NCBI RefSeq assembly: GCF_000003815.2
Contig: NC_049980.1
Coordinates: 21,899,249 to 21,963,248 of the forward strand
Length of the DNA stretch: 64,000 nt
From: Branchiostoma floridae
Taxonomy: Eukaryota > Chordata > Leptocardii > Amphioxiformes > Branchiostomatidae
Direction: 5' to 3'
The position numbers were made by a program, and so were the translations under genes. The notes under the pieces were generated by a model. The model was not told the origin of the DNA and did not search any database. It worked only from the letters and a program-made list of their open reading frames with translations. Below are positions 1-64,000 of the stretch, one piece after another. Each line of letters begins with the position of its first letter. The stretch's first letter is position 1.

Positions 1-3000
1 GTTCCTTGATTTCAACGTCTACTGTGTCCATAAGAGTTTGGAAGCCATCTTGTCCGTGTGTCTGCTGACATTCGTGCAGCTTGGCTTGTACAAAGTCTCG
101 CAGTGACACCGAGTGGACTGGATCTTTGATTGACAACTGGACATGGGAAAAAGTAATTGGACATTGGATAGGTCAATAACTTGTGATTTATATAACAGCT
201 TAAATGACTGTGCAACAAGATGCAACATGAACATACGTTGTGCTTTAGATGGTTGAAATACAACGAGTGAAATGAGTATGTATTAGGTATCTCTCCTTAC
301 CTGTCTTCTTCTTCTATCTTCTTCCATCTCCATCTCATCCTCAGGTTGTGGATCATTTTCTGTCATCAACAGGATGCTGAAAGTAAAGGACCATTGTAAG
401 AAATCCAACATATTCAGGGCAGAATTGTGTGACAGTATGTGATGGACTCAGTGGTTCCATGGAAAACACTATAATCACACTGCATAAAACATTCCCAAGC
501 ATAACTTTTAAACAACTATTAAACTAACCAACAAAGGAATATGTCAAGACAGGTGACACTCACTCTGAATAGTCCTCTCTGCAGCAATCATGTAGCACTT
601 CGACACAACAATTCACGATGGCACAGAATCGCTCCAATATTACTCTGAAACACAAAATAGGATTGGGCAATTTTCTACATCAGGAATATTTCAATGTAGG
701 TACATGTACAACATCTCTTATGATAGTAAATGATGGCACAAATCAAAGGAGAGTTACAAAAGTGACTAACTTTTCAGTTGAGACCAGGAGGGAGGCCAAA
801 GCCAAAGCTGAGAGCTTTCTTCTCTCTGGTTGGCTGATGCAATCCAGTCTCTCCATCCAGATATCCAGTAATGTCCCTAACACCTCGCCAGGCTACCAGT
901 GGAACAAGGGTAGATACACATGAGTACCACTTTCTACTTTGACTTTTAAAGGGACATAATGTAAAATTAAAGTCACTGTTTTCAGTCATTTCTCTACATA
1001 ATGAGTTGAGTCTACCTTATTACACTACACAGCAATATTTACAACGTATGAATACGACTTTGTTGAGCCGTGAGGATGTCTTGAAATATGCGTACTTCCC
1101 TCCGCCGCTCGAGTTGTCCGCCATTTTATTCAACTCGCCGGCGAGCCAAAGTGCGCTTTAGAACGCGTTCGGTGGTTCGCTCGAATCATTACTGAAGTTT
1201 GTTGAAAGTCCCGGATATCTACGGTCGGCTTACTTCCGGTAGGCTACCCGGAAGTAAGTGAATTTGGTCGTGGCTTACTTTGACGTTGTTAATTAGCACT
1301 AGAAATGTGATAAAATGACGTAGATAAGTTAGAAATAAGTTGCAAATGTCAATCTGAATGGAGATTTTCAAGTTCAGAACATTTGAAATTTTGGCATATT
1401 TCTACATTATGTCCCTTTAAAGGTTCAAAAGGCCATGGGTTTGAAAACAACAGCTACTGTATTTGATACTGCAATGATAGTTGATTACTAACGGAGATGA
1501 GACATGCACTATTACCATCCTTGTAGACCTTTTATGGCACATCACTTGCCTTTACTAGAATGTATGACAAAACATTCCCTTATCATAAAACAATGCATGA
1601 AGGAGTCTGGCAACAGCCCGACTGATCCTATATAGCTCCAAGCCCTTCATACTGACCCCTCTTGCTCAGACTCATGACCTTCCTAACATACCTGCAGCCC
1701 AAGTTTGGAGGCCAGGCTGGACAGGAAAGTGAAGAAGAAGGCATTGTTCTGTAACATCACGCGGGCTATCAGCACCAGGTACATGGACATCAGCTGTGGT
1801 AATTCCTGGGGGAAAAAGCAACATCTTATTGCAATGTAGTAAAAAGACTTACTAATTCCTGTATACATTACAAGACTTAATCACTTTTTGGTAAGGGTGT
1901 CACCCGACATAAGTTTAGTCATTAAACACGAGTTTCCCACCATCTTTGTCATGTCTGTCTTATCAACTTAGAGATGATTACTGTTTCATACTTAAGAAAG
2001 CTACATTCCCGTCATATGTGCCATTCTTTTATGACACTTACATGCAGACATTTAACTTTAACATTGTTTGGTTGCCATCTTGTGAACCAGCACATTTATA
2101 CAGGGTCATTTAGCAGTTTTGTGTTCAAGATATTAGTGTTGACAATGGTCAAAGATGTCTTCACTTTAACAGCCTTACAAACAAAGATACTTGCTGTATT
2201 GCAGTAATGTTTCACTGACGTGTAGCTTGTCCTTGAAGTAATACTTATGCAGTTAAAGCTCATGCAGCAAAACAGATGAAATGTTCTACCTCTTTATCCA
2301 GTACAGCCTTGAAGCAATGAGATAAGATATCTGGAAACAGCTGGGGAGCTTCCACAGGGAAGACACGGAACATATTTTCTATTACCTGAGAAAATAGGAA
2401 AACAGACTGTTAGCAATATTTACTGTGCTATGTGATGTGACTGAGATACTGTAAATGCAGAAACTTTCGCGGAGGTTTAATGTTCGCAGTTTTCACGGTG
2501 GCCGCTTCTCCTCAATTTAAAACCACCGCAAACAGTTTCCATAGCACTTGGAGACTACAGTGCATGGTGCTACCGCGAACTTAAAACCACCGCAAAAAGT
2601 CCTTTTTCCTGCTACCGCGAAATTAAATCCAAGCGAACTTAAATGCATTTACAGTAATGTGGGATTGTAGGGCATCATGTGAGAAGGGCGGAGAACTGAA
2701 TGTGCTGACATACCCTGCATATGTGGGTCACTCCTTCTGGTCTCAGGTCCGTCATCATGTCTGACAGCACTGTATGCAACATCCCGGAGTACATCTGTAG
2801 TAGATAGACCAGAGGACACTATTCACTCACACACACTCACTATCCATTGTCTTAACAAATCTGTAATTTACTCAAAGGTCACCTGTAAGACATCTCAGTC
2901 TTATATACTGTACCACTTAAAAATACGTAAATAAACTATTAAGTAACAATGGCTTAAAAAGGTGTTGAAGGAATCAATCGTTTTTACTATGAGATATAGA

Positions 3001-6000
3001 ATAATCAGAGGTCTCACCTGTAGAAACTCACCAGGCCCCAACAGAACATAGGAGTCCACTATGCTGAAGCACACCCGTAAGGTCTCTGACCCCAACTCTG
3101 TCAGAAGTAAAGATGTAAGTTAGTGCGCCTGGGATATTCAATACATGTACTAAATAACTGTTCAGAGGGAGAGCTGCACTACAATCCTGTCATCAACTGT
3201 CCATAGAGTGGATAAATAACCTCTAGGTTGCCATGCATTATTTCTTACAAAATGTGAGGACTTTCCTTGCAAACTATTGATTGATCAAATGAGGTGAATG
3301 AAGTCTCCAGAAGATTTTCATATAGGATGTGGGCAAGAAATATTTGTAAAATACAAATGTGCACATAATGTATTTGACAACCGTTTCTCCCACCTGTTAA
3401 GACTTACAATGTTCACAGCAAGAGTCAACAGTGACAGTGACAATCTATCATTATTTACAATTGGTATGTCCATTGTAACTAGGTAGGTAGGTCAGTATGC
3501 CCATTGATTGCTGTAATTAACATACCTAGAAGGGCAGGCATGTTGTTGAAGAGTTGTAGAAGTTCTGGTGTTACAGAGGTAGAACTCTGCAGGGTTATGT
3601 GCCTGCGTGGGGAGGGGGACAAAGGATGTCATGTTATTGTTAACTCCTCCAATATACATGTACATGTAATTTATTTCACCTATGCTATGTCCTCTGCACT
3701 CGGGTTGAGCTACTTGGTACTATTTCGGATCATTTTGCATTAACAGTATCCACAATGGATATCAAAGTCATTAATTTCAAAACATGCATAAATGGATAGT
3801 ATACAAGGATGAGGAATGTTTCAACAAAATAGATTGCTTTACATTTTTCTGCAAAAATTTGAAAATTGTTATAACTATAGAAAGGAATCTATCGCAAATC
3901 AAAGCAAAACAGAAATGGGGGCACCTACTTCCCCCATTAAATGTAATTGTGGTATATGTAAATATTGTATATTTTGATATGTAAATAAAGTTCATGGAAC
4001 GGACCATGAAAAGTTAAAAAGAAAAAAAGAACAGTATCTACATGTACATGGCACTACCACCCACAAACCCTGACCAGATTACGTTTGACCTGATATCTAC
4101 ACATCAGATCCATTGGTCAGAGTAATGTTTCAGTAACAAGAGAAGTTTTACAAGTGGTAGCTGACACTAGTACTCTCAAAGAATGCCATTCTCACCACAG
4201 GTCCACCCCATCTTCCATGAGGTACACATGAGGGGGCTGTGTCACATCTGTGCTGAACTGGATGACTGGCAGCAGGAAGGGGAACAGATTCATGCAAAGT
4301 GGTCCGACACCCTGCACAATAAATACATGTAGAATCAGTGATGTTACTACCATACTACCATACTAAGTTAATTCTGGCAACAACCAGATTGTTGTGAATG
4401 ATACGAGTAGTAGTGCCCAGTACATGTATTTGATTATGTTGATGCAGAGGGTCCCTGAAACACAGCCGGGCAGCAGATGATGGACTGATTTCATTCAGTA
4501 CATGAGATCCTCCTACACGTCAACTCATGATACTCTATATGACTTACAGACAAGTCACTATCCATCCACATTAAGGAGGTACAGGTATTAAACTTCAGAT
4601 GAAACCACCAAGCTGACATGCATGTTTAACCATTACAATGGGCAGTGAGCTGACCTGTACGAGATGGATGAGTGTTGTGATGATGGCACATCTCAGCATG
4701 TTGTGTTCTGCTGATTCCTCCCACAGCATAGGTAGGTACTGTACTAGTGACGACACATATGGCCTGATCTGCATTTGATGGACATGAAAACATTGTAAAT
4801 CAGAGGGGTACATTATACATGGGGGATTGTAGAAATGACTGGGGTAAGCTATGTTACAGTAACTATATATATGTTGGTTTTGTTACAAGAAACAAAATTT
4901 ACAAAGTCAATTGGGATACATGTTGCAGCATGCTACGACACAAGACTTCAGGTCAGTTGATTCCGGACTTGTTAAGCTTCATGATCTAGCTGATGATCCA
5001 TGACCATGGAAGCACAGTGACACAGTTTGAAATCATATACAGTATGGGGAGCTCTTTCTTACCTCCGATCCAACTCTTTCAATCACAAAGGAAAGGACAT
5101 GCAGCACTTGCATCTGTGAATGAACCAAAACTAGTGTTAATTGAAATATAACCTCACCCCTTACTGTAAGAACGAGTTACTGTCATTCTGTAAGAACGGT
5201 TTAATTTTTAAATATCTGATCCCATCAGCCTGGGTATAAATTCTCACCAGTAAGAATGCAATCACAGTAAAAAAGAAGTCATTAAGTTATATGGTGTAGT
5301 GCCCAGGTAATACTACTTTTAATTAACTAACAATAATAATAAGGCAGCATTGCCCAACCAACTTACCACCAAACAGAGTTTATGAGGCTTATAATTATCA
5401 CATATTTGTGTATAAAAGTTTGATTATACCAAAGAAGGAAAAGTGGGAATACCTTACCTTGGTGTCACACTCAGATACCTGCTGCAGCAGGTGGAATAAT
5501 AATGAGAAGCTTCTCTCCAAGTACTGAAGGATGCAGAAGATACAGGTTATTACATACGTCACCATCCATTGTCATTACTATCAAAAAGAAATTGAATTCA
5601 CAACCATGGAACATAATCAAGAATTGTCAAGAAAGCAAAGTATTGTACATAAAACAGTAAAAACTGCTGAAGGAGACCACTCGAGATTGATAACATCTTG
5701 TCTATGCGGACAAGTGGACACTATAGACAGTATTCTGCTTGTGTCAATGGGAAAAATTATCTACATGTATGAGACTACCAAAAAGTGGTCACATTGACAA
5801 AGATGTGTAGAGATGGTCCCTTGTACAGGTTTCACTGTGTGTACTAAATCTTAGTAACTTACCGGTAGGAACTGCTCTGACTTAAACTCAAAATCATCAA
5901 CAGGTGGAAAAACAGTCAAGGAAACATTGCTGAATACAATTAGCCTTGGCTCTTATTAGCATTATCCACTGCAGGTTACTAGTTGAAGTAGATTTTAAAG

Positions 6001-9000
6001 CCTTAATACAGAAACAATCGCATCATATGGGTGAAGTTGAACATTTAAATCCAGGGGTATCTAGCAAATTTGGTTAGAAATACTGTTAACAAATGGTCCA
6101 ACATATACTGTACTATGCATACTGTGAATGTGTACTATGTACATGAAGTTTAACAATGCGAATGTGATGCAAGTAGACTAAAGACTTACGTTACATTACA
6201 TTTTTATGTACATTGAATTTCTTGATGGCCAAAACATCATTCCTCTACATGACAGCAACTGAAGGATATCTATCCTCAGAGTATTAGCAGCAGTGATGCG
6301 GACCACCAGGTCCTCTTCTGTACCCAGCAACGGCAGGATGGCTTCATACATCATCGGGCGCAAGTCAACAGAGAACTTCACTCCAATCCACTGGCCAATC
6401 AGCCAGATGACTCGTCTTCGAATTAATTTGTATCTGTAGATAGCAAGCAAATGTTGAATGTACATTGTTTCTAGCAGGGAAATAAATAACAGAGCTGCAA
6501 CTGCAATTTATATAGTAATAAACAAGGTACAAATTTGGTGGGCTTAAGTTTCTACTCCAAGCTAATCACAGTGAAGAAAAATCCATCAGCTTTTTAGTTA
6601 TTCTGTCTTGTTTGGTCTTCATAACCACTAGTTTAAGACACCAGCTTTGCAGGCACATGTCAGTGGATGTTCATACATTGTACTAATAACATTGGATGAC
6701 CTGCCACAAATTACCTTTGTTGTGTTGTTTTACATTACTATTTAGTGAGAATACTGCTATTGTACATGCTGAAAATGACTTCCATTCTACCTGTTATGAC
6801 AAAGTTACTCTTGAAAGAATGTTCCTCTGTGTGTATGTCACCTTACCAAACAGAAATGCCCCCTTACCTAGGATGCTTGCATTGCAGCTCTCCAAGCAGC
6901 TGGTTTTGGAACCACTGGTCAAAATCTACCACATCATATAACTCGTAGGAAGCCAGGCCAAGGGCATTGTAAACTGTATAGATGGACATTCAAATAAATG
7001 ATGAAAAATCACATGTAAACAGCAATCTCTAGTTTATGGCACAGCAACTACTAACACAGCAAATTAAGTTCAGATTTCCTGGTTGGCCTTACTATCTACT
7101 ACTGACACTGCCAAATCTAAGGGCAAAGCAGACAACATCTACATGTACAACCAAAGTAACATTCCAGATACATTTCCTTTACACATACCTGCATCCTTCT
7201 GCAACAAGGCACAAACATCTTCTGGATTCACAGGACCTAAGTCAAAAGGAAAATATCTCCACATTCAGTCCAGTACAACGACAATCATGCACATACAATT
7301 TTTATTTTGGTGCTGGTCCATTACCCCACTTAATTAATGTTTGCCAGGCAACACTTGATGATTGATGCTTTTAAAAGTTTAGCAAAAGAAAGGATCTTAC
7401 ATATGCCAATGCAAAAACCTAAAAAGTTAGTAAACTTACCCTGCACTGTTTGCACCATCTGAAGAAGACACGGTGTGAGAGTCTCACAGAACTCATGGAA
7501 CAGAGTCATGAAAAAAACCTCCACACAGGGCTGTGAAAAAAGACAAAAGTGTTAACTTAAATATGGCTTCAGAAAGACAACACCTATTATAAAACTTGAC
7601 AAAAGTACGACTATCAGTATGCTGATGTATAAGCGTTATAAGCATATGGGATTTAACAGGAGGCAACCAGGATGAGCAGAGGATGTGCTGACTTACTCTT
7701 TGTGTAAACTTCCAGGATTCTCCCCCTTCATCAGTGACTGAAAGATAGACAGAAAGATATGAAGATATAGTTCCACATGTGGCATAAAGGTATTTAATAC
7801 ATTTACAATTTAAAGGATACAAAGCACAGCTAGTGCTAGGACTGATATGTAAAGATTTCATCACAGTTCACAAATTTACTCACTGTAGTCTTCTGCATCA
7901 GCATCCCAAGCCTGCAAATCCTTTAACAGAAAATAGTCATCCGTAATCTATCATCTCCCTTACAAATAGAAGCGTAAAAATATAGAATAATCCAATATCA
8001 ATAGCTTTTGAAAGGCAGAGTTTTCCATTCAATGGACCCACCTCCTCCGTGAGAGGGAAGTACTGCAGGATGAGACGTGTGCAGATCTCAGTCAGGGTCG
8101 CACAGGTGAAGAAGCTCATCTTTGCCTAGGAGATTGGCAGAGACAACTATTTCTAGTACTCCCTCAAGTACATCCAAAATGAAAACGGTTGTGACCGACA
8201 TCCTTGCATGTAATTCTGAATCTTTGTCTACCATCATACATGTATGCTTTTAAAATTTTGTAAAATTTTGAACAATGATTTTTGGGTGGCAACCATACAC
8301 ATTTTTAATGAAAACACCTTGTATATATTCTTGCTGGTACAACTGTAGCATTGAAACATCATCCATCTATTATATAAAGCACACATCCATAGAAACTCAC
8401 CTTATAGGCTTCTATTGTGGCTGGTTCTTTGGTTTCTGAAAAAAATACATGGGGATTATATTCTGACAACATGGTAAAGAATTTTTCATAATGTTTTTTC
8501 ATAATGTCAATATTTCCAGTATTCTAAACCAAGAAGGGTGCACAAATTTATTCTTGATGACATACCACTTATTTCTTTGGCAGGTCTGTATTTGTCACAT
8601 TTTATAATGGCTTTGACCAGGTTCAGGCACTGGACAGTAAACCTCTCGAACAGTAGCCCCTCTCCTGTCTCTGTGAACACGTAGCTTACTGTAAACTCCA
8701 GCGCTGGTTGGATGAATGGGACGAAGGCCACAGCATGGTACTCAAGCATGTCTAGCAGCTGCAAAAAAAGCATGATCATAACTTATTGGATAAGGCTGGA
8801 TTTGAACAGTATTGGTGTAAGAACTAATCTGTGGGGCACTAAAACAGATCTAGAGATCTCTGACACCAAAACCTTATCAATGATCATGTTCATCGTGGAT
8901 AATCCGACAATTTTAAGATATTCAATTCACATTTTTGACTGGTTATTTTCCATGTGTCATTTCCAAAAGAACAATTTTTTTCAGACGACATGTTAGTATC

Positions 9001-12000
9001 ACCTTTACTGCATTCACACGTGTAATTTACTCACCACTTTTGTCAGCAGAATTACGAGCTTTTCAAGCTTCTCCTTTAGCTGAATGTGAGTAGAGAAATC
9101 TTTTCCTGGAATAGTGAAGATGGAAATGGATTAGCCATGGTAGGGCCTACAGGAACACATGTAGGTGTGACTGAGAGCCTGATAAAAGCTACTAGCATGT
9201 TCTGCAAGTCTCTGCATGATAGCCAAACCAATGACCACTATACAACAATAAAAATTGAAGGATGGTTTTTATGCTGGCCTACTGACTCAAATATCAAAAT
9301 TTATTATTCTGTATACTGCACCATCAAAGAAATTAATGATATCATCAGATAATGACAATAAGTACTGTTTAATCTAACTTGTAACCTACACCACACCAAT
9401 CTAATTCCTTAGTTCTTGAATTCATGGAACTGATTTTCACTCAAGCTAAAAAAACCACACAACAACAACAGGAAAACAAAGCCTATTCTGGGGCTGAATA
9501 TAGAATCCACAATGATTCATAACTTACTTAGAGGCAGTAGGGACTTGATTCGTGGGTGTGTTGCATTTAGGAGAGCCTGGAAAAAGTTCTTAAGATTTAT
9601 ACATTGTTGATGAATTCCCTTATCTTAATTGGCAACATGGAACACCAAAAGATTGATAACATTCTGCTTAAAAGTATTGTATGTTTATCTTAATAAACAT
9701 ACTATGCACTGCTGACACATGTAAGTTGCAAATGTCCAGTCTTAGATTACATTTTATATTTGTACACCGCATGGAAAGGACACAAACATCTCCTCACCAT
9801 TACATCTGGCATGGTGTCTGCACTTGTGAAGCCATGTACAGCTAGCTTCCTGCAGACTGAGGGAGGGGAAACATGTACACTGTAAATTTCAAAATGTTTG
9901 TAATGCACAGTATTCTCGGTGACTTCTCCATTGTGATTTCATGACAACACGAATATGTGTTTCAAAGTGTCACTGGTACACTACTGTCCTACATAATTAT
10001 TTCAAGCACGAACTTCTTAAAACACTGAACAAAAATCTTTTTACTTTTGAACTCCCAACTTCAGTCCCCGAGAAGACCATTCAATACAAAATGTACAAGT
10101 AACTTACAGTACAGTCAACCGTGTCCAGAAACTGCCTGGCCAGTGTGACCAGGTGACCAATGTGACCATTGATGGTCCCTTTGAAAATTTTCCCATTCAA
10201 GCATGAAGAATCCTGTCTAAAGTGACCACCTGCGCACATAATGATAGAACAGATTTTTTTGGTCCCGAGTTTCTTCAGCAGTTTGACTGTACTAAAAAAA
10301 CTATTGACAATATCACAAAAAAATGAAACAAAAGTGATCTGGTTATACTAGTATATTGCAACACCGTTTGTGTATTAGCGCATACCTTTCAGAGTTAGTA
10401 GACATCTCTCCAGTGGAGGCAGAAGCTGGTCAGTGCTGCCAGGCGATGTGACTACCAACTGTAGGAAGGTCTCCATGTGGCTGTTCCACAGGTTGTACAC
10501 AAAGCTAAAGATGTTCCCTGCAAGCTGGGATACACAATAAACAGTGGGAGAACCTTTAAACCTTTTACTGTAGTGCACTCATTCATGTAAGTTGAAACAA
10601 ATTTGGTTGTAACAAAAGATAATTAATCATTTCAATGTAAACCATCATATTCCATCTAAAAAGCTCACTCCTTTACCATACTTATATTTCCTGACCCCCT
10701 AAAGGGTCATGTAGATACATGTATCTGTGCAGAAGAGACTACATAATGAATATCTGCATCACTAACTAATGAAGACCATGCTACCTCCTGGAATATCTTC
10801 CTATCCCCTGCCAGTCTCTTGGTGGCAAGTGTCTTGGTGACATGGTGCAGAGTCAGCAGCGCCCTCTGTTGGAGCAGTACCTCCGGAGACTTGACTGCTT
10901 CCAGGAGGGTTGGAATGAGCTCCGGCCAGGCTCGGGGACAGTCCACGCGTGCAACCTTCGCTATCAGTACAGACAGCTGGGTGGCAACCTAGAAAATATT
11001 GGGTTGAATATTGAGCACGCTATAGCCAAAACCTAGGTGTAAATATGGTCTTCAACCAACGTGTGTCCATAACAAAACTTAATGCTTAATCTTAATTTTT
11101 CAAATGTTTTGTGGCACTGTTTGCCACTGATTGATTTATGTCAAAAAAGTGGACGGACTGCTCAAAATTTTGGTCCATCTGAGCAGCTAAGTTCTGTCCA
11201 GGGATGAAAGGACAAATGTTTGAGAGAACCCTGGACAAGTGCCAAGTTGTAAACATGATAAATGCTGAAGCTTCAGGGATGGTGCTGCACAAGGTTAACT
11301 ATGTGAGACAGATTCTGACCTGGTTGACTGGTTCATTGAAGTTTGCAATGAGTTGTTTCCTCAGTTGATTTTTCTCCTCCTCTGGGATGGCACTGTTGAA
11401 CAAGACAAGTTGAAAATGGAGGAGCATGTCCATATCCTGGCTTTCAATTTGTCATAAGGCAGCAGATACATGCTTATCAGGTATTTATCCAATGATTCAA
11501 ATACACTGTTTTCATTGAAAGAAGCAAGGTATTGAACCTGCATGCACAGCACAAAACATTTTCCTATTCTTTCCCAGAGTTTCAATATTGTGGTAAACTG
11601 CCCATAAAAATAAACCTGGGGACAAATTGACAGATGGGACGAGCTGCATCATTGAACATGTACTAGTAGTTGTCACAAGCTGCACATTATTATATCTGTG
11701 GTACAGTGCTGTGCATGATCCACAAAGTGGCTCCTGTACCTGAGAGTTGATGTAGAAACTCAGCATTCATAGAGTGATACATGTACATCATACAGTACAT
11801 GTACAAGCATTAATAGCTTGCAGCGTAGTAGTCAACAAACAATATTGGATACAAATTAAGACATGACAAAAACAACAATCGACAACCTTCATCACCAATT
11901 GCTACAGGATAATGGATTCTGCACCCATGAATACTGTGACACCGCACAACAAGCAGAAAGATCTGGATTTATGTAGGTTGGACCAAGCAATCCATGCCCA

Positions 12001-13942
12001 AACAGTTCAGTGAGAACAACTTCTCTTCTATATCTTAGATGACAACTAAGTCTGCATGTGTCTAAACATGGCATCTCATCTGTTCTATTGGCCGATCTGC
12101 TCTAAAGTTAAATTTGCATATATATATATTGCAAGCCAGATAACAACTGGAAACATGTACATATAAATGTTGTATGGTTGAACTGAGTTAGTTGGCCCTC
12201 ATACTTCTCTCTTCAAAAAAAGATCATGTGGGTACACTTTTTCCATTGCTATAACCTACATTACCCTAGCCTCACACTTAATGGCCGAGAGGGTTTAAAT
12301 TCAAAGTAAATAAAAGCTAATTTAGCCTTGTATTGGCATTATCCACTGCAAAGCACTGCAAATGTCAACTTTCCTGTTTTTTAAAAGCACTTGTTTGTGC
12401 TGATCAAGGAATGAGGACTTACTATATCTCACTAATGGTTGCAGCCCTCCTTCTAACCAGCCCTGGAGGAATCTCCTTAACCATCATGCTAACCAATCGG
12501 CAAACAGCACACAAGAGAGGGAATAGGGAGACTACAGTCAGAAGATATATGACACATGTATGTGGACAAAATGGCGGATTAATATGCATATTATTACTAT
12601 AGGATTACCTTTGTTTCAACTGACAAATTCAGTTCCACAAAAAATTATCTTCCAAAGGCATCTACAGATTTAAAATGGAGAAATGTAAGAAATATACCGG
12701 TATTATATGAAAGCCTCTTTTTCTTTTTACAAAATATCAAAGGTACTTGAACAATCTATTAACACTTTAACACCAGGCACTGACAGGTTCAACAGAGCAA
12801 AAATTTCATTCACTGTGGATTGTCTGGTCCTGTTATATTATACACAGAAGTAAAAGAGTTGTGCAGGACTATGTAGAAAAAAGGTATTTTGAGCTCTGAG
12901 TTTAACGAGGCCAGCTGCACTGGTTACCTCAAAGATATTGATAAATGATAAGTCATGCTCATTTATGTGAGTCAGTGCTTACTTAGGAGCAGTTCTTCTC
13001 CAATATCGGTCCACTCCATTCTTGAAGTACAGCACTGCCAGCCAGCGAACATTCAGGGAGATGGCATGGTTGGAAAATATGGTCTGAAATCACATAGTAA
13101 CATGTCACATAGATCATTATCCTTTCATAAGGCCACACCAATTTAATTTCTTGGTTCACGGATTTGCTCGCTCCTATTTTTTGGAAAAATAAAATAAAAA
13201 TTACCACTCAGCAAATTTTCACCATTAATTTCACCAGCTTTCTGGTATAGCAAATTGACCTTTATATTATAAGCTCCTTAAAGTGTGGGTACAGGTGCTG
13301 TTACTGTACAATAATAGTGTTTCTGTACTTTTTTCAAGCTGAAAACTTTTTTCTTTATGTTTTGGATTAGCCGTTACCTTTACCCCAACCATTTTACAAT
13401 TTTTATTTTTATTTTTATTTCGCCCTCTCGCTCCATATTTTTTATGAAAAAATCCGTGAACCAAGAAATTAAATTGGTGTGGCCTAATGTGCATATAATT
13501 TTGCTTAAGGTTGATGAGCATAACTCAGATATATGGACAGATTTTCACAACATTTGGTGCATCAATGGTTTGATCTTCAGGTAAATGTCTTGTGTATTCA
13601 TAAGATCAGTTAGATAATTAAAACATTTACAGAATAAGTGGCAAAAGTACTTCTGTATAACAGAAAATAAGTAGTCTTTCTATAAACTAACAACAATTCA
13701 TTATTGCCATAAAGGTATATGTGGAGGTCATTCTATCACTTTGCTCTTTAGGAAATGCAACACATGATGCACCATCATATTTTGCTTATTTTTCCTTCTC
13801 TCACCACAAGAATGGAGTAGAAGCCAGGCTGAGTCTCCCACTGCTTGAGTTGTTGTTCTGCAGGCTTCAGAATAGTCTGGTCCTGGCTGGTGGCCTTGGT
13901 CAGGGTTTCCAGCACCACACTACTGGCTGTGGCAAAATCCAT
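1..13942 (-). CDS. IPO11: Importin-11 (karyopherin beta family nuclear import receptor), 31 coding exons, C-terminus cut by window edge
   Basis: Ran-dependent nuclear import receptor built of HEAT repeats. Seen: translated exons align along the whole human protein, e.g. PRAWPELIPTLLEAVK, WLIGQWIGVKFSVDLRP and RPYVSSLVQYLPMLW; about 958 codons here against 975 in human. Exons 5' to 3' (all phases agree): 13942-13805, 13083-12983, 11392-11320, 10988-10785, 10524-10386, 9856-9798, 9576-9528, 9105-9035, 8758-8566, 8435-8401, 8125-8042, 7911-7884, 7737-7697, 7530-7440, 7236-7189, 6973-6868, 6433-6270, 5903-5863, 5523-5458, 5113-5063, 4768-4655, 4311-4196, 3602-3526, 3097-3018, 2794-2714, 2385-2290, 1805-1692, 892-771, 644-564, 376-301, 136-1. 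The start MDFATASSVVLETLTKATSQ matches the human N-terminus. Introns are GT-AG except one AT-AC intron at 5904-6269. The last codons and 3' UTR lie before base 1. A 5' non-coding exon is likely but not located. Confidence 0.96.
945..1421. repeat. MITE-like inverted-repeat element in IPO11 intron
   Basis: Terminal inverted repeats of about 18 bases: TTAAAGGGACATAATGTA at the left end and its reverse complement ending near 1420. The interior of about 475 bases carries a GC-rich core at about 1080-1260 that contrasts with the AT-rich intron. No transposase reading frame is visible, so a non-autonomous DNA element is the simplest reading. Confidence 0.7.
2446..2656. repeat. Short inverted-repeat element (MITE-like)
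   Basis: About 210 bases flanked by TACTGTAAATGCA and its reverse complement TGCATTTACAGTA. The interior contains repeated ACCGCAAA / CGCGAA words (about 2520-2640). It sits between IPO11 exons. Its ends (TACTGTAA...TTACAGTA) resemble those of the elements at 32964-33160 and 60628-60838. Confidence 0.65.
5904..6269 (-). other. AT-AC U12-type intron of IPO11
   Basis: Read on the minus strand, the intron begins ATATCCTTC at 6269 and ends TTTTTCCAC at 5904. A perfect U12 branch-site match, TTCCTTGAC, lies at 5923-5915, with its branch A about 12 bases from the 3' end. No AG acceptor exists at the position required by the protein. Joining exon 6433-6270 to 5903-5863 at AT-AC gives NTLRI-AVDDFEFKSEQFLP, colinear with the human IPO11 segment. 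This intron therefore needs the minor spliceosome. Confidence 0.93.
10108..10235. repeat. Diverged fragment of the TACAGTCAA-ended element
   Basis: The segment begins TACAGTCAACCGTGTCC and runs through GTGACCA words to GGTCCCTTT. This matches in order, but imperfectly, the left part of the complete element at 58352-58842. No matching right end was found nearby, so it looks like a single-ended or decayed copy inside an IPO11 intron. Confidence 0.5.
13131..13484. mobile_element. Harbinger-like MITE with perfect 34-base inverted repeats
   Basis: Positions 13131-13164 and 13451-13484 are perfect reverse complements, starting GGCCACACCAATTTAATTTC. The flanking bases are TAA on both sides (13128-13130 and 13485-13487), consistent with a TAA target duplication. 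GG-starting ends and a T-W-A type duplication are typical of PIF/Harbinger elements. The 354-base length and lack of an ORF imply a non-autonomous copy. It lies in the first coding intron of IPO11. Confidence 0.8.
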
Positions 13943-14369
13943 GGTTCCGACACAGCGTCACGGTAAAAACAATTCACTTTTATTGCAGCTGTTGCCTATC
14001 TAAGACTCCCTGTAGTCATGTCCAGTTTTTAAAGGTTAGGTAGTAGCAACCTCCTTGGTAGTACAGTAGCTTAGTCTGTAACTTGACTCAGATGATGATC
14101 TTCAAGTTCACATTCCTCTCGGTGCAAGACGACCCAATAGCTTTGCTGCTTCTTCACTGCATCTAGATTAAGAGATAACAGAAAGTTTGTTTCTTACAAT
14201 TTTTTGCATGTCTCCAAAGCAGTTTATTCCTACAAAAGTAAAGCTCGATATGTTTAAATACTTGATTTAAGTTGATACCAGCATCAACAGCTAAATGTTA
14301 AAATACTTGTAATAAGGGATAATTTTAATTTCTCGTACAACTTAACTCACGTGGTTCTTTCCTTTAGTA

Positions 14370-15060
14370 ACCTATCACTTATATGGCCCTTTGCTCACAA
14401 TCCCTTGCTCACATTGCCCTCTTCTCACAACTCCTTGCTCACATAGCCCTTACAACCAGGTCTACCCCCCCCCCCCCCCCTACTTTGCCCCTCGCGGGGT
14501 CATCTGGGGTTATTTAGGATGATGATGATGACAACCAATCACTCACATGACCCTCTCCTCTTAACCCCTTGTTCACACATCTCCTAATGATGATCTCTCA
14601 ATCACACAACCCATTCCTCCGATCCCCTTGCTCGTATTAGTCATAATATGTCATATGAGACTTCTCAGAATCTCTTGCTCACATGGTCCTCTTCTCTCAA
14701 ACCTCACTCACATATTTGCCCAGTTTCCTGACAGCTGACCTCACTCATATGACCCTCTCCTAACATCTTTTGTTCACATAGCCCTCTCCTCTAACCCATC
14801 ACTATGATCTTCTCCTCATAAACCTAACTCACATAATGCCTTATCCTCACATGCCTCACTCACATGGCCCTCTCCTCACAACCCTCACTCACATAATTTG
14901 CCCTCTCGAGTCTCCTTCCTGATATCATTCACACACAGCCATGGATAAAGCCCTCTCATCACAAACCCTCACTCACATGACCCTCTCTTTAGGATCTGTC
15001 ACTCACAAACATGAATGGGGACGTTCCTCACACTCCTGACTCACATGGCCCTCCCTTTCC
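14370..15060. repeat. Degenerate pyrimidine-rich minisatellite with a 16-base poly-C run
   Basis: About 690 bases made of loosely repeated words such as CTCACATGGCCCTCTCCTCA and ACAACCCTCACTCACAT, spaced roughly 20-45 bases apart, with an uninterrupted C run at 14465-14480. The plus strand is strongly C+T-rich. It lies in the divergent space upstream of IPO11 and SLC30A5. No coding content is recognised. Confidence 0.8.
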
Positions 15061-15179
15061 TCTCCAGCGCCGCCATCACAATTTCCACCCACAATGCCAC
15101 AGAAATCCCATCGGCCCGCGCGAAAACATGGCGGCGCCCTTGTGAAAACAAACCGATATCTTTCTATCGTCTTATTTTA
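15060..15179. promoter_or_regulatory. CpG-rich, promoter-like segment between IPO11 and SLC30A5
   Basis: A local CpG-rich patch between the two divergent genes. It contains AACATGGCGGCGCC at about 15126-15139, a match to the YY1-type core ATGGCGGC that is often found close to transcription starts. No TATA box is evident. Shared use by both genes is an inference from position only. The first non-coding exons were not located. Confidence 0.4.
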
Positions 15180-15655
15180 GGTCTCAGAACACAGTATTTA
15201 TACGCGACCCCCGTCCCCAAAAGTAGTTCGGGTTAAAATAGTGCACCGCAGTACTTGCAAAGGCCGTAGTTATTCTTCCGTGTACAACAGCGAGGTGGAA
15301 ACTGTGGTGAATGGTAGAGGAATATATCGTTGTTGATACGGTATAAGTTGGATTACGTTGCTCCTTCGGCCAGCGGGAATTTGCGCCTTGATACTGTTAG
15401 CGGCACTTCCTGTTCGTCGCCTGCAGTTCCATGACCTCCGCTGGGGGTCAAATCAAAGTGTCTTTTATAGAAAAACGAGCAGGCAAATCTATGCTCATTT
15501 TCAGATATGTTGTAGGTCGTACCATCGACTTCAACATACTAAATTCTTGTAAATTGTATCTGCACCTTTCTATAGGTTTTGAGTCGTCGAACCACCTCAC
15601 TTTGGGGTCCTTAACCATGTAAATCCCCATAGGCGAAAAACTGTGTTCTGAGACC
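15180..15655. repeat. Inverted-repeat element in the IPO11/SLC30A5 divergent promoter region
   Basis: GGTCTCAGAACACAGT at 15180-15195 is the exact reverse complement of 15640-15655, bounding a 476-base block. There is no convincing ORF inside. It resembles a non-autonomous DNA element and separates the CpG-rich patch from the first coding exon of SLC30A5. Confidence 0.6.
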
Positions 15656-15926
15656 TTTACACGCTATTTCAACTTAACTTGTCACTTCTTTGGAACCTGA
15701 TGAGTTCCTGAGTACCCTAAGGGCAATGTACTTTGTGCAGAGAATGGGTTCAACGACATATAGGCAAGCTCTCTTACGCAGGTCCAGCTGACTTCTTGAG
15801 AAGTCGTCTCCTCAGACGCGTGACGTGGCTTACAGTACTGTTGCTTTCGCTCTTTCTTAGCTCAGCAAACGTTGGAGCGGTTTCCGAAAGTCGTTTGGAC
15901 CCAGTGAGTGTTAGAAAGTTTCAAAG

Positions 15927-25168
<9,242 letters not shown>

Positions 25169-25372
25169 ACACAGTAACATTTATAGTTGCAGTTAGTATT
25201 ATCATTATGAACATTTGCCAGTCAGCTCTGTTCGTGCTAGCCTGACTTAACTATGCTACTAGTGGCCCTCCCGACTGACTGGCCTAGGGACGGGCCCATG
25301 TTAGCCCCCAGCAGCAAGGCTACCTATTGCTTATGGTTTAATGGTGTTAGATACAAAAAAAAGATAGCAATC

Positions 25373-25614
25373 CTAAAGGTGCACTGTCACTGCACTTGCG
25401 TCAATCTTGCGTCACTGTGGAGTTCGTTCACTGCATCTCTGTTTTGTTATTGTCTCTGATTATTTATAATTTAGATATTGAGTAATACGTAAAAGTATGA
25501 CTTAGAAGATGACAAAATACACAATTCATTCTATATGTCTGAAATTCGTGGAGTATCTTTCCAACCCTGCAGAGACGCAAGCTTGATCCAATTGCAGCGA
25601 GAGTGCACCCTTAG
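25373..25614. repeat. MITE-like element in the SLC30A5 3' UTR
   Basis: The ends CTAAAGGTGCACTGTCACTG and its imperfect reverse complement (ending GAGAGTGCACCCTTAG at 25614) bound about 240 bases. The element lies just downstream of the SLC30A5 stop codon and is probably transcribed as part of its 3' UTR. Confidence 0.6.
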
Positions 25615-25803
25615 CACTAGGCATTTCTACGGTGCTCAACTCTAAGGGTGAGAGTCAAAGTAGAAAGTATCAAGCACACAGTAATTCTGATGGACAGCCA
25701 CCCCTTGTGGAGAATGGAGTCTACAGGTTCAGCATCTACGGGGTATACGACTTGATGTTCTTCGTACAGCACCTTGAGGCTGTCATCTATGAATATAGCT
25801 AAC

Positions 25804-26058
25804 AATAAATGGTAACTCAGTGGTATTTATATGTATGGCAGGAAGAAATTTTTTATATGTAATATGCAATATGACTTTATTGCAGTATCATAATAGGTCA
25901 AAACTGCTGAATACATATGTTTTTGATTAACGCTATATATTCAATGTTGATATGTAACTATGTATAAAGTGTATGAATATGTACATGTTCTGAATTGCAT
26001 GAAGATACCAACTTGTGCTTGTACAAAGATAACCATGTAAGGTATGTTGGTTAATAAA
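25804..26058 (+). other. Candidate polyadenylation signals for SLC30A5
   Basis: AATAAA occurs at 25804-25809 and again at 26053-26058, 0.6 and 0.9 kb after the stop codon. The second is followed by a GT-rich stretch. Either could end the transcript. Confidence 0.5.
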
Positions 26059-26079
26059 ACTTGTATATGTTACAGAGTG

Positions 26080-27100
26080 TCAGAAGGTTTCAGTCTTTGA
26101 GAAAGAGTGAAAACTTTGTCCATAAATTCTTGTTGCCCTCCACAAAAGCTTCTAACTTAAGATATATTGTGTCATATTAATATGTTGATTATATATCAAT
26201 CAGGTATTCCTATCTGTTTTAATGGATTGTTAAAGTTACATAACAGTTTTAATCAGTTGGAACATAACAGTCTTTCTGTACAGCTGTGTACCTGTGTAAT
26301 ACTCACAGAAGCAAATGTTGGAAAAATCTTAACCATCAGAACACAAATCAAAAACTATGTAACCAGTGGAAAGCAAGCAGTGTGAAAGGTCCAGTTGGTT
26401 GTCTGGAGGCTAAACTGTGATTGAAATGAAAGTGATCCTGAACCTCAGTGTCACTGAACAGTTTCACTGTGACAGAGAAGACAGACGATATGGGCAGTAT
26501 ATAAAGGTTAATTTTACCAGTAAATTCCTCTAGCTCTTTTAAAGAAACACAGTGGACTGTGGCTTAACCTGGCTGCTGTCCTGGCATAAGGACTGATGCA
26601 TGTCTGATGAGAGACAAGTAGCTGGGATTCAAACTTACCAACTCTTGATCCAGAGGCAGAGTCACTTTAAATACTTCTGGACTATGTATGCAACACGTAT
26701 GCACTGTTCTTTGCCTTCCCAATATTGAAGTTATGGAATTTGCACATTTATTGTTCAAATGAGGTCCTTATTTGAATGGTTGATGCATGTATTTGGTAAT
26801 ACTAGCCCTAGCGTTAACATTATGTCAGATCATGAATGTTTCGTGACTTACGTCCATGATCAGATGTGAAATTTTAAAAATAAACACACTGGAATTATAA
26901 TGATAACAGTAACTCATCTCAGTCAAAGCTACCTATGTGTCCCAAATCATGAAAATCCAAAATGCTTTATTTATCAAGTTACCCTTCCAAAGTTCCCAAC
27001 AAAAGCAGCCCTGTCACTTGACAGAAAAATCAAGACCATTGCACATCCAGAACACAAGATGTAAAAGTCTGAAATTACTAAGGTAACTTATTATAAAGTT
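26080..27100. other. Intergenic region between SLC30A5 and the Pygopus gene
   Basis: No coding exon, RNA gene or clear repeat was recognised. The short ORFs here have no family resemblance and no splice-site support. The sequence becomes GC-richer and promoter-like only after about 27110, with a poly-T run at about 27148-27163. Confidence 0.5.
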
Positions 27101-27363
27101 GCTTCGATCTTGACTTTCTTTCCTCGACACCTACGACAAATTTTTACAACTTTTTTTTTTTTTTGGACAGCGGAACAATGTCAACTCGACGACTTAGCTG
27201 CCAACAAGAACATCAGGCATTCACGGTGGCGACCTCGTGCGGACTTTAAATGTACTGCAGCCTCCTTGGTATTGTCAGCAAACGTGTGGAGTCGCATGGA
27301 GAAGGTGTGGCAGTTTGTAAAGATTTCCCGCGACGGTTCTCGCTAGCCGGTATGTAAAGTGTT

Positions 27364-29276
27364 ATGCCGCGAGAGAGGAGACCACCCAAGCGCTACAGGC
27401 GTGAGTATGATTTGATTCAGCCCCTTGCAAATGTTTCGATTGCGGAAAATTGTGTGTGCGTGGGGGAGGGGGGCTTATTTTGCATATCCTGTTGCAGCAT
27501 GTTCTTCTGTTTGTGTATGTTTTGAATATTTGTTGCTGTTGCCGCAAGTTGACGAGATAACTATGCACTTAACTTTTCATAGGTTGATGACCACAAATGG
27601 TGTTGAAAAATGTTGGTTTGTAAAGTTGCCAATATGATACCTGGTAAAGTATGCTTCCATCCCTGAGTAGCATCATCTGAAAGTGAGGGAGAGGCGGAGG
27701 ACAGCAGCAGCAAGAGTTCCACGCCACTCAGCCAGCCCAGCAGCCAGCCTAGTGGTTCTCCCAAACGGACCAAACCAGGGGAGAAGAAGAAGAAGGCCAT
27801 CCCGGGACCTGCGCCTGCACAACCTCAGGTCAGGCATGCATAGTTACCAAGGAGGTCAACTTGTACAGCACACTGTATTAATTATGATAGTTTGTATACA
27901 TAGCTCATATACTCATATGGCATTTCTTGCAAGTTTCTGTGTGTTGCTGAACTGGTTGCTGTGTTTATTGTGACATCATTTCCAGACAATCAACTTAAAT
28001 CTCTACCTCCGGGCAGCAGGAATCTCATGCTGGGAAATCTGATTTTTTTTTAATGGTGCCGCGTCCAAATTTTGTTCAACATATTCTAACTTGAAAACGT
28101 TCTCTGTTTGGTGCAAGTAATAAGTGAATCATACAATATTGATAGTGTCTGTTACTAGTTGTTGTTAATTATTTGGCATTTATCATGTAGGGTATTTCAA
28201 AATCATGACCCCTTCATTTTAATTTTCCTTAATTTGCAAAAATAGGATAGCAGTATTTGTCATGAGAAGCTATCTCACGACTTCATCCCAATGACCTGGT
28301 TTGTTTTTGATTGCAGGAGGCGTCACCAGTTTCAAACCCACCACCGGCTTCAGAAGCTACTCCCTCTCCTGAGTTGTACAGTGTACCACCCCCCACCCTC
28401 ATGGCACAGGACATTAAAGTCCAGAATCCTTTTGATGAGTTTGAGCAGCAGCATCCCCCTCCCCCTGCCCCCAACCCACACACCCTGAAGACCTTGAACC
28501 CGCCTGTTTCCAGAGACCCTAACAAGGTGAGATTGTTTGCAACACAACATTTTCTCCAAAGTATTAGAATTTCATTGTGCTGAAAACCTGTTTTGATGAT
28601 TTTTCAACACCTTTGCACAGTATTAACTGAAAGATCACATTGCCACATTGATTTATGGGTACAAAGCTCATATACATCAAGGTTTACCAGTAACTAGTGG
28701 TTTATTTAATGATCTGACTAAGTAAACTCTCTATGTAACATCTAATAATATAATCATAATTCCACCAGGTCACATATGTCACTCAAAGAAATGCATCTAA
28801 AAGATATCTCCAATGCACCTTTCTCCAATGAAATGCACTCCTGTATATCCAATTAGCAGGAACCTCCTTTGCATACCCAGGGGTGCTGCACTGGAGATCT
28901 CTCACATACACTGTATTTCAAAGTGGTAGGTATATATAATCTAGGAGTGAATGTTACGAGTAATTGAGTTTACAACATATCCAAGTAACAGGTGTTTGTT
29001 GTTTCTCCGCAGATGGGCGGAGCCACCAATGGGTTTGTGTCAGGCCCTGCCTACCCCTGTGGGATCTGCAGGCAGGAAGTGAGCGACAATGACGAGGCCA
29101 TCTTGTGCGAGGCTCACTGTAACCAGTGGTTCCACAGGGTGTGCACCGGGCTGACTGAAGCTGCCTACCACCTGCTAACAGCTGAACAGGCAGCAGAATG
29201 GGCATGTGATAACTGCCTGAGAACTCAGAACATACCACCAGTCCGATTAAAGGACCAGCCACTGTCCATGATGTGA
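27364..29276 (+). CDS. PYGO: Pygopus-family PHD-finger protein, 4 coding exons, 222 aa
   Basis: Nuclear Wnt/beta-catenin co-activator. In the family, the PHD finger binds methylated H3K4 and BCL9. Exons: 27364-27400, 27671-27828, 28317-28526, 29013-29276. Seen: a basic NLS-like run KRTKPGEKKKK, then an NPFDEFE motif corresponding to the Pygopus N-terminal homology region with its NPF element. Proline-rich spacers precede a C-terminal PHD of form YPCGICRQEVSDNDEAILCE...CNQWFHRVCTG...WACDNC with all Cys/His ligands. At 222 aa it is much shorter than vertebrate PYGO1/2 (about 400) because the central low-complexity linker is short. A 16-codon upstream ORF starts at 27296. Vertebrates have two paralogues, so this is probably the single pro-orthologue. 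Confidence 0.9.
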
Positions 29277-29635
29277 TCCTACCATAAGTTTATGTATCTG
29301 TCACCAGAAGTTTAAGAATCCTGATTTTAATCCTTTGAATCTTCAGTATTTTCAACAGATGGCTCTATGTTCTAGTATGGTCAAGCAAGGAGGTTATACG
29401 TATACATTGTTTTTTAGCCTCTTTGGGTCAAGAGTGTGAAGATTCATTTGGTATTTTGTAGAGAGATGATCACAAACTGGTCATTCCAGTAGAAGTTTAG
29501 TTCATTCATTTCTATCCATATCCAAACAAAAGAGTAGTATTGTAGAAATTATACCTAACCTCATACTTGACAATTAAAGAGCTTAGAAAAAGCCTGGTTT
29601 CATTAAGTTGTATTGTTGTACAAAATAGGCTTAAA

Positions 29636-29714
29636 AATAAAGTTAATACCGAAATGTTTGTTTTGTACATACATGTATTTTATTCAAGGTGCTGGTGCTC
29701 TCAATGGTAATAAA
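29636..29714 (+). other. Candidate polyadenylation signals for the Pygopus gene
   Basis: AATAAA at 29636-29641 and again at 29709-29714, about 0.4 kb after the stop codon. The region from about 29720 to 30600 shows no exon and leads into the SPG21 promoter. Confidence 0.5.
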
Positions 29715-30970
29715 GTACAGCAGTTCTTGATTACAGTCAACAGTACTTACTAACTTAGTATAACGTTAATTCAATGAACAGAGCTGCAGAGATTTTTGTA
29801 CAAAATAGTAGTATAACGTTACACCCACCTGATGTCATTGAACATCCAACCTTACATTACAGTTATACTTACAGCTCCTGATTCCAGTGTAAATGATGTT
29901 GCCTGGAGCCTGGAAATGCTACACAGCATCTGCTTTAATACCAAAACCATCATACTATGGCAACATATCCAGTTGCTTGAGTAACTGCTTTTTGGCATAT
30001 CTTATTACCTGGATGCCTAACCTTCATTCTTGAGTCATGAAAACAAACAATAAGAACTTTGTCAAACCACTTTTCAACTTAATGAGTTACTTACTAGTAA
30101 CGTTAGCTATCTTTTTCAAACTCATTAACACGGTCATCAGCTTTACATATGATGGTCCATGCCCAGCTTGTTGCAGTACACGACTGAACCGACAGAGGAC
30201 GCCAATGATGCATGAACTATATAATTTTACATCATAATATAACACATGTCAAAGCCAAAATGGAAGTCAGCCTGGCTTCATAATAAAAGTATCAAAGCTA
30301 AAATGACATGAGAAGACAGGTAACAGTCGGATATAACTGCGTTAAAAAATGTGACATTTTTATGAACTCGAATCTACACACAAATAGCGAGCTTGTATCA
30401 CAAGAGTGTCACGAGATGATGACAGCGGCAAAACCTACGAAACGCGAAAAAAATTCCCCCTAGCTATGTTACGAGTTATCAACATATCTTCTAAAGGTTC
30501 TATAAAAATTGTGTCGTCATCAAATGTGTAAATTTTGTCAGCATCTATGTAACTTTCGGTATTTATCTATATTGCTCTTTATTTAAAAAATTTACTCGGT
30601 GGCGTTGAGATGCCGTCGGTCATTTCTGCAATGTGAACTTCCGGAAGCAAGTTTATTGTGTAGACTCACCAGTTTGACGACGTTACCGTCAGGTTTCTAC
30701 CTTTTGCTGAAGACAGGCTTTTGGTTAGGTGATAGGACAGAATTTTTCAAACTGGTACGCCTTAATGAACGTACACAAGGGGCCCGCGCTTGACTGTTGA
30801 GAGGGACCGAAAGTAGAAGGTGGGAGGGGCGCAGTGGCCATGATGCGTGGACTTCGCTCACGTTGAGGCGGGAATCCTGTTGGGATAACGTTTTGAGAAC
30901 TAGAATATCATCTGTTTGTCACTCTGAACCACTACAGTGATGACATGACACTGAATCTGTGACTATCGTC

Positions 30971-33900
30971 ATGGGAGAGATAAGGAACTCACGTGAATAT
31001 GGTAGCTTTAGGAGCTCAGTTTCTCAGAAGAAGGTAAGTAAACTTGATTTTTATTTGTCATAGACCATAACGTTAACATAAATTTTATAACCTTGTAACG
31101 TTATGTCGTTTTTATGTTACCTGATTTTACCTGACCGTTAGGCAGTACTGCTTAAATGACTTTCGATGATTTAACGTTTATTCATTTTTTCCTATTAGTG
31201 CTGAGCCAACTAGACTTTACACACAAAGCTTTAATTTTAAAGGTGTTTATTATACGAGGTCTATGGTCGATGACCCTTTCGTGCCACTGAGTCACAACAT
31301 GTTTGCTTGTATTGATTGCAAATTTATCAGATCTTGCAAACAGAGAAATTACTGGCTTAAACTATTGAAAAAAATGTTGTAAATTATGACTCTTCTTGAT
31401 TTCTAAGAATGCTGTAACTATTGAAAAAAAATGCTGCAAATTATGGCTCTTCTTGATTTCTAAGAATGCTTTAACTATTGAAAGAAAAATGTTGCAAATT
31501 ATGGCTCTTCTTGATTTCTAAGAATGCTGTAACTATTGAAAAAAAAATGTTGCAAATTATGGCTCTTCTTGATTTCTAAGAAATATTGTCAACATTCTGC
31601 CATAATTCCCAATATAAAAATTCCCTACAGATAAAGAGATAAACCTAACTGAACTCCTAATGTCTTAGTGTTCCTTTGGGAGCTGATAAACTAAAACTGC
31701 AGACCATTGAAAAAAGATACAACAAAGACATGAGGAGGGTTAAATTATTGAAATGCTGACCCTACATCTGCTTTCCTCTATTTGCGCCTTTCCTCCTACT
31801 GCAGGTAGTCGTCGATGACGATGACAGCAAGGTGTGGACCATGTACGATGCTGGCCCACGGAATGTGAAGTGTCCGTTAGTCTGCCTACCGCCTGTCAGT
31901 GGTACTGCAGATGTCTTCTTCAGGCAGATCATGGCCCTATCGGGACTGGGCTACAGAGTCATAGCAGTAAGCACACACACCTACATTTCCCCTATGAATG
32001 TTGTTTTCTTAATCTTATCTGTTTCATTGGACTTTCCTGTTACAATTCCCTACATTATATTTTGTATCAGAAAGAGCAACAACATTGAGAGCCAAAGAGA
32101 AAGAAGGAAGTTCAGTACTCCTTGTTTCAGTGTCCTATAATCACATCTGCTAGCTTTTCACATTGTGGTCCAATCTTGTTGGCATGCATTAAGTCCTACC
32201 TGTTCTCTTCCAGCTACAATATCCCGTGTACTGGAGTCTACAGGAGTGGATAGATGGCTTCCGAAAACTGCTGGATCATCTACAGCTGGACAAGGTGCCC
32301 ATGCCATATGCATAGAATTAGTTTTGGGGTCTTCAGTGGTTGTCATCCATAAAATTAAGTCGGTGCATGTGGCCTTAGCTTGTTAGCCATGAAAATATTT
32401 AATTCACTTATTGTAAGGAAAACTTATTATAATGAAATTAAGATATCAATGCCTAAAAATACGCTGCACATAAGATGAATTAAGAGATAACTATCTTACA
32501 TGTACTGTTCACAGATTCATATATTTGGAGCATCGCTGGGTGGGTTCCTGGGGCAGAAGTTTGCAGAAGCCACATACAAGAGCCCACGGGTGCACTCCAT
32601 GATATTGTGCAATGCCTTCAGTGACACCACTGTCTTTCAACAAACTACGACAGCACCAACGTAAGCACTGATAACAAAATACCCTCATGAATACCACTTC
32701 TGTCTTGAAGGTTGCAGTTCTTAAAAAAGACCATTTCAAATTTTACTAGAATAGCATTATAGTTTCCTTTGGACAATGCCGCATCAGTTTAATGTCTTGG
32801 GTGGGAAAAAACATAATTCATTGAAAAAATGACATACTGTGATAGACCCAAATACTACAAAATTCAACAAACCAAGCTGGTTATAATTTCAAATTGGTGT
32901 GGACTGATGAATAGTAATACAATCTGTCATGTACATTTGTATTTGACATTCTCTCATATAAAGTACTGTAATTCGCTTTGTCTTCTCGGTACCAAACTTT
33001 CACGGTCTGGGAAAATTTAACTAAATGTTCACTGTCGCGGCAAGTGCACATAAAAAAATCTGTGAATTATTTGTTATCAGTAATGATACGTTCAAGTTAC
33101 AGTCGTCACCGTGAAAACTGTGAACATAACAGTACATTGAAAAAATCAGGAATTACAGTACTTGTGTTTACCAGGTTTTGGCTGATGCCTGCCTTCATGC
33201 TGAAGAAGATGGTGATGGGAAACTTTACACAGGGCATGACTGAACCTGCTATAGCAGACTCTGTGGATTTCCTGGTGGAATGTGTGAGTTATCTCAACAT
33301 GGAATATAGAATAGGCTTTCATTCTGTACTGAGGTTGAAGCCTTTGTGATACGATGATGCTAAGTTTCAAAAGTGTTTTGAATGATACAAAGCTGAATGT
33401 GCATCTACCATGGTAATAAGATTCTCACTACAATGTCTGTACAATGTTACCAGTTGTAGCATCCAATGGCAAGTTTTGAATTTTTAAAAAAATTTTGTGC
33501 TACCGGTAATTATAAACTCCATATTCAGTTGTAATTGGGACCGTAGGGCTCAAAGTACTCTTTCTGTAGCATGTAATATGCAAGTTGAGTTTTAGTTGCA
33601 GTTTGAAGAAAAGGTTTTTCAAATACAAAAGCCTCAAATTTGTAGTTTTCAAAATAGGTTCTTGCTATCAAAAACAGTTTTTGATGCAAATTGTAATTGG
33701 GTATTTTGAGCCCTACAAGAATTGTGTCCACAGTTTACCATGTGCATGTGTGTGTGTTGTGTCCTTACAGCTAGAGGGTCTCCCCCAGTCAGAACTGGCC
33801 TCCAGACTCACCCTAAACTGTCAAGATTCCTACGTGGAGCCACAAAGGATCCAGAACATTGCCATTACAGTAGTAGATGTAAGTAGGATGGAGCCAGATC

Positions 33901-35658
33901 TTTATAAGCCCTTATAATTTCCTTTATATTAACTGCAGATGGATAGCCTCCCCCAGTCCGAGCTGGCTTCACGTCTCACCCTGAACTGTCAAAATGCCTC
34001 TGTTGATGGAGAGAAAATCAAGCAATTACCTGTCACAATCCTTGATGTGAGTGGCTGGGCTCTTTCCTTACTGCATGTCTCTTCAGGATTTTCTCTCAGC
34101 TTGTGATGTCACCTTGCTGCACATGTGGTGTCTCAGTCTATGGGAAGTGATGTCGGCCTAATTGATTTTCTTTTTCTGTGGTACTGAGTCTGGTAGGCAA
34201 TTGTATTCTGCATTATGCTAATGTGTGGAAAATGCCTTCGATTTGTTTGTGTAACTATGGCATGGTCAAGAAAATTCAGGTCCTTATACTTAATGACAAA
34301 GACAATGCCATTCCCAATCATCCATTCTGTTTGCTTGCTTTTCAGATGAATATTTTTTGTATCCCTCTTATATTCTTTTAAGCTGTACAAAACATTGTCA
34401 GTTGCAATTTCAGCTGTACAGTTAATTGTCCTCTAGCATACTGTCTTCTGCTTAGTGAAGCTTGTGATCTGTTTACCTGTCTTGCTAGTCCTTTCTTAGT
34501 ATAGACTATTTGTATGGTGCAAAACTTCAATCTTTGCAGTCTAATCTGTACTTACTCTTGCTTTATTTTCTCTTGGATACAGTGCAAGAGAAGGCACGTT
34601 GACAGTGTTTGTATTGAAACATTCTCTTATGGCAGTTTGTAAACTGTGTCACATATAATTTTGTCTCTTTGAGTTTCCAAGGAAGCTGGATACTCCTTCA
34701 ATATGGCAATGATAGAAAGCCTAGTAGTAACAATGATTGCATAGGAGGTTTACATTGTGTAATATAATGAACCAGGAAAATGCTGTAACTAATTTGTTGT
34801 CCTAGGTATTTGATGAGAGTGCTTTGTCCACATCTGTGAAAGAAGAGCTCTACAAATGTTACCCCAATTCCAAAAGGGCGCATCTCAAGTCTGGTGGCAA
34901 CTTCCCCTATGTAAGCAGAAGTGCTGAAGTCAATTTGTACATACAGGTATGATACCTTTCTCCTTTCATCAGTAAAAAATTTATGATTACAAGATATCTT
35001 AGGACAGTATGTGCAAGAGAAACTTTCTTGAATGCTGTAACACACATGGACCCCAAAATTGATCAAGTGCACACTGGATGATTGGAATGCTAAATGATAA
35101 TACAAAACTAGTGTTCAGATGTGACTGGTTGTCAAGGAATAGGCCCACTGGGCTTATTATCAATAGTACTGTTGTCATGTCCATACATCCATCCATCAGT
35201 CCCGTAGCTCAGGAAGCCGTAGGGGCGGTAAGACTGTTCACAAGAGACTTCCACTTCTTGCGGAATCATTAATCCATGCTCGGCGGGGGCGGCCCCTTGG
35301 CCGCACTCCTTCTGTTTTTTCCAAAAGTGTGTCATGTACAAAAGTACATTTGCTGAATCATTGGAGTTAATATAATAAAAGCTCTCACAGATAAAGACAC
35401 CACCTATTGGAATGATATGAATCACACATACAAGAGTAAACTGTACGTATGGCCTGGATCCTTCATGTTCGTTTTATTGTCCTTTTTATTAATTTCCAAA
35501 TTCATTACTGAGCTCTTGTCCATTGTCCTTAGATACACCTTCGTGATTTCCATGGCACTCGCTTCTCAGCCATCGACCCGGATATGATCACGGACGCTGA
35601 CAGGGAAGCCATCAAACAGAAGCTGGAGACAGATGGTGCAGAGGCAAACTCGGAGTAG
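30971..35658 (+). CDS. SPG21: Maspardin (SPG21), alpha/beta-hydrolase-fold protein; contains duplicated alternative exon
   Basis: In mammals a CD4-binding, endosome/trans-Golgi protein mutated in Mast syndrome. Exons: 30971-31033, 31805-31966, 32214-32294, 32515-32660, 33175-33283, then 33771-33878 or 33939-34046, then 34806-34946 and 35533-35658. Using one of the two duplicated exons gives 311 aa (human 308). Seen: the start [13 protein letters not shown] as in human MGEIK, the segment [19 protein letters not shown], the nucleophile-elbow motif [23 protein letters not shown], and the C-terminal [12 protein letters not shown]. Including both alternative exons would keep the frame but add 36 residues unknown in the family. 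Confidence 0.95.
31360..31580. repeat. Tandem repeat, unit about 57 bases, nearly four copies (SPG21 intron 1)
   Basis: Units start with AACTATTGAAA at 31360, 31416, 31473 and 31531 and run through CTCTTCTTGATTTCTAAGAA. The period is 56-58 bases, varying with the A-run length. Copies differ at only a few positions. Confidence 0.9.
32964..33160. repeat. MITE-like element ending 14 bases before an SPG21 splice acceptor
   Basis: Ends TACTGTAATTC and GGAATTACAGTA. The same element, in reverse orientation, occurs at 60628-60838, sharing the words GGTACCAA, CACTGTCG/CGACAGTG, ACCGTGAAAAC and the TACTGTAATT ends. The right end lies at 33160 and the SPG21 exon starts at 33175. Confidence 0.75.
33771..34046 (+). 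other. SPG21: Tandemly duplicated, probably mutually exclusive exons of SPG21
   Basis: Two exons of exactly 108 bases (33771-33878 and 33939-34046), both phase 0/0, encode [20 protein letters not shown]... and [20 protein letters not shown].... They differ mainly in their second halves ([16 protein letters not shown] against [15 protein letters not shown]). Each has a good acceptor (TTACAG, CTGCAG) and donor (GTAAGT, GTGAGT). The separating intron is only 60 bases, which would hinder splicing of both exons together. Human SPG21 has one exon here. The segment leads into the VFDES loop of the hydrolase fold. Confidence 0.9.
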
Positions 35659-37564
35659 TAAAGCTGCCATCCACAGTTTGCTACATGCAAACAAGCATGT
35701 TACTAAGTTTAATATAGAACACCCTGTAAACATTGTCCATAGAATACTTATAATCTTCAGATTATTCTTAATTACACGACTGTATCATAAGTTTCATGCT
35801 TCATTACTTTCATGATTTGAATAATTTTGTACTTAAATGTGTCACTATGCCACAGTGTGCAAGAACTGAGTTTTGATTAATTTCTTCTTGCAAAAACAAC
35901 ATTTCTATGCATTGGATTGCCTACTGCAGAGCAGTCCTGGCTCACAATGATTTGATAAGAAATTTTGGTGTAGCTCTACATATTTAAATATTAAAAAGTA
36001 TCCTGTTAGTAATTGATTTAGGACAGTTCGATTTGCCAAATAGAGTGTCTTGACTCTTGACATTTCTAACCAAAGTGTTTGATAGAATGATGTACATGAG
36101 GCCTTTGGCTTAGTAGGCAGATGATAGGAAATTGTCCAAAGAAAGTAGTTTACAAACCCAATATGGGGTAAAGAAAGGAAAGATGAAATTTGGACTGTTT
36201 CAGTATACCGGTAATGAAGAATTGAAATTTGTTCAGTGAGACAAAAGGCAAATATTCAAAAGTTGTTATAAGACCAACGTGTAATGGGATATGTTAGTGA
36301 CATAAGGAACAGGTGTTGGATGTGCCACATTGAAAGGAAATATCACCATATTTGAACTACAATTGAATTATGTAGCCATTATTTAAAGGTTCATAATCAT
36401 GAAAATTTTGTTAATGATCTTCAAAATCTTTGATACTCAACAGTAGAACTGCCTTGATCATAGTGAGCCCACTTTTGCCTAAAGATACTCATCAGTGTTG
36501 AAATCTTTCTAGACAGGGGATCAACTTTATTGTGTCGGCATCCAATTTAAAAAGATCAGCTGAGCATAACACTTAACATTTTGTATTCATCCTCGTGGAA
36601 ACAATATTTTGTGTCAATGTTGTTATGATCAGTACAATATATCTTCCAGAATCTTTTAAACAAAATTACAGCTGACAAATTCTGAACCAGATTAGGGTTC
36701 AGTGTCCCTGCAATTTAAGGAGTACATGGTTGTACCTTTGTCGATTGGTTGTTTTCACAGTAGGACTGACAACTAGGGCTGGGTATCGGTACAGCGTACC
36801 GGTACAAAACCGGTTTTTCTTGTTGGACCGGTCCAGAAAAATCGGACCTGAAAAAATTAGGTGGACCGGATGTTGGACCGATTAGAAAATTAACATATTA
36901 TTCGATCAGATATTCACACGTTTTGGCACTTGCAGGTGGAAGAAAATAACAAGAGTGAAGTAGATAGAGTTTATAGTCATTTCTACCAAGTTTTACAGCC
37001 AAACGTACATGTGCAGTTAGCGTTGTAGGATTTTAAAACGCAAGTGTAAGTCTAATACTCCACCAAACAGATTTCTTTGTAGTGAAATGGACCATTAGTA
37101 TGAGTCATACTGAATCAGGTCCAGGTTCAGGTCCGGACCTGGACCTGATCCTTTGGACCTGGACCTGAATTTTCTGTACCGGTACCCAGCCCTACTGACA
37201 ACCAATCATTTGTAATGTTGTACCTTTAATGCAGTTTCATAACAGTAGAAAACATCAGCCAGTCATTATTGTAGCCAGCATCTTGTCCATCAGCAGGTAA
37301 GAGCATTGCCAACACATGTATACTAGTGTCCACTTTTAAACTGATTGGAATGTGATAACAATGAGACTTTATTTTTAGTTCATACTTGTACAAACCATAC
37401 AGTTTGTAGATTCCACATTCCTCATCAGATGCCATTCTCTACAGAAAAGGATCTTTCTCTGTATGGAAGCTTTCAATAAAGTTAAGTTTTTCAGAGTGGT
37501 ATGAACAGTTTCCCGTGTATGTTGAGTCTTACCGTTTATGCTCCTGTGAATGGCAAGGAATAAA
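35659..37564 (+). other. SPG21 3' UTR / downstream region with candidate poly(A) signals
   Basis: No further coding exon is recognised after the SPG21 stop. AATAAA occurs at 37475-37480 and 37559-37564 on the plus strand, which would give a long 3' UTR; an earlier, non-canonical end is also possible. It contains the inverted-repeat element at 36776-37192. Confidence 0.4.
36776..37192. mobile_element. MITE-like element with GGGCTGGGTA... inverted ends
   Basis: The left end GGGCTGGGTATCGGTAC pairs with the right end GTACCGGTACCCAGCCC with one mismatch. The interior is rich in GGACCG and GGACCTG words in opposite orientations. Flanks allow either a TA duplication or an ACT duplication (36772-36774 and 37194-37196). 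About 417 bases, no ORF. Partial relatives lie at 24083-24185 and about 59592. Confidence 0.8.
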
Positions 37565-38011
37565 GACACATTTCTTTTGTGTGTTCATGCAATTGAATTT
37601 AAGTAACAATCATTTGGATACTACTACTAGTAGTTGCTTTCGAGGAACTGGCGTGAATTGAATACGCATTTGTAGCTATAGCATTTGTAGTCAAGTTTGA
37701 TTTTAATACACATGTACAGTACAGATATGATGCCAAGTACTGACAAGGCTGTTAAATGCATTGCCCGGCATTTGAAGATAAATACACATGCTATTGCTAC
37801 GAGTCTTGTATTTTTTGTTTGTTTTAGTAAGTAGAATACCTGTGCATTACATGTAAAGATAACAACAAATACAGAAGAACTGTCTCCACATAGTATCATC
37901 GACATAGACATGTTTGTCACATCAGTACATAGCACTGGTACTTCTTACTTTTAGTTTCACACTGGAACAGTTGAGTTATCGTCCTTCACATATGATTTTA
38001 TGATATAAACC

Positions 38012-38017
38012 TTTATT
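38012..38017 (-). other. Polyadenylation signal for MRPL34
   Basis: TTTATT on the plus strand reads AATAAA on the minus strand, about 115 bases after the MRPL34 stop codon. Confidence 0.6.
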
Positions 38018-38130
38018 CCACTTATTGATGTATAAACAAATACCCATTGGAGATCTGAAGCTTCTAGCAGCATGCTTAGCTCTTAACTCATCACACTAGC
38101 TCATGCCAACGGTCCCTATGAATGTCATCA

Positions 38131-38475
38131 TCACTCTCGTTTGTACACAGCATCTAAAGGTTTCCCCTTTGTCAACTTGTACCTTTTTATTTTCTGATAG
38201 TTCACATAGTTGCTCTTGGGTGAGACATTGGTTCTGTGGTGGAAATGGGCCAGGTTGTGTCTTCCTTTCAGCATGCGTCTGAGCAGCACCTCGATGCCTC
38301 CCCTGGTCTTCAGTCTGGTCTCGTAGCCGTAGACATTCCACCTCCTGGTGTTACTTGGCTGGTAGTTTCTCCCCATTGTCTTAGGGCAAGAGGGCTGTGT
38401 GAAACGTGGCAGGGCCCTGGACAGTCCTGATGTCAATAGTCTGGACCCCTGAACAATCAGGCTAGCCATAGCCAT
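38131..38475 (-). CDS. MRPL34: Mitochondrial ribosomal protein bL34m, 114 aa, with C-terminal extension
   Basis: Large-subunit protein of the mitochondrial ribosome. Seen: the N-terminal part is Ser/Arg/Leu-rich and lacks acidic residues, as expected of a mitochondrial targeting peptide. The bL34 core follows: GRNYQPSNTRRWNVYGYETRL, then GGIEVLLRRMLKGRHNLAH, matching the family pattern ending LRRMLKGRKSLSH. Human bL34m stops at that point (92 aa), whereas this frame continues for about 35 basic residues to VYKRE. The start was set at MAMASLIVQ (38475); an in-frame upstream Met at 38517 is probably 5' UTR, since candidate splice acceptors lie in between. Divergent from ABHD8. Confidence 0.88.
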   Translation of the reverse strand: MAMASLIVQGSRLLTSGLSRALPRFTQPSCPKTMGRNYQPSNTRRWNVYGYETRLKTRGGIEVLLRRMLKGRHNLAHFHHRTNVSPKSNYVNYQKIKRYKLTKGKPLDAVYKRE

Positions 38476-38979
38476 TTCTATAGTACAGTAGCTGCAGTAC
38501 AGTAGGTGTGCCAGCAACTGGGAAAAGTTGCGAATGCAGCAAACTGTCCTGTAAAAGAGGACTAACTTTAAGACATGATCTTCAGTTTTTCAAGGAGCTT
38601 TTAATTGAGATGGTTATCCTTAGTCTTATACTAAGAAATTAAATTTGCAATGAGTGATGAATGAAATTTTATTTTTACTAACCTGCAGAATGGCAATTGC
38701 TAAGTAAACAAATTAATCAAATCATATTAGAGTAGATGCCAAGAAAAGGCAACCCTGAAGGAGTCTGGCTAGCTGCAAACACATTTTTGAAAACCTCTAC
38801 TTTGCTCTACCTGATCTGTATCAACATGCCCCCCTCCCACAAACATGTGCACGTAGATTTAGAATGCATTTTAGAGGTTCCCCACACTTTCAATACGCTC
38901 TCAGCAAGTAAGACATGTACATTTGGAGTCAATATCCTGTTCAGTAACATTAGGAACTCGTTATAATTATTAGTACCAA

Positions 38980-39310
38980 CAAGACGACCTACTCTGTTTA
39001 TGACGGGACTGCAAAGCGCCGACCTCTCACGTCTTCTCGACCTTCCGTGCTGTCCTGTACGAACTCACGCGAGATTGAACAGGATTTCGCGAGACTAAAG
39101 ATCGTTTCACTAATTACTTGTAGATAATATCCATCCTCGTGCTCTTAACTTCCTTTAATGTACGTTACTCATCAGTTTTAGACCTTATGACTACTGTAAA
39201 AGATTATAAAAAAAAGAAATATATACGTAATTCTATATTATCTAGGCTTAATTGAATTCTAAGTCGGGGTTAAATGGGGAACTATTTATCTTCGAGCGGA
39301 TGGAGGTAAT
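38980..39310. promoter_or_regulatory. Candidate bidirectional promoter of MRPL34 and ABHD8
   Basis: A CpG-containing interval between the two divergent genes. It carries CACGCGAGAT at about 39066-39075 and TTCGCGAGAC at 39086-39095. Both match most of the TCTCGCGAGA palindrome (a BANP/Kaiso-type motif) known from CpG-island housekeeping promoters. No TATA box is seen. The promoter call is inference from position and motifs. Confidence 0.45.
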
Positions 39311-39312
39311 CC

Positions 39313-39398
39313 ATGGCCCCGAAGGAGCTCGGCAGGTTAAAGGTTAACATTCCGGTATTTGTTGATGTGCTCTCAGCAACAGCCGGGAGAATGCAATG
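39313..39398 (+). other. Probable 5' non-coding exon of ABHD8 with an upstream ORF
   Basis: The segment ends at a donor (CAATG then GTAGGT at 39399). The next exon has an acceptor at 39930 (TTTAATGTACAG). An ATG at 39313 opens a frame of 28 codons that, after this splice, closes about 11 codons later at TGA, well before the main start at 40050. A second short upstream ORF starts at about 39978. The exon's 5' limit is unknown. Confidence 0.4.
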
Positions 39399-40049
39399 GT
39401 AGGTGGGTGTGTTGTACGTTGTGTTGCTAGCTTTCAACAACTTGTAGCGTGATCGTCATCTTCGTGTAGATGTTTTTGTAACGATCACAAACACTGTCAG
39501 TTCATTTGACTGATCAAATCAGCTGGTAACGTGAAGTTTGAGGTAGGTGATTTTGAGCTTTCTGTTCGAGGAGTTAATTTCAAGGTCTCAAATGTTATCT
39601 TTAAAGGGCAGTCTGCAGCTCAGATCAGTACTGTTCTATTATATTTGGCACTACGGTTACAAAATTTTTATCCCACTAAAATTAGACAGCGTATAGATCT
39701 AAAGGTTACAACGCTGTATCAGGAAGTATTAAACATTATCTTCTTTATTCACTTTTAAAATTTCATGCCGAAAATTGTGTTATTTATTTTCCCTAATTAC
39801 ATTTCTTTAATCAGGTATCTGTAAATGCCATCTTACCATTCTCTCATCTGAGATGCAATGATGACTAGTTATCATATGAACTGATGATGTTGCATAATAA
39901 AACATAACTGTATTTTCGTTTAATGTACAGCTCTGCAACTATTGCTCTGCACAACTGGTGACGTGTGAAACCATCATGTTTGAGGGAACCAGGCAAAAAT
40001 CATTATGACGAGATAGCCACTGTTCCATACCACTCCCTGGCAGACAGTA

Positions 40050-43000
40050 ATGTCTGGGGAGGACCTGCGCTCCACCGAGGTACACACCACACAACCTCAC
40101 TCCGCACGGCCTCCATGGAGGAACAGGATCCGGCCGCTCCAGAAGAAAGAGCTTGTGGAGATCCGCCCCGGGCGCTGGCTGAAAATCCTGCACATTAAAG
40201 CAGCGGCAGGTGGCGGTGATCACAGGAGCTCAAACGTTGATGAAAGGCAGGATCAAAGTGTCGGCTGCCTGACTGTTAAAGGTGATAACACTGGCATGAT
40301 AATACCCAGTAAAAAGGTTGATGTTGGAGTAAACACCACAGAGGCCTTCATCAGTCGGAAAGAGTCAGAAGTAAATACTGCTCCAGGCAAAACAGAGTTT
40401 GACACTTCTCATCCAGAAATACCTCCTCTAGCAAACACAGAAGACTCCATAGAAACTACAGACAAGAAAGGTGACTTAAGAGATATCTTCAAAGATAAAA
40501 AAATATTTGAAACACCTGTGAAAGATGATGATATGCTAAAAGACAACTTCTCTTCATCAAGCAATTTATGTACAGCTAGCCAATTGGAACAAGATGATCA
40601 TGCATATGGTGACAAATCCATGAATTTAAGTCACTTGAACAAAGTAAATAATGATTCTGGAGGGTCCAGCCTTGTCATCTGCACAACAGAATCTTCCAAA
40701 TCTCTTGCACTTCTCGCAGAAAGTAGCACTGACAAGCTAAATCCACCAGAAAAGAACCTGGACTTACCATGTAGCACTAAGAGTAAGACGCACAACATTA
40801 ACCATAGTAACAGCAATGTCAATGACTCAGGGATTGTAAAGGACAAGTGTAAACTGGAGACTTTTTACGACAAAACTCGGAGTCATACCGCTCAAAACCA
40901 CCAGCTGCACAATGGGAGAGACATGCCATGGTTATCTGAGGATGATGTTCCCCCTTCAGATACAGTTCTGTTTTTCCTGCACGGGGTGGGTGGATCTTAT
41001 GAGGTGTGGATGGCTCAGATTGACTACTTTGCTGCTAAAGGCTATCAAATTGTTGCACCCGATTTGTTGGGACATGGACAAAGCTCTGCACCAGAGATGG
41101 GGTCTGCTTACCACTTCAGAGAGCATGCCAGAGACATGACAGCCATCTTTGAGCGCTACTGCGGGAAAAGGAATGTGGTGATTGGTCATTCATACGGGTA
41201 AGTATCAGAATAGCAATCTATCACCATGTGAATACCTGTATATAATTAATCTTTAATGGGAGGAGTGAATTGTTGTCATAGGAAACAATTGTCGTTAGTT
41301 GGTACACACAGCACCAAATATAAATGAACATTCTTCAACTATCCAAGATCTAAAAGGTAATCATGACATATAAGTAAACCATTTCCAAATAGGTCTAAAA
41401 TGTTTTTCTCCACAGACACAGACATGTTGTAAAGTGCATTCTGCTTTTGTGTATAAATTGATTGACCAGCAGAAAGAATGAAAAGAAGAGGCAGATGTAT
41501 CTGTTTCGTCATAAATTATGTAGGTCTGATTAGGTCAAATATAAATGCAGCAGGATAGTGAGACATCCAATTAATAATATTTGTCTTTTAGCCTTCATTG
41601 GACAAGTCATCACAATAAGGACAAATTGCATGACAGACTGCAGCTAAGGGTTTATCAATAAGATAGGCCAAAATCTATATTGCAGGGCGTGAAATCCTTT
41701 TTTTCTGCTACATTGTTCCTGCAATATTGCAAGTTGTCAGAAATTTTACCTGCAATCTGGAAAGAGTAGCATTCATGATATTTTGCATTGGCTAAAGCAA
41801 TGTTCATCTTGTCAAACTGTATTCTTTAACAAGAATGACAAGATCTTTGCATAGCATTTAATGCCTAGAGATCTCTATGATACCTGAAAGAGATTGCCAG
41901 CTGTAGCTGCTACTAAGTTAAACCTAAGTCTAGTATGCTTTAGCTACTTGGCTAAGTTGGGATTCATATTAAACTTGACTCTGTTAGCCTGCAAGTGTAA
42001 ATTGTAAGCTGCTTGCATTCTTAAATCTACCTGTACTGAACAATGTCTTTACTGCAAATTGTAGTCAGCAGATTGGTCTTTCAATCCCTGCTCTGCGATC
42101 AAGGTTACATTTATAAAGCCAATGTTGTATAGGCAGTACTCAAAGCTGATTACTTTGCGGAGGGCACTGAAGTGTATATTTGACTATTGTTGGCAATCAG
42201 ATACTGTAACATGTACTCTAAAAGTAGTATGGTTTCTGTAATTGATTGGACTTAAATGCTGCCACATGGTTATAAACTCAGGTTCTAAACTGTCCATATT
42301 GCTATTTGACTATCTATTGTAGATGCCGAAATGAATTATATTAAATATTTAATGAAGATTATTCATTGTGTTCTTAAGATGAGATACAGTCATTGGAAAG
42401 AGCCTATAAATATGAAATTAGTAGGAGTTACATTTACATAACATAATTAACCTCTATTTGTAGTTACCATGAAAAACAAAAACTACACTTTTGTTTTTAT
42501 ACAGGCATAACATTATATTTAGGTCAGTTTTGCCTTGGCTAAGGCTAATCCAATTTCATATTTTGGTTCTCAATTTTTTGCAGGGAATTGGTGGTGCGAC
42601 TTGTGTGACTAAAAAAATCAAAAATACTAATAAAGCATTAACCTACATGTATCAAAAACTACTAAGAAGCCACAATAACATTTCAAGCAAAGAATGTTCA
42701 ACTATCCCCCAAAGGAAATCTGTTACAGTAAGAATTAGGATACACGTACTTGATATTTGACGACAAAACAAAATGCAGCAACTTTGTGAACCAGGAATTT
42801 GAATCAGCATGGCCTTACATTGCAGTTCTATTGCTGACACCCAGTAAATGAGACTAACCCCAGGACATTGGCCTTTCCCAGGTGCACATTCTGCACCCTG
42901 CTGGCCCACGAGCAGGGACTGAGGATGAGCAGACTGGTCATGGTGAGTGGGGGTGCACCGTCCCCCCTGGAACCACAGCCTTGTCACATCTTCTGCCTCC

Positions 43001-45336
43001 CTGTCTGTCTACTGGACTGTATCAGCCCCATGCTGGTCAAGTGTTTCCTCAGGTATGGTTTCATTCTTTGTTTCATGTGGCCATTCATACTTCTTGTAAG
43101 ACCATGAAAAAATAGTATAATTTCTTTTCTACTTTTGTATTTGTTTTTACACTTCAAATGTCGCACCTTGAAAGCAGTTTTTTTCTCCTTTGTAACTCAT
43201 TCTTAAGTTCCTGTCTCCAATGTGTTCTGTTTGTCTCAGAAATGTTCTTCCATGTGCTAGTGTTCATAGCTTTGTTCATTTGCACACCTTTCACACTTGG
43301 TACAATGACGATATTATCATAGCTTGTGCAAGGGAGGTCTGGAAAACATAACAAATGGTCCAGTTCCTACTCCTAGACAATGATCATAATCAGTAGGTTA
43401 CATAATCATTGTGATGGTAAAAGTAATAAATAAGATTTCTAATGAATCAGATACTATAAGATAATTTAGTAAAGATAATTAGTAGTATTGATAAAAAGTG
43501 ATATATGAGTCTTGTTTCCATATTTTCTTGTGTTGAGTGGTGTGAGTTTAGTCAGACAAAGGAATATGAAACTACAAATGTATGTAACGTTACTTATGTC
43601 TGAACATATACCAGTATGTCATACATATCTCTATTGTAGGAGGGCCTTCAGCACAAAAGGTCAGCTCTCTACTGTAGAAGACATGCACAAGTCATTCAAT
43701 GTGCCTGCTCATGTGCTGAGGGGAACAATGGTGGGACAGGTATGACATATATAACATTTTATCCTACTCTTTATATCATAGTGAAAATGGCTTTCAAGAC
43801 TCATGTTTGATGTGCATTCAGATGTACTGTAGTGTGAGCCCCAACATTGAAACAGCCTGGGGGTCGGAAAGGATACATGTATGAACCAAATAAATTCATA
43901 CACTTCCCTCATAGCCATACATGTATTTACCTCAATGAAGATGTGGTCCTTTTGACGCTTGTGGCTCTGTGCTTAAAATCATAATATAAAAGCGAAAACG
44001 ACGCGCTTCGGCGCGCTGTGGCGCGACGCAGTGTGGCACCTCCAGAGGTGACTTACGACGCTCCGCGGGGAGTCTGCGGCGCCGCCCAACCTCGTGTAAA
44101 CGGATCCGTGTCGCAGGCAGCCCATTCTGCGGCGCTGTGTGCGCTCCAGGTATGCTCTCGCACACAAACTGTTCGTCCGACATGGCCTTTAGCTTCAATG
44201 ATAGCAAGAAGCTGATAAAAGCTCCTTGATGATAGCAACGGCAGCAAAGAAGGCTGCCCTTTGAATGCCGTGGTACCTGTCCCTACGAGGTACAAGCTGT
44301 CTTCTGTACCATGCCCGGCGCTGCATGTACGCGCGAGTAGACAAGAAAATTATCATCTGTCAAAACAACAACAAAACTTGTTCTATGATCCCGCCATTTT
44401 AAAAACGCGCGCTGTCAAATGTCAAGGCGGGTCACCAGAGTTCATGGCAACACGACGCACTGTGGCACGCCGCAGGGGTGTGTGTAAAACGAAAACTGTC
44501 CTACGTCACTGTCCTAGGACAAATGACGTATGTCGTTCAAAGTGCCTCGTGTAAATTGGGCCTTACTTCTTGTAACAAATGACTTGACATTTAGTTGACA
44601 ACAATGTAAATTGTTTCTCTACCAGGGTATGTACCATTGATAAGTTTATAATGAGCTCATTCCCACTATCTATGTAGGTGTGGCATGAGGGCGATGAGGA
44701 TTATCATACGGAGATCGAGGTCCCCACCTTACTGATCCATGGGAGGCAGGACGGCTTGGTTCCCCTGCAGGATGAATACGGGATGGAAGAGGTCAGAGGT
44801 CTTGTTGTCTTTTTATCAACTTGCTGTGGTCCTAGGGACATGTACTTGTTTAATACCATTAAACAATACATACATCTATCATATCTGTTGCTTGTACAAA
44901 ATTAGAGTGAACATTGTTTTGTTTGCTTATAATAAGAGACTTCAGAAGAATAATACATTTTTACAGTGTGAAGTTTTATTTAGAGTTTGAATCACAGTAA
45001 CTGTTATTGTATACACAAGCCAACATGGCTGTAACAATTACCCATCTCAAGGACGTTATATAACGTCGTTGCCCATGATATGTATTGCAGGCCCTACCTT
45101 ACTGTCATCTGGAGGTGATAGAAGATGTGAGTCACATGGTGATGATGGAATGTCCTGACAAGGTCAACCAACTCATCCATGACTTCATACTGCAGGACAG
45201 CGAGGAACTGTTCTCCCAGAAACATGTCCACAGGTCCCCCAGCAGAGCCTCCCAGAAACATGTCCACAGATCCCCCAGCAGAGCCTCCCTCAAGTCTACC
45301 AGTAAGGCCATCCCTGCTCATCTCCTCACAAGGTGA
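40050..45336 (+). CDS. ABHD8: ABHD8-like alpha/beta hydrolase, 5 coding exons, 592 aa
   Basis: Alpha/beta-hydrolase domain protein of unclear substrate. Exons: coding from 40050 to 41197 (exon starts about 39931), 42882-43052, 43640-43739, 44678-44791, 45091-45336; phases agree. Seen: an N-terminal VEIRPGRWLKILHI motif like human FVEVKPGRVLRVKH, then a long polar Ser/Asp/Lys-rich linker (about residues 55-290). The hydrolase follows: FFLHGVGGSYEVWMAQIDYF, PDLLGHGQSS, nucleophile elbow GHSYG (split by intron 1), Asp in LLIHGRQDGLVP, His in DVSHMVMMECP. At 592 aa it is longer than human (about 440), mainly from the linker. The tail carries a tandem 12-residue duplication. An in-frame stop at 39966 sets the N-terminal limit. 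Confidence 0.93.
43960..44565. repeat. GC-rich insertion in an ABHD8 intron
   Basis: About 600 bases with CpG-rich blocks (GACGCGCTTCGGCGCGC at about 44000 and GACGCACTGTGGCACGCC at about 44453) between AT-rich intron sequence. The two ends share CGACGCACTGTGGC-type words in opposite order, suggesting a mobile insert. ORFs inside are short, overlapping and unlike known proteins, so no coding call is made. Confidence 0.4.
45214..45285 (+). repeat. 36-base in-frame tandem duplication in the ABHD8 C-terminus
   Basis: Two adjacent 36-base copies (45214-45249 and 45250-45285) encode SQKHVHRSPSRA twice. They differ at one synonymous position. The unit is Ser/Arg/His-rich and outside the hydrolase fold. 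Confidence 0.92.
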
Positions 45337-45772
45337 AGAGGACAATGCAAGACTCTCTCCAGGTCTAGATTTGTCCCTGTCTTCTCAGTTGTACCGATCA
45401 AAGTTGGCTGACAGTGTGTAACTTAACAGCAACAAAGCCATGAGATCCAAGACATATTTCCCCAGGAAATTTGGAACTTCTTCATTGGCAAAACTACATC
45501 CAGGGTTGGAAGGACTGGCGCTAAAGGGAGCTCTGTAACAACACATGGAAGCTTGTACCTACTCCATCCATAACTCATTAACTGTGCAGGAGGTCAATCC
45601 AAGTTTGCCTTTTAACAGCTGTGTGGTTCATATTATAACAAGACCATTATCAGGTGATCAGACTTGGCTGCCAGAATTTGTATACATCTTAACTCCAAGT
45701 TTTACTCTTGCCACCCTTGGCATTATTGCACAATGGCCTTGAAGTGACAATTCATTACAATGATGATTGATT

Positions 45773-45909
45773 GGCCTCCTTCGGTCAATGCAATACTGAC
45801 CATCATAAAATCCTAATCGATATCAGCCCTACAGAATTGGCTGTGGCTAAACAGTCCTATACAAGAATTACAGTCTCTGCCACATAGGGCACATCTGTAA
45901 GCTGACTCG
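45773..45909 (+). repeat. Dispersed repeat, copy 1
   Basis: A 137-base segment from GGCCTCCTTCGGTCAAT to TGTAAGCTGACTCGA. It has the same orientation as, and is closely similar to, 48055-48187, sharing AAATCCTAAT, ATATCAGCCCTACAG, GTGGCTAAACAGTCCTATAC and CAGTCTCTGCCACATAGGGC. It lies 0.4 kb past the ABHD8 stop. SINE-like in size; class not recognised. Confidence 0.8.
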
Positions 45910-47510
45910 AGACTGTTGCAGAGTTTATTTCGCAGGATTCGCTGGTGTCTATATTGATAAAGTACTATGAATATAAATAGTATAAATATAGTATGAATGT
46001 CAGGGAGGGCAAAAATTAATGCAATTCCAAAGTGCAAATTTGGAGTTGAGTACTACTAGTACATAACATTGTAGTTATAAACTTAGTAAAGTAGTTGGTT
46101 AGTAAATAAGTCTGTTGATTGGCATGGTGGAAATTTCTAGCCAGTTAACTTTTTCAAAACTGTATTAAAATTCTTTGTTGCCGCTTCACTAGATTTGTGT
46201 TGCAAAGTACACAGTTCTCTATTTACATAATTTTTTTATTTATTTTCTTCACTTTCAGGCATTCCATACTAAACATTCTTTGTCCATGTTTTGAAAATAG
46301 GGCTAGGATGATAACAATTTTTTGTACTTCTAGTATTTCTGTATTTCTAGGAAAAGCTTTTTTGTTGCTTTAAGAAATTCAAAGTTTCAAACTTTTGGCA
46401 TTTCAATATACTGCACTGAGTTTTAAAGACTTCTATGATATCAAAACTATTAATGTTAACACAGATGAGAATCATGACTCTGTAATTGTTCTCGAAAGCT
46501 CTGCAATTTCTATTCAAAATGTAATTAGTGTATATCTGAACATTTCTGCCAGTGTGTTACTTTTATTGTTGTCCCTTTTATTTATTGTTGAAGTGGCCTT
46601 TTGAAGGATGTTCTGTTTCCAGGTTTAGGCAATAGGGAAAGTACCTAAATGGTCATAGGAACTCTGTAGTGAACTGTGTAGACTCCATGTTTGTTGAAAT
46701 ATTATATTTTATGATATTGTGTTTCCATGTACACTGCACCAAGGAGGTTTATCTCTCTATATAACCTCCATGATTGCATTTTGTTTGAGTTTGTTGCTGT
46801 TAAATGTTGGTTGTTTGCTGTTAATTTGCCTTTCCTTGATGTATTATTTATTTGGAAGACAAAAATCTGAAGTGCACCTTTCCACTCCAATGTGTTCTAT
46901 ACACTAGTGATAAAGAGTGTAATTATATTGAATATTAAATTGAAAAATGAATATAATGCACCTGTAACCTTGGAAAAGAAAAACATTAGGAAAATATACA
47001 AATATTTTTAATGACACTGTTATGTGCAATAGGAGTATCATTAGACGTAAACAATACAAACTTAAACATGTACTTGGGCATTGTTGTTTTTCATCTTACC
47101 AGATCAAAGACACAATTTTTCTGGTTAATTCTGTCCACAGGAGTTTCCATGACTGCATGATCTTGATTCTTTTAAAGAATGTGTTTTCAACATTTTAAAC
47201 ATCTACATAGCCATCACCCTGGCCTCATTTTGTTTGCAGGCTTCCAAATTTGTTTATATTCCTCATGTAAATGAAACTACAAATTATTTTCAAGAAACCA
47301 TAAGCCTAATCCACAGTCACTATGTCCTGGAATACAACTTGCCCTTCGATATCAAAGTCATATTGAACACTTCACCAAAAAGTGACCTAACTAAGACAAA
47401 TTTGCAATGCCTAAGAACATGGTGGCTATTCAAATATACAATGTGAATTATGGACTAAAACTTAACACTAACTTTGATATTTATGTATAATATTAAGAGT
47501 TCACAATAAA
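45910..47510 (+). other. Region downstream of ABHD8 with candidate poly(A) signal
   Basis: An AT-rich stretch without recognisable exons. AATAAA at 47505-47510 could end a long ABHD8 3' UTR (about 2.2 kb). No RNA gene was recognised. Confidence 0.35.
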
Positions 47511-48054
47511 CTTGATCACACCTAGTAACATGTCTTTGTGTTGTTTTCATGCATCATTGTAGCCTTGCTCTGAATAATTCACTTACAGACGGTTGAACAG
47601 GTATGTATTGCAGTTATGCAAATGTATATATTTAGTGTTGCTATGCTACAATCCATTAATTTTGATATTATATATAATATCATTTTGAACTCAATAGTAT
47701 AAAGAACTATTTTTCAGTGGTAGTATTAGTAGTAGCTAGCTATTGGCACTGCTTTAGAGGTAGTGACAATCAGCAGAGTCAAACATACATATTATTACAT
47801 CATATTGTTACCCAAAGATTATAATAATAGCGTTATAGCTGTTATTCTCTATATACCTTCTGGCATAAGATGAGTAAAAATAAGGAGATCTGGCCATAGT
47901 AACTTATATAATAGGCAATACACAATAAAAGATTAGGAAACAACAAATAACTACTTGTACCATCCTTATTCATAGTGAGTAACCACTTACTTTAGGAAAC
48001 TAACTTTTATTAGGAAACTTATGTTAGTCAAACATTACCAAAACGAGGTTATAT

Positions 48055-48187
48055 GGCCTCCTTCGGTCAATATTGACCATGGTAAAATCCTAATTGATAT
48101 CAGCCCTACAGCGTCGACTGTGGCTAAACAGTCCTATACGAGAATGGCAGTCTCTGCCACATAGGGCAGATCTGTAAGCTGACTCAG
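48055..48187 (+). repeat. Dispersed repeat, copy 2
   Basis: Second copy of the 45773-45909 repeat, with a short GGTCAATATTGACC palindrome near its start. It lies between ABHD8 and the minus-strand P450 gene. Confidence 0.8.
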
Positions 48188-48304
48188 GTAAAAAAAAACA
48201 GGTAGCACCATAGTTAAAAAATCAAGGTTTCATATGCCGGTTCCATACGCGTGCCAAAGCAGCATATACTTACTTAGCAATGCAATAAACTTGGTTTAGC
48301 TTTA

Positions 48305-50951
48305 CTATTCTCTTGGAATGGCACACAGATCAAAAGACACAGGGCTGTAGGTGATGATTCCCACTATCCCTACAGTAGATGGTTTAGCTGCTCCATCTGG
48401 CAGCTTGAAAGTGAAGTGCTGCAGCAGGTGGGTGAAGAACAGGAACAGCTCCATCTTGGCCAAATTCTCCCCCAGGCACATACGACGCCCTGTAGGCCAA
48501 AATAAGCCAAAAATGAGAGCAAAATATGGTTACTCACCAGTGGTTACTCACTGTACAAGGTACAAGTTAAAGTTCTGACTGCTGGCGTTATGCCATGCAT
48601 ACATGTCGAGCTGTGCAAGTACATCTAACCCTTATGGGACAGGAAACAACAGACAACAAACCAGAGTATCTGCATATGGAAGGCACTGCATGTTTTCTCC
48701 AGACTGCCTTGCTAACACAGATGCTACTAACAGCTCATCAGACCCCCTCCCCAGAAATGGTAGAGAGTGAACATTCAGTACAAATGATTCAAGTCCTATG
48801 AGGAAGTCAGTCTTACCTGTGGAGAAAGGAATGAATGTTGGATCCTTAACAAACTGCCCATTTTCACCGAGAAACCTTTGCGGCTTGAAGACCTCTGGCT
48901 CATGGTAGTGTACTGGGTCGTAGAAAACTGACCACAGAACAGGCCAAATCATGGTGCCTTCTGGGATGTCGTAACCGAAAAGGTTGGCATTCTTTGAAGT
49001 GGCATGAGGGAGTGACATTGGTGCAACAGGCTTTATGCGCATTACCTCCGTGATGACAGCCTCTGTGTAGGGCAGCTGACTGCGTTGTGTGATTGACAGG
49101 GCTGTGTCAGGTCCAACCACGCTGTCAATCTCCTCCTGTACCTTCTGCTGTACCTCAGGGTACAGCACCATGTACAGCAGGGCCCATGTCAGAGTGGTGG
49201 ATGTGGTCTCGGACCCAGCAACAAACAGGTCTGAAATCACATAATTCAGCTGGTCCTCAGTGAAGTTCTCCCTGTCCCCTGCCTCATCTTCTTGACTCAT
49301 CTCCAGCAGATAGCTGTCAATGAAGTCACGAATGTTAGAAGGGTCAAATGTGTTCTTGTGCTCTATCAGGTCTTCTCGGAGAGAACCTATTACCTCCTCT
49401 GCATTCTTTAGTACCTTGTCTACAGCCTTCCTGACTGCAGGGATGTGTCGTAATAAGGGGAAGAAGTTGGTCACTCCAGCCAAGTCCTGTTCTCCAAAGT
49501 TCTGATTGACTCTGTCCATCAAGTAGTTAAATTTAGGGTCACTGTAATCAAACCGTGCACCAAAAACGATGGAGCAGATGACATTGCTGACAGCATTTTG
49601 AAGAAGGGGCCTGACATTGAAGGGCGTGTTGGCTGTCTTTAGGATTTCTTCCTTCAGACCTTCAGCCTCCTCTAAGATCTTGCCTTCCAAGCTGCGTTTC
49701 CCAAATCCAAAATCACGCAGGCTCCTGAGGGTGAACTTGCGTTGCTGCTTCCACAATGAGCCATAAGGAAGGAACGCAATTCCTACAATATATGGGAAAA
49801 GAGCGTTTTGTACAATTCATAATGGACAATTGAAAAAAGTCTGAAAAGCTATAATTGCAACTTGCATTTTCATATCACTGAGTGCTATAACTACTGATCT
49901 TTATATTTGTGTGCTTGTATTAAGAAATTTACACTTGATTTTACCCTCTTTTCTGCTGTAAAGCTCAGAGTTTGGCTGTAAGATTGTAATACTACTTTGT
50001 GGGTATTCTTCATTCATGCTAGGTCCTGCCTGAATTATCTGTATGCTTCCAGAGAGTATACTGTAATGAAACTATCATCATTATCAACATCATCATAAAA
50101 ACCAAGGTCATTTAACTTAAAGGTGCATGGCCAAATCAAAACATCATCATGTGATAAAAGCTTACCACTTTTCATTCCAGTCGTCTTGTCAAACAAATAC
50201 ATGGATGGTCGGCTTGAGAAGTCTTCTCCTTTCCTGACCAATGCTTCATGAATAGCCTCATAGCCACAGAGTACAACAACATCCTTTGGTCCCATTCTGA
50301 TGCTGAACACATCTCCATACTTTTTCCTCATGGCCGTCAGCACTAGGTGTGGACTCTGTTGAGGAACAGGTAGATTAGCAATAAATTAGTGAAGTGGCTG
50401 TTCACTGACTGACCCTTACCATCTAAAATTTGTAGAAAAACTGAACAATTATGAGCAAAATGAATTTGGACATGTGTGATGCCAAGCTAAAAAAAAACTT
50501 TTTTAGACTACAGCTACATGCATACAACCAAAGTTTGTCCTTGAGCATAAAATTTAAGATATACCTTTATATAAATCTTTGGGCTCCAGAGTTGCTCTTT
50601 TTTTATCTGTATGCAATGCAGCCTAGACCGAGGTCTGCTAGCTGTTTCTGTCCTTGACCCCAAAAGGTTGAATGCTTACAGGGCAACTCATTATTTGTAC
50701 TGCTGGTAATGATATTCATTATGGGAACCGAAATGGTTGACAAAGTCACCCCATGACTACTAATCCTTAACACTGACCTTGCCAAGTGTGGGGATGTGTC
50801 CCAAGACTGGCCAGCCCCAGGGCCCTGGGGGGAGGTTCTTCCCAGGCCTGAGGTACCAGAAGGTCAGTAGAAGGACAAACACAAGGACGAGGGCTGTCTG
50901 TACATCACAGTAGGTGAACAGCCTGGCAGCAAGGCTGTGGAGCACAGACAT
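48305..50951 (-). CDS. Cytochrome P450, CYP2 clan (CYP2U1-like), 4 coding exons, 504 aa
   Basis: Membrane-anchored microsomal mono-oxygenase; substrate unknown. Exons 5' to 3': 50951-50778, 50355-50166, 49782-48817, 48489-48305 (174, 190, 966 and 185 bases; all phases agree). Seen: an N-terminal hydrophobic anchor (about residues 18-36), proline hinge [14 protein letters not shown], WxxQR-type helix C (SLWKQQRKF), I-helix AGSETTSTT, ExxR (EVMR), the PERF-like FKPQRFLG, and heme-binding [10 protein letters not shown]. Few exons with one very large exon resemble CYP2U1 rather than the nine-exon vertebrate CYP2s; this is suggestive, not proof of orthology. Upstream bases just before the Met (about 50952-50985) look like a spliced 5' UTR, as in the second copy. 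Confidence 0.92.
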
Positions 50952-50999
50952 CTTGGTGTACAACTCTGTTGAGCTGAAAAAGATACGTAAGAAAGCCTG

Positions 51000-52057
51000 A
51001 GTAATGTTCATTTGTTAATGCAGCTCTCACTTTGCTGTAGAATGACAAAACTCAGTTCCCAAATGTCTAATGTTTCTGGACACTTGCAGGAATTTTCTGT
51101 GGCCAGCCTATGTAGATGAAATGTTACAGTGTATAATGGAAAAAGTGGTTTTTTAACAATTGCATCATGTAATCTTAAAATGTAACTGGCAAAAACATTT
51201 CAAAGTACAAAATAATGTATCTTCTGTGCCATCACAAGGAAATTGATGTACCATAAGAAAGAAAGTTGTTTACCAGTCAGCAAGTCTTGGATTCTCTCTA
51301 TTCCTGGCCCACCCTGTTGTGTAACTGATCGTCTTAGCTTCTGGGCCACTGCACCTAACCTTTAGGAACAAACCACCTCACATACATAGGGGGAAAACAA
51401 CTATTGTATGTGCACATTGATGCGCTACAGATTAGTCAAAGAAGTCATACTGGGTATGATCTATGTCTCAAATTCTATTAAATTAATATGGCATTGAATA
51501 AATTGATTAATTGAGACATGCTTTAGATTACTTGTTTGACACTTTCATTGGCACATATGCCCGGTCCTTGGTCACAAGCCAATTTTCAACAAAACCACCT
51601 ACCCAGTATCATTAGTCTGCATTTGCCATTTTCACACTTATTGGAGCCATATTGGAATGCTAACCCAGATGGTGTACGAGTTAAATCGGCAAATTCTAAA
51701 AGTTTAATCTTTGACTGTATTTGTGTGTTTGACAATGAAGCTTAATTAAATATATTCTTCAATGTCTGTTTAATGTATGTTTGATGATAAAGCTTAATCA
51801 TGGAATATAACTATTCTGAAATTTGTACGTTTGATAATAAATCTAACTGGGAATTCAAAGAAAGGAATACTGTGTCTGTAATGATATTAAATCTTTATTC
51901 ATCAAAGGATCCCTATATACAAATTGATACACCATGTACATCTCAGAAGGTTTGGGTCTGAGAGATGCAGCTTTCAGACATTGACTGCTGTCCTTACTGC
52001 AAAACTGTTGAAAGCTCTTCCAACTTAAGGTCATACAAGGCAATGCTAGTAGGAAGT
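51000..52057. other. Intergenic region between P450 copy 1 and the ROCO kinase gene
   Basis: No exon is recognised. TTTATT at 51894-51899 reads AATAAA on the minus strand and is a candidate poly(A) signal for the ROCO kinase gene, about 0.76 kb after its stop codon (gaps included). Confidence 0.45.
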
Positions 52058-52157
52058 NNNNNNNNNNNNNNNNNNNNNNNNNNNNNNNNNNNNNNNNNNN
52101 NNNNNNNNNNNNNNNNNNNNNNNNNNNNNNNNNNNNNNNNNNNNNNNNNNNNNNNNN
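52058..52157. other. Assembly gap (100 N)
   Basis: Exactly 100 N, the usual placeholder length for a gap of unknown size. Reading frames drawn through it are artefacts. Confidence 0.99.
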
Positions 52158-52415
52158 GTCTTTTCTGGAGACTGCCAGAGAGAGTCAGGTTAAGAATTTT
52201 GACCATTGGTATAAAATACATGTACAACAGTCAACAGTTACAGAGTATTGTAATGTTAAGGTTAAAGAAATTTCTTTATGCGATACAATTACTGGTACAC
52301 AAGTTCTTTTCAACTTGTACAAGCTTCTGATGCTAAGATTATGTTGGAGATGTTTGCTTGATTGAAGACAAATGTTGGTTAAAGCTGAAAATCACAGTGC
52401 AACCTCAAACTCGTG

Positions 52416-52515
52416 NNNNNNNNNNNNNNNNNNNNNNNNNNNNNNNNNNNNNNNNNNNNNNNNNNNNNNNNNNNNNNNNNNNNNNNNNNNNNNNNNNNNN
52501 NNNNNNNNNNNNNNN
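52416..52515. other. Assembly gap (100 N)
   Basis: A second run of exactly 100 N, 258 bases after the first, in the likely 3' UTR of the ROCO kinase gene. Confidence 0.99.
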
Positions 52516-52661
52516 ACATATCACACACAAAATGCACTACAATCATGCAGTAATGATACTTGATTATGGCAATGTTCAAAACATGTACTACTATTACATT
52601 TAGCTGAACCACAATTGTTACACACATACTTCAATTATGCAGTAGCATTTGATGCTTCCAT

Positions 52662-55600
52662 TTATATCACTCCTTTTAATATGTCTCTCTCTGCCTTCCT
52701 AAGCTCATTCCAGAAACTTTGTAATCTGTGTATATCATGTGTACCCATGGCTCCCCATGTCACCAATTGATACCACATACGGCCGTCAGCATTCCGTATC
52801 TGATCCCTTGCGTAGACCACCTTGTTCCCCCCCACGGCTATCAAATGTTGGATACTTCCGTAGTCACACCCCTGCTCTGGCGGCTCTGTCTTTAATGTTG
52901 CAAGGAGTTGTCCAATGTCATAGTGGGGGGAATCAGGGCTGATGTTGAATACCTGGACATCACCAGTGCTAGTTCCTATCCATAGCGTGTCCTTCACCAC
53001 AAGAATGGACCCTACTGTGATCTGGTCTCCTTCACACGAGAGCTCCCTGACCTGTTGGTGGCTGCTGGGGTCCAGCTCAATGACTTTGGCAGATCCACGT
53101 TCAAAACACCAAACCCTGTTCTCGTGACACCTCAGCTGAATTAGGGAATCATGGAACAGCTCCACACTGAAACAAAAAACACACAACAAAACCAATGACA
53201 TAATTGTTGTTTCAGAATCAAAACCTGTCTGCATGTTTCTGATACTCAACAACACAAGATAATCAGAACTATTCTTGTCTAAATAGGGTAGTACAATATA
53301 TATTATGGAATTTCCTGAGTAGTCATCATAACCCCTTTTCCTATTCGGTCAGGCAGTCCTTACTCTTATTGAGCCCACTTTGTCTCAATCATGTTTCTGG
53401 GGGACAGAAGAGGAGGAGACATACTGTTCCAGTCCTGCTCAGGTACATGTAACTCCTAACCTTGAAGTGGCCTTTGGGTCCTGCTATATTGTAACCACTA
53501 AGTAGTTCAGTGCCTAAAGTAAATTTTAAGTGGTCACTAAGCTACCCCGTGTGAAATAAAATGTGCTCAAGGAAGGCTCGAAAATAAGAGTATTCTCTAA
53601 GATGGCATGGCAGACAGACCTGTGCTCCTTGAGCTTAGTTGCTGTGCCAATGATGACAATAGTTCCACCACATCCCACCCACAACTCCTTATCATTGTTC
53701 ACCAGTGCCATACATGTCACTCTCTCCTCTGGGTTGTCACCAAGAACAATCTCCTTAACTTCTTCCCATTCAGATTCCTCCTGAATAAGGAAAAACATGT
53801 TTTAGAGATTTGTTTCAAAATAGCTATACCATGTATCTGTCTTCTTTGCATTCCACATTTTTAAGGATGGACATATTTTTTTAAGGATACAGTCATGTGT
53901 ACAATACTATAAGATACTTTAGGTCCACAGTTCAAATATTAAACTACAAGACACAAGTATGCACAGGCCTTTTTCCCCCACTTCAATCTTGCTCTTTAAA
54001 CCACAATATGCCTTCTGCTGTCTTACAAATGTAGATAGATTACTTGAAATACTTAATACTTGATTGGCTTCCATAGGCAATTTCTTAAATGGCTTTTCTA
54101 TAACTTTTTAGCAATTGTATTTTACCTTGAATATTCAACTACTGATAAACATCTTTGAATCTCCACTATGGTATGAAATAGCTACATTAATTGCCTCACG
54201 GTTTATAGATTCAGTGAGAAAACTGCATAGAAAGTACCCTCACCTGAGCAACAGTCATTGACTCTGTTCTGTTAATGTTGTCATCTCCATGGTCCAAATC
54301 ACCACTGTTGGGGATGGCTCTTCTGTACAGCCTCAGGGTACCATTATCCAGCCCTACATACACTTGCTGATATCTCCTCTTCTTTCTCTATCATTAGAAC
54401 AGAAACTATCATCATAGGAAGAAAATAAACATCTGACTAGAATCTTTTGCTAAATGTTGGCATTCTTACTCACAGTTAATTTAAGTTCAATCATTATGGT
54501 TTCCTTTGATGTCTACCTTTCACAAGCTCTACATGACAGTCTAGCTGCTTAGCAATGCTGTTTTTAGAATAATGTTAAAAAAGATTGACTTTGTAATGAT
54601 CCCCAATATGCAAATATGTTACAGTCCGAATGTACCTTACAACACTTAAAGAAACTCCTTTAATACTTAACTGGTTGTTACCGTTTTTATTGAAAAAATT
54701 ACCAAAATTTGAAGTTTGTTTGAAATGTTGACCAGTCTGGTATGTTGACTTTGCTGTCTACTGTGGTATCATCTAACTCTAGTACAAGATGTCTATTTCT
54801 TTTTTTATGAATTCATCATTTCATACACTCGCTCCATTTGAACTCTGAGAACCAGTAATTTAACTTGGCATGGTCTTATGTACTGTAGATTTCACTGGCT
54901 ACACACCTGCTTTACTGATGACAGGTTCTCTACTTCCTTCACCTGGTGAGTCAGGAGTGAGAGCACCTGGTGACCAGGTGAACACCTGATGGTCCACAGG
55001 TGGTCCTGTAGTCCCACTGGCCTCCTGTGTCCGTACACCTCTATCTCACCTGCCTGTGGATTGGAAAGAACAAAACCAAACCAAAATATACTATTAGTAA
55101 AGTGCTAAAACTTTCTTACCTCTGTAATGTTAATACAGTAAGCTGGCACCCCAAATTCCTGCAGCTTTCTTTATACTCAAAATGACTCTGCTAACACATA
55201 ACATCAGAATTTGGGCCTCGATCATGAGTTGTACAATGTAGACTAACCAACAGCTGATCAATCATGACTCATTTACATTTTTCCCAAACCTCAGTGACTT
55301 TCTTCATGCAAAACCGTTAACCAATGAGAAAATTTGAAATTCCTGATTATCGTTATATTTCATCATTACATAATATTTCCTTGATTGATTATTGCTGATT
55401 TACTAATTGCAATTATAATTTTCTTTTGTAACAATAAAACAGCAAACTAAGTATCATGGCAAATGAAGTGATTGCTATTTGACTCATTATCATCATCATC
55501 ATCGGTCGACGTGATCACACATGTTCGCACATGTTTACACACGACGGGGTTATACCGCCCCTTACGGGGTGACATAACCTTTCATTGGCTAATTACAAGA

Positions 55601-57726
55601 CGGGGATGCGCCAGGTCTCCCGTATGGGTGATTTGACGTGAATCACCCACTCCAGACAGAAGGATTTGCTCCATGACTCATTATACAGTAGCTTACCCCA
55701 GTGCCTGCCCAGATGTTGCCACCAACTCCAGCCATGCAGTAGACATTTTCTCCAGGAAGTTCCTTTTGGTCTATACTGAAAACCTCCTGCTCCACATCTA
55801 CAACACTGTAGGTTCTCCTGCTCCCCTCCCCTCCCCACACTCCCACAGTGTCTCTGCTATCCTGCAGACAAGTGACAAGGGAGGGCAGCAATAAGAATCA
55901 AATAATCATTTGGCAAGTGTTATGACAAGGATTTAAACCAGCATACCTTCACATGTTGCATGACACTTTGCCAATGAAGAAATGGCTAAGCAAAATTAGA
56001 CAGCAAGCAATAATATATCTTTCTTTTTTTATGGTTAGTTTGAACTTATACTTAAAAGTGATGTTTATAACTAGACTTATCTCATTTTTCTGCTCCATGG
56101 AAATACTACTGTGTGTACAAAAGTCAATTTGCTTAATGCTTATATTTCTCGACACAGAAACCACATTCATAACCAAACTTCTGGCCAAAAGAAATTTTCA
56201 TACAGCTGTACCAGTGTCAACAAACTGTTGTCAAACCTGTGTTAACTCAAATACTGCATGAACTTAAGATACTGCTGTTCCACTTTTGTGAACTTTAAGC
56301 TAAGGGCACAACACACCGTACGTGCAAATACGTGCTGTCTACGTGCCAAAACGTGGGCAATCTTTTGGGATCTGCCTCCGTATGAACTCGTAGGGAATCT
56401 GACGGATTTGGAGCATGCAGACACGCTGTAGAACTTAACGTGCAGGCAAAACTTTGTGTGCCATCGGGCTGCGGATTCGCCCCCTGCACGTGCCAGTACG
56501 GGCGACGCCTGCCCTGTAGTGGCGGAGCCCGGAGGTGGCCTAAAAAAAAAAACGTACGGACAAATTGCATGTACGGCGGGTTGTGCCCTTAGCTTTACAC
56601 ACTGCTGTCCTACCTGTGTCTGTATGTACAGCATGCTGCTGACCAGCTGGCTGTTCAGTTCTATCACTCTCTGCTGACAGAAGAAGGTCACGTCCTTCAG
56701 CTGATCAATGATGTCCTTTATTGTGGGCCTGAGGAGACAGAGGAACATTACTGTAACAGATGGAATGTTGACCCTATTACATCTAAATGGAGAGGATACC
56801 AGCTGTGTCTACGCTCTATCTAGTATAATCTACATGTATAAGTAAAAAGTTACATTATGCTCTCATGACATGAGTCTGTGGTTATGCAAATTGTTTAGAA
56901 AATAAACTGAGAGTCATAATTGCAAACAATTTTAAATCATAGCATTCATAGACTAAAAGTTGTTCTAGGTGTAAAATGTTGGTCTAGGGAACAATCAACT
57001 GCTTAAAAAGTAGTTGCTGACCTGCGCTGAGGGTCAGCTACCCAGCACTTCCTCATGAGCATCTCCAGACAGGGGAAATTGATGCTGATGTTGTGGTCTG
57101 AGAGAGAGGGACGGACTCCCTCCCTGAGAGACTGGGCGATCTCCAGGCCACTGCTGTACTGAGCCAGGGGGCGCAGTCCAGTAGACAACTCATACAGGAG
57201 CATTGCATAGGAGAAAATATCAACCTACAAAATACATCATACACAGGTGTATGGTTTCTTTCATTTGGAACATAATTGTTGGTGAATTTTGCACATCTAT
57301 TTCATTCAACTTGTATTGAAGAAATAAACAAACAAGAAATTTCAATAAAGCTCTTTCATAATATACATGCGCATGTGACGTGTATAAATACTACAAAGCT
57401 TACAAATGTAGAAGCCATGATAACAGCTACAAGTGTCTTAAAGACTTAAGCGAAAATGAAAAATTCTATTGATTCTGGAGAAAGTTTCTCATTTCACTGA
57501 CCTTAAAGTCATACACCATGCCAGGTCGGACTTCAGGCGCCTGAAATCCAGGTGTCCCGTCAGTGCTGAGCACGCCCTGTGGTGAGCTGAACTGGGATAT
57601 TCCATAGTCTGAGATCTTGACATTGATGGGTACGCTTGGGTCTAGGCTCCACACAAGCACATTGTCAGACTTCAGGTCACAGTAGACAATCTCCCTGTCA
57701 TGGATGTACTTTAGGGCTGATGCCAC
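52662..57726 (-). CDS. LRRK1: LRRK1-like ROCO protein kinase, 3' part only (kinase C-lobe and WD40-like C-terminus)
   Basis: Leucine-rich-repeat/ROC-COR kinase family. Exons 5' to 3': 57726-57502, 57224-57022, 56728-56614, 55861-55697, 55053-54907, 54387-54244, 53780-53620, 53166-52662; 554 residues, all phases agree. Seen: the catalytic loop [18 protein letters not shown] (not DFG) in [12 protein letters not shown], then [17 protein letters not shown], and [19 protein letters not shown] and EIRP/EVRP are closer to LRRK1 than LRRK2. C-terminal blades carry ELWVGCGG and [15 protein letters not shown], and the tail [12 protein letters not shown] resembles the LRRK1 end. The first exon starts in phase 0, so the N-lobe, ROC-COR and LRR exons must lie upstream, yet none is visible from 57727 to 64000. 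Confidence 0.88.
56298..56593. mobile_element. MITE-like element with about 30-base inverted ends (kinase-gene intron)
   Basis: The left end starts AGCTAAGGGCACAAC and the right end is its near-perfect complement, GTTGTGCCCTTAGC. Complementarity extends about 30 bases with few mismatches (CCGTACGTGCAA against TTGCATGTACGG). CpG-rich interior, about 296 bases, no credible ORF. Confidence 0.78.
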
Positions 57727-58351
57727 CTGAAAATATTGGGCAGCTTTTCAATAAAAACATCTCCTGGAAGCAAAAACTCACTAATGAGCTACCAGGATCT
57801 GCCATTAGTCACAGAGAAAATATCTATATGAATAATTCTATCTGTTAATCATACTGTCACAATATCCAATTTTTCTCTCAAAATAATACAGGTTTTCCTT
57901 CATTTAATTTGCAAACCTGTGATGAAATCTAGGCATGATAGAAATATGCATAAGACCTCATACCAAGGTGCCACAACATGAAAATTAGTTTTCCCCTCTT
58001 CAATAGTAACATGGTTCATTCCAAAAGGTTACCTGGGTGCAGTGACCTTAGCAGTGACCTTAGGGCTCAGCAAACACAGGTGGGGTTGCCAGCGACAGGA
58101 ACAAAGGGGCTTTTTTGTGGTAAACAAGTTTGATTCTTTTAACTTTCAGCACACCTTTTCTCAGCATGATTCAGATCTTTAGAGTAGCTTACAAGTCAGC
58201 AACATAAATCAGTACAACCTTGTGTTTCATTTAAGTCACAAAGTTTGAACTTTATTCCTCACAAAACAGGAACTGTTTGGGACTGAATCACAAAGCACCT
58301 GAAGAAAAAAAATCTTATACCATGACACTGTTGCTTATGCTAACTTTAATG
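57727..58351. other. Sequence upstream of the kinase C-lobe exon; no exon recognised
   Basis: AT-rich and intron-like. Both strands were read for a kinase N-lobe (glycine loop, VAVK-type lysine) and nothing convincing was found. Probably an intron of the ROCO gene. Confidence 0.5.
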
Positions 58352-58842
58352 ATACAGTCAAACCTGTATTAGCAGCCACCTTTGCATAGCAGGCACCTGG
58401 CCATAGTGGTCACTTTTTGTTGGTCCCTTGGATTCGTAATGATTAAGAAATAGGCTTAGCGGCCACCTGTCCAACGCAGCCACGGCCACACGATTTCCGG
58501 TCCCGTTGATACAGAAACACTGCCTATTGCAACCATACTGCAGCCATATGTCACTCTGCACCGAATTTGAAATTGTAGTTTGCGAGGATTTAGAGTTCCT
58601 GACAGGGTCATTTTGGTGGTAGCAGAAGGTATGCATGCCTTGAGCATTTAAGTACAAGTCTTTGTCGGTGAATTTACCGATCTAGACAATGTTACTTGGC
58701 GAGAAAGATTAGTGGGAGTTGAAATCATGTGTAGCTTGCTCATGGTCAATTGATCAACATTTTCTCTATAGTGGCCACCTGTCTATAGTGGCCATATTTC
58801 TCCAGTCCCTTGAGTGGCCGCTATAGACAGGTTTGACTGTAT
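58352..58842. mobile_element. DNA-transposon-like element with ATACAGTCAAACCTGT ends
   Basis: ATACAGTCAAACCTGT at the left end is the exact reverse complement of ACAGGTTTGACTGTAT at the right end. The outer TA on both sides could be a TA target duplication around CAGTCAAACCTG. Subterminal GTGGCCACCTG / TAGTGGCC words repeat near both ends. About 490 bases, no long ORF. It sits between the kinase exon and P450 copy 2. A decayed relative lies at 10108-10235. Confidence 0.82.
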
Positions 58843-58922
58843 CTATTTATCTATAAATCATTATCATAAAATAAATCATTATCATAAAATAATTTTTCAG
58901 CTTGACAGAGTTGTACACCAAG

Positions 58923-61900
58923 ATGTCCATGCTCCACAGCCTTGCTGCTAGGCTGATTGCCTACTGTGATGTGCAGATAGGCCTCGTCCTTGTGTGTCTC
59001 CTTCTACTGACCTTCTGGTACCTCAGGCCTGGGAAGAACCTCCCCCCAGGGCCCTGGGGCTGGCCAGTCTTGGGACACATCCCCACACTTGGCAAGGTCA
59101 GTGCCTAAGATTTATAGCAGCCATTGGTTGACCCAATATCCACTATTTTGGTTCCATTTGTGACTATTAGCTACAAATAACCTTCTTAGTTTAGACTAGA
59201 TTAGATTAGACTAGGCTAACAGAAGGGTGTTGAAATACATTGTAGGTAGATCAGGCTAACAAAAGGGTGTTGGAACACAGAGGTTTCGGAAGACTCAGAG
59301 CACGGATGTCGAAACATAGGGAAGTGATAGCTGCCCTGAAATGCATTTATTATAATGTTAATTAGTGTCAACAGAACATGGCAACACCCAACAACAATAT
59401 GAAATCCGTAGTTCAAAACTTGTCCACTCCACCAGACTTATGTCTGCCATATTACAAAAAGTGATACACTAAATGCAGTATTTTCGGTGGTTGTACATTC
59501 ACGGTTGTCATGTTATTACTGCTTCAACGTGAACTCAAAACCACTGCGAAAATTTTTGTTCTCTTCAGGTTTTGGTCCAGAGGTTTATGATCAGGTCCGG
59601 ACCTGAACCTGATCCTTTATAGTCGACACCCTGACATAGTTTGGTTATTTAACCAATTTGATTAGAATAGAGAATTAAGCCTGATACATACACAGGACTA
59701 TAACTTTAAGTTTGTTGGTGAGATGACTTTCAAGACCAATATTGATATTTGAATTATTCCATAATGGTACTAACCTCATGATCAACTTGGATGTTTATTT
59801 TGTGGTAAATTATTGTTGACCTGTTGTTGCCCAAAGAAAGTAGAATATGAATTCAGAATAATCTAGACAATAAGTCTTACTTTATTTAACCTTTCTTGTA
59901 TAGATTACCTAATAATATATCTAAATAAAAATGAATGTATTTGTACATTGTTTGCATTTTGTTTAGGTTTCTGGGACTTAGGTTGTGGACTTAATGTTTA
60001 GTTTTGAACTCAGGTGACTATTCTAAAAGCAACCACTAGCACACTAAAAAGTCAATTATTTTTTCCAGCATCCACACCTAGTGTTGACCTCCATGAGGAA
60101 AAAGTATGGAGATGTGTTCAGCATCAGACTGGGACCAAAGGATGTTGTGGTACTCTGTAGCTATGACGCCATTCATGAAGCATTTGTCAAGAAAGGAGAA
60201 GACTTCTCAAGCCGACCGTCTTTGTATGTTTTTGATGAGATGGGTGAAACCAGAAATGGTAATCTTTCCTTTCACATTTTGTAGATAGGTTTTTCTAACT
60301 TTTTCTTATTGAACTACATTAATTGTACAAGCTTACATGTTTATTTGTAAAATTTTCATTTGTAAAATGGTGTCTTCTTACTGCTTCTTACTGGCGGTAA
60401 GAAACAGTAAGAACAACATTTTACTGTGGAAAACTCTGCCAGTAACTTATGTATATGTTGACTTTAATCAGATTTTGAAGAGATACGGTGCATGCTCAGA
60501 AGAGGCCTACAATACAACAAAGCAGTTCCACAAATACTGTCTCACAAAGTGACCAGCTAATTAATAACATACAGGAACTTCAAGTAACAATTTTCTAAAG
60601 TACATTTATCACCCTTTCACCTCTACATACTGTAATTCCTGATTTTTTCACTGTAATGTTATGTTCACTGTTTTCACGGTGACGACTGTAACGTGAACTT
60701 ATCATTACCGATAAAAAATAATTCACAGACTTTTTTCATGTGCACTTGCCTCGACAGTGAACATATAGTTCCGAGAACAAGTTCAATTTTCTCAGACCGT
60801 GAAAATTTGGTACCGTGAAGATAAAGTGATTTACAGTATACAAATGTCTATTGTTATCATTCAATCTGATATAAATGTTATATTCCATTTTCCCTTCTTT
60901 TACTGCAGGGCTAGTCTTCACTCCATATGGCTCATTTTGGAAGCAGCAGCGAAAGTTTGCACTCAAAAGCCTGCGTGATTTTGGATTTGGAAAACGCAGC
61001 TTGGAAGGCAAGATATTGGAGGAGGCTGAACGTCTGAAGGAAGAAATCCTACAGACAGCCAACACACCCTTCAATGTCAGGCCCCTTCTTCAAAATGCTG
61101 TTGGCAATGTCATCTGCTCAATTGTCTTTGGAGCACGGTTTGATTACAACGACCCAAAATTTAACTACTTGATGGAAAGGATCAATCAAAACTTTGGAGA
61201 ACAGGACTTGGCTGGAGTGACCAACTTCTTCCCCTGGTTACGACACATCCCTGCAGTCAGGAAGGCTGTAGACAAGGTACTAAAGAATGCAGAAGAAGTA
61301 AAAGATACTCTACACGAACTCATGATAGAACACAAGAACACATTTGACCCCTCTAACATTCGTGACTTCATTGATAGCTATCTGCTGGAGATGAATCGAC
61401 AAGATGAAGAAGGGCCCCAGGAAGGATTTGACGAGAATCAGCTTAGCCATGCGATTTCAGACCTATTTGTTGCTGGGTCCGAGACCACATCCACCACTCT
61501 GAGATGGGCACTGCTGTATATGGTGCTGTACCCTGAGGTACAGCAGAAGGTACAGGAGGAGATTGACAGCGTGGTTGGACCTGACACAGCCCTATCAATC
61601 ACACAACGCAGTCAGCTGCCCTACACAGAGGCTGTTATTGCAGAGGTCATGCGCATCAGCCCAATTGCAGCCATGGGAGCCATTCATGCCACATCCAACG
61701 ATGCCAACCTCTTTGGTTACGAGATCCCAGAAGGCACCATGATTTTCCCTCTGACATGGTCAGTTTTCTATGACCCTGTGCACTACCCTGAGCCTGAGAT
61801 CTTCAAGCCCCAGAGGTTTCTGGGTGAACATGGGCAGTTTGTCAAGGATCAAACATTCATTCCTTTTTCCATAGGTAAGGCTGACTTATGTCAAAATTGT

Positions 61901-63871
61901 TTCTCTATGTACAGTAAACTACTTATGGGAAGCATTAAATCAAATGTAGATGGACTGCAATCATCAGATACACAGAATAGGCAGAATCCTTCCTTACCAT
62001 ATGTTAGGCAAGCAAGCTCCTTATTTTTCAAATTAAACAATATCTAACATGCATGTGTTTGAGTTTATACAATGGTTATGTCAACTTATCAATATGTCAA
62101 ACAGCTTGCAGCCTAATGGCTGAATTGGTGTAGTAACATTACATTTGGAGTTAAGTAAAGCGCAGTAAAATTACTAACACATGCGCAGTAAAATTACTAA
62201 CACATACAATAACAAGTGTAGTTACCTTTGCCAGAATGGCTAAGGTTATGTTTTGGGCTTGTGAGTCTGTGTGTGTGTGTGTCTGTCTGTTAACAGCATA
62301 ACTCAAGAAGTCTAGGATGGATCCCGATAATATTTGGTAGGTGGGTAGGGGTCGGGAAAACGAAGGTCAAGTTCGATAATGGGCCCCCTAGCGGCTTGCT
62401 AAGGTACTGCAGCAGAACCTCAATTTTTGATATCTCGTGTTCTGGACATGCTGTGATCATGATTTTTGAGTGGTAAATAGCCCTCAAGGCAGAGAGTAAG
62501 TGCTGTGAGTTTGGGCCCCCTAGCGGCTTTTTTGGAACTGCAGGCGCCGGTTTCCTTTCAAACTTTGGATGAGAATAACTCTACAACGTGTTGACGGATC
62601 GTCATTATTTTTGGTATGTAGATAGAATGAGTGATGACTTACATAATGGTATACTAATTATGCAAATCAGCAGCTAATTTGCATAATTAATGAGGAAAAA
62701 TTATAAATCCACTACATTCCATGATAGGACTTTCAAACTTGTCACATATGTAGCTGGGAAGGAGAGAAATGTCGACAGATATCAATTATGCAAATGATGA
62801 CCTCATTTGCATAATTAATGAGAAAATATGAACATGTTGACGGATCATCATGTTTTTTGTATGTAGGTAGCGTAAGTGAAGACCTACATAATCAGATAAC
62901 AATTATGCAAATCAACAGCTAATTTGCATAATTAATGAGGATATTTTATAAATTCACTACATTCCATGATAGGGCTTTAAAACTTGTCACATATGTAGCT
63001 GAGAAAGAGAGAAATGTCAATACATATTTATCATGCAAATGATGATCTCATTTGCATAATTAATGAGAAAATATTAACGTGTTGACGGATCGTCATGATT
63101 TTCGGCATGTAGATAGCCTAAATGAAGACTTATATAATGTGATACTTATTATGCAAGTTAACAGCTAATTTGCATAATTGATTAGGAAAAGTTCATAAAT
63201 CCACTGCATTCCATTATAGTACTTTCATCAAAGTTGTCACATGTGTAACTGAGAAAGAGGGAAGAGAGTAAGAGGTGTATTTAAAGACTTTGAAAGAGAA
63301 TAAGTCAAGAATGGATCAAAGGATCATCATGATTTTTGGTATGCTGATAGCTTAAGTAATGCTTGATACAATTTGATATCAATTAATTGTAAATTGGGAT
63401 CTAATTTGCATAATAAATGCCGAAATTTTATAATCCAACTCCAAGCATTTAATTATAAAGAAAATGAAATGAGTAACGCATTTGTCTACAGACATCATTC
63501 TACATAACAAACCTGGTTTATTTGGCAAAGGTATGTGTTCGTGGAACTCTAGTTTAAAATACATTTAGTTTGTTAGATACTTAAAGTCCCAAGCACTAGT
63601 TTGGACTTGTACAATGTACCCTCTTCTTTACAGTACCGTGAGTTGCTGGTGTGTTTGTCAACAAAGTTTCCCTTTTGTCCCAACAGGGCGTCGCATTTGC
63701 TTGGGAGAAAATCTGGCCAAGATGGAGCTGTTCCTGTTCTTCACCCACCTGCTGCAGCACTTCACTTTCAAGCTGCCAGATGGAGCAGCTAAACCATCTA
63801 CTGTAGGGATCCAAGGGTTTGCAACCTACAGCCCTGTGTACTATGAGCTGTGTGCTATTAAACGAGAATAA
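58923..63871 (+). CDS. Cytochrome P450, CYP2 clan (CYP2U1-like), second copy, 504 aa
   Basis: Paralogue of the minus-strand P450. Exons: 58923-59096, 60069-60258, 60909-61874, 63687-63871, i.e. 174, 190, 966 and 185 bases, identical to the other copy. Seen: the anchor segment, [24 protein letters not shown]-helix [21 protein letters not shown], and heme motif FSIGRRICLG formed across the last junction. A spliced 5' UTR is likely (acceptor TTTTTCAG at 58900). The two proteins are nearly identical over long stretches but differ around substrate-recognition regions, e.g. [13 protein letters not shown] here against [13 protein letters not shown]. Intron 3 (1.8 kb) is filled with a tandem repeat. 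If the ROCO kinase gene is intact, this gene is nested in it on the opposite strand. Confidence 0.93.
60628..60838. repeat. MITE-like element, reverse-orientation copy of 32964-33160
   Basis: Runs from TACTGTAATTCCTGATTTTT to GATTTACAGTA in intron 2 of P450 copy 2. It contains CACGGTGACGACTGTAACGT and TTGGTACCGTGAA, which are reverse complements of words in the SPG21-intron copy. Confidence 0.75.
62580..63420. repeat. Diverged tandem repeat, unit about 240 bases, about four copies (P450 intron 3)
   Basis: Units begin with GTTGACGGATCGTCAT-like words near 62590, 62832 and 63078, and a more diverged one near 63310. Each contains GCTAATTTGCATAATTAATG and, in most, CACTACATTCCATGATAGG. A further decayed unit may precede at about 62310. 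Confidence 0.8.
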
Positions 63872-64000
63872 TTACCCACAGGCCACAGCACTACCATTTT
63901 GTCTATTGAACTGCCTTTGTCATAGTACAAAACATTTAACAATTAGTTTTCATGGTAATCACACCAATGTAAGCAAAGGGCCTATTTGAGAATATCATAA

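What the first reader, a model, noticed from the sequence alone, without database searches (positions are those of the whole stretch)
33771..34046. Mutually exclusive duplicated exons in a maspardin (SPG21) gene
Two adjacent 108-base, phase-0/0 exons encode alternative versions of the same 36-residue segment. The first half is conserved ([15 protein letters not shown]) and the second half is diverged (YVEPQRIQ against VDGEKIKQ). The 60-base intron between them is probably too short for both to be spliced in, and single use gives 311 aa against 308 in human. The swapped region precedes the VFDES loop at the likely acid position of the fold, so isoforms could differ in ligand or partner binding. 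I know of no such duplication in vertebrate SPG21.
Basis: partly seen in the sequence, partly recalled or inferred. Interest (0 to 1): 0.78.

Follow-up and report, generated by a model that had tools for sequence, protein, structure and literature searches.

The report
Swappable exon pair in maspardin gene
A gene that in humans is linked to a motor-neuron disease (maspardin/SPG21) carries, in what appears to be a lancelet, two interchangeable copies of one exon separated by an intron so short that probably only one can be used at a time, so the animal can probably make two versions of this lysosome protein.

Summary
Exons 6A (33771-33878) and 6B (33939-34046) of a maspardin (SPG21) gene are both 108 nt, phase 0/0, with intact splice sites; either alone gives 311 aa. 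They share 71/108 nt and 19/36 aa. Residues 4-18 are identical despite 7 nucleotide differences, all silent (neutral P 9e-5). No other maspardin locus or copy of the exon was found in the genome. The 60-nt intron between them stands out: the gene's other introns are 220-771 nt, and among 156 introns estimated in three gene families of this genome the shortest is about 107 nt. Usable branch points sit under the ~50-nt steric threshold for human exclusive exons. Best reading: an old tandem exon duplication spliced mutually exclusively by steric exclusion. No transcripts could be examined, so exclusivity and use of both exons are inferred. The 'acid loop/ligand' idea is weakened: human SPG21 is described as lacking a catalytic triad and as a RAB7A effector, so partner binding or stability is likelier. 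A new member of a known kind; no report found in the papers searched.

The parts
30971..31033 (+). maspardin exon 1 (ATG start, 21 codons)
   Evidence: gene model; genome match
31805..31966 (+). exon 2
   Evidence: genome match
32214..32294 (+). exon 3
32515..32660 (+). exon 4, with nucleophile-elbow-like GASLGG (A108, S109)
   Evidence: numbering
33175..33283 (+). exon 5, donor TGT|gtgagt
33771..33878 (+). exon 6A, residues 188-223, 108 nt, phase 0/0
33879..33938 (+). 60-nt GT-AG intron between 6A and 6B; T-N-A adenines at +29, +36, +39 and +48 from the donor are at least 12 nt from the acceptor with no AG between
   Evidence: outlier against intron surveys
33939..34046 (+). exon 6B, alternative residues 188-223, 108 nt, phase 0/0
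34806..34946 (+). exon 7, VFDES turn and GGNFPYVSR (Asn at the usual His place)
35533..35658 (+). exon 8, ending in TAG

Best explanation
A 108-nt, phase-0/0 exon of the maspardin gene was duplicated in tandem in this lineage, and the copies are now used one at a time. Shown: homology, equal length and phase, intact splice sites, sequence constraint consistent with both copies being kept, a single locus in the genome, and an unusually short 60-nt intron. Inferred: because the usable branch points for exon 6B lie within about 50 nt of the 6A donor, U1 and U2 complexes cannot both assemble on that intron, so 6A cannot be joined to 6B; exon 5 is joined to 6A or to 6B, and the chosen exon to exon 7. 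Each choice gives a 311-aa protein, probably of the same fold, with a different loop ([10 protein letters not shown] or [10 protein letters not shown]) leading into the strand before the old acid turn. The isoforms most likely differ in partner binding, for instance to RAB7A, or in stability, not in catalysis.
For: Exact structure and frames. Residues 4-18 identical with 7 silent base differences, neutral P 9e-5; run of 15 identities, permutation P about 1e-5. If 6B had been neutral since the duplication, 13 amino-acid changes are expected in that stretch at the point estimate of dS (P of none about 2e-6) and 4.0 at its lower bound (P 0.02); none is seen. In the diverged half 14 of 18 positions, 4 identities included, keep positive BLOSUM62 scores. 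Donors gtaagt and gtgagt. 60 nt against 220-771 nt for the gene's seven other introns and against 69 myosin, 28 chaperonin and 59 kinesin introns with minima of about 111, 107 and 122 nt. Published threshold of about 50 nt between donor and branch point (passages of PMC5740500 and PMC7969005). Single locus.
Against: No transcript evidence of any kind. Joint inclusion and joint skipping both stay in frame, so only splicing mechanics could enforce exclusivity. The threshold comes from vertebrate work; some animals splice introns of 50-60 nt well (recalled). The best branch-point consensus in the intron (TTAAC) is at +54, over the threshold, though only 6 nt from the acceptor. No sign of competing RNA pairing: 44 of 100 and 43 of 100 shuffles do as well for the middle intron with its neighbours, 9 of 40 for the two outer introns. 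The synonymous estimates rest on about 12 sites.
Confidence: 0.8

Rival explanations
1. Alternative but not strictly exclusive cassettes: 6A and 6B are each optional, and a minority of transcripts carry both or neither.
For: All four combinations keep the frame. In humans, joining reads were found for 83 (22%) of the 377 clusters whose exon lengths are not divisible by three (PMC5740500, passage), so joint inclusion does occur in some clusters.
Against: Joining 6A to 6B needs a 60-nt intron with no T-N-A adenine beyond +48 that is 12 nt or more from the AG; none of 156 estimated introns is under about 107 nt.
Confidence: 0.1
2. 6B (or 6A) is a relic or hardly used exon: the duplication left one working copy and one drifting towards loss.
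For: The second half differs at 14 of 18 residues, 6B lacks the YVEP of 6A, and there are no expression data.
Against: No stop, no frameshift, same length, intact splice sites, silent-only changes over residues 4-18, mostly conservative changes elsewhere. Recent loss of use cannot be excluded from sequence; at the lower bound of dS the test against a neutral 6B is only P 0.02.
Confidence: 0.07
3. Both exons are included constitutively, giving a 347-aa protein with a tandem 36-residue repeat, as happened to the HLH exon of vertebrate COE/EBF factors.
For: Phase 0/0 makes it possible; the COE precedent exists (PMC2394523, abstract and one section).
Confidence: 0.03

Closest known systems
Mutually exclusive tandem-duplicated exons with steric exclusion (OGDH exons 4a/4b; alpha-tropomyosin, recalled)
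   Same: Adjacent exons from an exon duplication, short intervening intron, branch points closer than about 50 nt to the upstream donor (25-41 nt in human OGDH; PMC7969005, passages).
   Different: Here both exons are 108 nt and joint inclusion stays in frame; the whole intron is 60 nt; the gene is SPG21; no transcript proof.
Maspardin/SPG21/ACP33
   Same: Alpha/beta-hydrolase domain (Pfam Abhydrolase_1), 311 aa, A108, S109 and T201 at the same numbers as the human positions named in PMC12483374, Asn at the usual catalytic-His place.
   Different: I know of no duplicated exon in human SPG21 (recall; no human genome was searched).
COE/EBF H2d exon duplication (vertebrates)
   Same: Tandem duplication of a short exon in a conserved gene.
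   Different: There both copies became obligatory after a splice-site change (PMC2394523); here the short intron argues against joint use.

Membership tests
Mutually exclusive exon pair | Adjacent exons that are homologous | tested here: met
   19/36 aa, 71/108 nt, E about 2e-11
Mutually exclusive exon pair | Same or compatible length and splice phase, open frame, intact splice sites | tested here: met
   108/108 nt, phase 0/0, GT-AG on both sides
Mutually exclusive exon pair | A mechanism that blocks joint inclusion | tested here: inconclusive
   Steric: branch adenines at +29 to +48 usable, one at +54 only 6 nt from the AG; intron shorter than all 156 estimated. Frame: does not block. RNA pairing: no signal.
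Mutually exclusive exon pair | Transcripts contain one or the other, not both | not testable with these tools
   No RNA-seq or EST data at hand
Maspardin (SPG21) | Alpha/beta-hydrolase fold domain | tested here: met
   PF00561 E 4.6e-9 (6A form) and 3.9e-9 (6B form), over the curated cut-off
Maspardin (SPG21) | Residues A108, S109, T201 of the human protein | tested here: met
   Same residues at the same numbers
Maspardin (SPG21) | Full-length match to a curated maspardin family or a maspardin sequence | not tested
Maspardin (SPG21) | Catalytic triad broken | tested here: met
   Reads GGNFPYVSR where hydrolases have GH (canonical motif recalled); human described as lacking the triad
Maspardin (SPG21) | Binds RAB7A-GTP | not testable with these tools
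   Reported for human

The most novel reading that the evidence does not exclude
Lancelets encode a switch in a RAB7A effector: the 6A and 6B isoforms of maspardin differ in how they bind RAB7A or other endolysosomal partners, so tissue-specific exon choice tunes lysosome positioning and TFEB signalling. The alternative segment is the one in which the Old Order Amish frameshift (T201) of human Mast syndrome falls.
Probability: 0.15. Interest if true: 0.6.

Novelty: new member of a known kind. Interest (0 to 1): 0.42.

Why it matters
Maspardin is a conserved, apparently non-catalytic lysosomal protein whose loss causes Mast syndrome (SPG21), and which residues of its fold bind partners is little known. 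A natural pair of interchangeable segments, one half frozen and one half varied, marks which part of the fold must be kept and which part may tune partner binding, and makes that testable by swapping segments. It is also a clean case of a frame-neutral duplicated exon pair whose only likely enforcement is a very short intron, in a chordate outside the vertebrates.

Tried and rejected
Assembly or haplotype artefact: rejected. The exons differ at 37 of 108 bases, far beyond what I would expect of alleles, and blastn of the three introns against each other gives only chance-like matches of 7-13 bases. Third copy or relic exon: none (genome). Gene conversion of the first half: no recent event, third-position differences 6/15 against 11/18, Fisher P 0.30; older conversion not excluded. 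Positive selection in the second half: not supported, dN 0.56 against dS 2.0 (NG86, saturated). RNA docking/selector pairing: no excess over shuffles. Paralogue or retrocopy of SPG21: none; the 9 matches are this gene. Solved-structure searches to place the segment: the best matches cover only the N-terminal half, so the fold placement of exon 6 rests on recalled motifs. tRNA and Rfam (gathering threshold) scans of the window: nothing. Viral contigs: no relative. Amphioxus intron sizes in print: searches (listings) and passages of PMC8614042 gave no minimum, so I measured introns instead. PMC12707310 held none of the structure terms asked for. Of the three papers that co-mention SPG21 and mutually exclusive exons I looked at passages of two: one lists SPG21 in gene tables, the other mentions alternatively spliced SPG21 transcripts in human cells; no duplicated exon is described in those passages. 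The third was not opened.

Intron survey details. Introns are estimates from the overlap of neighbouring profile matches. Myosin: 142 rows listed, 128 used (64 introns), the other 14 with their neighbours (5 more). Chaperonin: 60 of 60 rows, 29 pairs, of which I dropped one of 87 nt because both pieces lie in one 551-codon open frame without a stop (search 50), leaving 28. Kinesin: 134 rows, 110 (54 introns), the other 24 with neighbours (5 more). Total 156; still prints the earlier 146. The tool had scored 65 of 346, 76 of 76 and 122 of 191 first-look candidates. Genes of a family are not independent draws. Matches that run 30 nt or more longer than their profile span, where an in-frame intron could hide: myosin 4 (198-309 nt); chaperonin 3 (48, 48 and 99 nt, no stops); kinesin 13 (33, 36, 36, 51, 54, 54, 63, 132, 180, 318, 390, 402, 408 nt). 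I looked at the ten of 33-99 nt: nine read open with no stop, or, in the 63-nt and one 54-nt kinesin case, with a single stop near the match's end; by eye they look like coding loops. GT-AG pairs of about that size exist in all of the nine scanned, so an in-frame intron there is not formally excluded.

Full report
What is there. The window holds a maspardin gene on the + strand with coding exons at 30971-31033, 31805-31966, 32214-32294, 32515-32660, 33175-33283, 33771-33878 (6A), 33939-34046 (6B), 34806-34946 and 35533-35658, with GT-AG junctions. Using 6A or 6B alone gives a 311-aa protein; both would give 347 aa and neither 275 aa, all in frame. Both single-use forms match Pfam Abhydrolase_1 above its cut-off. 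The human positions A108, S109 and T201 named in PMC12483374 (passages read) carry the same residues at the same numbers here, so the register between residues 108 and 201 fits. The genome that holds the window (513,431,437 bases in 431 contigs, unnamed; the size fits what I recall of Branchiostoma floridae, but the species comes from no call) shows no second maspardin: the 9 matches of the full protein are exons of this gene, and the exon-6 peptide matches exactly two places, 6A and 6B.

Is the duplication real and maintained? 6A and 6B share 71 of 108 bases and 19 of 36 residues. The identity is concentrated: residues 4-18 are 15 of 15 identical, a run with a permutation P of about 1e-5, and the 7 base differences there are all silent (neutral simulation P 9e-5). 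That simulation treats the pair as a whole. Asking only whether 6B has been neutral since the duplication, the point estimate of dS (0.80) predicts 13 amino-acid changes in that stretch (P of none about 2e-6) and the lower confidence bound predicts 4.0 (P 0.02); counting 7 instead of 6 silent differences, the lower bound gives 5.5 (P 0.004). So constraint on both copies is well supported but rests on about 12 synonymous sites. In residues 19-36 the exons differ at 14 of 18 positions (dN 0.56, dS 2.0, saturated), yet 14 of the 18 positions, the 4 identities included, keep a positive BLOSUM62 score, the exceptions being Y/S, P/G, A/P and N/Q. That looks like relaxed or tuned constraint on a loop and strand edge. 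The three introns around the exons show no homology to each other and there is no third copy in the window, so this is an old tandem duplication, not an assembly doubling.

Why mutually exclusive use is the best reading. The frame does not enforce it: joint inclusion and joint skipping stay open, and retention of the 60-nt intron stops after 12 codons. The spacing argues for it. The gene's other introns are 771, 247, 220, 514, 487, 759 and 586 nt. I estimated introns elsewhere in the same genome from exon-by-exon profile matches: 69 in myosin heads (minimum about 111 nt, from one search), 28 in chaperonins (minimum about 107 nt after dropping one pair that lies in a single open frame, from one search) and 59 in kinesins (minimum about 122 nt, from one search). 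None of the 156 is near 60 nt. These are gene families, so not independent draws, not every candidate was scored by the tool, and ten matches with 33-99 nt of extra open sequence look like coding loops but were not formally cleared. Within the 60-nt intron, adenines in a T-N-A context with no AG before the acceptor and at least 12 nt from it sit at +29, +36, +39 and +48 from the donor; a good consensus (TTAAC) lies at +54 but only 6 nt from the acceptor, and one at +26 has an AG after it. The human survey of mutually exclusive exons counts a donor-branch distance below 50 as potential steric interference (PMC5740500, passages), and OGDH exons 4a/4b are a worked example with branch points at 25-41 nt (PMC7969005, passages). 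Both donors (gtaagt, gtgagt) fit the consensus and the acceptors look ordinary. No competing RNA pairing stood out from shuffles. That lancelets obey the same threshold is an inference.

What the swap does. The segment is residues 188-223. It comprises a conserved stretch ([15 protein letters not shown], probably helical), a variable loop ([11 protein letters not shown] or [11 protein letters not shown]) and a strand (IAITVVD or LPVTILD) that runs into VFDES, where alpha/beta hydrolases carry their acid. This placement is by recalled motifs; the sequence searches of solved structures aligned only the N-terminal half in the best matches, and no structure was predicted. The usual histidine is Asn here (GGNFPYVSR), and human SPG21 is described as lacking a catalytic triad and as a RAB7A-GTP effector predicted to bind through its hydrolase fold (PMC12483374, passages). 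S109A still reaches endolysosomes, and the Amish frameshift T201Nfs falls inside this segment. So I expect the isoforms to differ in partner binding or stability. The RAB7A interface residues are not given in the passages I read, so a direct link to this loop is a guess.

Known or new? Tandem-duplicated, mutually exclusive exons are a known kind. For this gene I found no report: searches of the open PMC library for amphioxus with mutually exclusive exons (8 papers, listing only, none on SPG21 by title), SPG21 with mutually exclusive exons (3 papers, passages of two seen), SPG21 with amphioxus (0), SPG21 with exon duplication (0), and amphioxus with tandem-exon terms (12 papers, listing; one of them, on COE/EBF, opened). 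Subscription papers and gene-model databases were not searched, and a gene model with both isoforms may well exist in public annotation. The vertebrate COE/EBF case shows that a duplicated exon can instead become obligatory (PMC2394523, abstract and one section); the short intron speaks against that here.

Verdict. Observation confirmed; mutually exclusive use probable (0.8) but inferred; function not known in detail, most likely partner tuning of a non-catalytic lysosomal effector. A neat, testable new member of a known kind.

Noticed in passing
L007:600-1140 (G000:C2:31967600-31968140): In a kinesin gene three near-identical units of about 150 bp repeat an acceptor plus the start of one exon (NKSTCFAYGQTGAGKTHTM), with only about 67-70 nt between the profile matches; it looks like a recent partial-exon tandem duplication without clear donors in the first two copies.
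   Followed up: partly
38134-41198: A ribosomal-protein-L34 ORF (- strand, PF00468) lies next to a large alpha/beta-hydrolase ORF (+ strand, PF00561); this recalls the MRPL34-ABHD8 neighbours in human (recalled), a possible conserved gene pair.
   Followed up: no
48635-49816 (-) and 60875-62044 (+): Two similar long cytochrome P450 ORFs (PF00067, E 1.8e-87 and 4e-87) in opposite orientation about 11 kb apart.
   Followed up: no
52058-52157 and 52416-52515: Two runs of exactly 100 N, probably assembly gaps.
   Followed up: no
31355-31582: A tandem array of about 3.9 copies of a 58-bp unit in intron 1 of the maspardin gene.
   Followed up: no
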